64,000 nt of DNA. Origin: Polyangiaceae bacterium. Its GTDB lineage: Bacteria; Myxococcota_A; Polyangia; Polyangiales; Polyangiaceae. The notes beneath the pieces were generated by a model, which worked only from the letters and a program-made list of their open reading frames with translations, was not told the DNA's origin and did no database searches. The DNA is taken from contig JAKLKA010000001.1 of NCBI GenBank assembly GCA_023150915.1, forward strand, positions 62,001 through 126,000, read 5' to 3'. The stretch's first letter is position 1, and the number at the start of each line of letters is the position of its first letter. Below are positions 1 to 64,000 of the stretch, piece by piece. The translations under genes were made by a program, and so were the position numbers.

Positions 1-1
1 C

Positions 2-271
2 CGCACGGAAGATCTGAGCGCCGACGGCACCCTGCCCGAGCCCAAGCGTGAGTCCGACGACCTGTCGACTGACGTGGCCGAAGCCCTCGAGAGCGCGCTC
101 GACTCGCTGCCCGAAGCCTACCGCGAAGCCATCTTGCTGACGAAGATCACTGGCCTCTCGCTGGCAGAGGCCTCAGAAATACTCGGGGCCACCCCCACGG
201 CCCTGAAGTTGCGCGTGCACCGCGGCTACCTGCAGCTCCGTGAGCGCCTGGAGCAATTCAAACGCCGATGA
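2..271 (+). CDS. RNA polymerase sigma factor, ECF type (C-terminal part)
   Basis: This is the 3' part of a sigma-70 family gene that starts before the window. The reading frame is open from base 2. The visible protein has the region-4 helix-turn-helix pattern: LDSLPEAYREAILL, then GLSLAEASEILGATPTALKLRVHRG, the promoter -35 recognition helix, and a basic C-terminus. Region 2 is outside the window. The stop overlaps the start of the next gene (ATGA), and that gene encodes an NrsF-like membrane protein. This is the usual pairing of an ECF sigma factor with its membrane anti-sigma factor, so the sigma factor is probably held inactive at the membrane until a stress signal. Confidence 0.88.
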   Translation, partial: RTEDLSADGTLPEPKRESDDLSTDVAEALESALDSLPEAYREAILLTKITGLSLAEASEILGATPTALKLRVHRGYLQLRERLEQFKRR

Positions 272-963
272 CCTCCCACGAAGAACCCCTACCCGAGCTC
301 GACTGGAGCGACCCCGCGCCGCCCAGCGCGAAGGTGTCGGCAAGCATCCAGCAGGCATGCAGTCGCGACCTCGAGAAGGGCCGCGGGCTCTTGGCCTGGC
401 AACGTGCGCTGCTCTCGGTGGTGGTGTCGGGTGCCGTGGTGGCGGCGCTGATCGCGCTGGGGCTGATGCAGAAGCAAGAGGCCGCCACGCTGCGCGCCGC
501 GCTCTTGGGTGCGGCCGGTTGGGGCGTCGTCCACCTGGCGGTGCTGCTGGCCGGCTTGGCCAGGCCCCCGGGCAGGCGCGGCTCGCGCGAGCTCAGGTGG
601 GCGTTGGCGCTGGGCCTTCCCCTGGTGTTCTTCGTCTATCTGGCCCTTTCGGCCCACAGCACGCTGCCCTTGTCGCGCTTTCTGGTCGAAGACACCCATG
701 CTCCGACCTGCGGGCTGTTCACGCTGATGTTCGGCGCGGCGGCCGCGGGCGGCACGCTGCTGGTGTGGCGTCGAACCGACCCGCTCACGCCCGGCCTGTC
801 GGGCGCGCTGGCGGGTCTGTGCGGGGGGCTTGCGGCGGCGGCGGGCATTGGCGTCGCGTGTCCGTCGCACGAGGCGTGGCACTTGTGGCTGGCCCACGGG
901 TCTACCGTGCTGGCGTTCGTGGTCGTGGGCTGGGCGGTGGGTCGCAAGTGGCTCGCTCCGTGA
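268..963 (+). CDS. NrsF/DUF1109-like membrane anti-sigma factor
   Basis: A 231-residue protein with a short acidic cytoplasmic N-terminus (residues 1-45) and about six hydrophobic segments, the first near residues 46-66. The last part has CPSHEAWHLWLAHG followed by a terminal membrane helix, resembling the Cys/His motif of the DUF1109 (NrsF) family, whose members sequester ECF sigma factors. It overlaps the upstream sigma gene by four bases (ATGA) and its stop overlaps the GTG of the thioredoxin-like gene, so all three look co-transcribed. The family call rests on topology, motif and context rather than on an alignment. Conserved cysteines beside a thioredoxin-like gene would fit redox or metal sensing, which is inference. 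Confidence 0.72.
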   Translation: MTSHEEPLPELDWSDPAPPSAKVSASIQQACSRDLEKGRGLLAWQRALLSVVVSGAVVAALIALGLMQKQEAATLRAALLGAAGWGVVHLAVLLAGLARPPGRRGSRELRWALALGLPLVFFVYLALSAHSTLPLSRFLVEDTHAPTCGLFTLMFGAAAAGGTLLVWRRTDPLTPGLSGALAGLCGGLAAAAGIGVACPSHEAWHLWLAHGSTVLAFVVVGWAVGRKWLAP

Positions 964-1499
964 GCGCAGAGCGCGATCCGAAGCAGCACACCGGTTCGCT
1001 GAGGCTCTTGATCGCGCTCGTCGCTCTCGGGCTGGCCTTCTACTGGTTCGGCCGGCGCTCATCGGGGCCCGAGTCCGGCGCGCCCGCCAAAGACTTCTCC
1101 CTGGTCGTGGTCGCCGGCTCGAGTGAGCGTGTTTCCTTGGCGGATCTGCGCGGCCGCCCCGCGCTGATCGAGGTCGTTGCCAGCTGGTGTGGGGTGTGCC
1201 GCCGAGCTGCGCCGGTCTTGGCCGCTGCCGCCCAGGCCCCTCGTCAGCGCGAGGTACGGTTCCTTGCCGTCAGCGTGGACGACGACCCGAACGTGGCCCG
1301 CGCGCTCGCGAAAGACTGGCACATCCCCTACGACGTCGCGCACGACGACGGGTCGTTCGCGCGAAACTATCGGGTCAGCCTGCTGCCGACCTTCGTGCTG
1401 ATCGACGCTGAGGGCATTGTCCGCCAGGTGGCGACGGGTGCGCCTTCGCCCGACTCAGTGGAGCGGTGGCTCAGCGAGGTCGGCGCCGGGCGCCGGTGA
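960..1499 (+). CDS. TlpA/ResA-like membrane-anchored thioredoxin-fold protein
   Basis: About 179 residues from GTG 960, which overlaps the upstream stop. GTG 948 is an alternative start. An N-terminal hydrophobic segment (LLIALVALGLAFYWF) anchors the protein. It is followed by a TlpA-like domain with the redox motif ASWCGVC near residues 77-83 and the cis-Pro region SLLPTFVLIDAEG. The CXXC pair indicates a periplasmic thiol-disulfide oxidoreductase. As the third gene after sigma and NrsF-like anti-sigma it may be part of the regulon or influence sensing. It ends immediately next to a convergent gene. Confidence 0.85.
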   Translation: MSAERDPKQHTGSLRLLIALVALGLAFYWFGRRSSGPESGAPAKDFSLVVVAGSSERVSLADLRGRPALIEVVASWCGVCRRAAPVLAAAAQAPRQREVRFLAVSVDDDPNVARALAKDWHIPYDVAHDDGSFARNYRVSLLPTFVLIDAEGIVRQVATGAPSPDSVERWLSEVGAGRR

Positions 1500-2324
1500 T
1501 CAGGGGCCTGCGCTGGGCTTGGGGGCCGCGCTCGGCGGCGGGGCCGCCGACCCCGAAGGGGCGGGCAGGGGAGCCGGCTCGGCGGACTTCACCGGAGCCG
1601 GCTCCTCCGCGCCACGGCCGCTGACCTTCCACGCGGCGCCCTCTTGCTCCAGCGTGTAGACCACCGTCTGGTTGCCACCCGCGCCACCGCGCGACACCAC
1701 GCGAACCTTGGCACTGCCAGGGCCCCGCGACAGCAGCGCGGCCGTCGCCAGAACCTGACCGTCGACCGACTTCTTCTTCGACTCGCAGCCGGCGCTGTCC
1801 TTCTCGCAGTCGCCCTGGGCCTTCTGCAGCTCGTCGGCGATGCCACCCTTGGCAAGCTCGAGGGCGCCCTTGAAGTCGTACGAGTTCCAGCGCTGCTGAA
1901 GCTCGAGGGCTGCGCCCTTCGGATCGCGAGACAGCTCGGCGGTGGTCACTTCGCGCGGTTTGCGGGTCTGCGCGGGGTGTGCGTTGCACGCGAAGCGCGC
2001 CGACCCCCACATCAGCAGCGTGGCCCCGGCCATCACCCCCAGCATCACCAGGGTCTGGCGGCTCGGGGCTGCGATCTCGCGCTCGGGCGGGATGACCGGC
2101 TTCAGTGCCTCGGGCCGGCGGCGGCGCTTCGGCTCGGCCTCGCGCTCGCTGCTGGCAGACGCGGCCTTCTTCTTCGGAGCTGGCGGGGGTTCCTCGTCGT
2201 CGTTGTCCTCGTCGTCGTCGTCCTCGTCCGCACGAGCACGCGTCGCGGCAGTCGCCTCTTCTTGTTCGTCGTCGGCCTCGTCGGCCTCGTCTTCAGGGCT
2301 CTTGCGGTCCTGGTCGTCCGCCAT
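1500..2324 (-). CDS. Hypothetical single-pass membrane protein with acidic N-terminus
   Basis: From ATG 2324 this gives 274 residues. Residues 1-60 are strongly acidic with runs of Asp and Glu, followed by a Lys/Ala-rich stretch and one membrane helix (LVMLGVMAGATLLMW, about residue 92). The outer part is about 110 residues with four Cys (including GDCEKDSAGC) and resembles a small NTF2-like or cone-shaped fold ending in KVSG. The C-terminus is Pro/Ala/Ser-rich. I do not recognise a family. The frame stays open upstream to 2750, but that extension overlaps the TPR lipoprotein on the other strand and has no typical coding look. Confidence 0.62.
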   Translation of the reverse strand: MADDQDRKSPEDEADEADDEQEEATAATRARADEDDDDEDNDDEEPPPAPKKKAASASSEREAEPKRRRRPEALKPVIPPEREIAAPSRQTLVMLGVMAGATLLMWGSARFACNAHPAQTRKPREVTTAELSRDPKGAALELQQRWNSYDFKGALELAKGGIADELQKAQGDCEKDSAGCESKKKSVDGQVLATAALLSRGPGSAKVRVVSRGGAGGNQTVVYTLEQEGAAWKVSGRGAEEPAPVKSAEPAPLPAPSGSAAPPPSAAPKPSAGP

Positions 2325-2472
2325 GGGGGACGAAGCATCTACGGACCGGCGGCCCTGCGCAACCGGATTTCGTGGCGACTGGCCGGGCCTTTTCCGCTGA
2401 ATTTCGGGATTTACCCCCGGGTCGAAAAAAAAACGGAAACTCGCGATGCCCGGGCGCCGATGGGGGGTGCAA

Positions 2473-3396
2473 ATGCGCGCCTCGCTCGTCTGGGTCCTTG
2501 GGCTGCTGCTTGCCACCCTCATCGGCTGCAAGGGCGCCGCTCCACTGCCGCCCAAGGCCATCGAGCTGAACCGTTCTGGAGTCGAGGCCCTCGAGCAGGG
2601 CGACCTGGAGACCGCGGACGCCCGCTTCGCCCTGGCTCTCGAATACAACCCGCGCTTCGTCGAGGCGCTGGTCAACCAGGGGCTGGTCGAGTTGCAGCGT
2701 GGCAACTTCGGACGCGCCCGCCAGCTGCTCACCCGAGCGCGACGCCTCAACGCCGACGTCGCGCAGCCCCACCATGGTCTGGGCGTGCTCTCGGAGCGCG
2801 AGCGCCGCCCCGACGTGGCGGCGAAGCACTATGGTGAAGCCCTCGCGGTCGACCCCGGCTTTGCGCCCGCACGAAGCAACCTTGCCCGGTTGCTGTTCGA
2901 GGCGGGGCGTTACGAGCACGCGCGCGTCCAGTTCAAGCGTCTGACCGAGGTCTCGCCACGCGACCCGGCCGGGTTCATCGGTTTGGCAGAGAGCCTCTTG
3001 CAGCTGGGGCGTCACGCAGAAGCGGACGTTTTGGTGAAGGACGCCGCCAAGCGCTTCCCCGAGTCTGCACCGATCACGATCCTCACGGCTCGCCGCTTGC
3101 TGCGCAACGGTGACGTTGCCGGTGCGGTGGCGCTACTCACTCCAATTGCCCGCTCGCGCGACGACATGGCCGTGGCGGCCCTGGGGTGGCTCGCCACCGC
3201 CGAGCTGGCGCGCGGCCGTGCACGCCACGCGGTCGGCGCAGCCGAGCGTGCTCTCGCCCTGGACCCGCACGATCCCGTCTCGGTCTACACCATGGCTGCC
3301 GCGCTGACCCAGCTCGGCGACCCGGGCGCAAAGTCCTGGGTTGCCCGCGCCGAAGCACTGGCGCCCGGCTCGTCGCGCAATCTGCCGCAGCATTGA
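2473..3396 (+). CDS. TPR-repeat lipoprotein
   Basis: A lipoprotein of 307 residues from ATG 2473, which follows a GGGGGG ribosome-binding tract. The signal peptide MRASLVWVLGLLLATLIGC ends in a lipobox Cys. The rest is a series of tetratricopeptide repeats: NRSGVEALEQGDLETADARFALALEYNPRFVEA and so on through about seven units, with typical Gly/Ala/Pro spacing. TPR lipoproteins act as periplasmic or outer-membrane scaffolds in secretion or motility complexes in myxobacteria. The gene lies 37 bases upstream of a membrane-protein trio on the same strand, but nothing visible ties it to them. Confidence 0.82.
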   Translation: MRASLVWVLGLLLATLIGCKGAAPLPPKAIELNRSGVEALEQGDLETADARFALALEYNPRFVEALVNQGLVELQRGNFGRARQLLTRARRLNADVAQPHHGLGVLSERERRPDVAAKHYGEALAVDPGFAPARSNLARLLFEAGRYEHARVQFKRLTEVSPRDPAGFIGLAESLLQLGRHAEADVLVKDAAKRFPESAPITILTARRLLRNGDVAGAVALLTPIARSRDDMAVAALGWLATAELARGRARHAVGAAERALALDPHDPVSVYTMAAALTQLGDPGAKSWVARAEALAPGSSRNLPQH

Positions 3397-3433
3397 TGGG
3401 CGCCCGCTCCAGTTCGACTATGCTTCGCCCACC

Positions 3434-4120
3434 GTGGTCAGCGCGGCTCCCCAGGCTCTCGTGGTTGCCCCCCGGCGGCAGCGGTTTCTCCCGCTCGTGC
3501 GCTTCTTCGACGAGTGCCTGAAGGCCCGACCTGGTGCCCAGCTGGGAAAGGTGGCGGCCTGGGCGGTGACCCTTGGCTACCTGGTTGCGTTGCCCTTCGG
3601 TGCCCGCGCGGTCACCGGCGACGCCTCGGACAAGGTGGTGATCAGCGCCTTGAGCTGGCTCACCTGGCTGGTGGGGTCGCTGCTGGCGGTCTCGGCCGCG
3701 AGCAGTGCGGCGGACGACGGCGCGACGCGCGCGCTGGCGTTCACCCGTGGGTTCTCGCACCGGGCAATCGATCGTGCCCAGCTCTTCGCCGTGGGCCGGC
3801 GTGCCGTGCGCGTGATGGGTATTCCCTCCACGCTGCTCGCCGTGGCCGCGCTCTCGCTCGCACGCAGCTGGCACGTTGCACTATCGCGCCTGCTGCTGGT
3901 GGTTGGTGTCGTCGGCTACGTCGCGGTAGTCGCCGCCCTGATGGTGCTGCTGGTGAGGATCGCGCGGGGGCTGGGCCCGCGCCGCCCGCGCAGCGCGCTC
4001 GTGGCGCTGGTGGTGGTGCCCCACCTCTTGCGAGAGCTGTTTCCTCGACTCCCCAGTGTGCCGGCTCTGGTCGGCTTCGTCGCGGGCGAGCTCGCGGGCA
4101 TCGGAGCACACCTCCGGTGA
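3434..4120 (+). CDS. Multi-pass membrane protein, first gene of a degenerate ABC-type trio
   Basis: About 228 residues from GTG 3434. The frame is open further upstream into the TPR gene, but hydrophobic coding character starts here. Four to five membrane helices are visible (for example VAAWAVTLGYLVALPFGA, LSWLTWLVGSLLAVSAAS, LLLVVGVVGYVAVVAALMVLL). Its stop overlaps the GTG of the ATPase-like gene (GTGA), which in turn overlaps a second membrane gene. The arrangement permease, ATPase-like, permease suggests an ABC-2-style assembly. No substrate can be inferred. Confidence 0.65.
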   Translation: MVSAAPQALVVAPRRQRFLPLVRFFDECLKARPGAQLGKVAAWAVTLGYLVALPFGARAVTGDASDKVVISALSWLTWLVGSLLAVSAASSAADDGATRALAFTRGFSHRAIDRAQLFAVGRRAVRVMGIPSTLLAVAALSLARSWHVALSRLLLVVGVVGYVAVVAALMVLLVRIARGLGPRRPRSALVALVVVPHLLRELFPRLPSVPALVGFVAGELAGIGAHLR

Positions 4121-5067
4121 CTGGCATCGAGCTTCAGGGGGTGGTCTGCGGCGCGCTCACCGGCGCGACCTTGTCGATCCCTGCCGGGCTCACGGTGGTG
4201 CTCGGCACGCCCGCCGACGGCACCGCGGATCTGCCGCCGGTGGTGGGTGGCGTGGTCGCCCCGCGGCGGGGCAGTGTGCTGGTCGGTGGCCTCGACCCTG
4301 CCCGATCTCCCGCGACGCGTGCGCGGCTTGGGCTGGTGCTGGCCGACGAGAGCGCCCCGCAGGCCGGGAGCGTGGTCGACTTCGTGCGGCAGGTGCTGGC
4401 CCTGCGCCGGCAGGTCGAAGATCCGCTGGGGATCTTGGAGCGCCACGGCCTGGCCGCCCTGGCGGCCGTTTGTCCTGCCAAGCTCGATCGTGGACTTTGC
4501 CGCCGCCTGGCGTGGGCGCTCGCCCTTTCCATCCGTGATCCGCTCGGGCTGATCGTCCACGAGCCCCTGGGGCTGGGCGGCGAGGCGATCTGCCGCGAGC
4601 TTGCCGAGCGCGCCACGGCGGGCGTGCCGGTCCTGGCGCTCACCTCCAGCCCGCGGGACGCCTCGGCGCTCGGCGGCTCGGTCGTGCTGCTCGATCGGGG
4701 TCGGTTCGTGCGTCGGCCGGGCGCGCCCCTGGCCACCGAGCTCAGCCCGGGGGCCCCGGTCACGCTGCGTGTGCGCAGCAGTGGCGCCCGCGATCTGGTG
4801 AAAGCCCTTGCCCACGATCCCGCAGTGTCTTCGCTGGATTTCGATGGCGAGCGCAGCTCCGACGCCATCTGCGTGCGCGGCCCCGATGCCGACCGGCTGT
4901 CGATGGCGGTGCTTCGGCAAGCGCGCGCAGTCGGTGCCCGGCTGGTATCGATCGAAGCGGCGTTGCCGGCCTTGGAAGAGGTGCGGGCCGCCACCGAAGG
5001 CTTGTGGCGCGCTGCATACGACAACGCCTACCGAGCTGCGGCGCCACGCGGAGGCTCGGGCTCGTGA
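4117..5067 (+). CDS. ABC ATPase-like protein with degenerate nucleotide-binding motifs
   Basis: A 316-residue protein from GTG 4117. The overall run of motifs follows an ABC ATPase. An initial strand leads to GTPADGTAD where Walker A (GxxxxGK[ST]) is expected, so the invariant Lys and Ser/Thr are missing. The signature position reads LDRGLCRRLAWALAL in place of LSGGxxRRLxLA. Walker B is LIVHEP instead of LLLDEP, so the Asp is His. About 110 further residues follow, as in ATPases of ABC-2 exporters. The two flanking genes are membrane proteins with overlapping starts. ATP hydrolysis looks unlikely from these residues, so the protein may be structural or regulatory. Confidence 0.68.
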   Translation: MTGIELQGVVCGALTGATLSIPAGLTVVLGTPADGTADLPPVVGGVVAPRRGSVLVGGLDPARSPATRARLGLVLADESAPQAGSVVDFVRQVLALRRQVEDPLGILERHGLAALAAVCPAKLDRGLCRRLAWALALSIRDPLGLIVHEPLGLGGEAICRELAERATAGVPVLALTSSPRDASALGGSVVLLDRGRFVRRPGAPLATELSPGAPVTLRVRSSGARDLVKALAHDPAVSSLDFDGERSSDAICVRGPDADRLSMAVLRQARAVGARLVSIEAALPALEEVRAATEGLWRAAYDNAYRAAAPRGGSGS

Positions 5068-5750
5068 CCGGGGTGGCCATCGGCATGAAGCTGGTGCGGC
5101 ACCGGCTCGCATCGGTCTCGAGCGTGCTCGGGGTGGTCTTCGCCATCGGCGCGGTGTTCGTGGTGGCTCTCCTGCTCCGCCGCACCGGCTCGAACCTCGC
5201 GGCCGACCGCGCCCTTTCGGGCATTGCGCTCGGTCTGGCGCTGCCGCTCCTCGCTCATGGCACCGTTGCCCGCGCGCTGGGCGGCGCGCACTTCGAGGCA
5301 GCCCTGGCCGAGCCGGCACGCCATGGCGGCAACCGACGCGAGATCGCGCTGGGCGTCGGCCTGGCGCTCTCGTTGGTGCTGGCAATGTCCGGGGCCCTGG
5401 TGGCGGCAGTCGCCGTGCTCGTGGTGCGCGCCCCGGCAGACCCCGCGCTCGTGCGTGATCTGGTCACCAGCTCGTGGATAGGGGCGCTGGCGGGTGCCAG
5501 CTACGCCGCTTGGTTCTGCCTCGCCTCCACCGTCGGTCGCTCGGGCGGTGGCCGCATGGTCGCGCTCTTCGTCGACTTCGTCGCCGGCGCCAGCGCGGGC
5601 TTGTCGGCCATGTTCTGGCCGCGGGGGCACGTGAGAAACCTGCTCGGCGGCGAGCCGGTCTGGGCCATGCCCCAGTGGTCGGCAACGTTGGCATTGCTCT
5701 TGCTCGCTGGCGGGTACCTCGCGCTCGGGGTCTGGCGCGTGCGCCGCTGA
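5064..5750 (+). CDS. Multi-pass membrane protein, third gene of the degenerate ABC-type trio
   Basis: 228 residues from GTG 5064, which overlaps the preceding stop. Six hydrophobic segments are visible (SSVLGVVFAIGAVFVVALLL, ALGLALPLLAHGTVARALG, LGVGLALSLVLAMSGALVAAVAVLVV, WIGALAGASYAAWFCLAST, and a terminal SATLALLLLAGGYLALGVW). It has the size and topology of an ABC-2-type permease subunit. With the first membrane gene and the ATPase-like gene it forms a tightly overlapped three-gene unit. The substrate is unknown. Confidence 0.65.
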   Translation: MTGVAIGMKLVRHRLASVSSVLGVVFAIGAVFVVALLLRRTGSNLAADRALSGIALGLALPLLAHGTVARALGGAHFEAALAEPARHGGNRREIALGVGLALSLVLAMSGALVAAVAVLVVRAPADPALVRDLVTSSWIGALAGASYAAWFCLASTVGRSGGGRMVALFVDFVAGASAGLSAMFWPRGHVRNLLGGEPVWAMPQWSATLALLLLAGGYLALGVWRVRR

Positions 5751-5818
5751 GGGCGTGCCGCTCTCCCCAGTGCCGAGAGCTGGTCCGAATGGGGAGGGCG
5801 CGCTAGGCTCCCGCGGCC

Positions 5819-6544
5819 GTGAGGGGCATCATTCTCCAATCCGACAGCTATCAGGCTCTGGCGCTGCAGATGGAAGCAGGCGGAGACGAGCAAGAGCTGG
5901 AGCTGCCGTGCACCGATGGCCTGAAGGACGGCGAGTGGGTGCTGGCGACGTTCACCGTGGGTGACGAAGCGACCGCCGTCGCGGCGTGCGTCGTCGATCG
6001 CGGCGACGGCCTGAGGCTGGCGTTCACTGATCGCGACTGGTCGCGGCTCTGGCAGTTCGCCAACTCGGAAGACCCACCCACCATTCCGCCACCCAGCATG
6101 CCGCTTCCGGCCTTCGAGGTCAGGGCGCCGTCCGATGCCAGCGTGTTGATCGTGGACGACGACGCCGATCTTCAGAACGTGGTCTGCGCCATGCTGAAGG
6201 CTTCGGGCTTCCAGACCAACGCCGTGGGCAGCGCGGAAGAAGCATTCGACCTGTTGCGCCAGTCGCGGCCCGACTTGATGGTGCTCGACTGGAACCTGCC
6301 CGGCATGAGCGGGGTCGAGTTCTGCCGGCGCCTGCGCCGCGAGCCGCGCCTGGGCCGGCTGCCGGTGCTGTTTCTGACGGCCCACTCTTCGACCACCGAC
6401 ATCGTCGAGGCGTTCTCGGCCGGCGCCGACGACTTCGTCAGCAAGCCGTTCCGCGCGCCGGAGCTGGCCGCCCGCGTGCTTGGGCTGATTCGCCGCGCGC
6501 AGATGCCGCCGCCGTCGGTCCGGGGCGGCGCGCCCAGCCTCTGA
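5819..6544 (+). CDS. Response regulator with N-terminal PilZ-like region and C-terminal receiver domain
   Basis: 241 residues from GTG 5819. Residues 1-85 form a small beta-rich region ending GLRLAFTDRDWSRLWQF, which resembles the PilZ-like heads seen on myxobacterial regulators; that assignment is tentative. Residues 105-225 are a complete receiver domain: acidic pair in VLIVDDDAD, phospho-acceptor Asp in LMVLDWNLPG, Thr in LFLTAHSS and Lys in SKPFR. There is no DNA-binding output domain, so it probably acts by protein contact. No partner kinase is adjacent. Confidence 0.85.
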   Translation: MRGIILQSDSYQALALQMEAGGDEQELELPCTDGLKDGEWVLATFTVGDEATAVAACVVDRGDGLRLAFTDRDWSRLWQFANSEDPPTIPPPSMPLPAFEVRAPSDASVLIVDDDADLQNVVCAMLKASGFQTNAVGSAEEAFDLLRQSRPDLMVLDWNLPGMSGVEFCRRLRREPRLGRLPVLFLTAHSSTTDIVEAFSAGADDFVSKPFRAPELAARVLGLIRRAQMPPPSVRGGAPSL

Positions 6545-6547
6545 AGG

Positions 6548-8143
6548 TCACTGCTGTTCGCGGAAGGCCTCGGCCGGCCGGAGGCGCGCCGCGTACATCG
6601 CGGGCCAGACCGTGGCGGCCAGGCACACCAAGACTGCGAACACGCCCACCAGCGAGAACTCGACAGGCTTCACCTGCACCGGCAGCCGAGAGATGAAGTA
6701 CACCTTGGCGTCCAGCGGGAAGCCGTAGATCAAGAGCCCCTTGCAGAAGAGCAGGCCGAGCCCGAGCCCGATCGACGCACCGATCAGCCCGATGATGGCG
6801 CCTTGATACAAGAACGCGCGAAGCAAGGCGCCGTCGCTCGCGCCCATGGCCTTGAGCACCGCGATCTCCTTCTTCTTGTCGAGCACCACCATGATCAGCG
6901 TCGCGATCACCGTGAAGGCTGCCACGATGATGATCAGCGCCAGCACCAGGCTCATCAAGATCTGCTGAATGCGCAGCGCGGTGAAGAGCCCGTGGTTCAG
7001 CTCTTCCCAGTCCATGGTGTGGTAGATGCCATCGGCCAGCCGCTCGTCCAGCTTGCGGGCCACCTCGCGTGCCTGCTCGATGTCCGAGACCTTCATCTCG
7101 ATGCCGGTGACGCTGTCCCCCGAGTCCCCGAACGCCTGTGCTTCGTACAGATCGGTGTAGACCAGCTTCGAGTCGTACTGATCGAAACCCGCGTCGAACA
7201 CCGCGATCACGCGGAACTGCTTGGCCACGGGCGCGAGCACGGCGCCGTGCGAATAGGCATACCCGACGGTGGGTGACGTGACCTGCACGCACGAACCCAG
7301 CTCGAGCTTCAGGTTCTCTTTGAGAGTCTTGCCAACGATGATGCCTGGCAGGCGCTTGACGCTCTCGGGGTCGCGGCACGGATCGGGATCGACGTCGGCC
7401 GGGAGCACGTCCTCGTCGGGCAGCGCAGTCTGGAAGCCGCCATCCGGCTCGATGGTGCCCGACGGCGCTCCGCCGTCCAGCTGGTCGTCGCTCGTGGGTT
7501 CGTCGTCGGCGCCGCCCTCTCGGCCGGCGGTGCTGGCGTCGGGTGCCCCAGCGTCACCGGGGCCGGCGTCGTCGGCGAGCGCGATCTCTTTCTCGATCTC
7601 GAGCAGCAGCGGACTTCTACCTCCGTCGCCGGCGCCCTTCTTCGGGGGGGAGATCGTCGGGTCGTCGAACAGGCTCTTGCGACGGCGCTCGGGCGGTTTC
7701 GAGTCGGCCAGGCGCAGGCCCTCGACGTTGCCCTCGACGATGTGTCGCGGCAGGTCGAGCACCGTCGGCATGCGCGCCGGGTCCACGCCCTTCAGCAAGA
7801 CGCCGGTCGCAGACTTCTCGCCGTGCGTGACCATCATCGGGTTGATCACGAAGGGTGCGATGCCGGTGATGCCCGGCACGTCTTCCACCTTCTTCATCAC
7901 CTCGCGGTACTCGCGGAAGTCGCTCGAGTACTTCAAGATCAGGACGTGGGCGTTCACCCCGAGCACCTTTTCGCGGAACTCGGCGCGGAACCCACCGGTC
8001 ACGCTCATCACGGTGGCCAGCGCCGCGACGCCGAGCGCCACCCCGAGAACGGCGAAGACGGTCCCCACCGACACGAACGCCCGCTTCTTCGACCGCATGT
8101 AGCGGAGCGCGAGCTCGAGCGGAAAACCCATCTTGGCGGCCAT
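6548..8143 (-). CDS. LolC/LolE-family ABC transporter permease with acidic periplasmic insert
   Basis: 531 residues from ATG 8143; ATG 8131, giving MGFPLELALRYM, is an equally good family-like start. An N-terminal membrane helix is followed by a MacB/FtsX periplasmic core, then three C-terminal helices with the FtsX signature MVVLDKKKEIAVLKAMGAS and PAMYAARLRPAEAFREQ. LolCE releases lipoproteins from the inner membrane. About 110 residues (roughly 165-280) rich in Asp, Gly, Pro and Ala interrupt the periplasmic domain, making the protein longer than the usual 400-420 residues. No LolD ATPase lies nearby. Confidence 0.88.
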   Translation of the reverse strand: MAAKMGFPLELALRYMRSKKRAFVSVGTVFAVLGVALGVAALATVMSVTGGFRAEFREKVLGVNAHVLILKYSSDFREYREVMKKVEDVPGITGIAPFVINPMMVTHGEKSATGVLLKGVDPARMPTVLDLPRHIVEGNVEGLRLADSKPPERRRKSLFDDPTISPPKKGAGDGGRSPLLLEIEKEIALADDAGPGDAGAPDASTAGREGGADDEPTSDDQLDGGAPSGTIEPDGGFQTALPDEDVLPADVDPDPCRDPESVKRLPGIIVGKTLKENLKLELGSCVQVTSPTVGYAYSHGAVLAPVAKQFRVIAVFDAGFDQYDSKLVYTDLYEAQAFGDSGDSVTGIEMKVSDIEQAREVARKLDERLADGIYHTMDWEELNHGLFTALRIQQILMSLVLALIIIVAAFTVIATLIMVVLDKKKEIAVLKAMGASDGALLRAFLYQGAIIGLIGASIGLGLGLLFCKGLLIYGFPLDAKVYFISRLPVQVKPVEFSLVGVFAVLVCLAATVWPAMYAARLRPAEAFREQQ

Positions 8144-8348
8144 GTAGCAGACGGTGCGCTCCGGACGACAGCTCAAACTAGCCCCGCATTCCCGCGCGCT
8201 TAGCCGGCCTGGCCGCGGGGAGCCGATCCGGGGCACCCTGGTAGCTGGCCGGATGAACCCCTGACCAGTGCCGGCATCGCCCGTCGCGGGACGAAAAGTG
8301 GAGTAAGATTGGAGCCTCGCGTAGCTTTTCTCTGGGTCTCCCTCGCAC

Positions 8349-9998
8349 ATGAGTGACGGCAGCGACAAACGGGCGCCAGGCTCGGTAGCCCAAGCGTCCA
8401 GTAGCCCGCCGGCGATCGAGCCGGCGCCGCTGAAGCTCGTCACGGTGGTCAGCTCGTCGATCGTCGACCTCGAGTTCGAGACCAGTCAGGTCACCCGGGT
8501 CCCGACCGACCGTGAAAAGGCGGACCCGTACATCGGCCACACCATCGACGGTCGCTACAAGGTCGAGCGGATCTTGGGCGAAGGCGGCATGGGGGTCGTC
8601 TATCGCTGCATCCACACCATCATCGGAAAGAAGGTCGCGATGAAGGTGCTGCGCGCGGATCTGGCGCGCGACAAAGAGGTGACCGAGCGCTTCCTGAACG
8701 AAGCGCGCTCGGCGTCGGCCATCGGCAACGCGCACATCATCGACATCAGCGACTTCGGTCTGCTCCCCGACGGGTCGACCTACTTCGTGATGGAGTTCCT
8801 GGAAGGGGAGCCCCTCACCAAGATCGTCGAAGGCGGCAAATCGGTGCCGGTGCCGCGCCTGGTGGCCATCGCGCGGCAGCTGGCCGAGGGGCTGGCCGCA
8901 GCTCACACCGCGGGCATCGTTCACCGCGACCTCAAGCCCGACAACATTCAGCTGATCAATCGCGGCGGTGAGAAAGATTTCGTCAAGATCCTGGACTTCG
9001 GCATCGCGAAGGTGACGACCAGCGCCGAAGGGCGGCTCACCCGGGCCGGTGCCGTGTTCGGAACGCCTCACTACATGGCCCCCGAGCAGGCCGCGGGCGC
9101 GCCGGTCGATCACCGCGGCGACATCTACTCGTACGGCGTGATTCTGTACGAGCTGGCCAGCGGCAAGGTGCCGTTCGACGCCGACAACTTCATGGGGATC
9201 CTGACCCAGCACATGTACAAGGCGCCGGTCCCGATCCGCGCGCTGGTGCCGCAGCCCCAGGAAGTGCCGCCCGGGCTCGAGGCGATCGTCCTCAAGTGCC
9301 TGTCGAAGCGGCCCGAGCAACGCTACCAGTCGATGGAAGAGGTGATCGAGGACCTCGACAAGCTCAAATCGGGGGCCATTCCTGCGGCCGTGCCCGAGAT
9401 GATGAACCGCTCGGGCGGCTTCAACGTGCCCGCGGACTACTTCAAGACCGGCGCCGCGGGCATGCCCGTGCCAATCCCGGCGTCGCCCCTCGAGCTGGGC
9501 GTGGTCCGCTCGAAGTGGCCGCTGTACGCCGGCGCGGCCGGGGTGCTCACCGCGGTGGCGATCGTGGTGGGCATCTTCGCCTTCGGCTCGGACAGCAAGG
9601 CCAAGCCCGAGCCCACGGCCTCGGTGGCCGCGCCGCCGCCGCCGCCCAAGCCCGAGCCCCCGCCCGAGGTCCCGAAGGTGGTGAAGAAGCAGATCGTGCT
9701 CGCCATCGAGCCGATCGACGCGCAGGTGTTCGCCGGCAGCGAGAGCCTGGGGGCCAGCCCCGTCTTGATCGAGCTCGGCGAGGGCGAGAAGAAAGAGGTC
9801 GAGATCAAGCGCGATGGGTTCAAGCCCAAGACGCTGACCGTCGACACCAAAGAGCCCAAGCTCTCGGTCAAGCTCATCCGCATTCCGGGCGCGCGCTATG
9901 TGCCGCCCGTCAAGAAGCCGGAAGAGAAGAAGCCAGGCGGCAAGCCGGGTGGCTCCACCGGCGGCGGTGACCCGGCGATCGTCAATCCGTGGAAGTGA
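8349..9998 (+). CDS. Hanks-type Ser/Thr protein kinase with PEGA-like C-terminal domain
   Basis: 549 residues from ATG 8349. The kinase domain spans residues 65-350 and is complete: glycine loop GEGGMGVVY, Lys in VAMKVL, catalytic HRDLKPDN near residue 191, DFGIAK, and MAPEQ. One membrane helix lies at about residues 391-414, then a Pro-rich linker and a PEGA-like domain (VLAIEPIDAQVFAGSESLGASP) outside the membrane. The C-terminus is Pro/Lys/Gly-rich. This is the usual form of a myxobacterial receptor kinase. The gene stands alone, divergent from the LolC/E-like gene and just upstream of the CCA-adding enzyme. Confidence 0.95.
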   Translation: MSDGSDKRAPGSVAQASSSPPAIEPAPLKLVTVVSSSIVDLEFETSQVTRVPTDREKADPYIGHTIDGRYKVERILGEGGMGVVYRCIHTIIGKKVAMKVLRADLARDKEVTERFLNEARSASAIGNAHIIDISDFGLLPDGSTYFVMEFLEGEPLTKIVEGGKSVPVPRLVAIARQLAEGLAAAHTAGIVHRDLKPDNIQLINRGGEKDFVKILDFGIAKVTTSAEGRLTRAGAVFGTPHYMAPEQAAGAPVDHRGDIYSYGVILYELASGKVPFDADNFMGILTQHMYKAPVPIRALVPQPQEVPPGLEAIVLKCLSKRPEQRYQSMEEVIEDLDKLKSGAIPAAVPEMMNRSGGFNVPADYFKTGAAGMPVPIPASPLELGVVRSKWPLYAGAAGVLTAVAIVVGIFAFGSDSKAKPEPTASVAAPPPPPKPEPPPEVPKVVKKQIVLAIEPIDAQVFAGSESLGASPVLIELGEGEKKEVEIKRDGFKPKTLTVDTKEPKLSVKLIRIPGARYVPPVKKPEEKKPGGKPGGSTGGGDPAIVNPWK

Positions 9999-10005
9999 GC
10001 GGGTC

Positions 10006-11406
10006 GTGAGCGCGGAGCCTACCCGAGCGCTGGAGCGCTCGCTGCCGGAGGCGGTGCGGGGTCTGTGTCGCCGGTTGCGAGACGCGGGCTACCGCTCGTG
10101 GGTGGTCGGCGGTTGCGTGCGTGATCAGGTGCTCAGCGAGCTTCGGGCCGGCGGCGAGAGCGGCGTCCGGAACGACTGGGACGTCGCCACGAACGCGCTG
10201 CCCGAAGAGGTGATGCGCCTGTTTCGCCGCGTGATCCCCACCGGCATCAAGCACGGAACCGTGACCGTGATGCTCGATGGCGAGGGCTACGAGGTCACCA
10301 CTTTGCGCGGCGAGACCACGTATTCGGACGGTCGCCGCCCCGACTCAGTCTACTTCGTGGACGACATCGTGGCGGATCTGGCGCGACGCGACTTCACCAT
10401 CAACGCCATGGCGTACGATCCGCTCGAGAGCTCGCTGATCGATCCCTTCGACGGCATGGACGACCTGCGGGCGGGTGTCTTGCGGGCCGTCGGAAACCCC
10501 GGCGAGCGCTTCGCCGAGGATGGCCTGCGCGTGCTTCGCGCCGCCCGCTTCGCGGCCACCCTCGAGGTCGAGATCGAGCCCGCAACCGCCCGGGCCATCG
10601 AACCGTCGCTGGCCAGCTATGCCAAAGTCAGCCCCGAGCGCATCCGCGACGAGTGGATGAAGACCATGAAGGCCGAGCGCCCGAGTCGGGCGTTCGAGGT
10701 GATGAAAGACCACGGCCTCTTGGCCATCAGCGCCCCCGAGTTGCTCGAGTCGGTCGACTGCGAGCAGAACCGGCACCATGGCTTCGACGTCTGGGGGCAC
10801 ACCATGGCGTGCATGAACGCATGCCCGCCGAGCCCGGTCTTGCGGGTCGCAGGCCTCTTGCACGATGTCGGTAAGCCGCGGTCACGCGCATTCAGCGACA
10901 AGACCAACGACTACACCTTCTACGAGCACGAGCGCATTGGTGCGGAAATTGCCGAGCCCATGCTCACTCGCCTGCGCTTCTCGAACGACGAGCGCGCGCG
11001 GATCGTGGCTTTGGTTCGGCATCACTTGATCTGTTACGACGCGGCGTGGTCCGACGCCGCCGTGCGCCGGTGGATCAAGCGCGTTTCGCCCGAGCTGCTC
11101 ACCGACCTGTACGAGCTGAACCGCGCCGACGTGCTGGGCAAGGGGCGTGATGCCAGTGACGATCTGGATCGCCTGGCAGCGCTCAAAGAGCGGGTGGCTC
11201 GGCTGATGGCCGCCGGCGCCGCCATGACCACCAAAGACCTGGCGGTGAACGGTCACGACCTGATGTCGGAGCTGGGCATGAAACCCGGGCCCGACCTGGG
11301 CAAGGTGCTGGTGGCATTGCTCGACGAGGTGATCGAGACGCCGGAGCTGAATCTTCGCGAAACCCTGCTCGAGCGCGCACGCGAGCTGGTGGCCGGGGGC
11401 GCGTGA
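10006..11406 (+). CDS. CCA tRNA nucleotidyltransferase / poly(A) polymerase family, with HD domain
   Basis: 466 residues from GTG 10006. The N-terminal nucleotidyltransferase has the class II pattern VVGGCVRDQ, then the metal-binding DWDVAT and the RRDFTINAMAYDP motif, and the RNA-binding region GERFAEDGLRVLRAARFAA. An HD hydrolase domain follows (LRVAGLLHDVGKPRSRAF, and the distal RHHLICYD). This architecture matches bacterial CCA-adding enzymes that repair tRNA 3' ends, although poly(A) polymerases share the fold and cannot be excluded by sequence reading. Its stop overlaps the GTG of the next lipoprotein gene. Confidence 0.92.
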   Translation: MSAEPTRALERSLPEAVRGLCRRLRDAGYRSWVVGGCVRDQVLSELRAGGESGVRNDWDVATNALPEEVMRLFRRVIPTGIKHGTVTVMLDGEGYEVTTLRGETTYSDGRRPDSVYFVDDIVADLARRDFTINAMAYDPLESSLIDPFDGMDDLRAGVLRAVGNPGERFAEDGLRVLRAARFAATLEVEIEPATARAIEPSLASYAKVSPERIRDEWMKTMKAERPSRAFEVMKDHGLLAISAPELLESVDCEQNRHHGFDVWGHTMACMNACPPSPVLRVAGLLHDVGKPRSRAFSDKTNDYTFYEHERIGAEIAEPMLTRLRFSNDERARIVALVRHHLICYDAAWSDAAVRRWIKRVSPELLTDLYELNRADVLGKGRDASDDLDRLAALKERVARLMAAGAAMTTKDLAVNGHDLMSELGMKPGPDLGKVLVALLDEVIETPELNLRETLLERARELVAGGA

Positions 11407-13343
11407 GAGCGGCCGGCGTGCTCCTGGCGCTGACGCTGGCCGGGTGCGGCTCGGACCACGGAGCCGACGCGCAGAAGCCGTTCGACATCCCCGAAGGCTG
11501 CAACCCCATCGCGTCCGACTGGGATTGCATGCTGCCGTTTCCGTCGGACTACTTCCGTACCCCCGACAGCGCCCTGCCCAGCGGGCATCGAGTGGCGCTG
11601 ACCGAGACCGCCAGCCCAAGGACCGAGAGCGGCGCGCGGGTGGATCTGAGCCAACTTCACCCGGCCGACGGCTTCTCGCCCGGCTCCCAGATCTTGCTGC
11701 ACGTGCCGGGTGGGGTCGACGCAGCGGCGCTCACCTTCCACGACGAAGACATCGGACGAACGCTGAAGCCCGACAGCGCCACGGTGCTCATCGACACCCA
11801 GACTGGGCTGCCGGTGCCGCACTTCGCAGAGACCGACCCCAGGGCCGACTCGGACGACGACCGGGCGCTGGCGATCCGCCCCCTGGTGAGGCTGGCAGAC
11901 GCGCGGCGCTACGTGGTTGCGATCCACTCGCTCACCGATTCGAGCGGCGCACCTCATGTTGCCCCCGAGGCGTTTCGTCGCATCCGCGACCGCAAGACCG
12001 CCGGCGACCCTCTCTTGGCTCCGATTGGCGAGCGCTACGAGCAAGAAGTCTTCCCCCCGCTCGAAGCGGCGGGCGTGGCTCGCGACGGCCTGCTCCTGGC
12101 TTGGGATTTCACGACACGCACCGAAGCGAACGCCACCGCGGACATGCTGGCGGTGCGCGACCACGTGCGGGGGACCCTGAAACAAGCGCCGAAGCTCGAC
12201 ATCGTCGAGATCAAGTCCGCGCCGGCCCCGCACATCTGGCGACAGATCGCGGCGACCGTCCAGGTGCCGCTGTATCTGGACGAGGACGCGCCCTACGCGA
12301 GGCTGAATCGCGACCCCAGCGGCAAGGTCGTCGCCCAGGGCACGATCACGGTGCCCTTCACCGTCATCATTCCTCCCAGTGTGGGCAACCGCCCGGTTGG
12401 TTCGCCGCCCGCGCGGCTCTTGCAGTACGGGCACGGTTTCTTCGGCTCGCGCAGCGAAGCGGAAGATCACGCCGCCGAGCTCGCCGACGAAAAGGGGTTC
12501 GTGATCGTCGCCGCGGACTGGGTCGGCATGAGTGAACAGGACCGCATCCCGGTGGCGAACGCGCTGACCGGCGACACCAACCAGCTGATGCGTTTCACCG
12601 ACCGCTTGCACCAGGCGATGGCGAACTTCATCGCGGTCGGGTCCGTGGCGCAGGGCGCGCTGGCCAACCACGCCGCGCTGCAGACGCCCGCCGGGCCGGC
12701 CTATGACCCCGCCGCGCTCTACTTTCACGGCAACAGCATGGGGCACATCTTGGGCGGCACCTACGTGGCGCTCTCGCCCAGCATCGAGCGCGCGGCGCTT
12801 GGCGTCGGCGGCGCGAACTTCTCGTTCATCATGTTTCGCGCTCAGCCGTTCGCGCTGTTCCTGCTGCTGATGGAGGCCGAGTTCCCGAGCATGCTCGACC
12901 AGCAGCGCTTGAGCGCCATGACCCAGTTCGGGTTCGATCGCATCGACCCGCTGACCTACGCGCCCCGGTTGCTCGAGAACACGCTGCCGGGCTCGCCCGC
13001 CGCGCGTCGGGTGCTCTTGCACGTGGGCATGGGCGACCCCGCCGTGCCGCCGCTGTCGGCTCACCTGCAGGCGCGCACGCTGGGGCTGCCCGAGGTCGCG
13101 CCGGCGCCCCGCGCCATCTGGGGGCTGGCCCCGAAGACCGGGGCCATCGACGGCTCGGCGCTGGCAGAGTTCGACTTCCACGTCTCGCCCGAGCCGGGCG
13201 TCTTGGCGATCCCACCGGCTGGCGACAACCCCGTGCACGAGGGGGTGCGGCGCCTGGCTGCTGCCCGCGAGCAGCTCAGCCGGTTCTTGAAACCCGGCGG
13301 TAAGATCGAGCCGACCTGCGACGGCGTGTGCGACCCGGAGTGA
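11403..13343 (+). CDS. Large lipoprotein with alpha/beta-hydrolase (lipase-like) features
   Basis: 646 residues from GTG 11403. The signal peptide ends in the lipobox LTLAGC. The mature N-terminus (CNPIASDWDCMLPFPSDYF) resembles the N-terminal domain of surface lipoprotein lipases of the VolA/Pla-1 type. In the second half, LLQYGHGFFGSR resembles an oxyanion region and FHGNSMGHILGG contains a GxSxG nucleophile elbow (GNSMG). Probable acidic and His partners lie toward the C-terminus but I cannot assign them firmly. A secreted or surface esterase/lipase is the best reading. It shares a GTGA junction with the CCA-adding gene. Confidence 0.72.
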   Translation: MRAAGVLLALTLAGCGSDHGADAQKPFDIPEGCNPIASDWDCMLPFPSDYFRTPDSALPSGHRVALTETASPRTESGARVDLSQLHPADGFSPGSQILLHVPGGVDAAALTFHDEDIGRTLKPDSATVLIDTQTGLPVPHFAETDPRADSDDDRALAIRPLVRLADARRYVVAIHSLTDSSGAPHVAPEAFRRIRDRKTAGDPLLAPIGERYEQEVFPPLEAAGVARDGLLLAWDFTTRTEANATADMLAVRDHVRGTLKQAPKLDIVEIKSAPAPHIWRQIAATVQVPLYLDEDAPYARLNRDPSGKVVAQGTITVPFTVIIPPSVGNRPVGSPPARLLQYGHGFFGSRSEAEDHAAELADEKGFVIVAADWVGMSEQDRIPVANALTGDTNQLMRFTDRLHQAMANFIAVGSVAQGALANHAALQTPAGPAYDPAALYFHGNSMGHILGGTYVALSPSIERAALGVGGANFSFIMFRAQPFALFLLLMEAEFPSMLDQQRLSAMTQFGFDRIDPLTYAPRLLENTLPGSPAARRVLLHVGMGDPAVPPLSAHLQARTLGLPEVAPAPRAIWGLAPKTGAIDGSALAEFDFHVSPEPGVLAIPPAGDNPVHEGVRRLAAAREQLSRFLKPGGKIEPTCDGVCDPE

Positions 13344-13356
13344 TCCGAGCCGGCGT

Positions 13357-15294
<1,938 letters not shown>

Positions 15295-15406
15295 TGAGGG
15301 ACCTCGAGACCGGAAGACGGCGAGCGCTGGCGCTCGGACACGCCGAGCCCTGAGAGCATACGATTATGACGAGGCCCCGTCGATTTGCCGGACCTCTCCG
15401 GCCTGA

Positions 15407-16315
15407 TTAATCACTTTTTCGTCGGATGGCAGCCCCCGAAGCCGACGCTGCCACCACCCGGGGCCCGCCGGCAGCCGGATCGAAGCGCGCCAGCCGCCCT
15501 CCAGGCAGCCAGATTTCTGCTCGCGGGTCGCGGCCTTCGAGCATGCGGGTCAAGGCGCGCGCCTGGGCGCGGCCGAGTGGAATGTCGGCGCCGTCGGGGC
15601 CGCGCAGCGTGGGCGAGCCCGGCTCGGCCAGCTGATCGGCCAGAGCCACGAGATGCTCCACGATCTTCGGGGAAAGCGCCTCGAGCAGGGGGAGCAGCTC
15701 GTGGCGCACCCGCGAGCGCAAAAATCGCGGGTCGCGGTTGGTCGGGTCGTCGCAGTGATCGAGCCGGTGCCGCTCCAGGTGGGCCTGCACATCCGTGCGG
15801 CGCGCCCGAACCATCGGGCGGAGCCGCGCGCCCGCCAGGGCGGGCAGGACCGCCAGGCCGCGCGGGCCCGCCCCGCGCAACAGGCGGAGCAGCACGGTCT
15901 CGGCTCGGTCGTCGGCGTGGTGCGCGGTCGCGATGAATCCGGCGCCCACGGCCGCGGCGGCCCGCTCGAGCGCCTGGTAGCGGGCCTTGCGCGCCCGCGC
16001 CATCAGGTTGCCACCCGGGGCCAGCGCGACTCGCGAGCGCCGGAACTCGACCCCCTCGCGATCTGCAAGCGCCTGGGCGAGATCGAGCTCGGCGCGCGCT
16101 TCCGGCCTGAGCCCGTGGTCGACGCCGTGGGCATGAACCGTGAATTTCAGTCGGGCCGACAGCCGAGCGAGCACGTGCAAGAGCGCCTGCGAGTCGCCGC
16201 CGCCCGACACGCCGATCAACAAGCGAGCGCCGGCAGGCAGATGGCACTCGGTCTTCAGGGTTCGCTCGACGAGCTTGAGCAGCGTCGGCGGGTGGGACCG
16301 CCGAGCACCCGTCAT
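15407..16315 (-). CDS. tilS: tRNA(Ile)-lysidine synthase
   Basis: 302 residues from ATG 16315. The PP-loop ATP-binding motif is LLIGVSGGGDSQALLHVL; further family motifs are HGLRPEARAE, TAHHADDRAETVLLRLLRG, and the DDPTNRDPRFLRSRVRHELLP block. The enzyme converts the wobble C34 of tRNA-Ile(CAU) to lysidine. It is somewhat short at the C-terminus compared with E. coli TilS (about 430 residues), as in other short TilS forms. Its start overlaps the stop of the upstream small Cys-rich gene (ATGA) and ftsH follows. Confidence 0.93.
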   Translation of the reverse strand: MTGARRSHPPTLLKLVERTLKTECHLPAGARLLIGVSGGGDSQALLHVLARLSARLKFTVHAHGVDHGLRPEARAELDLAQALADREGVEFRRSRVALAPGGNLMARARKARYQALERAAAAVGAGFIATAHHADDRAETVLLRLLRGAGPRGLAVLPALAGARLRPMVRARRTDVQAHLERHRLDHCDDPTNRDPRFLRSRVRHELLPLLEALSPKIVEHLVALADQLAEPGSPTLRGPDGADIPLGRAQARALTRMLEGRDPRAEIWLPGGRLARFDPAAGGPRVVAASASGAAIRRKSD

Positions 16316-16506
16316 GCGAGCTCGAACTCCTTGCAGAACGTGACCTCGTCCACCTCGGACAGCCGAACCCCACGATGCGGCTCGACGGGGTAGCCGTTGC
16401 CGCAAGCCGCCCGCTCTTCGGCGTAGTGGGCGCATTCTTCGCAACGGAAGCGCAGCGCCAGCCGCTCGGCCTCGTGACGGAGTCGATCGCTCACCGGGGT
16501 GATCAC
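16312..16506 (-). CDS. Small Cys-rich protein upstream of tilS
   Basis: 64 residues from GTG 16506. It carries CEECAHYAEERAAC and a later CKEF, four Cys in a spacing (CxxC, then C, then C) that could bind zinc or a small metal centre, together with a charged N-terminal helix. The stop overlaps the tilS start by four bases, so translation is coupled. The frame is open far upstream inside the neighbouring lipoprotein gene, but only this segment is non-overlapping. I do not recognise a named family. Confidence 0.65.
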   Translation of the reverse strand: MITPVSDRLRHEAERLALRFRCEECAHYAEERAACGNGYPVEPHRGVRLSEVDEVTFCKEFELA

Positions 16507-16514
16507 GGCCCACC

Positions 16515-18182
16515 CTAGTCCGCGCAACGAAGCAAGGCCCAGCCGCCCGCCGGTTCCCCGGCCGCCAGCTTCCCTTTGGTCACCCAGGCCACTGCGACCC
16601 GGTCGCGCGCGGCGGCCATGGCGATGCGCGCGCCGTCGAACGCCGTGAGGTTGGCCGGACCGAACGAAGACGGGAATTCCATCGACACGGCGGGCTTGTT
16701 CGCCAGGTTGCCGTCGGCGCCGTCGAGGCGATACACGGTGATGCCGCCGACCTTGCCCTGTGCCACGAACAGGTGGCTGCGCAACACGGCCAGCGCGCCG
16801 CCCTGCGCGGTGCCCGAGCCCACCTGGATGGTCGCCTTGGGGCTGACCGTGCCGCCGTTGAACTCTGCCGGTTGGACCGTCATTCCGGCACCGGCAGGGA
16901 TGGCGGCGGCGACTCGGTTGTTCCAGGCGGTGAGCGCGGCCCAGCCGGCCGTCTGAGAGAGGCTGAACTCGGCGTCGAGGCTCAAGGTGTCGCTGGAGCG
17001 ATCGCCGACCTTCACCACCGTCATGCTGCCCCCCTCGGTCTGGACGGGCGCCAAGAACGCCCGGACCTGGTTGCTGGTGGCGACCATGGCGTACGGCACG
17101 TCGGCGTCGCCGAAGGGCTTGGCCGTGGCCACCGCGAGCTTGAACGCGGCCCCTTGCAGCACCACGCGCTCGACCCAGGGTGACGGCGCGGTGCCGCCGT
17201 CGGGCGGCGCATGCTGCACACGGTAGACCAGCTCCCACTCGCCCTTGGTAGCCGCCGCAGCGATGGGGCTGCCCTGGGCGAGCCAGAGGGTCTTGAACGT
17301 CTTGTTGCGCGGCCCCGCGGCTTGCTCGACCTGGCCGTCCGACTTGAACGGAATGAACACCGCACCCGCGCCTTGGCCGCAGTCGGGCAAGCTGGTGGTC
17401 ATCATGCCCGTGCCGTTGGCGAAGGCCATGCCGACGCCGTCGCTCGGGACCTGGTTGCTGCACCCGTCGAGGTCGAAGTTCTGCGGCTCGGTCAGCTCGC
17501 CGGTGTCGGTCAAGAACGCGATGACCGCGCGCAGCGTCTCGCCGGCTTGATCGCGATAGCCGAGCATGAAGCCGTTGTCGGTGGCCACGATGGCGGGCCC
17601 GGTCATCTGCGTCCCGACGGCAGGCGGTGGCGGCAGCGCGCCGGCCTGGTCGATCACCAAGCTGCAGCCCCCCGGGTCCGGGGTCGTGGGCTTCTTGCAG
17701 GCGCCCTCTTGGCAGACCGTCGGCGGGAAGCAGCCCCCGCCCTTCAGCAGTTGGCAGTTGCAGCGTGCCTCTTCCGCCTCGTGGTTCGACCAATCGCAGG
17801 CAGCGATCTTCACCCCCGCAATCGACTCGAGATCCGCCACGGTGCAGCCGTAGCCGAGCACCGTGCACTCTTTGTCGCGCAGGATCACGGCGAACCCGAA
17901 CTTCGACTGAGGCAAGTCGCCCACGTCGGGCAGGTTCGCGTCGGCCGCGACAGTCCAGGTCTGCTTCGCCGTGCGCGTGTCTCCGGCGGCCAGCAGCTCA
18001 TCTTTCGGGCACTCGTTGGGGAAGACCGCGAACTGCACGTAATCGGCGGCCTCGCGGAACGAGGTGCCACTCGCCGCGCACGCGTCGAGCAGATCGATGG
18101 TCACCGAGCGCTGTTTCGCGCACGACGACGACACCAACGAGCCAAGCAAGATCAGCAGGGCGACCGAGCCCACTTTTCGCAT
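16515..18182 (-). CDS. Lipoprotein of unknown function, kinase-linked
   Basis: 555 residues from ATG 18182. The signal peptide MRKVGSVALLILLGSLVSSSC ends in a lipobox. A Cys-rich stretch at about residues 115-165 (CTVLGYGC, CNCQLLKGGGC, CQEGAC) resembles short disulfide modules common in myxobacterial surface proteins. The remaining 370 residues look like beta-propeller-style repeats (for example ALAVLRSHLFVAQGKVGGITVYRLDG). No catalytic motif is seen. It begins three bases after the Ser/Thr kinase stop, so the two are very likely co-transcribed. Confidence 0.78.
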   Translation of the reverse strand: MRKVGSVALLILLGSLVSSSCAKQRSVTIDLLDACAASGTSFREAADYVQFAVFPNECPKDELLAAGDTRTAKQTWTVAADANLPDVGDLPQSKFGFAVILRDKECTVLGYGCTVADLESIAGVKIAACDWSNHEAEEARCNCQLLKGGGCFPPTVCQEGACKKPTTPDPGGCSLVIDQAGALPPPPAVGTQMTGPAIVATDNGFMLGYRDQAGETLRAVIAFLTDTGELTEPQNFDLDGCSNQVPSDGVGMAFANGTGMMTTSLPDCGQGAGAVFIPFKSDGQVEQAAGPRNKTFKTLWLAQGSPIAAAATKGEWELVYRVQHAPPDGGTAPSPWVERVVLQGAAFKLAVATAKPFGDADVPYAMVATSNQVRAFLAPVQTEGGSMTVVKVGDRSSDTLSLDAEFSLSQTAGWAALTAWNNRVAAAIPAGAGMTVQPAEFNGGTVSPKATIQVGSGTAQGGALAVLRSHLFVAQGKVGGITVYRLDGADGNLANKPAVSMEFPSSFGPANLTAFDGARIAMAAARDRVAVAWVTKGKLAAGEPAGGWALLRCAD

Positions 18183-18185
18183 GAT

Positions 18186-20690
18186 TCATTCCATCGTTAC
18201 GCGGCGAGCCGTGGTCTGGCCAGACACGATCGTGACACTGAGCGATTTCTTGATCGCGCCGTACTTCAGGCCCACCCCGTGGTTGCCCGGCGGCAATGCC
18301 GCCCGGACCACCGGCGAGGGGCCCAAGCTGCGCCCGCCTGCCGAGACCGCGTCGCAACCGGGAACGCACATCACCGTGAGATAGCCGGGCTCGCCCTTGC
18401 CGGCGGCTGCGGGCGTGGGCGTGGGCGTGGGCGTGGGCGTGGGCGTGGTCTTGGGCGTGGGCCCCTTCGGCGTCGGGGTCGGCGTCGGGGTCGGGGTCAC
18501 CGCCGCGGTCTTGCCCGCGGCAGGCGTCTCGCCGCCGCCCTCTTTCGGCAGGGTGTCGGGGTTCACCGCCTCCATCGTGGCCGTGGGGGTCGGAGCGGGC
18601 GCTGCCGTGGGAGTGGGGGTCGGGGCGGCGGTCAACGTGGGGGACGGTGCCGCCGTGGGCCCCGGTGCGGTGGTTCCGACCGCTTTCGGCTCCTTGGGCT
18701 CTTTGGGGCTGTCCGTGATGCGCAACACCACCAGCGCCGTCAGGGTCAGCGCGATCAGCGTGGTTGCCGCGGCGATCACCGCAATCAGCACGTTCGACTT
18801 TTGCTGCGCGTCGGGCTGGCCAAAGCTGGGCGGCGCGGTGGGCAGCGGATACGACGGTTCGGGGAAGCCCACGTGCCGAGCCGGTGCGGTCATGCCCGGC
18901 ATCTGGTGGGCTGCGCCCGAGTGGTGGTCGCCGAGCAACAGCATGGGCGCCACCACGATGGCGTCATCGGGGCTCGGCGCGGGCTGCCGGCTCTTGGCGG
19001 GCTCGTGGACGGTGCTGATGGTGTGGGACTCTTCTTCGACGTCCATCACCGTCGTGACCAGGTCTTCGTCCTCGGCGGCGTAGTCGTGCATCACCCCCGA
19101 CGGCGGGGGTGCCGCGACCGGCGGCGGAGCGCCGGCGAAGCTGGGCAGCGGAAGCGTGTGCCCCTTCGGTGGCCCCAGGCCGAGCATGGTCGGGTTGGGG
19201 GGCGGCGCCCCGGCGGCCGGCGGCGGGGCGGCGTGTGGCGAAGACCCCATGGGGCTCACCACCCGCGTCTTCGCGAGCTCGTCGTCTTCTTCGGGCTCGA
19301 GCAGATCTTCAGTGCCGGTTTGATTGGTGGTCTCGAATGCTGGCAGCGGCCGCGCGGCGGGACCCGCGGGCGCGGTGGCAGCCGCCGGCGCGGGGCGGGG
19401 GGCGGGGACCGGGGCAGGGCGGGGCAACGGCGCCGTGACCGCCCGCGCGTGCGAGGCTGCCGGGGTCGGGCCGCCGGTCTGCACCGGCGCGCCCGCCGCG
19501 GGTCGCGGGCCGCGCGGGACCTCTTTCACGTCGGACTCGTAGGTGAGCATCGACGCCTCTTCGTCACTGATGGCGCCTGACCGCTCGAGCGCGCCGAGCG
19601 ACACCGTCTGGGTGACCTCTGCCGCCCACTGCAAGTGAGCCTCGCGCTTCTGGAAGCGTTCGGACAACACGTGCTTCACATAGGCGCCGATCTCTTCTGG
19701 ACCGACGAACGCGCCGGCGCGCATCACGTATTGCTGAAGGGCTCGCGACATGTCGCGCGCCGAGGCGAAGCGTCGGTTCGGATCCTTCGCCAGTGCGCGC
19801 ATCACGATCGACTCGAGCTCGACCGGGTAGTTGTCGATGATGCTGGACGGCGGAGGAACCACGCAGGCCTGCACGCGCTCCAGCGTCTCGAGATCGCTGT
19901 CCATGCGGAACAGGCGCCGGCCGGTGGTCAGCTCCCAGAGCACCACGCCCAGCGCGAAGATGTCCGTGCGCCGGTCGATGGAAATACCCTGCACCTGCTC
20001 CGGGCTCATGTAAGCCAGCTTGCCCTTCAGCGTGCCGGCGCGCGTGGTCGAGAGGCGGCCGGTGACCTTGGCAATGCCGAAGTCCACCACCTTCACCGCG
20101 CCGTCGTAGGTGAGGAAGAGGTTGTGAGGGGTGACGTCGCGGTGCACCAGGTTCAGCAGCTTGCCGTCTTTGTCCCGCAGCTCGTGGGCTGCGTGCAGGC
20201 CTTCCGCCGCGTCCGAGATCACCTTTGCCGCGAGCTGCGGGCCCATGGTGGGCGCACCGCCCTCTTCCACCGCGCGCATGATCTCGCGCAGCGGCTCGCC
20301 ATGCAGGTACTCCATGGCGATCCAGTACGTGTCGCGCTGCTTACCCAGGTCGAACACCTGCGCCACGTTGGGGTGCGAGATGCGCGCAGCGATGCGCGCC
20401 TCGTCCAAGAACATCCGGATGAACTGCTCGTCTTCGGCCAGGTGGCGGTGAATGCGCTTGATCGCCACCCACTTCTGGAACCCGCCCGGACCGTCGGCGC
20501 GGGCCAGGTGCACGGCGGCCATGCCACCCACGCCGATCTCGTCCACGACCCGGTAGCGACCGAGGAAGTAGGTGCCGCCCGAGGGGACGCTGGGCTCGCT
20601 CCCCTCCGCAATGCGCTGCTCGCGATCGCTGGCCGACGCTCCGCCCAGTTTCGGGCGCTGCGGATTGCCGGGGACCACGTCGTTAGCCAT
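18186..20690 (-). CDS. Hanks-type Ser/Thr protein kinase with Thr-Pro-rich stalk and PEGA-like domain
   Basis: 834 residues from ATG 20690. The kinase domain lies at residues 43-320: GVGGMAAVH, Lys in VAIKRI, catalytic loop HRDVTPHN near residue 185, DFGIAK, YMSPEQ. The loop Lys of the canonical HRDLKPxN is replaced by Thr, a change seen in a group of myxobacterial kinases. A long Pro/Ala linker leads to a membrane helix near residues 630-655. Outside are Thr-Pro repeats (TPTPTPTP) and a PEGA-like terminus (YLTVMCVPGCDAVSAGGRSLG). A TPR protein gene lies 3 bases upstream and a lipoprotein gene 3 bases downstream. Confidence 0.94.
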   Translation of the reverse strand: MANDVVPGNPQRPKLGGASASDREQRIAEGSEPSVPSGGTYFLGRYRVVDEIGVGGMAAVHLARADGPGGFQKWVAIKRIHRHLAEDEQFIRMFLDEARIAARISHPNVAQVFDLGKQRDTYWIAMEYLHGEPLREIMRAVEEGGAPTMGPQLAAKVISDAAEGLHAAHELRDKDGKLLNLVHRDVTPHNLFLTYDGAVKVVDFGIAKVTGRLSTTRAGTLKGKLAYMSPEQVQGISIDRRTDIFALGVVLWELTTGRRLFRMDSDLETLERVQACVVPPPSSIIDNYPVELESIVMRALAKDPNRRFASARDMSRALQQYVMRAGAFVGPEEIGAYVKHVLSERFQKREAHLQWAAEVTQTVSLGALERSGAISDEEASMLTYESDVKEVPRGPRPAAGAPVQTGGPTPAASHARAVTAPLPRPAPVPAPRPAPAAATAPAGPAARPLPAFETTNQTGTEDLLEPEEDDELAKTRVVSPMGSSPHAAPPPAAGAPPPNPTMLGLGPPKGHTLPLPSFAGAPPPVAAPPPSGVMHDYAAEDEDLVTTVMDVEEESHTISTVHEPAKSRQPAPSPDDAIVVAPMLLLGDHHSGAAHQMPGMTAPARHVGFPEPSYPLPTAPPSFGQPDAQQKSNVLIAVIAAATTLIALTLTALVVLRITDSPKEPKEPKAVGTTAPGPTAAPSPTLTAAPTPTPTAAPAPTPTATMEAVNPDTLPKEGGGETPAAGKTAAVTPTPTPTPTPKGPTPKTTPTPTPTPTPTPAAAGKGEPGYLTVMCVPGCDAVSAGGRSLGPSPVVRAALPPGNHGVGLKYGAIKKSLSVTIVSGQTTARRVTME
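18411..18446. repeat. Tandem hexamer repeat GGGCGT (6 units)
   Basis: Six consecutive GGGCGT units, with degenerate copies continuing to about 18620. On the minus strand they encode the Thr-Pro stalk of the kinase. Each unit is two codons, so copy-number changes would lengthen or shorten the stalk without a frameshift. Confidence 0.85.
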
Positions 20691-20693
20691 CGC

Positions 20694-21578
20694 TCATTTC
20701 TTCCAGGCGGGAGCGCCCACGCTCACCTCGTCCGGCTTCCGTGTGACCGCGTAGGTCACGATACCCCCCACCAGCAGCGCGCCCCCGATGATCCACGGCC
20801 ACGGCCCCGTGAGGAAGCCGCCGTCCTTGTCCTTCTCGGGCTGCTTCGTCGGCTCCGGGGCGGGCTCGTCGTCCATGCCGCCGTCGCTCGCGCGCATGCC
20901 CTCGACCCGGATCTTCCCCTCGGTGATCGTCCAGGCGTTGTTCTGCGCATCCACCGCCGACGCCTTCACCTTGAGCCGCGCGCCCGACATGGCCACCCGC
21001 TTCGGGAAATCGAAGGTGAGTGAAGGCTCGGCGCTCTTCTTGCGCTTCCACTTCTTGCCGCTGACCGGGTCCTCGATGGCGACCACGACCTCGGACACCA
21101 GCACGGCGAAGCCGGGAGGGATTTCGGTCTCGAGCGTGAAGCCCTGGCTGGCCGGCACGGTGTCCGGTGCCTTGAGCGTGATGCTGAGCTTCTCGCCCTG
21201 CTGCTTCGCCTCTTTGCGGGCTTGCTGAAAGAGCTTCTTCGCCTTGGGCCCGCTCTCGGCCGGAAGCTCGAAGTCGGGATCGATGGCGGCGGCGACGCGG
21301 AATGCGCTCAGCGCACCGTTGGTGTCGTTGAGCGCCGCCTTGACCGTCCCCACGCGCGAGTGCGCGAGCACGACGTCGGTCGGATCCAGGCCGCCGGCAG
21401 CCAGCGCCTGCTCGTACATGTCCTTGGCCTTCTCGAGCTCGCCCTGGTGCCAGGCGGCGTCGGCCTGGCCGAACGACTTGGGCGCCGCCACCGCCGGGGC
21501 CGAGACAAACACGATCGCGAGCAACAGAGCGGCCACGACGCGCACGGCCCGAAGAGAGGCTTGTGCTCGGAAAAGCAT
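20694..21578 (-). CDS. Exported TPR protein with C-terminal membrane anchor
   Basis: 294 residues from ATG 21578. An N-terminal signal segment (VVAALLLAIVFVSAPAVAA) is followed by tetratricopeptide-like helices (ADAAWHQGELEKAKDMYEQALAAGGLDPTDVV and ALSAFRVAAAIDPDFELP), then a beta-sandwich-like region of about 110 residues. A terminal membrane helix (PWPWIIGGALLVGGIVTYAV) and a short basic tail end the protein. The stop lies three bases before the kinase start. TPR-plus-kinase pairs suggest a sensory or scaffold partner for the kinase, which is inference from context. Confidence 0.8.
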   Translation of the reverse strand: MLFRAQASLRAVRVVAALLLAIVFVSAPAVAAPKSFGQADAAWHQGELEKAKDMYEQALAAGGLDPTDVVLAHSRVGTVKAALNDTNGALSAFRVAAAIDPDFELPAESGPKAKKLFQQARKEAKQQGEKLSITLKAPDTVPASQGFTLETEIPPGFAVLVSEVVVAIEDPVSGKKWKRKKSAEPSLTFDFPKRVAMSGARLKVKASAVDAQNNAWTITEGKIRVEGMRASDGGMDDEPAPEPTKQPEKDKDGGFLTGPWPWIIGGALLVGGIVTYAVTRKPDEVSVGAPAWKK

Positions 21579-21703
21579 CGGAAATCTTCGATGAGCCTAC
21601 TGGGGCCGGTCGGCTGGATCAACCAAGCTGCTCCGGCCCGAAGAGTCTAGCACGCACGGCCGGGCGCGTGCCGCAGGACCGATGTGCGACAGTGTGTGGA
21701 CGG

Positions 21704-22324
21704 TCACGGAAACGGCTGAGCTGGCTGGCCGCGCTGGAAGAAGAACCGGAACCAGCCGGTCACCAGGCTGGTTCGCTGCGGGTCCACCTGGCCATTCGGC
21801 AAGACGTGGCGGGGGTCGGCGAAGGTCGCCGAGAACTCGGCCTCGGTGAGCCGGTCGTCGGCGTCGCCCTCGTTGGGGTCGCCGCTGAACAGCGCGTCGA
21901 AGGTGATCTTGCCGTCGATGGCATGAAGGCTTCCGTTCTGCTCGTGGCAGCTGTCGTGCAGGTAAAGCGACAGGTGGACCCGGGGTGGCTCGGGATTGAA
22001 GGTCACCGGGACGCCGGGGGGGCTGACGCCCAGCGGCAGGCCAACCGCGAGCTCTGCCCCCAGCGACTCGTTGCGGATCCCGCCGACGTCATCGACCAGC
22101 ACGATCAGCCCGTCGGACACCTCTTCCAGGTTGTCGCCGCGCTGGACGCGGATCGTCATCGTGTCGCGATACGGGTTGGCGCCGAAGAAGGTCGGGGCCA
22201 GATCGAACGGACCGTTCCAGCAGTCCTCGACGTACAGGCGATCGCTCCGGACCTCGCCTTCGCCCTCGGCCGTCGAGCAACCCAAGCTGGCGAGCGCCAG
22301 CAGCAGCCAGCCGTGGCGCCTCAC
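21704..22324 (-). CDS. Lipoprotein of unknown function downstream of mnmA
   Basis: 206 residues from GTG 22324, which overlaps the mnmA stop (GTGA). A short signal peptide ends in the lipobox ASLGC. The mature part is mostly beta-strand with DRLYVEDCWNGPFDLAPTFF and a second Cys pair partner (SCHEQNG). It ends with FRFFFQRGQPAQPFP. No catalytic motif is recognised. The frame is open upstream through mnmA, but the lipobox placement supports the start chosen. The role is unknown. Confidence 0.75.
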   Translation of the reverse strand: MRRHGWLLLALASLGCSTAEGEGEVRSDRLYVEDCWNGPFDLAPTFFGANPYRDTMTIRVQRGDNLEEVSDGLIVLVDDVGGIRNESLGAELAVGLPLGVSPPGVPVTFNPEPPRVHLSLYLHDSCHEQNGSLHAIDGKITFDALFSGDPNEGDADDRLTEAEFSATFADPRHVLPNGQVDPQRTSLVTGWFRFFFQRGQPAQPFP

Positions 22325-23403
22325 GTCGACCCCCGCAGTGAGCTTTGGGCGATGCGCCCGCCGCCGAGCACGCGGTCGCCCTGATAGAAGACGGCGAACT
22401 GCCCTGGCACCACCGCGCGAACGGGCGAGTCGAACCGGACCTGGGCGCCGCCCCCGGGGGCGGCTCGCACCTCGGCCGGGTACGCTTCCCCTCGGTACCG
22501 GACCGCCACTTCCGCGCGAAGCGGCAGGCAAACGTCCGTGGCCAGGCTGAGCTCGTCCAGCTCGGCGACGCTCGCGGCAAGCTGCTCGCGAGACCCGAGT
22601 CGCACCGTGGCCGAAGCGGCGTCGATGTCCACCACGAAGGCGCGTTCGCCCAGCGCCACCCCGAGGTTCTTGCGCTGACCACGGGTGAAGCGATGCACCC
22701 CTCCGTGCGAGCCGACCACGCGGCCGTCCGCGTCCACGATTGGACCGGGCCTCAGCCGGTCGGCTGCGCGTGCGCTCACCAGCTCATCGTAGCGGCCCGT
22801 GGGAACGAAGCACAGCTCTTGGCTTTCGCCCTTTCCGGCACCCGGCAGGCCCAGGCGCTCGGCTTCTGCTCGGACCTCGTGCTTTTCGCTGTCGCCCAGG
22901 GGAAAAGCCAGGCGCATCAGCTCGGGCTGCCCCAGCATGTGCAAGAAGTAGCTCTGGTCTTTGGTGGCGTCCCGGGCGCGGAGCAGCTGCAGCACTTCGC
23001 CCTCGCGCCGGATCCGAGCGTAGTGCCCGGTGGCGACCCGTTCGGCCCCGAGCTGGTCGGCGAGCCGGAACAGCTCCCTCATCTTGACCCCGCGGTTGCA
23101 GCGGACGCAGGGGCTCGGCGTCTCGCCCTTCAGGTAGCTCTCGACGAAGGGCGTGACGATCTCTCGCTCGAACTCCTGGCGACGGTCGAAGGCATAGTGG
23201 GGGATGCCCAGAACGTCGGCCACCCGCCGCGCGTCGTGGATGTCCTCCGGGGCACAGCATCGACCGCGCACGCTGCCGTCGTCCGGGTAATCCCAGAGGT
23301 GGAGCGTGACACCGACCACCTCCCAGCCGTCGGCCAAGAGCCGAGCCGCCGCCACCGACGAGTCGACGCCTCCGCTCATGGCGATCAGGGCACGGGCCGG
23401 CAT
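22321..23403 (-). CDS. mnmA: tRNA-specific 2-thiouridylase MnmA
   Basis: 360 residues from ATG 23403. PP-loop MSGGVDSSVAA near the N-terminus; first catalytic Cys in SPCVRCN; the tRNA-binding DQSYFLHML and SQELCFV (second Cys) motifs; then GVHRFTRGQRKNLGV typical of the family. MnmA thiolates U34 of tRNAs for Lys, Glu and Gln, taking sulfur from a persulfide relay. Length is normal. It is followed by a translationally coupled lipoprotein gene and is divergent from the inner-rod-like gene 60 bases away. Confidence 0.97.
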   Translation of the reverse strand: MPARALIAMSGGVDSSVAAARLLADGWEVVGVTLHLWDYPDDGSVRGRCCAPEDIHDARRVADVLGIPHYAFDRRQEFEREIVTPFVESYLKGETPSPCVRCNRGVKMRELFRLADQLGAERVATGHYARIRREGEVLQLLRARDATKDQSYFLHMLGQPELMRLAFPLGDSEKHEVRAEAERLGLPGAGKGESQELCFVPTGRYDELVSARAADRLRPGPIVDADGRVVGSHGGVHRFTRGQRKNLGVALGERAFVVDIDAASATVRLGSREQLAASVAELDELSLATDVCLPLRAEVAVRYRGEAYPAEVRAAPGGGAQVRFDSPVRAVVPGQFAVFYQGDRVLGGGRIAQSSLRGST

Positions 23404-23463
23404 GCCCCATTATGACCCGAAGAAATCACGAAACTGTCGCTCGCCTGGTGCCGATGAGCGGCC

Positions 23464-23790
23464 ATGATCGAGAAGACTCGCGGAAACGCCGGGCGCGAGG
23501 CCCGAAATACCCCCTCAGTCGCCGAACGCCCGAGCCTGCCGAGCGGGGTTGCCCGGGTCAGCGGCCAGTCGTTCTCCGAGGTCCTCGAGCGGCTCGGCTC
23601 CCAGATCGACCGCGGCGAAGCGCTGGTCAAGCGCGCGGTGCGCGGCGGGCATTCGAGCATGGACGCCGGCGATCTGATCGCCCTTCAGGCCGGCATCTAC
23701 CGCTACACCGAGGCCGTGGACCTGGCGGCGAAGCTGGTCGATCGCACCGGCGCTGCCGTCAAGACGACGCTTCAGGGCTCCGGTGGCTGA
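23464..23790 (+). CDS. Possible type III secretion inner-rod (SctI/YscI)-like protein
   Basis: 108 residues from ATG 23464. The N-terminal 40 residues are polar and probably disordered. From residue 38 the protein is helical (SFSEVLERLGSQIDRGEALVKRAV) and ends in DLIALQAGIYRYTEAVDLAAKLVDR followed by AAVKTTLQ. The LxxLQ, then aromatic, then aliphatic/Lys spacing and the small size resemble the C-terminal helix of SctI/YscI inner-rod proteins; FliE-like proteins are a weaker alternative. It is tail to tail with a FliA-type sigma factor. No other secretion gene is in the window. Confidence 0.5.
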   Translation: MIEKTRGNAGREARNTPSVAERPSLPSGVARVSGQSFSEVLERLGSQIDRGEALVKRAVRGGHSSMDAGDLIALQAGIYRYTEAVDLAAKLVDRTGAAVKTTLQGSGG

Positions 23791-24495
23791 TCACAGGCCG
23801 CGCAGCCGCTTGGTGAGGCGGCCCATGGCGCGGGTGTGCAGCCGGCTTGCCCAGCTCTTGCTCAAGCCCAGGTCCTGCGCCACGCGGTCGAAGCGCTCGC
23901 CCGCCAGATAGTGGCGCCGGACGAGCTCGGCCTCTTCTTGCGGAAGCCCCGCGATGGTGTCGCGCACGATGGTCTGGAGCTCGGAGCGAGCGGCCGCCTC
24001 TTCGGGGCTGTCGGCCTGATCGATCGCCGCGGCCTCTCCCTCTTCACCGAAGCCGGTGGTGGCGACCAGCCCGATCGCCATGGCCGTGGCCATCCCCGCC
24101 AAGTGATCGGCCAGCGCGTCGTCGGCGTCGGCCCGGGTAGTACCCGGAGCCTGCGGCGCCGACAGGTCGTCGGCCGCCCCCTCGCTGAACCGGGCGGCGG
24201 CAGCAAGGCCCTCGAGCCGCGCATGGATGCGCCGGGGCAGGCGGGCGTGATCGCGCACGCCGTCCAAGATGGCGCCCTTGACCCGAAAGTTGGCGTACGC
24301 CCGGAACGGGACGCCCCGCTCCGCGTCGTAGCGGCGCGCCGCGTCGAGCAGGCCTTCTTGGCCGAAGCTCAAGAGGTCTCCCAGCTCGGCGTGCGGGCCG
24401 AGGGTCCGGAGAACCTGGCGTGCCAGGATCTCGACCAGCTCGAGCTCGCTCTGGAGCCGCGCGAGGACTTCCGGCGGATCGTCGGTCTTGTTCAC
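23791..24495 (-). CDS. FliA/WhiG-type RNA polymerase sigma factor
   Basis: 234 residues from GTG 24495. Region 2 is clear: LRTLGPHAELGDLLSFGQEGLLDAARRYD followed by FRAYANFRVKGAILDGVRD, the pattern of FliA/SigD/WhiG sigma factors. Region 4 has GLPQEEAELVRRHYL and SKSWASRLHTRAMGRL. Region 3 is atypical and carries an Ala/Asp-rich insert of about 50 residues. No anti-sigma gene is adjacent. The neighbouring convergent gene looks like a secretion-rod subunit, so a role in a secretion or motility regulon is possible but unproven. Confidence 0.9.
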   Translation of the reverse strand: MNKTDDPPEVLARLQSELELVEILARQVLRTLGPHAELGDLLSFGQEGLLDAARRYDAERGVPFRAYANFRVKGAILDGVRDHARLPRRIHARLEGLAAAARFSEGAADDLSAPQAPGTTRADADDALADHLAGMATAMAIGLVATTGFGEEGEAAAIDQADSPEEAAARSELQTIVRDTIAGLPQEEAELVRRHYLAGERFDRVAQDLGLSKSWASRLHTRAMGRLTKRLRGL

Positions 24496-24574
24496 CCGCC
24501 GGCGAGGTTAGCAACAAACCACCGCGCCCCGGTAGACCGGTGCCGCCCCCGCGAAGCTGTGCCATAGTCCCCCG

Positions 24575-25162
24575 GTGTTGCGTTGGGGCCGTTTTGCGCT
24601 TGCCTACGCCTTCCTCGGGGTGCTCTCCGCGGTGGTGGCGGTCGTGCTGCGCTCGGGCTCGCCCTTCGCGCACCCCACGCCGCTGCTCACCCTGGCCGAC
24701 CCGGCGCGACACACCTACAGCGTGATGATGGGCCTCACGGTCGGCGCGCTGATCGTGCTGTCGACCCGGGTGACCGTCGCGCGCTTCGAGTGGGCGCGCC
24801 GGTTGCACAGCGAGCTTCGGCCCATCGCACGGGTGATGACCACGCAGGGCATCGTGGTCTTGGCTCTGCTCAGCGCGTTGGGTGAAGAGCTCTTGTTCCG
24901 GGGGCTCTTGCAGCCCTGGGTCGGGATCATTTTGCAGGCACTGGCGTTCGGCTTCTTGCATCAAGTCCGCGGCCCCAGCCGGTACGTCTGGATGACCTGG
25001 GCGACCGCCGTGGGCCTGGTGCTCGGAGCGATCTTCCAGGTGACCGGCTCGCTCTTCGGGCCGATCGCGGCTCACGCGCTGGTCAACGGTCTGAACTTGG
25101 CCTACCTGAAGAACCACGACCCCACGCCCGCGCGCCGCGCTCTTGGCGGGCTGCTCGGCTGA
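24575..25162 (+). CDS. CPBP-family intramembrane metalloprotease
   Basis: 195 residues from GTG 24575. About six membrane helices. The CPBP (Abi/CAAX-protease-like) motifs are in place: GEELLFRG (motif 1, EExxxR), FGFLHQVRGPS (motif 2, His) and IAAHALVNGLNL (motif 3, HxxxN). The family cleaves or processes membrane proteins; the substrate here is unknown. It ends 13 bases before the RlmD-RluA fusion gene on the same strand. Confidence 0.88.
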   Translation: MLRWGRFALAYAFLGVLSAVVAVVLRSGSPFAHPTPLLTLADPARHTYSVMMGLTVGALIVLSTRVTVARFEWARRLHSELRPIARVMTTQGIVVLALLSALGEELLFRGLLQPWVGIILQALAFGFLHQVRGPSRYVWMTWATAVGLVLGAIFQVTGSLFGPIAAHALVNGLNLAYLKNHDPTPARRALGGLLG

Positions 25163-25175
25163 GCCCACGGACACC

Positions 25176-26975
25176 ATGCGCGCGCTGTGCCCCCACGCGG
25201 AGCGCTGCACCGGGTGTCCGCTGATCGCGCTCGACTACGAAGACCAGCTCGCCCGCAAGTCGCGGGCTGTCGCCGAGGCCTGCGCGCTCTACCCGGATCT
25301 CAGCCGCTGCGAGATCGCGCCGGTGGTGGCCGCCGAGACCCTCACCGACTACCGGGTGCGCGCCAAGCTGGTGGTGGGTGCGGGCGGCGCGGTCGGCTTG
25401 TTCGCGCCCGAGCGCCACGAAGTGCTGGACTTGCCCGAGTGCCGCGTGCTCACCCGCGAGGTGGCGAGCGCGGTGGCGGCGCTTCGCCAGCTGATTCGGC
25501 AGCCGCCGGCCGCCAGCGGTGCGACCTTGATCCCACGCGCCGACGGTGGCGCCCTCACGGCGATCGACGTCCGCGAGGCACGCGCCGACCGCGTGCGGCT
25601 GCTGGTGTCGCTGGTGGTCGACGGGCGCCGCGCCGGGACAGAGTCCGAGGTTCGCGCCGCCGCCGAAGCCATCGTGAAGGCAGAGCCTCGGGTGAGCTCG
25701 GTGGCGCTGAGCCTCCACGCCTCGGGGCCGCGCGTGCTCGGGGCGGCACCCCGCGTGGTGCTGGGCGAAGGCGCAGTGGTCGACGAAATTGCGGGCGTGC
25801 CTCACTACGCCACTCCGGGGGCGTTCGTGCAGACCCACCGTGGGCAGGCCGCCCGGCTTCACCAGGCCCTCGAGCGGGCGCTCGTCACCGCGCTGGGCCC
25901 CCTCGAGGGGCGGACGGTGTTCGACGTGTACGGTGGCTCTGGCGCCATCGGGCTCGCGCTGGCCAAGGCCGGGGCTCGGGTCACGCTGGTCGAGTCATAC
26001 GCTCCCGCGGCGCGCCTGGCAGAGCGCGCGGGGCTCTCCGTGGTCGCGGACGACGCGACGCTCTTGCCCGGGCGAGCCGACGCCGTCGTGGTCGACCCGC
26101 CGCGCCGCGGCCTGTCGGCCCGCGCTCGCGCTGCAGTGGCGCGCGCGGCGCCGCGGGCCATCGCCTATGTCTCGTGCAATCCGGACACGTTGGCGCGCGA
26201 TCTGGATGCTTTCGTCCAGCTCGGGTTCGCGACGATGCGCGTCGAGCCGTTCGACATGATCCCGCTCTCGGAGCAGGTCGAGGCAATGGCCCTGCTGCAG
26301 CCCGCGCCGCTGCCGGCACCCCGCGTGCTTTTCGAGAACGAAGAGCTGGTGATCGTGGACAAGCCTGCACACCTGCCGACCACCCCGCAGGGCGAGCACG
26401 CGGGCAGCCTGCTCGAGCGCGTGCGGGCGCTGCCCGGCTGCTCGGGCGCCGCGCCGCTGCACCGGCTCGATCTCGAGACCAGCGGCGTCAACGTGTTCGC
26501 GAAGTCGGGCGAAGCCGCTGCTCGATGGCAGCCGGCGCTTTCGCGCACCACCAAGCGGTACCTTGCCCTGGTACGCGGCATCACGCGTGGCAAGGGGGCC
26601 GTGAACCGCCCCCTTGCCGAGGCGGGGCGCGAGCGGCCAGCGCACACGCGCTACTGGCGTCTCGAGGTCGCCGGCGGTCACAGCCTGCTCGAGGTCGAGC
26701 CCCGTGAGGGCAAGAAGCATCAGATCCGGCGCCACCTTGCCGGCCTCGGGCACCCGGTGATCGGCGACACCCGCCACGGCCACGCGGCTACCAACCGCCA
26801 TTTCGAGGAGAAACACGGCCTCGACCGTCAGCTCTTGCACCTCCGCCGGCTCGAGCTCGCGACGCCCGACGGCCACGAGCCGATCGTGGTTTCGAGCCCA
26901 CTTCCGCCGGCCTGCATTGCAGTATTGCAACGCGTGGGTTTCCGAGCGGCTGCCGCGCACGACGAGAAACCGTAG
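25176..26975 (+). CDS. Fused RlmD/TrmA-like RNA methyltransferase and RluA-type pseudouridine synthase
   Basis: 599 residues from ATG 25176. Residues 1-380 form a TrmA/RlmD-like uracil-C5 methyltransferase. It has an Fe-S cysteine set (CPHAERCTGC and a later LPECRVL), the AdoMet loop FDVYGGSGAIGLALA, DPPRRGLSA and the catalytic YVSCNPDTLARDL. No TRAM domain precedes it. Residues about 385-599 are an RluA-family synthase with the catalytic HRLDLETSG and EGKKHQIRRHL, and no S4 domain. Both activities modify uridines in rRNA or tRNA. Such a fusion is unusual. The 11 residues upstream of this start (GTG 25143) are less likely coding. Confidence 0.9.
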   Translation: MRALCPHAERCTGCPLIALDYEDQLARKSRAVAEACALYPDLSRCEIAPVVAAETLTDYRVRAKLVVGAGGAVGLFAPERHEVLDLPECRVLTREVASAVAALRQLIRQPPAASGATLIPRADGGALTAIDVREARADRVRLLVSLVVDGRRAGTESEVRAAAEAIVKAEPRVSSVALSLHASGPRVLGAAPRVVLGEGAVVDEIAGVPHYATPGAFVQTHRGQAARLHQALERALVTALGPLEGRTVFDVYGGSGAIGLALAKAGARVTLVESYAPAARLAERAGLSVVADDATLLPGRADAVVVDPPRRGLSARARAAVARAAPRAIAYVSCNPDTLARDLDAFVQLGFATMRVEPFDMIPLSEQVEAMALLQPAPLPAPRVLFENEELVIVDKPAHLPTTPQGEHAGSLLERVRALPGCSGAAPLHRLDLETSGVNVFAKSGEAAARWQPALSRTTKRYLALVRGITRGKGAVNRPLAEAGRERPAHTRYWRLEVAGGHSLLEVEPREGKKHQIRRHLAGLGHPVIGDTRHGHAATNRHFEEKHGLDRQLLHLRRLELATPDGHEPIVVSSPLPPACIAVLQRVGFRAAAAHDEKP

Positions 26976-26995
26976 CGCCCGTATTCTGTTACCCT

Positions 26996-28513
26996 ATGAG
27001 CCCGCTCACCGCGATGGCTCAGCTCGATCTCGGACCGCTCGAAGAACGACCCCGCGTGCTCGTGGTCGACGACGAGAAATTCATCCGCGACATCCTCGCC
27101 GACTTCTTGGGGATGGAGGGGTACGTCGTTCGCACCGCCGAAGACGGCTCTGCGGCGGTGACCGAGCTGTCGCGCGCCAGCTACGACATCGTGATCAGCG
27201 ACCTGAAGATGCCGCGCATGGGCGGGCTCGAGCTGCTCAAAGAGCTGTCTCATGCCCACCCCGACACGATCGCGGTGATCATGACGGGGTTCGGCACGGT
27301 CGAGACGGCGATCGACGCAATGAAGCGGGGCGCCTACGACTACATCCTGAAGCCGTTCAAGGTCGAAGAGATCATCCACATCGTGCAGCGCGGGCTCGAG
27401 AAGCGTCGGCTTGCCGCCGAGAACCTGCGCCTGCGCGAGGCGCTGTCGCTGTACAAGGTCAGCGAGGCGATTGCTGCCAGCCTGTCGCTGGACGAGGTGA
27501 TCGCCACCGTCACCGACAGCAGCCTGCACGAGGTGCGGGCAGACGTGGTCTCGACCTGGCTCGACGACGGAGAGGGTAGCTTCTTCGAGCGCAGCAACAC
27601 CCGCGCGTCGCCCTTTCCCTGCGAGGAGTCCATTGGGCACTTCATGCCCGACGCGGTGGTCAAGCGGCTGAAGCTGGGCGGCCCCATCGTGGAGCACGAC
27701 GCCCGCGCCGCCGAGCTGTTCGCCGAGCTGCCCAGTCGGCCGGTGTCCAGCATCGCGGTGGTGCCCATGAAGATGCGCGAGCGTCTGATCGGCTGGATCG
27801 GCGCGGTGTCACTCACCTCGAGCAAGCGCTTCGACGAGGGCCAGCGCAAGTTGCTCAGCATCTTGGCGTCGCGCGCCGCCGCTGCCATCGAGAACGCCCG
27901 GCTCTACGAGGACCTTCAGGCCACCTTCAAGCAGACCATCAAGAGCCTGGCCCGCACCATCGACAAGATGGATCGGTACACGGCCGGGCACTCGGAGCGC
28001 GTGGCCATTTACGCCGTGGCGCTGGCGCGTTGGCTGGGGCTGCAAGAAGATCTGATCGAAGTGGTTCGCCATTCGGCCCTGATGCACGACATCGGCAAGG
28101 TCGGCTGCGTGATGAACCTGAACAAGCCCGGCAAGCTGACTCAGGACGAGTACGAGATCTTCAAGAAGCACCCGGTCTACGGTCGCGAGATCCTCGACCC
28201 CATCAAGTTCCTCGAGCCGGTGATCCCCGGCGTCTATCTGCATCACGAGCGGTGGGACGGTCGCGGCTATCCGCTGGGCTTGGCGGGCAGCGACATCCCG
28301 CTGATCGCCCGGATCATCGCCATAGCCGACACGTACGACGCCATGACCAGTGACCGCGCCTATCGGCGGGCGTTGCCCCACGAGGTCACGGTCAACGAGA
28401 TCACACGCTGCTCGGGCTCGCAGTTCGACCCCGATGCCACCGGCACGTTCACCGAGAAGATCGAGGCCCTGCGCGAGGAGATGCAGGACGCCGGCGAGAC
28501 CGTCCCGGAATGA
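26996..28513 (+). CDS. REC-GAF-HD-GYP response regulator (c-di-GMP phosphodiesterase type)
   Basis: 505 residues from ATG 26996. Receiver domain at residues 20-135 (VLVVDDEKF, IVISDLKMPRMGG with the phospho-acceptor Asp, MTGFG, and KPF). A GAF-like domain follows at about 150-300. The HD-GYP domain at residues 310-480 has HSERV, HDIGKVG (near residue 363) and HHERWDGRGYP (near 416), the catalytic set of c-di-GMP phosphodiesterases. The C-terminus diverges slightly (FDPDATGTF). Its stop overlaps the lipB start (ATGA), so the two are co-translated, although no functional link is obvious. Confidence 0.95.
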   Translation: MSPLTAMAQLDLGPLEERPRVLVVDDEKFIRDILADFLGMEGYVVRTAEDGSAAVTELSRASYDIVISDLKMPRMGGLELLKELSHAHPDTIAVIMTGFGTVETAIDAMKRGAYDYILKPFKVEEIIHIVQRGLEKRRLAAENLRLREALSLYKVSEAIAASLSLDEVIATVTDSSLHEVRADVVSTWLDDGEGSFFERSNTRASPFPCEESIGHFMPDAVVKRLKLGGPIVEHDARAAELFAELPSRPVSSIAVVPMKMRERLIGWIGAVSLTSSKRFDEGQRKLLSILASRAAAAIENARLYEDLQATFKQTIKSLARTIDKMDRYTAGHSERVAIYAVALARWLGLQEDLIEVVRHSALMHDIGKVGCVMNLNKPGKLTQDEYEIFKKHPVYGREILDPIKFLEPVIPGVYLHHERWDGRGYPLGLAGSDIPLIARIIAIADTYDAMTSDRAYRRALPHEVTVNEITRCSGSQFDPDATGTFTEKIEALREEMQDAGETVPE

Positions 28514-29241
28514 GCGTGCGTCGCCCGCTTCACGGGCGCTGGCTGGGTCGCCGGCGCTACGAAGAGGTGCACGAGCTTCAGAAGCGCCTGCACGCGGCAC
28601 GGCAGGCCGACCAGATCCCCGACACCGTGCTGCTGCTCGAGCACGAGCCGGTGATCACGCTGGGTCGCGGCGCGAAGAGCGAGAACGTGCTCGCGCCCCG
28701 CGAGTTGCTCGCCGCGGCGGGCGTGGACCTGGTCGAGACCGGTCGCGGAGGCGACGTCACGCTGCACGCGCCCGGGCAGCTGGTCTGCTACCCGATCGTG
28801 AGCCTGGCGCCCGATCGGCAAGACGTGCGCCGCTATGTGGCCGACCTGGCAGAGACCATGCGGCGGCTGGCTGCGCGGCACGGCATCGCGGCCGGCCCGG
28901 TAGAGGGGCTGATAGGCGTTTGGGTCGACAAGAAGTCGCCGCACGAGTTCCACGGCCCGACCCACGCCCTGCATCTGGCCAAGCTCGGGGCCATCGGCGT
29001 GAGGATCTCGCGCTGGGTCACGATGCACGGCTTCGCCTTCAACTGCACCACCGACCTCGAGCTGTTCGGCATGATCGTACCCTGCGGAATCACGCAGCAC
29101 GGTGTGACCAGCGTGTACGACCTCACCGGCGAGGCCCCTCAGGTCGAAGCCGAAGCGAAACACGCGATCGAGCTCCTGGCCGAGGTGCTGGGCGGCGACG
29201 TGGCCAGCTACGAAGACCGGTCCAGCGCGCCGCTCGGCTGA
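28510..29241 (+). CDS. lipB: Octanoyl-[acyl-carrier-protein]:protein N-octanoyltransferase LipB
   Basis: 243 residues from ATG 28510. The LipB signature runs HEPVITLGRGAK, RGGDVTLHAPGQLVCYPI, and the thioether nucleophile in VPCGITQHGVTS; the conserved Lys lies in LAKLGAIGVRISRW. LipB transfers octanoyl groups to lipoyl domains as the first step of lipoate assembly. Length is normal. LipA is not in the window. The gene overlaps the HD-GYP stop by four bases. Confidence 0.97.
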   Translation: MSVRRPLHGRWLGRRRYEEVHELQKRLHAARQADQIPDTVLLLEHEPVITLGRGAKSENVLAPRELLAAAGVDLVETGRGGDVTLHAPGQLVCYPIVSLAPDRQDVRRYVADLAETMRRLAARHGIAAGPVEGLIGVWVDKKSPHEFHGPTHALHLAKLGAIGVRISRWVTMHGFAFNCTTDLELFGMIVPCGITQHGVTSVYDLTGEAPQVEAEAKHAIELLAEVLGGDVASYEDRSSAPLG

Positions 29242-30948
29242 CTATTTCTTGTCGCACTTCCCGAGCCAGCACTTGCTCCCGATGGCGCACTTGTTCCCGC
29301 ACATCCCGCAGTTGTTCAAGTCGGTGTTGGTGTTGACGCACGTGCCCTTGCACCACGCGCGGGTGGGGACCGAGTCGCAGTCCTTGCACAGGCCGGCCGA
29401 GCAGATCTCTTTCTCACCGCACTGGTTGCCGCACTTCCCACAGTGGTACGCACTTGCGAAGAGCAGGGCGCACTCTTGCCCGCACGCCGTTCCCGTGCTG
29501 CACGCGCAGACGCCGGAGGCGCACCCGGCGTTGTGGGTCGAGCAGTCCGAGTCTTGCTTGCACGTGGAGCCCAGGCCGCCCTTGGCTGCAGGTGCGGCCG
29601 CAGGCGCGGCCGCAGCGTCGACGACGGCCGGCGCCGGCGCTGCGCTCGGCGCAGCGCTGCCCGCGTCGGCCACCGTGTCCCGGGCCAGCTTCCCCTTCTC
29701 TGCCTTGGCGACCGTATTCGGCTCCGCGCTGGTGGGTGCGGCTGCGGTCGAGGTCGCGACCGCGCTGGGCGTCGACCCCGCCACGCCCGCGTCCGCGAAG
29801 TCGACGCGCGGCTCGGCATCGAACACGCCACTTTGGACCGCAAAGAACCCGCCCGCCGCCAGCGCGACGCCCAGCACGCCGAGCAGCCCGAGCGCGCCAA
29901 GGACCCACGGCAGCTTCGAGCCACGGCGCGGGGCCGGCGCGGGCAGCGCTCGTAGCGACTGCGGCATGGGAGCCATGGAATGCGGCGGGTAAGGGCCGAG
30001 CGATGCCGGCCCGAGCGACTGCGGCGCCTGTGAGACGACCGGCGGCGGCGGGCCGTGGGCTGCTGCCGTCGGTGGAGGAGCGGGCGCCTGCGTCGCCATC
30101 CAGTGCTCCAGCGCACGGCCCATCTCGTCGGCGCTCTGGAATCGCTGGTTTCTGTCGGCTGCCATGCCCCGCGCGATGATCTGTGCCAGCGCGGGATCGA
30201 CGTCGGAGCGCGCGGCCTGGAGCGGGATGACCGCGCCCGCGAGGATCGCCGCGAGCAGATCGCTGGCGGAAGTCGCCGCGAACGGGCTCTTGCCGGTGAG
30301 CACCCGATACATCGTCACGGCGGTCGAGTAGACGTCCGCGCGCCCGTCCAGCTCGCCCCCGGTGGCCTGCTCGGGCGACATGTAGAGCGCCGTGCCGATC
30401 ACGGCGCCCGCCTGGGTGAGCTGTCGCCCGGAAGCGAGCTTGGCGATCCCGAAGTCGAGCACCTTGGCGATCTCACCCAGGGTCGGGGACCGCGTGAGGA
30501 AGACGTTTCCGGGTTTGATGTCTCGGTGCAAGATGCCGGCGTGGTGGGCGGCGGCGAGCGCCGACAGCACGTGCACGCCGATCCGTGCCACGCGGGCGGC
30601 CGGCTGCGGGCCCTCGCGCTTCAGTGCTTCGGAGAGCGTCTCGCCCGTGAGCAGCTCCATCACCAGGTACGGCGGCTCGTTCGGCGAGACCTGGAAGTCG
30701 TAGATCTGGATGATGTGCGGGTTGCCCAGGGCCGCCGCCGCTCGTGCCTCGCGCTGGAATCGGTCGAGCGCCTCGGCGCGGGCCTGGGGCCCGAGCTCGC
30801 TGTCGCGCACCAGCTTGATCGCGACCCGGCGCCCCAGGTCCTCCTGGTGGGCCTCGTACACCACCCCCATGCCACCCCGCCCGAGCAGTCGGCCCAGGCG
30901 GTAGCGGCCCCCCAGCAGGCGACCTTCGAGCTCGGCGGGCCCCGTCAC
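29242..30948 (-). CDS. Hanks-type Ser/Thr kinase with Cys-rich extracellular domain
   Basis: 568 residues from ATG 30948. Kinase domain at residues 14-270: GRGGMGVVY, VAIKLV, HRDIKPGN near residue 136, DFGIAK and YMSPEQ. Pro-rich linker, membrane helix at about 343-365, then an Ala-rich stalk. The C-terminal 110 residues hold 20 cysteines in repeats such as NNCGMCGNKC and HCGKCGNQC, close to the NCGxCGxxC pattern of Stigma-type modules on myxobacterial surface proteins. It probably senses an extracellular ligand or matrix contact. It is convergent with lipB. Confidence 0.95.
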   Translation of the reverse strand: MTGPAELEGRLLGGRYRLGRLLGRGGMGVVYEAHQEDLGRRVAIKLVRDSELGPQARAEALDRFQREARAAAALGNPHIIQIYDFQVSPNEPPYLVMELLTGETLSEALKREGPQPAARVARIGVHVLSALAAAHHAGILHRDIKPGNVFLTRSPTLGEIAKVLDFGIAKLASGRQLTQAGAVIGTALYMSPEQATGGELDGRADVYSTAVTMYRVLTGKSPFAATSASDLLAAILAGAVIPLQAARSDVDPALAQIIARGMAADRNQRFQSADEMGRALEHWMATQAPAPPPTAAAHGPPPPVVSQAPQSLGPASLGPYPPHSMAPMPQSLRALPAPAPRRGSKLPWVLGALGLLGVLGVALAAGGFFAVQSGVFDAEPRVDFADAGVAGSTPSAVATSTAAAPTSAEPNTVAKAEKGKLARDTVADAGSAAPSAAPAPAVVDAAAAPAAAPAAKGGLGSTCKQDSDCSTHNAGCASGVCACSTGTACGQECALLFASAYHCGKCGNQCGEKEICSAGLCKDCDSVPTRAWCKGTCVNTNTDLNNCGMCGNKCAIGSKCWLGKCDKK

Positions 30949-30992
30949 GCCTGGGCATCGTAGTCGAGCCCCCGGCGCGCGTCGCGTTTTGC

Positions 30993-31006
30993 GTCAGCCG
31001 GCTGAC
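30993..31006. promoter_or_regulatory. Perfect 14-bp palindrome between divergent kinases
   Basis: GTCAGCCGGCTGAC reads identically on both strands. It sits in the 125-base gap between the divergently oriented Ser/Thr kinase and PAS histidine kinase genes, 45 bases upstream of the minus-strand start and 68 upstream of the plus-strand start. A dimeric repressor operator is the simplest reading. There is no T-run to make it a terminator. Confidence 0.4.
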
Positions 31007-31073
31007 ACTCGACCCAAACCTGCCGCGGCGGTAGTCTTGCCTTGGTGGCGATGTCCGAGAGCTGGGTGCACGA

Positions 31074-32771
31074 ATGACGATCGCCCGCGGGCTGCGGCTC
31101 TTGAGCGACGCCCCGCCGGCCGCGCTCGAGGTGCTGGCCCAAGAGTGCTCGCGGTGCGAGGCCTTTCACGAGGACGTGAAGAAGAAGCTCGAGGCACTGA
31201 CCTCGTCGTCGTTGGATGCCGTGGTGATGATCGACGACGACGGGCTGGTGGTGCTCTGGAATCCGGCTGCGGAGCATCTCTTCGGCTTCCCGGCGCAAGA
31301 GGTCATCGGGCAGAGGCTCTCGCGTTTCATCGTGCCCGAGCGCTATCGCGCACAGCACGATGCGGGTATCGCGCGCTTCAAGCAGACCGGTGGGGCGAAC
31401 CTGCTCGGCCGCACCATCGAGCTGTCGGCGTTGCGCCGCGGCGGCGACGAGTTCCCGGTCGAGATCTCGTATTACGCCTCGACCGTACGCCTCGGGACCA
31501 AGGGCCACGCGGTCGCGCTGCTGCGCGACATCACCGAGCGGAAGCGCGCCGAGGCGCAGCTCCAGGCGGCGATCGCCGCCCAGACCGAAGCGCGGGCAAT
31601 GCTCGACGCGGTGATGGACCACGCGCCGGTCCACATCATGATGATCGACTCGGACGGCATCATCCGCTTCATCAACCGGGTGCTTCCGCAGTACGAGCGC
31701 GCCCAGGTGATCGGTTCGCACTGGCTCACCTACGTGACTCCGAAGGAGCACCCGCTCCACCGGGCGCGCCTGTCGCGCGTGCTCGCGACCGGGGGCGCCG
31801 AGCGGTACGAGGTCACGACGCCCGGGCCGGATGGGGCGCCGCTCTGGTTCTCGTGCCAGATGGTGGCGATGCCGGGTGCTGGGGTGCTCTTGGTCACGCA
31901 AGACGTGAACGACTTCAAGCGGGCGCAGGCCGAGGCTGCCAGCGCACAGAAGCTCGCTTCGATCGGGACGCTGGCCGCGGGCGTCGCGCACGAGATCAAC
32001 ACTCCGGTCCAGTTCGTCGGGGACAGCATTCACTTCTTGGGCGGCGCGACTCGCGACTTGCTCGACCTGGCCGAGTCGCAGCGTGAGCTCAGAGAGCTGG
32101 TCGAAGCCGGCGCACCGCCGGACGTGCTGCTTGCGGCAGCGGCCCGTGCGCGGCAGGCCGAGGAAGCTGGCGACCTCGCGTACCTTTGCCAGAACGTGCC
32201 CAAGGCCCTCGAGCGGTGCAGCGAGGGGCTGGGCCGCGTGCGCGATATCGTGCAGTCGCTGCGCGAGTTCGCCGCCCCCGCCAGCGATGTGATGGCGCCG
32301 GTGGACCTGAACCGGGCCATCCAGAACGCCCTCACCCTCGCTGCAAGCGAGTATCGCGCGCACGCCGTGGTCGAGGCGCGGCTCGGTGAGATCCCCCCAG
32401 TGGTGTGCTCCGTGAACGACGTCAGTCAGGTGGTCTTGAGTCTGGTCGTCAACGCGGCCCATGCCATCGCCGATGCGGTAGAAGCCAGCGGCGCGAAGGG
32501 AACGATCACCGTCGAGACTCGGTGCGAAGGGCCCGACGTGGTGATCTCCGTCGCCGACACCGGAACCGGCATCCCCGAGGCGATCCGAGACCGGATCTTC
32601 GACCCGTTCTTCACCACTCGCGAGGTGGGCAAAGGCGCCGGGCAAGGGCTCTCGACCGCCTGGACGGTCGTGACCCAGAAACACGGTGGGCAGATCGGGT
32701 TCGAGACCCGAGTCGGACACGGAACGACGTTTTCCGTTCGTCTCCCCATCGCCGGGAAGCCCGACGGCTGA
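31074..32771 (+). CDS. PAS-domain sensor histidine kinase
   Basis: 565 residues from ATG 31074. Two PAS domains: residues 45-155 (LDAVVMIDDDGLVVLWNPAAEHLFG, with PAC end DITERKRAEAQL) and about 180-280 (PVHIMMIDSDGIIRFINR). The HisKA H-box is AAGVAHEINTP near residue 305 and the ATPase has VNAAHAIADA, SVADTGTGIPE and GQGLSTAWTVV. There is no membrane helix, so it is probably cytoplasmic. No response regulator is adjacent; it is an orphan kinase as is common in myxobacteria. Confidence 0.94.
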   Translation: MTIARGLRLLSDAPPAALEVLAQECSRCEAFHEDVKKKLEALTSSSLDAVVMIDDDGLVVLWNPAAEHLFGFPAQEVIGQRLSRFIVPERYRAQHDAGIARFKQTGGANLLGRTIELSALRRGGDEFPVEISYYASTVRLGTKGHAVALLRDITERKRAEAQLQAAIAAQTEARAMLDAVMDHAPVHIMMIDSDGIIRFINRVLPQYERAQVIGSHWLTYVTPKEHPLHRARLSRVLATGGAERYEVTTPGPDGAPLWFSCQMVAMPGAGVLLVTQDVNDFKRAQAEAASAQKLASIGTLAAGVAHEINTPVQFVGDSIHFLGGATRDLLDLAESQRELRELVEAGAPPDVLLAAAARARQAEEAGDLAYLCQNVPKALERCSEGLGRVRDIVQSLREFAAPASDVMAPVDLNRAIQNALTLAASEYRAHAVVEARLGEIPPVVCSVNDVSQVVLSLVVNAAHAIADAVEASGAKGTITVETRCEGPDVVISVADTGTGIPEAIRDRIFDPFFTTREVGKGAGQGLSTAWTVVTQKHGGQIGFETRVGHGTTFSVRLPIAGKPDG

Positions 32772-32772
32772 T

Positions 32773-33822
32773 TCAGCGCTCGCCGATCACCAAGTAGTTC
32801 GGCGACGGCTTGCCGCCCGGGTGCGTGACCTGCCGTGCGCGGAAACCCCGGGCCGCCAGCCGCTCCATCAGCTCGGCTGCCGCGACCCGGTCGCCAATGA
32901 CGCCGCGGTTCACGCCCAGGCGCGCGCCCAGCTGCTCGGCCCACAGACCGACGCGGCTCGTCGGGTCGAGCTCCCGAACCACCAGCCGGCCACCAGGTCT
33001 GACCGCCGCCGCGGCGCGATCGAGCAGCGCCGCTTGCTGCTCGACCGGCAGATAGTGGAGAACGTCGATCAGAAGCACCGTGTCTGCGGCCGGAAGCTCG
33101 GTCTGCAGCACATCGACTGCGCGCACCGAGCCCGATGCGCCCGCCGCCGCGCGGCACACCTCTATCTTGCGCTCGTCCCAGTCGAGCCCGGTGAAGCGCT
33201 CGGCCAGCCCGAGCTCGATCAGAAGCAGGGCGAGCTGCCCGCGACCCGTCCCCACATCCAACACCTCGCCGAAGTGCGCGCCGAGCTCGGCCAGCTGCCG
33301 CACGACCGGATCGGTGTTGAGCTTGGTCGCGACGTAGAAGCGGTCCTTCCGCGGCGCCCCGGCATAGCGCGCTATCGTGCGGTCAATCGCCGGATCGAGG
33401 TCGTCGCTCGGCGGGGCAGCGTCTTGTTTCACGACCAACGTTGCCAAGAGTGCACCGACCAGCGCCAGGAGCCCGCCCACCACCACCGACCCGAGGGCGG
33501 CCTGCGCCACGAATCCGCCCACGCCGGCAGCCCGCGCCTGTTCGATGCTGAACGGCACGAAGTGGCCCTCGAGGATCAGCGCGCCGACCTGCACCTCGGC
33601 GACGACCAGAAACGGTGCGACGAAGGGGTTCGAGATGTTCGCGGCGACATAGGCGGTGACCAGATCGAGCGAGAGCGGCACACACACCGCCACGCACAGC
33701 GGGAAATGCAGGCCATAGAGCGGTAGTGAGCCGATGAACAAGCCGGCGGCGACCGACCCCGCGGCGCGCCTTCGGGTCAGGCGGCCTCCCCGCAGGCGTC
33801 GCCAGAGCTCTCTCCACTTCAT
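32773..33822 (-). CDS. Fused DUF2062 membrane domain and class I AdoMet methyltransferase
   Basis: 349 residues from ATG 33822. Residues 1-140 match DUF2062: a short basic N-terminus and three to four membrane helices (GSVAAGLFIGSLPLYGLHFPLCVAVCV, ANISNPFVAPFLVV). Residues about 155-349 form a Rossmann methyltransferase with the AdoMet motif VLDVGTGRGQLALLLI, GLDWDERKIEVC and LLIDVLHYLP. The methyl acceptor cannot be told from sequence. The membrane tether suggests a lipid or membrane-bound substrate. The gene converges on the histidine kinase gene. Confidence 0.85.
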   Translation of the reverse strand: MKWRELWRRLRGGRLTRRRAAGSVAAGLFIGSLPLYGLHFPLCVAVCVPLSLDLVTAYVAANISNPFVAPFLVVAEVQVGALILEGHFVPFSIEQARAAGVGGFVAQAALGSVVVGGLLALVGALLATLVVKQDAAPPSDDLDPAIDRTIARYAGAPRKDRFYVATKLNTDPVVRQLAELGAHFGEVLDVGTGRGQLALLLIELGLAERFTGLDWDERKIEVCRAAAGASGSVRAVDVLQTELPAADTVLLIDVLHYLPVEQQAALLDRAAAAVRPGGRLVVRELDPTSRVGLWAEQLGARLGVNRGVIGDRVAAAELMERLAARGFRARQVTHPGGKPSPNYLVIGER

Positions 33823-33846
33823 CGCCGGCGAACCGACCGGCCGCGA

Positions 33847-34581
33847 TCAGTCGTCGGACTTCGGCGGCGCTTCGCTCTTCTTCGGGTTCTTGGCGATGCG
33901 CAGGTACGTCTGCGCGCTCTTGTTCTCGGGGTCTTGTGCCACCACCGTTTCGAATTCGGTGACCGCCGCGTCGTTCTCGCCGGCCGAGAGCATCATCACC
34001 CCCAAGAGCAGGCGAGCCTGGACGTACTTCGGGTTTGCCGCCTTGGCTGCCTGGAACTTCTCACGGGCGCGTGCCGTGTCGCCGCTGTCGCGATAGAGCA
34101 CGCCCAGACGGGTCAAGAGGTCGGCGAAGGTCGGACACAGCACCGTCGCCTTCTCGAGCTCACGAATGGCGTCGACGCTCATTCCCACGTCTTGATACGC
34201 CTGCGACAGCTCGGCGTGCATGTTGGCGATCTTGCCCTTCGCGAACGGATCGAGCTCGCGCCCCTTCTCGGTGCCCCGGCTCCGCATCTGCGAATACAAG
34301 CGGCGGGCCTCGTCATACTTCCCCAGGTCGTTGTAGGTGACCATCAGGTTGAGCTGGGCTTCGGTGTAGTTCGGGTTGATCTCGACGGCGCGCTCGAAGT
34401 GGCGCTCGGCTTCCGCGAAATCTCCCCGGCTGTGCACGATCACGCCGAGCATGTGATGGACGTCCGCGAACTGGTCGGCCTTGTCGGCCACCTGGCGGAG
34501 CAGGTACTCGGCCCTGTCGTACTCACGCTTCTGATAGTGCTCGCGGCCGAGCAGCAAGAGCTGCTTCAGGTGGTCATCCAT
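33847..34581 (-). CDS. TPR-repeat protein
   Basis: 244 residues from ATG 34581. No signal peptide. Tetratricopeptide repeats fill most of the length (REHYQKREYDRAEYLLRQVADKADQFADVH, FERAVEINPNYTEAQ, LGVLYRDSGDTAREKFQAAK). The last 20 residues are Lys/Pro-rich and disordered. It probably acts as a cytoplasmic scaffold. The gene lies 24 bases upstream of the DUF2062-methyltransferase start on the same strand. Confidence 0.85.
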   Translation of the reverse strand: MDDHLKQLLLLGREHYQKREYDRAEYLLRQVADKADQFADVHHMLGVIVHSRGDFAEAERHFERAVEINPNYTEAQLNLMVTYNDLGKYDEARRLYSQMRSRGTEKGRELDPFAKGKIANMHAELSQAYQDVGMSVDAIRELEKATVLCPTFADLLTRLGVLYRDSGDTARAREKFQAAKAANPKYVQARLLLGVMMLSAGENDAAVTEFETVVAQDPENKSAQTYLRIAKNPKKSEAPPKSDD

Positions 34582-34686
34582 ATTCGTCCAGCGACCCCAG
34601 GGATTGATGGGGCCTCTCGCCCTACTCCTCTAACACTCCTCTCGGTCGGCTTGCTCCGTCAACGCGCCGCTGCTAGGCCCTCGGTC

Positions 34687-36684
34687 GTGGCGGCTTCAGG
34701 GACGCGCCATGTCGGCCGGGTCACCGACCCCCTCGCGCGCGACGATGGCGAGACGGAGCCCGAGCTGGAGCTCGAGGCAGATGTTTCCTCAGGCGAACGT
34801 GCGCCCGCCCAGGCTCCGGCGCCCGAGCTGACGACTGAAAGCCACGGAATCCAAGAGGAAATTCCGGCCGAGGCGGACCCCCCAGAGGGCCCGGAGGCGG
34901 CCGTGGACGGGGTTCACCCGGTACGCGCCCGGCTGCTCGCCCGCGCAGCGGGGGCCCGGGGCCGCGCGCCTCGAGTCGAGGCCGAGGAGCTGCCGAGCCG
35001 CGGCCGCCTCGAGGACGTCGGCCACCGGTCCAGGGACTCCCTGGGCGACCTGGACGCCCTGGGCAGCCCGCTGGGCGGGCCGCCCTCGGCCCCGGTGCTC
35101 GGCGGGTCGCTGCCGCCGCGCGTGCGCGCCCCCCTCTCGCCCAACATGATCGCCCTGTTCGGCACCCTCATTGGCCTGGCGACGGTGGCGTCAATCATCG
35201 CCCTGGCGATGCGCATCGGCCCGACCGCGATCCAGGGCGCGAGCTCCGCGCCCGCGGTGGTGCCCTCGGCTGACGCTCCGGCGCCCGCCCCCACTGCGGT
35301 TGCCAAGAAGCAGCGGGCCAAGCTCCCCGGCCCGTGGCGCATCGCCGACGCGCGCGCCGAGGCGGGTGTGCGCGTGGTCGAAGGCAAGGTCGGGACCAGT
35401 TCGTTCTTGAAGGCCGTCGAAGAAGCCGGCGTCGACAAGAAGGAAGCCTATAGAGTCTTCAACACGCTCAAAGAGCTGAAGAACCTCGACAAGTGCGACA
35501 AGAGCGACACGTTCTTCGCGCTCGTCGACCGAGCCAGCGCGCGGGTCAAGGCGTTCGAGTACGTGGTCACCAAAGAAGAGGTGTACCAGTCGAAAGAGGG
35601 CCCGAACGGCGAGCTCTCCACCGCGCGGCTCGACTTCAAGATCGAGCGTGCCCGCGTCTCGGGGGCGTTCACGGTCGAGGGCGATGTCGACAGCTCGGCC
35701 GAGAAGGGCGGGCTCGAGCGAGGCCTCAGCGCGGTCTTGGCCAAGGCGCTCGATGGCCACATGAGCGTCGACCAGCTCGAGCGCGGCGACGTGGTCCGCG
35801 TGGTGGCGCAAGAGGTCACCGTGCTGGGCGAGTTCTCGCGCTATGCCGGTATCGAGGCGGTCGAGATCCGCAAGGGCGACGGCAAAGAAAAGCCTTTCCG
35901 CCTGTACTTTCACCGCGGCCAGAGCGAACGCGGCTATTACGACGACAAGGGGCGCGCGCCCTACGAGGGCGGTTGGCGCAAGCCCGTGAAAGACGCCCCC
36001 ATCACCTCGCACTTCAACCCGAAGCGCATGCATCCCGTGCTGAAGAAGGTGATGCCCCACACCGGCACCGACTTCGGCGCGCCCACCGGGGCGCCCGTGG
36101 GCGCCTCGTCGTACGGCACCGTGAGCTTCATCGGGCCCGCCGGTCCGAGCGGCAACCTGGTCAAGGTCGAGCACCCCGGTGGGGTCGAGACCGGTTACGC
36201 GCACTTGTCTCGCTTCGCCGAGGGCCTCAAGGTCGGCGACAAGGTGAAGCGTCTGCAACTGGTCGGCTACGTGGGGTCCACCGGTCGGTCCACCGGGCCG
36301 CACCTGCACTTCACTGCCAAGCGGAACGGCGAGTTCTTCGACGCCGAAACGCTGAACCTGGACGGCATGCGGGTGATCGGCAAAGACGAGCGCGAAGCGT
36401 TCGCCAAGGTCAGACAGCAATACGACGAGCTTCTCGACGCCATCGCGCTGCCGCTGCCGCTGCCCGAGAAGCCCGCGGCCAGCGCCGCCCCAAGCGCCGA
36501 CCCCGCCAAGCAAGACGACGACTTTGCCACTGGGGGGCCCGAGCCTGCGCCCACCGGTTCGGCCGCACCCGCCGCCCCGACGGGCGAGAAGGCCACCCCG
36601 AAGTCCGGGAACCCCGTCTATCTGACAGACAAGGATCTGCTCAAGAGCCAGGGCGCCAACGACGACGGCGAAGTCGCGGAGTGA
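34687..36684 (+). CDS. M23-family (LytM) murein peptidase, membrane-anchored
   Basis: 665 residues from GTG 34687, the first start after the divergent TPR gene. Residues 1-150 are acidic and Pro/Ala-rich, followed by one membrane helix at about 155-177 (MIALFGTLIGLATVASIIALAM). The middle resembles the N-terminal region of MepM/OapA-type peptidases. The peptidase domain has the zinc ligands in HTGTDFGAP (near residue 457) and HLHF (near 538). It should cut peptidoglycan cross-links in the periplasm or regulate amidases. The C-terminus is a Pro/Ala/Thr-rich tail. Confidence 0.92.
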   Translation: MAASGTRHVGRVTDPLARDDGETEPELELEADVSSGERAPAQAPAPELTTESHGIQEEIPAEADPPEGPEAAVDGVHPVRARLLARAAGARGRAPRVEAEELPSRGRLEDVGHRSRDSLGDLDALGSPLGGPPSAPVLGGSLPPRVRAPLSPNMIALFGTLIGLATVASIIALAMRIGPTAIQGASSAPAVVPSADAPAPAPTAVAKKQRAKLPGPWRIADARAEAGVRVVEGKVGTSSFLKAVEEAGVDKKEAYRVFNTLKELKNLDKCDKSDTFFALVDRASARVKAFEYVVTKEEVYQSKEGPNGELSTARLDFKIERARVSGAFTVEGDVDSSAEKGGLERGLSAVLAKALDGHMSVDQLERGDVVRVVAQEVTVLGEFSRYAGIEAVEIRKGDGKEKPFRLYFHRGQSERGYYDDKGRAPYEGGWRKPVKDAPITSHFNPKRMHPVLKKVMPHTGTDFGAPTGAPVGASSYGTVSFIGPAGPSGNLVKVEHPGGVETGYAHLSRFAEGLKVGDKVKRLQLVGYVGSTGRSTGPHLHFTAKRNGEFFDAETLNLDGMRVIGKDEREAFAKVRQQYDELLDAIALPLPLPEKPAASAAPSADPAKQDDDFATGGPEPAPTGSAAPAAPTGEKATPKSGNPVYLTDKDLLKSQGANDDGEVAE

Positions 36685-36696
36685 GCTCGGGGGGCG

Positions 36697-37800
36697 TCAC
36701 GCCGTGTCCGGGTGCACCACGCACCCGCCGGTGACCTCGCCCGACCATTTGGCGAGCATGGCCTGGCGGATCGCGCCGAGCGGGAAGCGGTGCGAGACGT
36801 GGGGCCGGATCTTCCCTTGCTCGGCCCACTCCAGGATCTGCTTCAATCGCGGCGCGCGAATCGCCGGATCGCGCAGGGTGGCGATCACGGTCGGGCAACC
36901 GAGGACGTCCAGACTCTTCATGATGATCAGGTTGGTCGGTAGCTGGTTCACGTTCGGTGCGCCACGACCCCCCTTGCCCCTGGCGACCAAGGGCGTGGAC
37001 GCCCAGCCCACGATCAAGAAGCGTGCGCCGAATGCGGTGGCGCGCAGGGCTTCTACCGACGTCGCGCCGCCGACCCCGTCGTAGACCACGTCCACGCCGC
37101 GCCCACCGGTCAGCGCTTTCACCGGATCCTTGAGCTCGCCCTGGGTCACGATCACGTGATCGGCACCGTGGGCGCGCACCAGATCAAGCTTGGCTTCCGA
37201 ACGCCCGGTGGCGATGACCGTCGCGCCCACCAGCTTGGCTATCTGCACCGCAGCCAGACCAGTGGCCCCCGACGCGCCCAGGATCAGCACCGTCTCGCCG
37301 GCCTTCAGCTGGCCGCGGGCGATCAGGCAGTGGTACGCCGTCTCGTAGTTGCCGAGCAGATTGCAGCCCTCGTCGAACGACCACTGCGCCGGCAACGGCA
37401 AGAGTGCTTCTGCTGGCGCCACCGCCCAGCGGGCCCACCCGCCCCAGCGCCGATGCTCGCCCAGCGATCGCGGCCCCGTCAGGGCACCATCGGCAATCAC
37501 TCGGTCGCCCAGCTGCAGCCGCTCACCGGTTGCGCTGCCCTTCCAGCGCACGACGCCGGCGTACTCCAGACCCGGCGTATAGGGTGGGTCGGGCACGTGC
37601 TGGTACTGCCCGCTGCTCATGATCAAGTCGACCCAGCCCACCGACGCGCTCTTCACCTCGACGATCACGTCCCCGGGGGCGAGCGTCGCGGGATCGGGCG
37701 GCGGCTGCTCCACCACGCTCACGAAGTGCTCGATGGCATCCAGGGGCGTCTCGCCGAGCTCCGAGACGACGACGCGCTGTCCGGTTTCGAGGGGGGTCAT
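36697..37800 (-). CDS. Zinc-independent NAD(P)H:quinone oxidoreductase / enoyl reductase (MDR superfamily)
   Basis: 367 residues from ATG 37800. GroES-like N-terminal domain (GDVIVEVKSASVGWVDLIMSSGQY, PGLEYAGVV) and a Rossmann domain with the cofactor loop VLILGASGATGLAAVQIAKLVGA. The structural-zinc Cys lobe is absent, as in QOR-type members. The substrate is not predictable. It is convergent with the M23 peptidase gene and follows the 40-residue lipoprotein gene on the same strand. Confidence 0.92.
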   Translation of the reverse strand: MTPLETGQRVVVSELGETPLDAIEHFVSVVEQPPPDPATLAPGDVIVEVKSASVGWVDLIMSSGQYQHVPDPPYTPGLEYAGVVRWKGSATGERLQLGDRVIADGALTGPRSLGEHRRWGGWARWAVAPAEALLPLPAQWSFDEGCNLLGNYETAYHCLIARGQLKAGETVLILGASGATGLAAVQIAKLVGATVIATGRSEAKLDLVRAHGADHVIVTQGELKDPVKALTGGRGVDVVYDGVGGATSVEALRATAFGARFLIVGWASTPLVARGKGGRGAPNVNQLPTNLIIMKSLDVLGCPTVIATLRDPAIRAPRLKQILEWAEQGKIRPHVSHRFPLGAIRQAMLAKWSGEVTGGCVVHPDTA

Positions 37801-37819
37801 CGGGTGCTGCGTCCGCCGG

Positions 37820-37942
37820 CTAGGAGCCGCCGCCGCCTCCCGTCGCGGACCCGCCGCTCGCCGGACTTCCGCCGCCGGAGTCCGAGCCGCAGGAAGAGAG
37901 CACGCTGATCAAGCCGAGCGCTGCGAAGGCAAGGGGGCGCAT
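37820..37942 (-). CDS. 40-residue Gly/Ser-rich lipoprotein
   Basis: From ATG 37942 to TAG at 37820. The sequence is a signal peptide MRPLAFAALGLISVLSS with lipobox Cys at position 18, followed only by a Gly/Ser/Ala tail to the end. It is too short to carry a folded domain. The tail resembles the tethers on the two larger Gly-rich lipoproteins near 40.9 and 41.9 kb. It could be a stand-alone lipid-anchored peptide, or a remnant whose mature domain was lost. Position: 19 bases upstream of the oxidoreductase start. Confidence 0.6.
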   Translation of the reverse strand: MRPLAFAALGLISVLSSCGSDSGGGSPASGGSATGGGGGS

Positions 37943-38034
37943 CCGCTGGAAGATACCCTGCCTCGTCGATCACCGGCACGCTTTGCGAGGTCCGCTCTGG
38001 TCACCCCGCTCGGCCCGCGTAACATCCCGGCGTC

Positions 38035-39669
38035 ATGACCGAACGCGTGGTTCTGGGGGTGGACGTGGGGACGGGCAGCGTGAGAGCCGGGCTGTTCGAC
38101 GGCTCGGGGGCCCGGCTCGGCGTGGGCGTCGAGCCCATCCAGATCTTCCGTCCCGAAGAGGACTTCGTCGAGCAGTCGTCCGACGACATCTGGCGCGCGG
38201 TGCGCGTGGCGGTGCAGCGTGCCCTGCACGAGGCCCGGCTTGCGCCCGCGCGGGTGGCGGGGATCGGCTTTGACGCCACGTGCTCGCTGGTGGCGCTCGA
38301 CGCGCAGGGCCAGCCGGTGAGCGTGAGCCCGACCGGGAAGGACACCCAGAACGTCATCGTGTGGATGGACCACCGCGCCACCGAGCAGGCCGCGCGCATC
38401 AACGCCCTCGGACACGAGGTGCTGCGCTACGTGGGCGGGGTGATCTCGCCCGAAATGCAGACGCCCAAGCTGTTGTGGCTCTGCGAGCGCCACGCATCGG
38501 CCTGGCAGCGGGCGAGGTGGTTCTTCGATCTGCCCGACTTCCTGGTGTGGCGAGCGACGGGTGAGGACGTGCGCTCGCTCTGCACCACGGTCTGCAAGTG
38601 GACGTACCTGGGCCACGAAGGCGGCTTCCGCGAGGACTATTTCCGCCAGATCGGTCTCGGCGCGCTGGCCGACGAGGGCTGGTCGCGCATCGGAACCCGG
38701 GTGCGGCCGATGGGCGAGCGCGCCGGCGGGCTGAGCGCCGCGGCGGCCGAAGAGCTCGGGCTCACTCCGGGCACCCCGGTCGGCGTGTCGATCATCGACG
38801 CCCACGCCGGCGGTCTCGCGCTGCTCGGCATCCCGCTCGACGGGCTGGCGCCGGACGCCGAAGCGCTCGAGCGGCGCGTCGCGCTGATCGGCGGCACGTC
38901 GAGCTGTCACATGGCGGTGAGCCGCGAGCCGAAGTTCGTCCCGGGGATCTGGGGTCCCTACTACTCGGCGATGATCCCGGGGCTGTGGCTGACCGAGGGC
39001 GGGCAGAGCGCGACCGGCGCGCTGATCGATCACGTGGTGCACAGCCATGCGCGCGGCGCCGAGCTCACCGCCGAGGCGGGCCGGAAGAAGACCAGCGTCT
39101 ACGCGCTGCTCAACGCACGCCTCGAGGCGCTGGCGGCGGGCCGCGCGTTCCCCGCCGAGCTCACGCGGGAGCTGCACGTGCTGCCCGATCACCACGGCAA
39201 CCGCTCGCCCCGGGCCGACCCCACGCTGCGGGGCATGGTCAGCGGGCTCAAGCTGACCGACAGCTTGGATTCACTGGCGCTGCTCTACCTGGCAACGATT
39301 CAGGCCATCGCCCACGGCACGCGGCACATCCTGGACACGATGAACGCCCACGGCTTCCGCATCGACACCCTGATCGCCTGCGGCGGCGACAGCAAGAACC
39401 CGGTGTTCTTGCGAGAGCACGCCGACGTGACCGGCTGTCGCATCGCGCTGCCCCAAGAGCCCGAGGCCGTGCTCCTGGGGTCGGCCATTCTGGGCGCGGT
39501 GGCGGCGGGCGACTTCTCGAGCGTGCTCGATGCGATGGCAGCCATGAGCCGCGCTGGTAGCGTGCTCGCGCCCGCCGACGGCGCCGTCGCGGCGTTTCAC
39601 CAGCAGAAGCACGCGGTGTTTCAACGCATGCATGCCGATCAGCTCGCCTACCGCGAGCTGATGCGCTGA
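38035..39669 (+). CDS. FGGY-family carbohydrate kinase, ribulokinase type
   Basis: 544 residues from ATG 38035. Both FGGY lobes are present: [17 protein letters not shown] (phosphate 1), [27 protein letters not shown] (adenosine-side loop) and [13 protein letters not shown] (phosphate 2 region). The DATCSL and WMDHRA forms match the D-ribulokinase (FGGY/YDR109C-type) subgroup. It phosphorylates a ketopentose or polyol. A ribose-type ABC transporter lies 6 kb away on the other strand and could supply the substrate; that link is inference. Confidence 0.93.
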
Positions 39670-39672
39670 GTT

Positions 39673-40875
39673 TCAGAAGCCGCGGGCCTTCGCCTCGGAC
39701 GCGATGCGTGCCCAAGCTGGTTTCGGCGTGTCGTCGTAGCTGCGGAAGCCCAGCGTGCACAAGAACTGCACGAACTCGCCGTAGCTGGGATCGCTGGGCT
39801 TGACGCCGTAGGCGACGGCTTCGCTCTGACAGTTCTCGAGCTTGCCGTCGTACATGCGCGACAGCACCACGAAGGGGATGCGAGTCGCGTGGGTGTCCCA
39901 GCTCTGGAAGAGCTGCCCCACGAACTGCTCTTGGCCGGCGGGCGAGGCCTTGCTCACGCCGGTGGGGTAGCCGAATTCCTTCAGCACCACGGGCTTGTCC
40001 CCGCACAGTTTCAGCATGCCCGCGATGTCGGCGGCGACGTCGTTCTGTTGCATGCCGCCGAAGTCGTTGCCGTTCAGGTAGTACGAGACGAAGCACACAT
40101 CCATGTTGGTGTTCAACGCGGCGATCTTCGACTCGGAGCCCTTCGGGCCGTTGTACGAGACGTTGACCCCCACCTGGGTCTTCGGCCGCTTCTTCTGGAT
40201 CACGCTCTTCGCCGCCTCGATGAAGCCGCGATACGCCTGCCACACGCTCTCGGGCTTGCTCGCCAGGTAGACGTTGACCTCGTTGCCCACCAGCAGATAC
40301 GGCAGGTCGAGGTTCGGATCCGCGGCGTCGAGCACCGCGTTCAGCAGGTTCTCGAAGCGAGCTTTCACGTAGGTGTCGTCCCAGGCCAGGCCCCCGCCGC
40401 TGGGCCCCAGCTCCAGCGCCTGCGTGAGGTCGGTTGGCACGAGGAGCGTCACCGTGTCGATGGTGGGGATGGTCAGCATCACCTTCACCTTGCGCGACAC
40501 GTACACGCTGTTCATCGCGCTCACCCACGTGGTCTCGGGCTTGTTGGGCGTGGGCTCGAGCACGGACCACGAGAGGGTCGGCGGAATGCCCTTCACGCCG
40601 ATGCTCATCGCCACGTCGAGCTTGGTCGCGTGGTCCGCCGGGCTTGGCGGGTTCACCTCCATCGCCAGCACGCGGCTGCCCGCCGGGACCACGCCTGCGT
40701 CGCCGGAGCCGCCGCCCGAACCCGCGCTGCCCCCCGAGCCGGCGCTGCCCCCGCTGCCCGCGCCCGCGCCGCTTCCACCGGTGCCGCCTGCCCCGCCGCT
40801 CGCCGCCTTGGCGCGTTCGTCGTCCGAGCCGCAGGCGGCAGTCAGCAGCACCCACAGGATCGCCGCACGCTTCAT
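39673..40875 (-). CDS. Lipoprotein with glycoside-hydrolase-like TIM-barrel domain
   Basis: 400 residues from ATG 40875. Lipobox LLTAAC, then a Gly/Ser-rich tether of about 40 residues. The domain from residue 65 has features of clan GH-A barrels: a strand ending in LLVGNEVNVY (candidate acid/base Glu) and a later VVLKEFGYPTG (candidate nucleophile Glu), about 125 residues apart. The family cannot be named. It is probably a surface polysaccharide hydrolase or binding protein. Its start overlaps the stop of the upstream lipoprotein gene (ATGA). Confidence 0.72.
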   Translation of the reverse strand: MKRAAILWVLLTAACGSDDERAKAASGGAGGTGGSGAGAGSGGSAGSGGSAGSGGGSGDAGVVPAGSRVLAMEVNPPSPADHATKLDVAMSIGVKGIPPTLSWSVLEPTPNKPETTWVSAMNSVYVSRKVKVMLTIPTIDTVTLLVPTDLTQALELGPSGGGLAWDDTYVKARFENLLNAVLDAADPNLDLPYLLVGNEVNVYLASKPESVWQAYRGFIEAAKSVIQKKRPKTQVGVNVSYNGPKGSESKIAALNTNMDVCFVSYYLNGNDFGGMQQNDVAADIAGMLKLCGDKPVVLKEFGYPTGVSKASPAGQEQFVGQLFQSWDTHATRIPFVVLSRMYDGKLENCQSEAVAYGVKPSDPSYGEFVQFLCTLGFRSYDDTPKPAWARIASEAKARGF

Positions 40876-41897
40876 GGCTTCACGATGTTGCCAGCCTGCA
40901 CCACCTCGAACGCGTCGCCGGGCACCTGCTTCAGCTGTCCGAGCTGATCGTCGTCGAAGCTCGCGTGGGAGGCGCCCGAGATGAACCAGTTGGAGCCGTT
41001 GTCGGCGACGATCATGCCGTACTTCTTCAGCGCGGTGAGCACCACCAGCGCCGGCCCCGTGTAGGGTGAGAGATCGAAGCTGGCCTTCAGGCGCAAGCGC
41101 AGGCCCATGGGCGGCGCGGCCGAGTCGGTGACGCTGCTGGCCCAGTGCGTGGCCGGGTGGATGTACGCCTTCTGTGAGGTCTTCACCGTGAAGCGCAGCG
41201 CGTGCTCGATCTTCCCGGCGGTGACTGCCTCGTCGTAACGCACGAGCCCCGGGAAGATGGGCAGCCCGGCGGCGTCGGCGCTGGTCCAGCCTTCGGGGCG
41301 GAGCGCGTTCGAGGTCAGATCGAAGACCGCGCCCGAGCCAGCGGTCCAGCCTGGACCGTCGTAGTGCGAGTCGAACATCTCGTAGAGCTTGCAAGCGTCC
41401 TTGTCGAAGGCGATGACGTGGCGATCGCCCGAGGCGCTTGGCCCGCCTTCGATGGGCGCGTCGGGCGGGATCGGGTAGGGGCCCGGATCGCTCTCGTCGG
41501 CGTAGTCGAAGCTGATCGGGACCTTCGCCGTCGACGCGTCGACCACCACGTACGGAATCCCGTACTCCGGGTTCGAACCGAAATCGGGGTGCAGCTTGGT
41601 CCCGCTGCCATTGCCGTTGATGTGAGCGATGTACGCGGCCGAGTTGGGATCGACGGGATCGCCCGAGACGTCGCGGTTCCATTCGTTGTCCGCCGGGAAC
41701 ACCGGGCAGCCCTGGAATTTCGGCCCCGGGCCGGTGGAGCCGCCCCCGCTGCCGCCGCCACCGCCCCCGCTGCCGCCCCCGCTGCCGCCACTGCCGCCAC
41801 TGCCGCCAGTGCCCGCCTTGCTGCTCGAATCGTTGCCGCAGCCGGTGGACAGCGAGATTGCCAGAACGCAGACCGTGATCGCCGTGCTCCGCATCAT
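40872..41897 (-). CDS. Lipoprotein of unknown function with Gly-rich tether
   Basis: 341 residues from ATG 41897. Signal peptide with lipobox LSTGC, then about 35 residues almost entirely Gly and Ser. The mature domain (about 280 residues) has the recurrent phrases IPPDAPIEGGPSASGDRHVIAF and SHYDGPGWTAGSGAVFDL. I recall similar secreted proteins in myxobacteria but know no family name or activity. It shares an ATGA junction with the barrel lipoprotein, so the pair is translated together, perhaps acting on the same surface glycan. Confidence 0.75.
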   Translation of the reverse strand: MMRSTAITVCVLAISLSTGCGNDSSSKAGTGGSGGSGGSGGGSGGGGGGSGGGSTGPGPKFQGCPVFPADNEWNRDVSGDPVDPNSAAYIAHINGNGSGTKLHPDFGSNPEYGIPYVVVDASTAKVPISFDYADESDPGPYPIPPDAPIEGGPSASGDRHVIAFDKDACKLYEMFDSHYDGPGWTAGSGAVFDLTSNALRPEGWTSADAAGLPIFPGLVRYDEAVTAGKIEHALRFTVKTSQKAYIHPATHWASSVTDSAAPPMGLRLRLKASFDLSPYTGPALVVLTALKKYGMIVADNGSNWFISGASHASFDDDQLGQLKQVPGDAFEVVQAGNIVKP

Positions 41898-41948
41898 GCG
41901 CGCGAGTCTACGGGCGTGCGCGCGCGAGCGCCAGCCAGAGCTCGCCGA

Positions 41949-43193
41949 TCACGGCACCGAGCCTGATTCCTGGTTCGGCCTGACACCTCGGAAGTCGAGC
42001 ACGCTGACGCGAAGCGATGGGTTACGGGTGACGATCACTCCGCGCCCCGCAACGAAGAACGCTGCGACTGGCGCGTCGTATTCGATGGGAACTGCCCCGT
42101 CGGTCGACCAGCGCCACACGCCGCGTCGGAAGACCACGGCCGGGTCCTTGCGACGGGCATCGAGCCCAGCGGCGGTTTCGCCGTCGGGCATTAGCACCCG
42201 GCCAGACACGGGATCGACCGCTGGCGCGCCTTTCGATTCGAAGCGGATCGGCAAGGCAGGCCGCAGCGTTGCGTCGAAGCTCTCGATCTTGCCTTCCCGC
42301 AACACCAGCACACCTCCGGGGCCCGGCGCGAGGAGGCCGTCGTCGTAGTGTGGCCCGGGGTGACCGAGCGGACCGCTGCGGGCACTGGCAGCCCCGGGCA
42401 GCTTCGCCGATGCGATGAGCTGCTTCAGATCACGGCTCATGGCGCGCAGCACGTAGCTTCGTTCGCCGCGCGAGAGCGACCACACCGTGTCGCGTTCGAT
42501 CAGCACCTGCGCCATCGGAACCCACTCGTCGGCGAGGGGTTCGTCCACGCGCCGCTGACCCAGCTCCTTGCCGCTGGGCAGCTCGATCGAACGCAGCTCG
42601 CCGCCCTTGCTATCGGCCTCTTGGTTGGCGATGACCGCGAACGCGCCCTCCGCATCGGCCGCTGCTCCCCAGCCTCGAACGTGGAGCGTTTGCTTCAGGG
42701 ACAGCGCCGCGTCGAAGACGAAGACCGGCTCGCCGGAATCGCGATCCTTGTCCGGCTCGTTGACGACTGCCACGGCGCCGCTGTCGCTGGCGGCCACGCG
42801 CACGAAGCTGCCGCTCGTCGGCAGCGGCACGTCGCGTAGCACCTCGAGGGTCTCGAGATCGACTTCGTACAGCCGAGTGGACTCGCGCGACGATCGCCCT
42901 GCGATCAGCGCGCTGCCAAGGGGCAGCGAGGCAGAGGGAGAGCGAAACGGGCTCGCGCTCCACGCGTTCACGATCTGGTCGAAGGCCCTGCTCTTCAACG
43001 TGGGCTGCTGGCCAGCGGGAGCGAGCACTGGCGCCGAGGTGTCCGTGCGGGGCTCTGGGGCTCTGGCCGTCGACGGACTGGGCGCGGATGCCGGTGGACA
43101 AGCGCCGTCCGCGCGCGCCACGCTGGGGCCGGACGGGCGGCACGCGATCGCGAGCAAAGCAAGAGATGCCAACCACGGCGCATTCGCCTTCAC
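41949..43193 (-). CDS. Lipoprotein with beta-propeller-like repeats
   Basis: 414 residues from ATG 43193. Lipobox LLAIAC followed by a Pro/Ala/Ser linker. The rest alternates short strands with Val/Leu-rich blades (LYEVDLETLEVLRDVPLP, VRVAASDSGAVAVVNEPD, VFVFDAALSLKQTLHVRG), consistent with a WD40/YVTN-like propeller. There is no enzymatic motif. The start overlaps the stop of the NlpC/P60-like gene by four bases, so it may be functionally paired with that protein, for example as a partner or immunity factor; this is speculation. Confidence 0.72.
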   Translation of the reverse strand: MKANAPWLASLALLAIACRPSGPSVARADGACPPASAPSPSTARAPEPRTDTSAPVLAPAGQQPTLKSRAFDQIVNAWSASPFRSPSASLPLGSALIAGRSSRESTRLYEVDLETLEVLRDVPLPTSGSFVRVAASDSGAVAVVNEPDKDRDSGEPVFVFDAALSLKQTLHVRGWGAAADAEGAFAVIANQEADSKGGELRSIELPSGKELGQRRVDEPLADEWVPMAQVLIERDTVWSLSRGERSYVLRAMSRDLKQLIASAKLPGAASARSGPLGHPGPHYDDGLLAPGPGGVLVLREGKIESFDATLRPALPIRFESKGAPAVDPVSGRVLMPDGETAAGLDARRKDPAVVFRRGVWRWSTDGAVPIEYDAPVAAFFVAGRGVIVTRNPSLRVSVLDFRGVRPNQESGSVP

Positions 43194-44224
43194 GTCTCAC
43201 CTCGCGGGCGGTAGACGCCGTCCAGGGAGTGGTCGTATGGGCCGGAAGAGGTGCGGAAGGCGCCGAAGCGATCCCAGTGGCCCCACTCGCCACTCTTCTC
43301 GTTGTAGAGCCAGGCCATCCGGCGGACACCGCCGAGGGTAGGGTCCCCGCCGTCACCCCATGCCGCATCCACAGTGACGACGCGTACGGAAGGCTCAGCG
43401 CCGGCGGCAGCTCCCTTGGTGACGAATCCGGCAGGCACGTCCTTGCCCAGTACCATCATTTCGCCGGTCTCGGGCAAGCGCCGCAGCTCGTTCGAGCGAA
43501 CGATGACGTTGTGGTCTCGCCCGTCAGCGCCGGGCTTCAACCGGATGATGTCTCCGGGGCGAGCCACAGAAAGGTCGGTCGCGACCCGACGCATGCGCCC
43601 TTCGTGCTGGAACAGGACGTTGCCCGCGTCCTTGTCGAAGTAGCGGTCCATGCGCGCGGGCACGGATCCATTCCCGCGTGCGTGCAAGAACGCGCGGAGG
43701 GCGTAGCCGCGACAGTCGAGCCCGATGCCGTAGGCGCCCATGACCACTCGGACTGCCTGCTCGGGCGAGAGGTCCGGCCGCTTGGCCAGAAGGTCCTTCG
43801 CTACGCCCGCATCCAGAAGGGCCTGCGTTGTGATTCGAATGTCCTCCGGCGTGCCCCGCGTCGACGTTGCCGCCAGAGCCTTCGGGGCCAGCTCCCGGAA
43901 GCGCTCGGGTCCCAACGCCTTCTTGATCGCCGCCACGTACCCGCCCTGCTTTGCGGGGCCGCCGTGCAGCGTGCAGAAGGCGGCTGAAACGCGGACCGTC
44001 TTCCCGTCGACCTGGTAGCTAGCCTCTGCTTGCCGCCGGAAGTCGTCCAAGCGCGCACCGACGGTGGCCGGGCTGGGCCGGTTCTTCAGCTGAGCCACCG
44101 CCGGGCTCTCGGCGCGCGAAGGCGACGCTGGCTTGGCGTCCGACCGCCGTAGCTCGGTTTGCTCCAACCAGTCGTGAATCGCGTGGGCGCTGGTTCCTGC
44201 GACGCGTCGAAGGCCGTCGGACAT
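43190..44224 (-). CDS. Putative NlpC/P60-like cysteine peptidase
   Basis: 344 residues from ATG 44224. No signal peptide. The N-terminal 55 residues are polar. In the C-terminal half, GIGLDCRGYALRAFL offers a catalytic Cys at the start of a helix, and ARPGDIIRLKPGADGRDHNVIV matches the RPGD-to-His element of NlpC/P60 hydrolases. A third polar residue is not certain (PYDHSLDG is a candidate). Such domains cut peptidoglycan stem peptides. Lack of a signal suggests export by another route or use inside the cell. It is translationally coupled to the propeller lipoprotein. Confidence 0.6.
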   Translation of the reverse strand: MSDGLRRVAGTSAHAIHDWLEQTELRRSDAKPASPSRAESPAVAQLKNRPSPATVGARLDDFRRQAEASYQVDGKTVRVSAAFCTLHGGPAKQGGYVAAIKKALGPERFRELAPKALAATSTRGTPEDIRITTQALLDAGVAKDLLAKRPDLSPEQAVRVVMGAYGIGLDCRGYALRAFLHARGNGSVPARMDRYFDKDAGNVLFQHEGRMRRVATDLSVARPGDIIRLKPGADGRDHNVIVRSNELRRLPETGEMMVLGKDVPAGFVTKGAAAGAEPSVRVVTVDAAWGDGGDPTLGGVRRMAWLYNEKSGEWGHWDRFGAFRTSSGPYDHSLDGVYRPRGET

Positions 44225-44274
44225 GCGGACTGTTCGGCTCCGCCGCCCCGCGAGTTGTGTAAAAAGTGCCTGGC

Positions 44275-44779
44275 TCAGTCGCCGTGCAGCGGCGCCGTGG
44301 ACATCGCTTCACCGATGCCGACGCTGACCCCGACGAAGCCCTCGTGGGGCTGATGGGTCCAGCGCAAGTCGTACTCGGCGAAGGCCGAGATCACGAACAG
44401 CTCGAAGAAAGCGCCGACCTCTGCCCGCGGTCCCAGGGCGCCGACGCTCAGGTCGTCGTCCACGCTGCCGAGCTCGATCAGGCTCGAGCCGAACCGCGCG
44501 TACGGGGTGGTCAACGAGGAGGCGAGCAGATACACGTGCGGCCCGATCCCGACCTGCTGAATGTCGCGAGTGACCTTGACGCGCACGTCGCCGCCGGGCC
44601 CCAGGTGCTCGGAAGTGCGGGTCTCGCCCAGGGCTGCCCCCACAGCTGCCTGCGCAGCGACGCCGTAGCGACCTTCCTCGAAACGCGTGGACGAGACGGC
44701 CCCCGCTTGCGCGTCGGCCATCAACGACATGAAAGCCGGCAGAGAGCCAGGCCAGGACGAGCGCAAGCGCTCGTCTCAT
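44275..44779 (-). CDS. Hypothetical exported protein, apparent frameshift in the signal peptide
   Basis: Two frames share this gene. From ATG 44779, in the frame coupled to the upstream permease remnant by an ATGA junction, a typical signal peptide is encoded (MRRALALVLAWLSAGF). After about 16 codons that frame loses its coding look. The frame from TTG 44766 continues as a 150-residue domain (VAAQAAVGAALGETRTSEHLG, HVYLLASSLTTPYARFGSSL, AFAEYDLRW), perhaps an outer-membrane-like beta protein. A single-base shift would join them. It may be a pseudogene or an assembly error. The function is unknown. Confidence 0.5.
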
Positions 44780-44848
44780 GCCGTTCTCTTGCCCCGCTCG
44801 CGCAACTGGTCCAGCGCCATCGCGACCAGGATGATGGCACCGGTCAGG
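44769..44848. repeat. Left copy of an 80-bp direct repeat flanking the VapBC module
   Basis: 74 of 80 bases match positions 45718-45797. On the minus strand it encodes the last residues of the sugar permease (LTGAIILVAMALDQLRERGKRTA) and a stop, plus the first codons of the next gene. It is an orphan 3' end, cut off from any permease body. Confidence 0.9.
44775..44848 (-). pseudogene. Remnant of the RbsC-like permease 3' end
   Basis: Encodes 23 residues that differ from the intact permease C-terminus at 4 positions (LRERGKRTA against WRERGKGAG) and ends at the equivalent stop codon. There is no upstream permease sequence, only the toxin gene. It most likely results from duplication during insertion of the VapBC segment. 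Confidence 0.8.
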
Positions 44849-44873
44849 GGGACGGCTGCGCCTAGGTGAGCGG

Positions 44874-45275
44874 TCAGCGCAACGGGTTCTTCCATCTGAG
44901 CCCGGGGAATCTGCCGAAGTCGGCGTCGTTCGAGTGGAGCTCGGCCTGGTGCTCGATGGCAAGCGCCGCGAGGTGCGTATCGGTCGTCAAACCCGCCGCG
45001 ACGCCCGTCGCGCCGAACAGCGCTTCCACGATCGTCAGGTGGCCGGGCCCCGGTTCGAGGATGCCGACTGAGCTCTGCGCGACCCACGCGCGCACGTCAG
45101 CGAGAGCGTCCAGCGGTGAGAGCGGCTCCGAAAGCACGGCCGGGTGGGTGACCAGTCGAATGAAGCCGAAGGCGACGACCCACGGCAATCCAATCGGCTG
45201 CTCTCGATTGATCAAGTCCTCCCACCAGCGCCGCGAGGCGGTGTGCAGCGGTGCTGCGCTGTTGTGCGCGTACAC
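44874..45275 (-). CDS. VapC-family PIN-domain toxin with degenerate start
   Basis: 133 residues from the first conventional start, GTG 45275. The PIN fold is clear: FGFIRLVTHP, and the C-terminal acidic pair in LTTDTHLAALA and SNDADFGRF. However, the normal N-terminus of the subfamily (IIPDVNLLVY, with the first catalytic Asp) lies just upstream in the same frame, at 45299-45276. It is preceded by ACG at 45302-45300 where ATG is expected. From GTG 45275 the first active-site Asp would be missing. VapC toxins cleave RNA, often initiator tRNA. Either ACG is used as a start or the toxin is disabled. Confidence 0.82.
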   Translation of the reverse strand: MYAHNSAAPLHTASRRWWEDLINREQPIGLPWVVAFGFIRLVTHPAVLSEPLSPLDALADVRAWVAQSSVGILEPGPGHLTIVEALFGATGVAAGLTTDTHLAALAIEHQAELHSNDADFGRFPGLRWKNPLR

Positions 45276-45556
45276 CAGAAGGTTGACGTCCGGGATGATC
45301 GTCGCGCGGCGAGGCGCTCTTGGATCTCGAGCTCGTCCACGAGTTGGTTCAGCTTCAGCGGGTCCACACCCGGTCGGAACGCGCTGTGGAACGGCTTGAC
45401 CCGGAACGCCGCTCGCCGGCGGCGCGGCGGCTCCTGGGCCGACAGCCCGCGTCGGATTGCCTGGTTGACCACGTGCTTGAGGCTGGTGCCCTGCTTGTGC
45501 GCGAGCCGGCGCAGTTTCTCGGTCAGATCATCGTCGAGGTCGATCGTGGTGCGCAC
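45212..45556 (-). CDS. VapB-type ribbon-helix-helix antitoxin, read-through C-terminus
   Basis: 114 residues from GTG 45556. The N-terminus MRTTIDLDDDLTEKLRRLAHKQG is a ribbon-helix-helix DNA-binding segment and the end of the normal protein is KLNQLVDELEIQERLAAR. After that Arg (codon 85) the codon at 45301-45299 is CGA. If base 45301 were T on this strand it would be TGA, and the same change would make ATG for vapC. The last 29 residues (from RSSRTSTFW) overlap the vapC frame and look non-native. It should neutralise the PIN toxin and repress the operon. Confidence 0.82.
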   Translation of the reverse strand: MRTTIDLDDDLTEKLRRLAHKQGTSLKHVVNQAIRRGLSAQEPPRRRRAAFRVKPFHSAFRPGVDPLKLNQLVDELEIQERLAARRSSRTSTFWCTRTTAQHRCTPPRGAGGRT

Positions 45557-45591
45557 ATCAGCATATTGATGCGTCAGTCGGATGAGGTCAA
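45556..45591 (-). promoter_or_regulatory. Candidate vapBC promoter with palindrome at the start codon
   Basis: On the minus strand TTGACC (45591-45586) is a good -35 and CAATAT (45568-45563) a weak -10, 17 bases apart, which would place transcription start at about the GTG of vapB. CATCA-ATATGC-TGATG (45556-45571) is an inverted repeat covering the -10 and start codon, a fitting site for VapB autorepression. There is no ribosome-binding sequence. Confidence 0.4.
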
Positions 45592-45717
45592 TGTGCGGAC
45601 GCCGGCGTCGAGGGCGCGAGCAGGAACGCGCCGACGAGTCGCAGACGCTGCCCAGGTCGAATGGCCGGGGCTGGCGCCAATCCGGGCACGCGGGTCTGGC
45701 GGCGCACCGAGCCCAAC

Positions 45718-45797
45718 GCTCGTCTCATCCCGCGCCCTTGCCCCGCTCGCGCCACTGGTCCAGCGCCATGGCGACCAGGATGATGGCACCGGTCAGG
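45718..45797. repeat. Right copy of the 80-bp direct repeat (3' end of intact permease)
   Basis: The native C-terminal coding end of the RbsC-like permease and its stop. It matches 44769-44848 at 74 of 80 bases. Similarity stops a few codons into the following ATG frame. Between the copies lie 869 bases with the VapBC module. Confidence 0.9.
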
Positions 45798-46684
45798 ATC
45801 TCTTGCACCCAGTTGGGCAGACCCACGTGGGTCGAGCCGGTCTTGATCTCGGTGAGCAAGAGCGCACCGCACAGCGCCCCGGCGATGGAGCCGCGACCCC
45901 CGGAGAGCGAGGCGCCGCCGATCACCACCGCCGCGATCACCTCCAGCTCGAGGCCGATGGAGTCGGTGGGGTCGCCCACGGTGAGCGTCGAGAACTCCAT
46001 CACGCCCGCGAGCCCTGCCAACCCGCCGGCGATCACGTAGACCATCAGCGTGATCCGCCCGACCGGCACGCCACACAGCCGCGCGGTCTCCAGGTTCGAG
46101 CCCACCGCGACCACGTGCCGGCCGGGGCGCGTGTACGCCAGGAAGATCGCGAAGACGACCGCGAGCGCCAGCGCGACCCACACGCCCGTCGGCAGCAAGA
46201 AGCCGCCCTGCGCTCCGCCCGGCAGCGCCATCAAGCTGTCGAGACCCTTGGGGTCCGCGTCGACCTTCTGCTCGTTCGCCAGCCCCTTCGCCGCGCCGCG
46301 CAGCGCGCTCATGCTGCCGAGCGTGACGATGAACGGCAAGAGGCAGAGGCCGGTCACCAAGAGGCCGTTGATGGCTCCCACGCACGCCCCGAGCGCGACG
46401 CCGCTGGCCGCGGCCGCCCAGGGGCCGCTACCGCCGTCGAGCGCGCGCGCCACGATCACCGTGGTCAGCGCCACCGTCGAGCCCACCGACAGATCGATGC
46501 CGCCCTGGATCATCACCAGCGTCATGCCAATGGCCGCCAGGGACACGATCACGGTCTGGCGTGCCATGGTCAGAACGTTGGCGGTGCGCGGAAACGTGTC
46601 GGGTGCGAGCAGCGCGAACAGCACGTACACAGCCAGCACCGCGCACAGCGGGCCGAACCACGGGGCGCGCCAGAGCTTCTTCAT
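45725..46684 (-). CDS. Sugar ABC transporter permease, RbsC family
   Basis: 319 residues from ATG 46684. Eight or more membrane helices and the family's characteristic region (IGMTLVMIQGGIDLSVGSTVALT, followed by the coupling region ETARLCGVPVGRITLMVYVIAG). It forms the pore for a pentose-type importer with the adjacent ATPase and binding lipoprotein. The start overlaps the ATPase stop (ATGA). The 3' end is duplicated at 44769. Confidence 0.93.
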   Translation of the reverse strand: MKKLWRAPWFGPLCAVLAVYVLFALLAPDTFPRTANVLTMARQTVIVSLAAIGMTLVMIQGGIDLSVGSTVALTTVIVARALDGGSGPWAAAASGVALGACVGAINGLLVTGLCLLPFIVTLGSMSALRGAAKGLANEQKVDADPKGLDSLMALPGGAQGGFLLPTGVWVALALAVVFAIFLAYTRPGRHVVAVGSNLETARLCGVPVGRITLMVYVIAGGLAGLAGVMEFSTLTVGDPTDSIGLELEVIAAVVIGGASLSGGRGSIAGALCGALLLTEIKTGSTHVGLPNWVQEILTGAIILVAMALDQWRERGKGAG

Positions 46685-48162
46685 CCGACCCCCGCGGCGT
46701 CGAGCATCAAGCGATGTTCGGTCAGCTCCGCCACCGGAGTGGCTGCCGCCAGCCGGCCGCGGTGCATCACCGCGATGCGATCGCAGATCGCCAAGAGCTC
46801 CGGGAAGTGGCTCGACACCACCAGCACCGCTTTGCCCTGGCTGGCCAGCTCGTCGATGATCGCGTAGACGTCCGCGCGGCTCTTCACGTCGATGCCGCGG
46901 GTCGGCTCGTCGAGTAACGCGACGTCCACCTCGTGGTGGAGCAGCCGGCCGAGGGCCACCTTCTGTTGATTGCCGCCGGAGAGCGCGCGCACCGGCTGAT
47001 CGGGACCAGCGGTCTTGATGCCCAGTCGCTCGATCAGGCGCCGTGCCGCACTCGCTTGGCGCGCGGGACGCACCCACGCCGGGAGCTTCGAGAGCGTGAG
47101 GTTTTCCGCCACTGACAGCGCTTCCGCCAGCCCCTCGCGCTTGCGGTCTTCGCTCGAGAGCCCCACGCCCTGTGCGAGGCGCCGCCCGGGGGACGCGGGC
47201 CCGAGCTCGGCGCGCACGCGGAGCTCACCCCGCGTCACGCGATCGAGCCCGAAGATCGCGCGCAGAAGCTCGGTGCGACCCGAGCCCACCAGGCCGGCGA
47301 TGCCCAGCACCTCGCCCTTGCGGAGCTCGAAGCTGGCGCTCACCGGCAGTCGCGTGCCCGCGAGGTCCCGCGCCGAGAGCACGACCTCCCCGCCGGTGCG
47401 CGGCTCGCGGCGCCGTCGAGCCTCCAGCGTCTGGCCGGTCATCAGCTCGACCAAGCGAGTCGCCGGGGTGCCCGCGATGGCGCCGCTGCCCACCTGCCGG
47501 CCGTCGCAGAGCACGCTGAAGCGATCGGCGATGCGCTCCACCTCTTCAAGGAAGTGCGAGATGTAGACGATGGCGATGCCCGTGCTCGCCAGCCGGCGCA
47601 CCACCTCGAACAGCCGCTCGACCTCGGGCGCGGCGAGGCTCGCGGTCGGCTCGTCCAGGATCAGGAGCCGGCAGTCGGTCTGTGCCAGCGCGCGGGCCAG
47701 CGTCACCAGCTGCACCTCGGCGGGGCCGAGGCTCGAGGAGGCTGCGTCGGGGGAGAGCTCCGGCGCGACCAGCGCCAGCGCGCGGCCGGCCTCGGCTCGG
47801 ACTCGCGCGCGATCCACCCAGCCGAAGCGCGCCGGCTCGGCGCCCAGGACCACGTTCTCGGCCACGGACAGGTGGGGACAGATCGCGGGTTCTTGGTGCA
47901 CGATGGCGATGCCCGCACGGCGCGCCTCGGCGGGCGATCGGGGCGCGTGGGGCTTTCCATCGAGCCGCATGCTCCCGGCGTCGGCGGCGAACACGCCCGA
48001 CACGATCCTGGTCAGCGTGCTCTTGCCCGCGCCGTTCTCCCCGAGCAAGGCGTGGACCTCGCCGGGTGCGATCGAGAGGTCGACGGCCGAGAGCGCCCGC
48101 GTTCCACCGAAGGATTTCTCGAGCCCGCGGATCTCGAGGCGCGGATCGGCTACTTCAGCCAC
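46681..48162 (-). CDS. Sugar ABC transporter ATP-binding protein, RbsA family (two fused ATPase domains)
   Basis: 493 residues from ATG 48162. First domain: Walker A GENGAGKSTL, signature SLGPAEVQLVTLARAL, Walker B LLILDEPTASL. Second domain: GLVGSGRTELL in the Walker A position (the usual lysine-less form of RbsA C-domains), signature LSGGNQQKVALGR, Walker B ALLDEPTRGID. It energises uptake of a monosaccharide. Its start lies inside the 3' end of the binding-protein gene and its stop overlaps the permease start. Confidence 0.95.
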   Translation of the reverse strand: MAEVADPRLEIRGLEKSFGGTRALSAVDLSIAPGEVHALLGENGAGKSTLTRIVSGVFAADAGSMRLDGKPHAPRSPAEARRAGIAIVHQEPAICPHLSVAENVVLGAEPARFGWVDRARVRAEAGRALALVAPELSPDAASSSLGPAEVQLVTLARALAQTDCRLLILDEPTASLAAPEVERLFEVVRRLASTGIAIVYISHFLEEVERIADRFSVLCDGRQVGSGAIAGTPATRLVELMTGQTLEARRRREPRTGGEVVLSARDLAGTRLPVSASFELRKGEVLGIAGLVGSGRTELLRAIFGLDRVTRGELRVRAELGPASPGRRLAQGVGLSSEDRKREGLAEALSVAENLTLSKLPAWVRPARQASAARRLIERLGIKTAGPDQPVRALSGGNQQKVALGRLLHHEVDVALLDEPTRGIDVKSRADVYAIIDELASQGKAVLVVSSHFPELLAICDRIAVMHRGRLAAATPVAELTEHRLMLDAAGVG

Positions 48163-49157
48163 TGATCCAGCTCGGGCCGGAGCAGCTGCTTCATGTCCGG
48201 CTCGTTCATGTTTGCCTTGGTGACCAGCTTGCTTCCGGTGTCGATGCGCTTTTCGACCTTCTCGCCCTTGAGGTGCTGCACCATGGTCTTGACCGCCAGG
48301 TAGCCCATGTTGAACGGGTCCTGCAGCACCAGCCCTTCGATGGCGCCGCCCTCGACGCCCGCGACCAGCTTGTCCGAGGCGTCGAAGCCCACGAAGCCGA
48401 GCTTGCCCGAGAGGTTCGCCTTCTCGACGGCGCGCAACATGCCGAAGGTGGTCGACTCGTTGGGGGTGAACACGCCGGCCACCTTCCCCTCGGTGGCCCC
48501 CTGGGCGAGGAGCAGGCTCTCGCTGGCCTTGTGCGCGGTCTCGGTGGTGGCTCCGCCGTACTGGTTGTCGCTCAAGATCTTCACGCCCTCGGCCTTCAGC
48601 GCCTCGAGACAGCCTTCCTCACGATGGTTCGTGCTGGCCGAGCCCTCTTGGTAGCGCAGCACCACGGCGCCGCCCTTGTCCTTCACCTTCTTCGCCAGGT
48701 GCGCGCAGCCCAGCTTGCCCGCCGAGCGGTTGTCCGTGGCCACGAAGCTGACGTGGTCCTCCGAAGCGAGATCGGAGTCGAAGATCACCACCGGGATCTT
48801 GGCGCCGGTCGCGGCCTTCACGCTCGACACCAGGGCCTTGTCGTTCAGCGGCGCGAGCACGATGCCCGACACCCCCTGAGCGGTGAAGCTCTGCACCAGA
48901 TCGATCTGCTGCTTGAGATCGTCTTCCTTGAGCGGACCCTTCCACACGATCTCGACCCCCAGCTCGCGCGACGCCTTGACCGCGCCGGCGTGCACGCTCT
49001 TCCAGAACTCGTGGGTCGTGCCCTTGGGAATGACCGCGATGCGCAGTGGCTTCGCTCCGCCATCGCTGCTCGTGCCCGCGGCGGGCGCTTCGCGCTTGCA
49101 GCCCGACAGGGCGAACAGCCCCAGAAGCACCCACGCCCGTCCCACGCCTCTCGTCAT
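48150..49157 (-). CDS. Sugar-binding lipoprotein, RbsB family
   Basis: 335 residues from ATG 49157. Lipobox FALSGC near residue 20, then two periplasmic-binding lobes: IAVIPKGTTHEFWKSVHAGAVKAS, IVLAPLNDKALVSSVKAATGAKIPVVIFDSDL, and VGFDASDKLVAGVEGGAIEGLVLQDPFNMGY. The DPFNMGY and TNESTT patterns fit the ribose/xylose/galactose-binding superfamily. The ligand is not decided by sequence. It heads the transporter operon and ends 13 bases inside the ATPase gene. Confidence 0.93.
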   Translation of the reverse strand: MTRGVGRAWVLLGLFALSGCKREAPAAGTSSDGGAKPLRIAVIPKGTTHEFWKSVHAGAVKASRELGVEIVWKGPLKEDDLKQQIDLVQSFTAQGVSGIVLAPLNDKALVSSVKAATGAKIPVVIFDSDLASEDHVSFVATDNRSAGKLGCAHLAKKVKDKGGAVVLRYQEGSASTNHREEGCLEALKAEGVKILSDNQYGGATTETAHKASESLLLAQGATEGKVAGVFTPNESTTFGMLRAVEKANLSGKLGFVGFDASDKLVAGVEGGAIEGLVLQDPFNMGYLAVKTMVQHLKGEKVEKRIDTGSKLVTKANMNEPDMKQLLRPELDQWLK

Positions 49158-49235
49158 GGCGGCCGAGGGTAACCCTTCTGACAGGACGCTGTCTCCCCGC
49201 GCGTGACCTGGCGGATGTTGCTAGAGTCCACGAAC

Positions 49236-49934
49236 ATGGTGCGCCTCACGCTCGCGGGCCTGGTGGCTCTGGCCTGTGCGGGCTCTCCGCCGGTTGGCTC
49301 TCCGCCCGTTGGCCCCGAGCCCGACCCTGTCCCAGCTCCTCCCCACGCGACGCAGACCGTTCCCGCCGCGAGCACGGTCGCGCCGGAGGGCGGTCCGCCC
49401 GCGGACGCAGCATTCGATGTCCAAAGTCCGGACGCCGGAGCAGCCCTGGCCGGTGGCGACGCGGGAGCCGACGCGGCTCCGCGCGTGTGCGCAGAAGCAG
49501 CGGACTATGTCCCCTACGTCGTGAACTTCGGACCGCCGGACAACAGCGCGGGGATGGGGCCCTACCAGCGGAGCCCATCGGACGAGGGGCGTCCCATTCG
49601 CGCGACGCTCAGCGCGTTCACGGCGCCCAAGGACCTCGATGCCTTCAACTTCGCCGCCTACCTGCCCTACTACGTGGCGAGCGCCTACCAAGACGCCCTC
49701 GCCACCCGGCCGGGCCTGCGCGGATCGGTTCGCGTGCGGCTGGAGCTCGACGCGAACGGCAAGGCCACGAAGGTTGAGATCAAAGCGCCCGGATTCCCGG
49801 CAGCGTTCGTCGACGAAGTGCGCGAGCGCGCGAGCACCAGGTACGAGATCTGTTCGCCGCTGCCTGCGCCCGCGATCGTGTCGGCGACCATCACCCTCGA
49901 GCCGCGCCGGATCCGGAGACCGGGCCAGCGCTGA
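49236..49934 (+). CDS. Lipoprotein with TonB-C-like terminal domain
   Basis: 232 residues from ATG 49236. Lipobox ALAC. After a Pro/Ala/Asp linker with two GSPPV repeats, the last 70 residues (RGSVRVRLELDANGKATKVEIKA and SATITLEP) have the TonB-C-like pattern used in energy-coupling or AgmX-type motility proteins. It is divergent from the sugar-binding gene, with 78 bases between. The start at ATG 49215 is an alternative, less consistent with the signal peptide. Confidence 0.72.
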   Translation: MVRLTLAGLVALACAGSPPVGSPPVGPEPDPVPAPPHATQTVPAASTVAPEGGPPADAAFDVQSPDAGAALAGGDAGADAAPRVCAEAADYVPYVVNFGPPDNSAGMGPYQRSPSDEGRPIRATLSAFTAPKDLDAFNFAAYLPYYVASAYQDALATRPGLRGSVRVRLELDANGKATKVEIKAPGFPAAFVDEVRERASTRYEICSPLPAPAIVSATITLEPRRIRRPGQR

Positions 49935-50002
49935 GGGGCGCGCCGGATGCGGTGAGCGGCCAGAGAGGGCCAAGCGAGGCCCGACGCCGTGGTCACGCAG
50001 GC

Positions 50003-50040
50003 TGGACCGCTCGAAACCCACCGGTTATACTTTTGGTATG
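50003..50040 (+). promoter_or_regulatory. Candidate mazEF promoter giving a leaderless transcript
   Basis: TGGACC (50003-50008), 17 bases, then TATACT (50026-50031). The usual 6-7 base gap to the start of transcription places it at ATG 50038, so the message would have no leader and no ribosome-binding site. ATAC-TTTTG-GTAT (50027-50039) is a small inverted repeat overlapping the -10 and ATG, a candidate for MazE autorepression. Confidence 0.5.
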
Positions 50041-50274
50041 AAGACCGCAGTCTCCGTGCCGGACCAAGTCTTCGAGGAAGCAGAGCACCTGGCCAAGCGT
50101 CTCCGCCTTTCGCGGAGTGAGCTCTACTCGAAGGCGCTGGCGGAGTACGTTGCGCGCCACGCTCCCGACTCGGTCACCGAGTCCTTCGACCGCATCTGTG
50201 CAGAGCTCGACGCTGAACCCGACGCGGCGTTTCAGCGCGCCGCGCGCGCCGTACTCGAAAGCACGGAGTGGTGA
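50038..50274 (+). CDS. MazE/ChpI-like antitoxin with ribbon-helix-helix domain
   Basis: 78 residues from ATG 50038. MKTAVSVPDQVFEEAEHLAKR plus LSRSELYSKALAEYV is a ribbon-helix-helix fold, as in ChpI/PemI-type antitoxins. The C-terminus (FDRICAELDAEPDAAFQRAARAVLES) is the likely toxin-binding helix. It overlaps the toxin start by a few bases, the normal arrangement for coupled synthesis. It should neutralise the toxin and repress its own promoter. Confidence 0.88.
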   Translation: MKTAVSVPDQVFEEAEHLAKRLRLSRSELYSKALAEYVARHAPDSVTESFDRICAELDAEPDAAFQRAARAVLESTEW

Positions 50275-50621
50275 TCGCTCAAGGTGAAGTCTGGTGGGCG
50301 GACCTGGGGGATCCGGTGGGTTCGGGGCCAGGCTATCGCCGTCCGATTCTGGTGGTTCAAGGCGACGCACTGAACCGCAGCGCGCTCGGCACGGTAGTTT
50401 GCGTTCCGCTCACCTCTCAGCTCAAGTGGGCCGAGGCGCCAGGGAATCTGCTGCTCACGCCTCGGGACACCGGTCTCTCGAAACCTTCGGTCGCCAATGT
50501 TTCCCAGTTGATCGCCCTGGACCGACGGATCTTGAAGCGGCGTGTCGGGAAGGTCCCCCGAGCACGTCTGCTCGCGGCTCTCGACGGTATCGACGTGGTG
50601 CTCGGACGCGGGGCTGGCTGA
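50268..50621 (+). CDS. MazF/PemK-type endoribonuclease toxin
   Basis: 117 residues. Either GTG 50268 or GTG 50271 can start it; the second makes a GTGA overlap with the antitoxin stop. The family signature is QGEVWWADLGDPVGSGPGYRRPILVV, then VVCVPLTSQ and LSKPSVANVSQLIALD. MazF cleaves single-stranded RNA at short motifs. The module looks intact, in contrast to the nearby VapBC. Confidence 0.92.
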   Translation: MVIAQGEVWWADLGDPVGSGPGYRRPILVVQGDALNRSALGTVVCVPLTSQLKWAEAPGNLLLTPRDTGLSKPSVANVSQLIALDRRILKRRVGKVPRARLLAALDGIDVVLGRGAG

Positions 50622-50850
50622 CGCCACTCGCTGCGCGCCGCGGGTTTTCGTTTGCCACCTCGGCAGCTGCACGCTGCCGGCTGCCAAGCTGTCAGCGCGC
50701 GCGCTGCGGAGCGCGCTGAAATTCACGCGCCCGCGCGCGGCAGGCTCCGGCACTCGATTTGCACTCGGAACCGCTTCGATGACCGAGACGCATCCTGGTG
50801 ACGCCTGGCAGCGGCTGTTTCACCGCTGGTTCATCCAATACAACCCGCTC

Positions 50851-52125
50851 TCAATCGGGCCAGGCGAGTGCCAGGCGTACCGTCGCGGGCTTGCCGTCGC
50901 CGGTGCAGGCATACGTCCCCGACGCCAGCGCTTTCTCGACGCACGCTGCATCGCGCTTCGTCTTGGCGCCGCTGAGCACCCGCGCGGTTTGAACCGTGCC
51001 CGCGTCGCTGACCGAGACGTCGGCCACGACGAGGCTGCCGGCCGGGAGGGCACAGCGCGTGAGCGCAGGCGCCGACGAGTCGACGTTGTCGACCTCGAGC
51101 CGGTAAACCGGCGGCTGGTCCTTCCTGTCGGAGGAGCGCCAATCGGTCTCCGAGTGCAGGTTGGTCGACGCCTGCACGACGCGGATCTCCGGACGCGGCT
51201 TCCCGGTCAGCTCTTTCGCCTCGTGCTCGACGACCAGCCGGGAGCGCCCCCGGGTCGCGCTCGCGCCCGCCGACTTCGCGACTGCCGCGCAGAGGCAGGC
51301 TTCGCGCTTGCCGCCCGTGCCGCCCGTGTCGTCGAGATCCTCGAGCTCGCAGCGGCTCGCGCCCTCGAAGATCACGTGCCGGCGCTCGTGGTCCGCGCCG
51401 GCGAAGCAAGCCGCCATCTCTGCTGCCTTGTCGCCGAAAGCCTTGGTTCCGGGGGCGCAGTCGGTGAAGCCCGCCCGCTGGCAGAGCGTGAGCGTGCCCG
51501 CCTTCACTTCGCCGCGCGGCATGAAGCGCCCGCCGAGCCCGCCGAGCAGGCCACCGCCCGCGGGGAGCGCTTTCAGAGCGCTGAAGGCGCCCTCGTAGCG
51601 CTCCGGGCGAGGAAGCTTCGGGTTCCACGGAGCGGCGAGGGTGAGCTGCAAGGACTGCCAGCCGTGGACCTGGACCCAGAGCTCTTCACCCTTCTCCTTG
51701 AAGCCGGAGACGTGCACGAGCTCCGTCGTGAGCCAGCCCTTGCCGCTCACGCGGCGCTGGTTCGGTACGCCGTCGAAGGCGCAGCGCGCACCGCTCTTGG
51801 CGATGGGCCGAAGCTCGGCATCGACCTCCGTGAGCGGAACCAGGTCGTAGTCGCGGAGCGCCTTGCCGAGCGCCGCAGCGAGCTTCTCTCGCAGCGCGCG
51901 TCGCTCGCTCCGGAAGAGCTGCTCGTCCTGGAACGGCAGCACCGCGATCTTCTCGCGTTCCACCTGCGCGGGAGCCGCGGGACTTTGCGGAGCGCTCGCG
52001 AGGGTGCCTGCCGGTGGCAAGGGCGCGGTTGCTGTCGCCGTGGTGGGGCAAGGCGTCGGGCGCACGCAGGAGCCCAGCACGATGCAGCAGGGGACGAGAG
52101 CGATTCGCTTTCTAGGTCGGAACAC
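50851..52125 (-). CDS. Lipoprotein of unknown function
   Basis: 424 residues from GTG 52125. A signal peptide VFRPRKRIALVPCCIVLGSC ends in a lipobox, then a Thr/Ala/Pro linker. The domain begins KIAVLPFQDEQLFRSERRALREKLAAALGKALRDYDLVPL, like the N-terminus of CsgG/TolB-type periplasmic proteins, followed by an unassigned beta-rich region with two Cys pairs and a C-terminal domain (VVADVSVSDAGTVQTARVLSG) of TonB-C type. It overlaps the EamA stop by 14 bases. Confidence 0.7.
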   Translation of the reverse strand: MFRPRKRIALVPCCIVLGSCVRPTPCPTTATATAPLPPAGTLASAPQSPAAPAQVEREKIAVLPFQDEQLFRSERRALREKLAAALGKALRDYDLVPLTEVDAELRPIAKSGARCAFDGVPNQRRVSGKGWLTTELVHVSGFKEKGEELWVQVHGWQSLQLTLAAPWNPKLPRPERYEGAFSALKALPAGGGLLGGLGGRFMPRGEVKAGTLTLCQRAGFTDCAPGTKAFGDKAAEMAACFAGADHERRHVIFEGASRCELEDLDDTGGTGGKREACLCAAVAKSAGASATRGRSRLVVEHEAKELTGKPRPEIRVVQASTNLHSETDWRSSDRKDQPPVYRLEVDNVDSSAPALTRCALPAGSLVVADVSVSDAGTVQTARVLSGAKTKRDAACVEKALASGTYACTGDGKPATVRLALAWPD

Positions 52126-53065
52126 GCGGGCATTGTCGGACGCAGGGGTCGGTCCTGACAAGTCCGTCGCGGGCGGGCGCTGGGCGCGGAGGCGGAACGC
52201 TGCCCGGCGCACGCGCGCGCGCCACGAGCAGCACTGCGCCGAGCACGACCAGCGCCCCGCTCGCGCTCGCGGCGTCGACGCGCTCGCCGGCCCAGACGAT
52301 GCCGATCGCCAGGGCGATCACCGGGTTCACGTAGGCGTAGCTCGTGGCGACCGAGGCCGAGACGTTCGCGAGCAGGTAGACATAGGCGCTGAACGCGACG
52401 ACCGAGCCGAAGAGGCAGAGGAAGACCAGCGCGAGCACTGCGCGCGCCGTCGGCGCGGCCGTCATGTGCTCGCCGCGCGCGAAGCTCACGAGCAGCATGG
52501 CTGCCCCCCCGCTCAGCATCTGGGCAGCGGTCCGCATCATCGTCGTGGCGGGCAGCGCCACGCGCTTGCTAACCACCGAGCCGAGCGCCCAGCCGAGCGG
52601 GGCGAGCAGCGCCATGAGTGTGCCGGACGGGCTCGCGCGCAGCTCGGCTCCCAAGTTCATCATGAGGACGCCGACCAGGCCGAGCAGCACGCCGGCGACC
52701 TCGGCGGCGGCGAGGCGTGCCCCCATGATTCTCTGAACGATCGCCGCCCAGAGCGGCATCGTCGCCACCATCACCGACGTCACGCCCGACGACAGCGACT
52801 GCTCCGCCGCCGCGACCAGGCCGTTGCCGATGACGAAGAACAGCACGCCGGTGAGCGCCGACGACTGCCACTCGACCGGGCGGGGCAAGGCTTCCCCGCG
52901 AAGCCTCGCGACCGAAAGCAGCAGCGCTCCGGCACAGAGGAACCTGAGGGCCCCCATCAGGAAGGGAGGGAAGCTCTCGAGCGCGAGCCGCATCCCGAGA
53001 TAGGTCGAGCCCCAGATCAGGCAGACCGCCAGGAAGGCCAGGACCAAGAGCGCTTTCTTTCGCAT
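52112..53065 (-). CDS. EamA-family drug/metabolite transporter
   Basis: 317 residues from ATG 53065. Ten membrane helices in two EamA halves (LAVCLIWGSTYLGMRLALE, FVIGNGLVAAAEQSLSSG, APLGWALGSVVSKRVAL, YAYVNPVIALAIGIVWAGERV). Family members export amino acids and metabolites. It is divergent from a MocR-type regulator across a 154-base gap with three copies of one motif, so it is probably under that regulator. Confidence 0.93.
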   Translation of the reverse strand: MRKKALLVLAFLAVCLIWGSTYLGMRLALESFPPFLMGALRFLCAGALLLSVARLRGEALPRPVEWQSSALTGVLFFVIGNGLVAAAEQSLSSGVTSVMVATMPLWAAIVQRIMGARLAAAEVAGVLLGLVGVLMMNLGAELRASPSGTLMALLAPLGWALGSVVSKRVALPATTMMRTAAQMLSGGAAMLLVSFARGEHMTAAPTARAVLALVFLCLFGSVVAFSAYVYLLANVSASVATSYAYVNPVIALAIGIVWAGERVDAASASGALVVLGAVLLVARARAPGSVPPPRPAPARDGLVRTDPCVRQCPRVPT

Positions 53066-53094
53066 GACGACCGCGAGTCTGCGTCTCTGGAGCA

Positions 53095-53163
53095 GACCAG
53101 AACAGATGCAGCTATTGTGGACTGCGACCAGTACAGTGTAGGTTCAGGCCAACTGTGCTGGTC
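53095..53163. promoter_or_regulatory. Three copies of GACCAGNACAG between eamA-like and mocR-like genes
   Basis: GACCAGAACAG (53095-53105) and GACCAGTACAG (53126-53136) are direct repeats 31 bases apart, three helical turns. A third copy lies inverted at 53153-53163 (CTGTGCTGGTC). MocR-type regulators such as GabR and PdxR bind pairs of direct repeats, so this is the likely operator for the adjacent regulator. Confidence 0.65.
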
Positions 53164-53219
53164 GTGCCCGGGCCGAGCTGTGCTGCCCTCAGGACCCGCA
53201 GCGGAGCTACGAAGAAGCC

Positions 53220-54662
53220 ATGACCCTCGCTCTCGCCTCGGGCCCCGCGCGCCACCTCTACGAAGAGCTCGCGGACGATCTCGCGGGCCTCATCGCCAAG
53301 GGTGCGCTGCGGTCCGGAGACCGACTTCCTTCGGTGCGCCGGCTGAGTCTCCAGCGCTCGGTCAGCGTCTCGACCGTGCTCCAGGCCTATGTGTTGCTCG
53401 AGAGTCGGGGCCTGGTCGAGACGCGGCCGCAGTCGGGCCATTACGTACGCGCGATGCGCGCTCTCTCGGCCGAGGAGCCGCGCTCGCCCCGGCGCAGCAG
53501 CCAGGCGACGCGCGTGAGCGTCAGCGACCTGGTCGCCAAGGTGTACGGAGCCGCCCGCGATCCGAGCATGGTGCTGCTCGGCGCGGCCCACATGAGCCCC
53601 GCGCTGCTTCCGACCGAGAGCATCAATCGCCGGCTCGCCTCCGTCGCGCGCACTGCCGGGAGCGCCGGGGTCGCCTACGACATCCCGCCTGGGTTGCCCG
53701 CGCTCCGCCGCCAGATAGCGCGCCGCGCCGCCGAGAACGGCGTCGCGATCGGTGCTGACGACGTCGTGACCACCTTCGGCGCCATGGAAGCGCTCCACCT
53801 CTGTCTGCGCGCGGTCACCGCGCCGGGCGACACCGTGCTGGTCGAGACCCCTGCCTACTACGGGATCCTCCAGCTGATGGAGAGCCTCGGCCTGCGCGTG
53901 CTCGAGATCCCGGCGAACCCGGGCACCGGCATCGACCTCGAGCTCACCGCGGCGGCGCTTCGCGAGCACGACGTCGCGGCCTGCTTGTTGGTCCCGAGCT
54001 TCTCGAACCCGCTCGGCGCGCTGATGCCGGACGAAGCGAAGCAGGCGCTCGTCGCGATGCTCGCTCGCCGGGAGATCCCACTCATCGAGGACGACATCTA
54101 CGGCGATCTGCACTTCGATCCCGGGCCCCGCCCGCGGCCGGCCAAGGCCTACGACAAGCAGGGACTGGTGATGCTCTGCTCCTCGTTCTCGAAGACGCTC
54201 GCGCCGGGCTATCGCGTCGGGTACGCCGTTCCCGGCCGATTTCGCGATCAGGTCGAGCGGCTCAAGTTCGCTCAGACCGTGGGCACCGCGACACTGCCGC
54301 AGATGGCCGTCTCGGACTTCCTCGAGAACGGCGGCTACGACCGCCACCTCCGGCGGCTTCGCCGAGCCCTCGCCGCTCAGGTCGCGCGTGTGAGCGAAGC
54401 GATCGTCGAGCACTTCCCGCCAGGCACGCGGATCTCGCGTCCACGCGGAGGCTTCGTGCTCTGGGTCGAGATGCCGCCGGGCAAGAGCGCGCTCGATCTC
54501 CACGCCCGCGCGCTCCGCCACAAGATCAGCATCGCGCCGGGCCCGATCTTCAGCGCCAAGCAGCGGTTCTCGAGCTGCATCCGCGTGAGCGCCGGCTTCC
54601 CCTGGTCCGACACCGTCGACCGCAGCATCGTGAGGCTCGGCCAGATCGCCCGCGAGCTCTAA
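53220..54662 (+). CDS. MocR-type transcriptional regulator (GntR DNA-binding domain fused to aminotransferase fold)
   Basis: 480 residues from ATG 53220. Residues 1-75: winged helix of the GntR family ([48 protein letters not shown]). Residues 110-480: type I aminotransferase-like domain with the PLP-Lys site [14 protein letters not shown], the Asp of [10 protein letters not shown] and the Asn of [10 protein letters not shown]. The PLP aldimine senses an amine metabolite. It is divergent from the EamA transporter and three motif repeats lie between them. Confidence 0.95.
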
Positions 54663-55162
54663 GGGTGCTGGCCCATGGCCTGGGACTTTCCGGCGACGCT
54701 GGCCTCGTGCTCCAGCAGCCAGCGCTTGATCTCGACGCCGCCCGCGTAGCCCGTGAGCGAGCCGTCGGCGCCAATGACCCGGTGGCACGGAACGACGACC
54801 GAGATCGGATTGCGCGCGTTGGCCCGGCCCACGGCGCGCGCGGCACCCGGCCGCCCCAGGCGGATCGCGAGCTGCTGATACGAGAGCGTGGCTCCGTGCG
54901 GGATCTCCAGCAAGGCGCGCCACACCGCGCGCTCGAACTCGCTGCCCAGGGGCGCGAGCGGAAGCGTGAACTTCCGGCGCTCTCCCGCGAAGTACTGCTC
55001 GAGCTCGGCGCGAGCGGCGCGAAACGGCCGTTCGTCTTCCACGTGCCTCGGGTCCCCGGGCCGCTCCTGCCCGGCGGTGTAGAGCCCCGTGAGGGCGACT
55101 CCGTCGGAGGTGAGCCGCAGCCCACCGATCGGGGAAGAAACACGGGTGGTGTAGATCGTCAT
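54659..55162 (-). CDS. Methylated-DNA--protein-cysteine methyltransferase (Ogt/AdaB type)
   Basis: 167 residues from ATG 55162. Family motif [21 protein letters not shown] with the acceptor Cys, and the DNA-binding segment ([26 protein letters not shown]). It repairs O6-methylguanine by self-alkylation. The AdaA-AlkA fusion is the next gene upstream on the same strand, 10 bases away, so the pair forms an alkylation-damage response unit. Its stop overlaps the end of the MocR gene. Confidence 0.96.
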
Positions 55163-55172
55163 GCTCGCCTCC

Positions 55173-56567
55173 TCAGTTGCTCGTCCAAAGGTGCAGGGCC
55201 GCGTACGCGCGCCACGGGCGCCAGCGTTCTGCCAGCGCGAGGCACTGCCGCTCCGACACGCCTCCGAGCGCCTTGCGCAAGCCGAGGTCACCGGCCGGAA
55301 ACGCGTCGGGGCACCCCAGGGCACGCATCGCGATGTAGTCCGCTGTCCAGGGACCGATGCCCGGGAGCTCGGTCAGCGCGGTGCGGATCTGCTCCGCGTC
55401 CGCGCCCTGCGTCAGACGGACGTCCCCGTTGGCCAAGGCAGCGCACAGGGCGCGCAGAGTCCGCGCGCGCGCCGTCGTGAGGCCAATGCCGGTGAGCGAG
55501 CGCTCTGGTGAACGCGCCACCAGAGCGGCGCTGGGCCAGCCGTCGAACAGCTCGACCAGTCGACCTGCGAACGTTCGCGCCGCCGCCACGCTCACCTGCT
55601 GTCCGAGCACGGCGCGGATTGCCAGCTCGTGCTCGTCCCATGCGCCCGGCAGGCGCAGACCGGGCCGGCGCCGCACCAGCGCGGCCAAGCGCCGATCCCT
55701 GCTCAGGTGCGCGTCAATCACTGCCGGCTGCGCGTCCAGATCGAACAAGCGTCGAGCCCTGGCCACCACGGGCGACAACGTCCGCACGAGCGAGGGCGAG
55801 ACGGCGAGCTCGAGGGCGTGGCGACCGGGCAGCGGCCGCACGCGGATCAAGCCGCGCTTCGAGCCGGCCCGAACGGCCCGTTGATAGACGCCGTCTTGCA
55901 CCAGCTCCACGCCGCGAATCGCTCGACCCCCGAGGAAGTCGAGGAGCGCGGCGAAGTCCAAAGGCGGTCGATACTCGAGGGACAGACGCACCCGATCGCC
56001 CTGGTCGCCGCTGGCGCGTGACTCGGTCTTGCGAAGCGCGCTCGGGGGATGACCGTAGCGGGCGACGAACGCGGCGTTGAAGCGCCGTACGCTGCCAAAT
56101 CCGCTGGCAAAGACGATCTCGGTGATCGACAGCTCGGTGTCGAGCAAGAGCTCGCGGGCGAGCGCGAGCCGGCGCGTCGCCACCAAGTCGACGGGCGAGA
56201 CGCCGAGCTCGGCGTGAACGACACGGCGCAGGTGGCGCGAGGTCATCCCCAGCCGCGCCGCCACGGCTTCGAGGCGGGGAGAGGTGTCGACGCTGGCGAG
56301 GATCGCCGCGACCGCGCGACCCGCGCCGTCCTCGCGCTTGGCTCCCGGTGCGCGTTCGGGACGACAGCGGAAGCATGCGCGGAAACCCTCTCGCTCAGCC
56401 TCGGCGGCGAGCACGAAGAAGACGCAACGATCGCGACCCGGAGTCCGCGCAGGGCACACCGGGCGGCAGTAGATCCCGGTCGTCTTCACGCCCACGAAGA
56501 ACACGCCGTCGAAGCGACGATCGCGCGCGCACAGGGCGCGGTAGCAGGAGTCGGCGTCCAGGGTCAC
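55173..56567 (-). CDS. Fused AdaA-type transcription factor and AlkA-type 3-methyladenine DNA glycosylase
   Basis: 464 residues from GTG 56567, the usual family start ([16 protein letters not shown]); the frame also opens at ATG 56618 with 17 more residues. Residues 1-75: Ada metal-binding domain, with the methyl-acceptor Cys region [13 protein letters not shown] and later CFRCRPE. Residues about 80-180: AraC helix-turn-helix. The rest is AlkA with a helix-hairpin-helix ([18 protein letters not shown]) and the catalytic Asp in FPAGDLGL. It senses methylation damage and removes alkylated bases. Confidence 0.95.
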
Positions 56568-56733
56568 GCCCGACCAGTTAGCGCAGCGCCGGCGGGGGCG
56601 CTGGCCGTTTTCGGACATGGCAGCGACTTCGAGATCGGCTCGGCCTGCGGGCGAGGCAGGTCAGCGGGCCAAGGCTCCGCGCCAGGGCGTAACGTCGCAG
56701 ATCGCGCAATGTCAGGGCCGACATCGGAGAGTG

Positions 56734-57960
56734 TCACCGTTCGAACCGGTCCAGGGCCGCCTCGAGCTCGGCGTCGTCGTCCAGCGTGGCGAGCAGAAGC
56801 TCGCGCGCACGGGGGTCTGCGGCCACGTCGGCGGCCACGCGGATCCGTTCCACGCCCCGCTCGGGGTCGAGCGCGCGCAGCGCGATGGCCGCACCGGCGC
56901 GATGCTCGAGGGGTTGCGTGGGGTCGGAGAGCACCGCCTCGGCGTCGGGTGCGGTCACCACGCGCTGGCGAAATCCCGAGTCGATCAAGCGCTGCCGCCA
57001 CTCGCCGACGCTGCGACCGCGACGAACGAAGGCGGTGTCTGCCCGGGGCGCTGCCTCTCGCGCTTGCTCGAAGGCACCGCGCGCGTCGCGCAATCGAGAG
57101 AGCGCGAGCTCGAGGTCTCGCGAGCTCCAGCCAACCGTCGAGAGGAACAGCGTTTCTTCCTCGAGCTCGAGCGTGATGCCCATCGGCGAATCGCCCCCGG
57201 GCTCGGCGGACACTTCCTGGAAGCTGGTGATGGCGGAGTGCGGGATGAACCGATCCGCGAACCACCGGTGGAGCACGATCCCGTCCTGGCCGATCGTGAC
57301 CGTCGGTACGCGCGCCTTCGCAAACCACCACGAGAGCGGCAGCGTCAAGAGCGGCCCGATGAGCATGGCCAACACCATCAGTGGCCGCGATTCTCCGGCC
57401 AGAGCCCGGACGACCCAGGTCAGCAGTGCAGACACGGGACCAATCAGCGCCAGGTAGAACAGCAACCCGGCCACGAACGGGCCGATGGTGGTTCGCAGGG
57501 CGAAGGTCTGGGTGCGGTGAGCCACGCCGGCGCCGGTGAGCTGCAGAAGAGTTTGGGCGTCCGCCTCGCTCTCGAGCTCGAGCTCGGCGCGCCGACTACG
57601 TCCGAGCTCGAGGCTGACGGCGCGACCGACGCGGGCGCCCGAGCGCACTTCAGCCAGGTGGATGCGCCCGGTCCGGCTCTCTCCCGCAACGAAGAGTGCG
57701 CCGTCGCGGACGGAGACCGAGCCCGATCCGAGATTCGCTCGGCGCTGGGCGAATCGGCCGACAAGCACCACCGCGAGCAGCGGAAGCAGCCAGACGACCT
57801 GCGCGAGGTTGCCCGTCAGCACGCTCACCACGGCGACCAGCGCTGGCAAGATGGAGACGACCGCCGCGGTGGTCAGCAGCCAGCTCTGCCACGACGGCAG
57901 CTCGACCTCGGCCTTCCGACACCGAAAGCTCGCCGCGTGCTCGTGTTCGATTGCTCCCAT
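56734..57960 (-). CDS. Membrane protein with PH-like domains
   Basis: 408 residues from ATG 57960. Two pairs of membrane helices: near residues 25-70 (LLTTAAVVSILPALVAVVSVLT and VVWLLPLLAVVLVGRF) and about 155-215. Each is followed by a beta-rich segment (SVSVRDGALFVAGESRTGRIHLAEV and TVTIGQDGIVLHRWFADRFIPHSAITS), like bacterial PH domains. The last 90 residues are helical, with Arg/Glu-rich heat-repeat character. The role is unknown. Confidence 0.65.
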   Translation of the reverse strand: MGAIEHEHAASFRCRKAEVELPSWQSWLLTTAAVVSILPALVAVVSVLTGNLAQVVWLLPLLAVVLVGRFAQRRANLGSGSVSVRDGALFVAGESRTGRIHLAEVRSGARVGRAVSLELGRSRRAELELESEADAQTLLQLTGAGVAHRTQTFALRTTIGPFVAGLLFYLALIGPVSALLTWVVRALAGESRPLMVLAMLIGPLLTLPLSWWFAKARVPTVTIGQDGIVLHRWFADRFIPHSAITSFQEVSAEPGGDSPMGITLELEEETLFLSTVGWSSRDLELALSRLRDARGAFEQAREAAPRADTAFVRRGRSVGEWRQRLIDSGFRQRVVTAPDAEAVLSDPTQPLEHRAGAAIALRALDPERGVERIRVAADVAADPRARELLLATLDDDAELEAALDRFER

Positions 57961-58047
57961 CGGCCCGCCAATTCACAACCTGCCCGAGTGCGGGCATCCA
58001 TGCAAGGAGCGGGCATGCCACCACGCCGGAGATCGAGCGGCTGATGG

Positions 58048-58581
58048 TCAGCTGTGAGTTGCGAATGGTAGACACGACAGGTGCATCAGGACTTCGTCCG
58101 GGTCGACCTGACTCTGGGCGAGCAACTCGGCGGAAGCTGGGACGAAGCCCAACCGCTCGAGCAGGCCGAGCGAACGGAAGTTATTCCGCTTGAGCACGGC
58201 CGTGAGCTCACACACGGCATGTTCCTCAGTCAGCTCCGTGATCATGGCCTGCGTGGCTTCGAGCCCGAACCCCTGGCGCCAGAACTCGCTGGACAGCTCG
58301 TAGGCAATCGCCGCCCTGCCGTTGGACGAGAGCGTCGCTTGGACGTAGCCGATGAGCTGGCCCCCGCGCTTCCGGATCGCCCAGTTCAGCCAGCGCTCGG
58401 TTCCATCGGGGGAAACCCGTGTCTCGAGCCGCTGGTAGCGAGCGGAGAGGGCCGCGACGGACCCGGGGGGCTGGTTCTCGAACTCGTAGATCGCAGGGTC
58501 ACTGAGAACCGGGAACATCTCTTCGGCGTGGGAGACGGTCAACGGCTCGAGGGTCAGTCGTCGCGTCTCGATCACGCGCAT
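58048..58581 (-). CDS. GNAT-family N-acetyltransferase (RimJ/RimL-like)
   Basis: 177 residues from ATG 58581 (MRVIETRRLTLEPL). Acetyl-CoA loop in the segment YELSSEFWRQGFGLEATQAMI and the C-terminal VLKRNNFRSLGLLERLGFVP, both characteristic of GNAT proteins that modify amino groups of ribosomal proteins or small molecules. The frame is open to 58635 upstream, but the family start is 58581. Substrate unknown. Confidence 0.9.
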   Translation of the reverse strand: MRVIETRRLTLEPLTVSHAEEMFPVLSDPAIYEFENQPPGSVAALSARYQRLETRVSPDGTERWLNWAIRKRGGQLIGYVQATLSSNGRAAIAYELSSEFWRQGFGLEATQAMITELTEEHAVCELTAVLKRNNFRSLGLLERLGFVPASAELLAQSQVDPDEVLMHLSCLPFATHS

Positions 58582-58666
58582 GCAGGGCCCAGGATAGACC
58601 GGACGGCGCGGTTCGACGATACTCTCGCGCCTCACTGGGCGGGCGGCGCTCGCTCGGGTTTCGAGC

Positions 58667-58672
58667 AGGAGG
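58667..58672 (+). promoter_or_regulatory. Strong ribosome-binding site for the VOC-family gene
   Basis: AGGAGG five bases before ATG 58678 is one of the clearest Shine-Dalgarno sequences in the window. It fixes that start although the frame is open from 58081. Confidence 0.85.
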
Positions 58673-58677
58673 ATTCA

Positions 58678-59166
58678 ATGCGTACTTTCGTGCATCACGA
58701 GCTCAACACCAGCAATCCGGCGGCGGCGAAGAAGTTCTACAAGGGGCTCTTCGGTTGGACTTTCCAGGACATGAAGATGCCGGACGGCAGCGTCTACAGC
58801 ATGTTCAAGACCGGAGAGGACGAGGGTGGCGGTATCCAGAAGCACCCGATGCCGGGCGCACCGAGCGCGTGGCTTCAGTACGTCGGGGTCGCGTCCGTCA
58901 AGCAAGCGATGGCCAAGGCAGTGAAGCTGGGGGCGAAGGTCATCATCGACTTCATGCCCATTCCTCCCCATGGTGCGCTCGGGATCTTCGAGGACCCCAC
59001 CGGCGCGGTGTGCGCGGTCTGGGAACCGGCGGCAGCACCGGCGCCGAAGAAGGCGGCGGCGAAGAAGCCGGCCTCGAAGAAGGCGGCGGCAGCACCGGCG
59101 CCGAAGAAGCCGGCCGCGAAAAGGCCGGCGGCGAAGAAGCCGGCCGCGAGAAAGAAGAAGCGCTGA
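58678..59166 (+). CDS. VOC/glyoxalase-like protein with Lys-Ala-Pro-rich C-terminal tail
   Basis: 162 residues from ATG 58678. Residues 1-115 make one vicinal-oxygen-chelate unit (FVHHELNTSNPAAAKKFYKGLFGW, FEDPTGAVCAVWEP). The metal ligands cannot be confirmed; the N-terminal His is in HHEL. Residues 118-162 are a repeated KKPAAKK-type tail like histone H1 C-termini or AlgP/Hc1-type DNA-binding tails. Such tails are known at the end of unrelated proteins in GC-rich bacteria and may bind DNA or RNA. The catalytic role is not predicted. Confidence 0.8.
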   Translation: MRTFVHHELNTSNPAAAKKFYKGLFGWTFQDMKMPDGSVYSMFKTGEDEGGGIQKHPMPGAPSAWLQYVGVASVKQAMAKAVKLGAKVIIDFMPIPPHGALGIFEDPTGAVCAVWEPAAAPAPKKAAAKKPASKKAAAAPAPKKPAAKRPAAKKPAARKKKR

Positions 59167-59286
59167 CCGGCCGGGCTCGGACATTCGCAGGCGCCGGCGG
59201 CTCGCGCTCGGTATTCAAGTCGAGCGTCTCGGCTCCGGCCCGAACACAGGTCTTGAGTTTCATGCGCGCGCTGGTACGTACGGGCA

Positions 59287-59841
59287 GTGTCGAGCCATAC
59301 GCCGTCGCCCGACGAAATCCGTGACGCCCTCGACCGCGCGCGGCCGCGGCTCGTCGCTGGGGTGCTCGTGATGGCGCTCGCGGCGGCGGGCGTTGCGGCC
59401 GGCACGCTGCTCGCTGCGACCGACACCACCGGCCGAGTGATCGGGACCGTCTTGGCCTTCGTGCTCGCCGGGTTCGCCGTGCTGAGCGCCCGCGAGCTCG
59501 GGCGCCACGCGCGCGCGGTTCGCCGCGTGATCGAGCAGCCCGCTACCATCGTTTGGGTCACCTTCACGGTACAGTCTGGGCCGCGCGTCCAGACGCTGGG
59601 GCTCCTCACGGTTCATGACGACGCAGGCGGGTTGCGACGCTTCGTCCTGCCGCCCAACACCGGTGGCATCGCCTTCGACCAGCTCCGAGCGCATTGCCCG
59701 GGGGCGGTCTTCACCGATCGCCCTGGCGTTTACGAGCCGCTCCACGAGCTGTGGCGAGAGAGCCCGGCTGAATTCGTCGCGCGGGCGCGAGCCGGCGGTG
59801 GCGTGCGCTGTGCGTGTTGCGCGCGCCGCACGGCGCACTGA
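59287..59841 (+). CDS. Hypothetical membrane protein with two helices
   Basis: 184 residues from GTG 59287. Two adjacent membrane helices (VAGVLVMALAAAGVAAGTLLAAT and VIGTVLAFVLAGFAVLSAREL) are followed by a soluble PH-like or beta-rich segment (IVWVTFTVQSGPRVQTLGLLTVHDD) and a Cys-rich end (RCACCARRT). No family recognised. It is preceded by 120 bases without visible features. Confidence 0.6.
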   Translation: MSSHTPSPDEIRDALDRARPRLVAGVLVMALAAAGVAAGTLLAATDTTGRVIGTVLAFVLAGFAVLSARELGRHARAVRRVIEQPATIVWVTFTVQSGPRVQTLGLLTVHDDAGGLRRFVLPPNTGGIAFDQLRAHCPGAVFTDRPGVYEPLHELWRESPAEFVARARAGGGVRCACCARRTAH

Positions 59842-59907
59842 GACGGGCCTCACGGCGGACCCACCGAGCGCGGCTTCGCTCCGTTACGGAGCCGGAAGAC
59901 GGTCACG

Positions 59908-61161
59908 TCAGACCAGCTGCTCGAACACCCGAGCCGCGGAGGCCACCAGGACGCGACCATGCTGCGTGTGTCGCTCGTGCCAGACCCCATGGGTCGCCAC
60001 GACCTGTACGGCAACCACGGGGCCTACCCTGGACAGAAACGCGCCCCAGCTGGGGCTCGGCGTTTCGTCGCGGAGCTTCGCCTCGACAGCCAGCCAGGGC
60101 TGCTTGTCGCGCACGATCAGGAAGTCGATCTCGCGCTTGTCCTTGTCGCGCAGGAAGTGGAGCGTGAACTCGCCCTCGCCCGTGTCAGTCCAGTAATCGC
60201 AGGCTTTCGCCAGGTGTCCGGCCACGCAGTTCTCGAAGCGCGCCGCCGCTTCGTCCACTTCAGTCCAATCCCACAAGTACAGCTTCCCTTCCTTGCGCAA
60301 CGAGCGCATGACGCCCCGCTGATAGGGCTTGATCTCGTAGGCGTAGTAGAGCTCGCGCAGGTACGCGAGCCAGCGCGACACCGTGTCGTGCGCGACCTCC
60401 AGGTCTTCCCTCAGCGAAGCCACACTGAGGAGCGAGCCGACTCGCTCGGGCAGCAAGGCGGCCAGCATCTCCACCCGAGCGAGGTCGGGGATCCGGCTGA
60501 GATCCCGAAGATCCTCACGGATCACCCTCTCCACCCGCCCGCGGCGCCAGAGCCTCGCCCGCCTTTCACTCGCCGCGAAGAGCGGCTCCGGAAACCCTCC
60601 GAACCGAAGCAGCACGTCGAACGCCTCTCGGGCCGCGGCTTCGATTCGGGGCGTGGCCACACTGCCGAGGGCCTCGATCGCCCCGTCAGGGCTCGCCGGC
60701 GCCGACGCTACGAGCTCGCGAACAGAGAAGGGGTGGAGCCGGAAGTGCAGATAGCGGCCGAGCAGGCTGTCGCTCCCTCGTCGATACACGTCGAGCCGCG
60801 CGCTCCCGGTGACCAGCACGTCGACCTTGCCCTTCTCGACGTCATAGAGCCCCTTCAAGCTCCTCTTCCAGGCGCGAGCCTTGTGGATCTCGTCCAGGAC
60901 CAGGAGAGGCTTCCCGCGCGCCCGCGCCGCTCTCGCTGGCAAGAGGGCCTTGGGGTCCTTCGCCCAGGCACGCCGCGTGACGACGTCGTCCCAGTTTGCG
61001 TAGCGCCCAACGGCTCGTTCGCCGAGAATCATTTCGCCCAGGGTGGTCTTCCCCACCTGTCGCGGCCCGGCGACGAAGGCCATCTTGTCGGCCGCGAACG
61101 CAAGCTCGGCGACGGCGCGTCCCAGATGCCTCTCATTCATGACCACTTTCGTGTTTAGCAC
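59908..61161 (-). CDS. AAA-type ATPase with DUF4143 nuclease-like C-terminal domain
   Basis: 417 residues from ATG 61161. The AAA_14 domain has Walker A VAGPRQVGKTT near residue 35 and Walker B LLVLDEIHK; sensor region VLVTGSARLDVYRR. The DUF4143 domain follows (LRELYYAYEIKPY) and ends with REIDFLIVRDKQPWLAVEAKL, a PD-(D/E)xK-like element. The family is widespread and often mobile. Its function remains unclear; links to defence or DNA processing have been suggested. The upstream side is unusually AT-rich. Confidence 0.92.
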   Translation of the reverse strand: MLNTKVVMNERHLGRAVAELAFAADKMAFVAGPRQVGKTTLGEMILGERAVGRYANWDDVVTRRAWAKDPKALLPARAARARGKPLLVLDEIHKARAWKRSLKGLYDVEKGKVDVLVTGSARLDVYRRGSDSLLGRYLHFRLHPFSVRELVASAPASPDGAIEALGSVATPRIEAAAREAFDVLLRFGGFPEPLFAASERRARLWRRGRVERVIREDLRDLSRIPDLARVEMLAALLPERVGSLLSVASLREDLEVAHDTVSRWLAYLRELYYAYEIKPYQRGVMRSLRKEGKLYLWDWTEVDEAAARFENCVAGHLAKACDYWTDTGEGEFTLHFLRDKDKREIDFLIVRDKQPWLAVEAKLRDETPSPSWGAFLSRVGPVVAVQVVATHGVWHERHTQHGRVLVASAARVFEQLV

Positions 61162-61401
61162 GAATCTGGTCGGCGCTCACTGGCGTTGTGGTGGGAAGAA
61201 TTGCTGCAAATGCAAGCTGTTTTGCCCGACCACAATCTAGTCATTAAGAAAAATGGGACTTCAGGCCTGCAGTCCAACGCGACTTCGCCCAGGCCCCGAT
61301 GCTCCATATTCAGCGCCGCTCCGCCGCAGCTCTCCCCGCGGCGCCCGCCAGGCCTGGCTTGGCCTTGCCACCTGGCGCTTTCGGCCTCAACTTCGGGGTT
61401 C

Positions 61402-61986
61402 ATGCAGCTCGGCGAGCTTTGGGCCTGGGTGACCGCCATCGCGCTCGGTGTGGGTCTGGCGGCCACCGCGGGGCTTCGTGCGTGGCTCCCGCTCTTGCTC
61501 GCCGGTGGCCTTGCGCGCCTGGGCGTGGTCTCGCTGGGTGAGAGCTTCGGGTTCCTGTCGTCCACTCCCGCGCTGGTGCTGTTCGCGGTCGCCACCGTGG
61601 TCGAGATCGTCGCCGACAAGATCCCCGCGGTCGACCACGTGCTCGACGTGATTTCGACCGTGGTGCGCCCGGTCGCGGGTGCGCTCCTCGCAGCCTCGGC
61701 GCTCTACCAGGTGAACGACCCGCTGATCGCCACGGTGATTGGCATTTGTGTCGGTGCGCCGGTGGCGCTCGGCCCCCACGTCGCCAAGTCCGCGTTCCGC
61801 GCGGCGTCTTCGGCGACCACCGCCGGCTTCGCGAACCCCATTGTCAGCTTCGTCGAAGACGGCATCGCCATCGCGCTGGTCATCCTGGCGGTGGTGGTGC
61901 CGATCGTGTCGCTCCTCTTGGTGGTGATGGCGGCGTGGTGGGTGATCCAGCGGCGCCGTCGGAAGCCGGTGGCCGTTCCGGCGTGA
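61402..61986 (+). CDS. DUF4126 membrane protein
   Basis: 194 residues from ATG 61402. Four to five helices (WVTAIALGVGLAATAGLRAWLPLLLAGGLARLG and LVLFAVATVVEIVADKIPAVDHVLD) and the DUF4126 core with KIPAVDH, then a terminal helix LALVILAVVVPIVSLLLVVMAAW and basic tail. The function is unknown; the family is widespread in bacteria. The preceding 240 bases (61162-61401) have no gene and include the AT-rich patch. Confidence 0.8.
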   Translation: MQLGELWAWVTAIALGVGLAATAGLRAWLPLLLAGGLARLGVVSLGESFGFLSSTPALVLFAVATVVEIVADKIPAVDHVLDVISTVVRPVAGALLAASALYQVNDPLIATVIGICVGAPVALGPHVAKSAFRAASSATTAGFANPIVSFVEDGIAIALVILAVVVPIVSLLLVVMAAWWVIQRRRRKPVAVPA

Positions 61987-61989
61987 GCC

Positions 61990-62256
61990 TCACTCCGGGA
62001 ACGTCTCCCACAGGCCCACGGCCCGGCGGCGCCTGGCCTTCGCCACCATGAAAGCGTCCAGCGCCACGATGGCCGACACGAGGTAGCCGACGCCGCACGA
62101 GGCGATCACCAGCGCCATGATCACCAGGCCCTTGGCCACCTGACCCAAGATCACGTGGCCGAGCCCGGGCGCCAGCACGCTGACCACGATGGCCAGAACG
62201 TCGGTGCCGTCGAGCTCGCTCGGGCTGGAGAAGCTGGGGGAGGGGAGCGCGTCCAT
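61990..62256 (-). CDS. Small membrane protein with two helices
   Basis: 88 residues from ATG 62256. Two hydrophobic segments (VLAIVVSVLAPGLGHVILGQV and GLVIMALVIASCGVGYLVSAIVALDAFMV), the first with the PGLGH form typical of TM2-like proteins. A basic cytoplasmic end. Function unknown. It is convergent with the DUF4126 gene, 3 bases apart. Confidence 0.65.
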   Translation of the reverse strand: MDALPSPSFSSPSELDGTDVLAIVVSVLAPGLGHVILGQVAKGLVIMALVIASCGVGYLVSAIVALDAFMVAKARRRRAVGLWETFPE

Positions 62257-62350
62257 TGCTTTCCGAATGCTTCCTTTCGCGGCGCCCTGGGAATGGGCTG
62301 GGCGCCGTCAGCAAGCAGTTCGGGGCAGGGGGGCGAATATTTCAGCGCGC

Positions 62351-62896
62351 TCAATCGAAGGTGAACATCACCGCCACGGCGCCACACCGCTCGCCGCTGC
62401 TCGAGTATTGGGTCACTTCGACCGGGAACCGCTCCCCGGGGCGAGCCCCCGCGGGCTTGTCTGCGACCAGGGTGAACACGTGGGCGGCGCTGGGCGCCTT
62501 GTCGACCGTCACCCGCGCCCGGGGAGCTCGGACATCGACCAGGCGTTGCCCGCCCCGGAGCGCGATCTCGCCGCCGTCGACCTCGGCACGGAGGGGGCCG
62601 CCCCCAAGAGCGGCGTCGAAGCGGGTCCCGGGCTCCACGGTCACGACGCCCTCCATCCCGCCGACGCGCGCGCGGATCCTAACGCGCTCGAGTAGCACCA
62701 GCTCGGTCGAGTCGCAGCCTGCTCCAGCCTGTCCGCGCCTCGCCAGCCCTCGGTCGAACCCTGGAATGGCCTTGCCGTCGTCGTCGAGCAGCAGGCCCAG
62801 CTTCATGTCCGGTGGGAGCGCGCTGCGATCGACGACCAGCGTCATCCCGCGGCTGTCGTCGGCGGGGTGCCCCGCGATGAAAGAGAATTTCTTCAT
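62351..62896 (-). CDS. Hypothetical protein, co-transcribed with the subtilase
   Basis: 181 residues from ATG 62896, beginning 16 bases after the subtilase stop. Mostly beta-strand (VRIRARVGGMEGVVTVEPG, HVFTLVADKPAGARPGERFPVEVTQYS) with two Cys (GAGCDSTEL and GERCGAVAV). No signal peptide and no recognised family. Beside a secreted peptidase it may be an accessory or inhibitor, which is inference. Confidence 0.6.
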   Translation of the reverse strand: MKKFSFIAGHPADDSRGMTLVVDRSALPPDMKLGLLLDDDGKAIPGFDRGLARRGQAGAGCDSTELVLLERVRIRARVGGMEGVVTVEPGTRFDAALGGGPLRAEVDGGEIALRGGQRLVDVRAPRARVTVDKAPSAAHVFTLVADKPAGARPGERFPVEVTQYSSSGERCGAVAVMFTFD

Positions 62897-62912
62897 GGTC
62901 AGCCTCTCCGCT

Positions 62913-64000
62913 TCAGACGATCGACAAGTTGCGTTGTGCCAGGTTGTTGTACGCGCGCTGGGCCATCGAGCCCGAGACGCTCGCGCGCGTGAAGTTCACG
63001 TCGTTGGCGGCGACCACCCGCGCGACGCAGCAGGCGTGCCCGCCGAAGCCCGAGAAATCCGCGCCCGCGGGAACGGTGAGGCGCGCCACGAACACGCCGC
63101 CGACGGGGAGCGGGCCGGCGAGGTACGAGTAATCGGCGGGTGGTGCGTCGTTCAGCGCGTTGATCGTGGTTCCGCCCGGGGTGGTCGGGTTGTCCCAGGA
63201 ATCGGGGTACATGAAGCTGGTCGCGCAGGCGGCGAGCGACGCCGTGACGCGCACCCCCCGCGCTGGGGCGGGGCCGATGTTCACCACCCGCACGAACACG
63301 TAGTACGCGGAGGCCGCGCCCACGCTGTTCACCGCCGCGACGGCCTTGGCGCTGAAGTCGAGGTCATCGGCGCTGCCCGCCGTGATCACGCCTCGGGTCA
63401 CGTGGGTGGGGTTCGTCGACACGATGATGTCGCACTCCGAGACCAGAGTGCCCGTCGAGGGCTCGGGCACGCCGGCATCGGCGGGATTGTCTCGAATGAT
63501 CACCCGGGCCCGCTCGGGATCGACCGTTGCCGCGTCCGTCTCAGTGGCCAAGGTGACCAGGACCGCGGAAGCGTCGATCGAGCCGTAGCCGAGGTGATCA
63601 TGCCAGATTCCGTTGGGGTGCCCGGTGGTCGTGCGGTAGGCCGTGCTCTCGACGCCGGGGTCGAACGGGCGGTCAACGCCGCACTTGGCAGCCGTCTGCT
63701 CGATCTGCGTGCGGATCTGCGCGGCCGTGGCGCTCAGGTTCTTGCTCCACACCAGCGCAGCCAGCCCCGCCGCGTGCGCGGCTGCCAATGAAGTGCCGCG
63801 CAGGCCGGGCGCGGCCGTGTACTCGTTGCTCGAGCCGCTGACCCAGCTGGTGGTCATGATGTCGGCGGCTGGCGCTGCGACCGAGATCTCGGGACCGACC
63901 CGCGAGCCCACCAACGGCGCCGCCTCGGCGAGCCAGCGTCCGTTCCGGTCGCCCGAGTCCGTCTGCCCGTAGCCGCCGACGATCATCACGTTCGCCTGGA
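62913..64000 (-). CDS. Subtilisin-like serine protease (S8 family), N-terminus outside the window
   Basis: The frame runs off the right edge, so the start, signal and the Asp and His parts of the triad are not visible. The catalytic Ser motif is GLRGTSLAAAHAAGLAALVW, at about 100 residues from the edge, preceded by VGSRVGPEISVAAPAADI. About 240 residues follow, a beta-rich C-terminal region (NIGPAPARGVRVTASLAAC, VPAGADFSGFGGHACC) as in secreted subtilases. Probably exported. Confidence 0.9.
   Translation of the reverse strand, partial: QANVMIVGGYGQTDSGDRNGRWLAEAAPLVGSRVGPEISVAAPAADIMTTSWVSGSSNEYTAAPGLRGTSLAAAHAAGLAALVWSKNLSATAAQIRTQIEQTAAKCGVDRPFDPGVESTAYRTTTGHPNGIWHDHLGYGSIDASAVLVTLATETDAATVDPERARVIIRDNPADAGVPEPSTGTLVSECDIIVSTNPTHVTRGVITAGSADDLDFSAKAVAAVNSVGAASAYYVFVRVVNIGPAPARGVRVTASLAACATSFMYPDSWDNPTTPGGTTINALNDAPPADYSYLAGPLPVGGVFVARLTVPAGADFSGFGGHACCVARVVAANDVNFTRASVSGSMAQRAYNNLAQRNLSIV

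Follow-up and report, generated by a model that had tools for sequence, protein, structure and literature searches.

Which gene does the DNA between two divergent promoters serve when one gene encodes a regulator and the other a transporter? The question arises in a 64,000-nucleotide stretch of a Polyangiaceae genome, hereafter the window. Here positions 53066-53219 form the exact 154-bp gap separating the start codons of an EamA-family (YedA-like) exporter gene (52112..53065, minus strand) and a MocR-type regulator gene (53220..54662, plus strand). The exporter protein carries two EamA domains (Pfam EamA, 1.9e-39) and scores 308.7 bits against NCBIfam YedA (NF008432, cut-off 270), which places it among EamA/DMT exporters of the YedA group, with transport as its predicted function. 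The regulator joins an N-terminal GntR winged helix-turn-helix (wHTH; residues 13-76, Pfam 1.5e-13) to an aminotransferase class I (fold-type-I) domain (Aminotran_1_2, residues 153-458, 3.9e-30). Its PLP-binding lysine, K325 (SFSKTLAPG), is invariant among ten close homologues aligned and falls on the SFSK motif of LysN-type aminotransferases. With both the domains and the PLP lysine of the MocR subfamily of GntR regulators, the predicted protein is classed there. Two more specific identities were rejected on score: PdxR (237.9 bits against an NCBIfam cut-off of 320) and YczR (250.5 bits against 487.4). Elsewhere in the window, convergent to the MocR gene, lie an Ada-AlkA fusion gene and, overlapping its end, a gene for an O6-methylguanine methyltransferase (54659-56618, minus strand). 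Inspection by eye also found a MazF-like toxin preceded by a ribbon-helix-helix antitoxin-like frame at about 49800-50621 (plus strand).

The gap holds exactly three copies of GACCAG-N-ACAG. An earlier, sequence-only reading had described three GACCAG-A/T/C-ACAG copies, two direct and 31 bases apart and one inverted, and all are present, at 53095 (+), 53126 (+) and 53153 (-). Box 1 (GACCAGAACAG, 53095..53105, plus strand), box 2 (GACCAGTACAG, 53126..53136, plus strand, 31 nt from box 1) and box 3 (GACCAGCACAG, 53153..53163, minus strand and therefore inverted, 27 nt from box 2) are exact copies. The count of three sites is right for exact boxes but incomplete, because orthologues have a fourth. 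In the window this box is degenerate and also inverted (CTGTGCTGCCC / GGGCAGCACAG, 53178..53188, minus strand), and it lies exactly 25 nt from box 3. The same reading proposed spacing by whole helical turns; this holds for boxes 1-2, where 31 nt is about three turns, but not for the 27 nt between boxes 2 and 3 or the 25 nt between boxes 3 and 4. Box 1 also has a conserved 3' extension (ATGCAG, 53106..53111, plus strand), whose CAG recurs at an unchanged offset in 14 of the 21 loci shown. Across the window and loci L002-L046, the extension, as ATNCAG, is conserved beside box 1 alone.

Single boxes are unremarkable, and the cluster in the window is not chance. The exact pattern GACCAGNACAG occurs 12 times in the 8.0-Mb genome, compared with 29 for a reversed control pattern, and three of the 12 fall within 69 bp. 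When the whole genome was searched for two direct boxes separated by 18-24 nt end to start, the window locus was the only match, and this search for a wider regulon found no further direct-pair array. The inverted-pair search returned the window locus and one other match (C40:9622), a rate that the reversed control equals. We also scored the window using a weight matrix derived from homologous loci without it; matrix and controls were seeded alike with the GACCAG-N-ACAG pattern. The three exact boxes rank first to third in 64 kb, with scores of 20.4-21.5 (box 1, 20.4), and the next match scores 12.8. Box 4 scores 8.1, a level reached at only 16 positions in 64 kb. By our arithmetic, chance would put such a score on the expected strand and no more than one base from the expected position about 4 times in 10,000.

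Comparison across homologues ties the boxes to this group of regulators. MocR homologues gathered from 59 related genomes and from named GTDB species gave 91 loci, most of them 43-79% identical, and boxes were counted in the 230 bp upstream of the MocR gene with at most one mismatch to GACCRGNACAG. Upstream of 90 homologues the density was 1.16 boxes per 230 bp, versus 0.030 in other stretches of these loci and 0.028 after shuffling; 32% of upstream regions had at least two boxes, versus 0.14% and 0.02%, respectively. MocR homologues preceded by the boxes are found in Myxococcota, Verrucomicrobiota, Cyanobacteriota and Pseudomonadota, and no box stands upstream of 17 other (paralogous) MocR genes from the same genomes. 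Conservation at orthologous EamA-MocR pairs, on which the sequence-only reading had staked its proposal, is thus found together with absence elsewhere, and its predicted operator for the adjacent MocR, common to the divergent EamA gene, gains strong support from both. Strict arrays sit at the same locus in several relatives carrying the orthologue, and two same-genus genomes had no close MocR orthologue. As in MocR operators generally, two to four repeated boxes lie near the gene and are conserved within the orthologous group.

The spacings, too, are conserved. Among 67 thinned loci, direct-pair spacing peaks at 31 nt (20 loci), the commonest inverted spacing is 27-28 nt (10 loci at 27, 11 at 28), and a second, oppositely oriented direct pair, boxes 3-4, peaks at 25 nt (14 loci), mostly with stronger boxes than the window's box 4. 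These sharp peaks point to an ancestral operator of four boxes, -> -> <- <-, and the fourth box of this predicted operator is kept in degenerate form in the window genome. A few loci (L007, L008, L039) instead separate boxes 2 and 3 by 18 or 11 nt. The variants of this spacing (27, 18 and 11 nt) form a natural series for studying how MocR dimers, arranged head to tail, recognise a mixture of direct and inverted repeats.

The neighbouring gene is less constant than the operator. Divergent partners were found by tblastn with the window EamA protein. A homologue lies beside the MocR gene at 17 loci including the window, all of them myxobacterial and grouped mainly in one part of the MocR tree. 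MocR homologues that lack such a divergent EamA also have boxes, for example in Archangium and Myxococcus; at the verrucomicrobial locus L046 the boxes are kept beside a divergent PhzF-like gene, and at L043 and L070 the MocR homologue is divergent to more distant EamA genes. Since the boxes stay while the neighbour changes, autoregulation appears to be the constant function and the exporter a myxobacterial partner. Outside the myxobacteria EamA is not the constant partner, and only autoregulation is implied everywhere. In the same tree, the MocR of a record named Comamonas sp. KCTC 72670 (L049) nests inside Myxococcus; that assembly is probably mislabelled.

Where, then, are the promoters? 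A consensus scan found no sigma-70 consensus promoter, and the EamA -35 region is without sigma-70 consensus. This agrees with a need for a bound regulator at the promoters, although it is no proof of one. Putative promoters were therefore sought as conserved hexamers. On the exporter side, the putative -10 is CAGACT (53076..53081, minus strand), 13 nt from box 1 and 10 nt before the ATG. Of 16 EamA-paired loci, 10 have an xAxxxT hexamer at exactly this 13-nt distance beyond box 1, compared with at most five at any offset in shuffles. On the regulator side, 13 of 16 loci have TAxxxT 17-20 nt beyond box 4, against a mean of 0.25 and a maximum of 3 in shuffles; these hexamers are mostly TACACT, TACAGT, TACAAT or TATCCT, with start codons a few bases on. 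The window has the imperfect TACGAA, without the final T, as the putative MocR -10 (53208..53213, plus strand), 19 nt from box 4 on one side and 6 nt from the ATG on the other. From such fixed-offset hexamers just before the start codons we infer that each outer box, 1 and 4, overlaps a -35 region. The arrangement suggests that both genes are transcribed without a leader or almost without one. It also makes plausible the separate control of the two genes that had been proposed for the locus, the outer boxes abutting both putative promoters.

Could the boxes be explained without a MocR operator shared by both genes? Across the genome, single boxes are no more frequent than the reversed control pattern, as would be expected if they were chance repeats in GC-rich DNA, but conservation across phyla with fixed spacing leaves this origin a vanishingly small probability; the upstream enrichment, the held-out matrix and the spacing together refute it. 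That a different, unlinked transcription factor binds the boxes is conceivable in principle, as short boxes can be common to several factors. It is nonetheless highly improbable, given boxes that track this MocR group over several phyla, are absent at paralogous MocR genes and elsewhere in the loci, and form direct arrays genome-wide only at the window locus.

A closer competitor accepts the MocR operator but limits it to autoregulation, leaving EamA as a passenger neighbour with its own constitutive promoter. The Archangium and Myxococcus loci and the PhzF-like neighbour speak for this, the operator following the regulator whatever lies beside it. Yet a divergent EamA is retained at 17 loci in the myxobacterial clade, and the distance from box 1 to the EamA-side hexamer is held at 13 nt in 10 of 16 loci even as the rest of the gap changes, so we regard pure autoregulation as unlikely. 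Because of the conservation of the boxes, their absence at 17 other MocR genes and their sharp spacings, the gap is almost certainly the operator of this MocR. Very probably, as predicted from the comparative evidence, regulator and divergent EamA gene are both under its control through a four-box array.

How such an operator would work can be sketched, with binding, ligand, direction of control and export substrate as predictions. MocR dimers would bind pairs of boxes in the array -> -> <- <-, whose consensus is close to GACCRGNACAG and whose spacings are 31, 27 and 25, the fourth box having decayed here. With boxes 1 and 4 overlapping the putative -35 regions of the EamA and MocR promoters, respectively, their occupancy should directly affect RNA polymerase at the two promoters. 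If the regulator works like GabR, PdxR and EnuR, PLP on the conserved lysine would react with a small amine or amino-acid effector, and binding would shift between box pairs; the shift would raise EamA expression and limit MocR. The two promoters are likely to be controlled jointly, with PLP and effector deciding which box pairs are bound, a mechanism proposed for PdxR. A fuller version, which we offer tentatively and consider possible rather than probable, is a bidirectional switch in which one four-box array lies between two near-leaderless promoters, each outer box in one -35 region. The PLP-effector state would move MocR among the 31-bp direct, central inverted and 25-bp direct pairs and set exporter and regulator oppositely, and decay of box 4 would have loosened autoregulation.

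The layout is of a common known type, and the particular regulator-exporter operator seems undescribed in the open literature searched, where no paper contained both 'MocR' and 'EamA'. In the main text of Suvorova & Rodionov 2016 (PMC5320631), -> -> <- is the commonest MocR operator layout, with 245 regulons, and the inverted third copy is thus not the oddity it had been taken for. A four-box class <- <- -> -> (39 regulons) described there may equal the window array, depending on how the box is named. As the same text presents them, MocR operators are repeated boxes with a conserved TGT/TGG core, whose counterpart in the window is CTGTNCTGGTC; DMT transporters like the window's EamA occur in PdxQ and other MocR regulons; and only 19 deltaproteobacterial regulons are included, with no myxobacterium named. 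The present assignment gives an uncharacterised MocR group of several phyla an operator defined by the exact positions of its boxes, by their spacing and by their offsets from the promoters, and it makes the regulator-exporter link and the ligand directly testable.

Individual MocR systems share parts of this design. GabR of Bacillus subtilis and TauR, like the window MocR, combine a wHTH with an aminotransferase domain, and their operators resemble the window in having direct repeats two or three turns apart, according to PMC5320631; they differ in box sequence and in having catabolic targets rather than an exporter. Similarity of the window MocR to GabR (4n0b) is distant (phmmer E 5.7e-18). 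In YczR-YczE pairs (PMC4944035), as in the window, multiple repeats separate a MocR gene from a divergently transcribed gene for a membrane protein, but this protein is DUF161 rather than EamA. Pseudomonas homologues, of the same broad family, share 47% identity over 474 aa; one of them neighbours CcoG, the arrangement reported for mpaR (PMC10790758), a synteny by which we tentatively identify these loci as MpaR. MpaR needs its PLP lysine, responds to cyanide and requires the motif ATCTGAT (PMC10790758); its hallmark is control of ccoN4 in response to cyanide. The Pseudomonas loci belong to a different clade from the window MocR, with different neighbours and without a multi-box array before the gene, so the cyanide signal should not be carried over to the window regulator.
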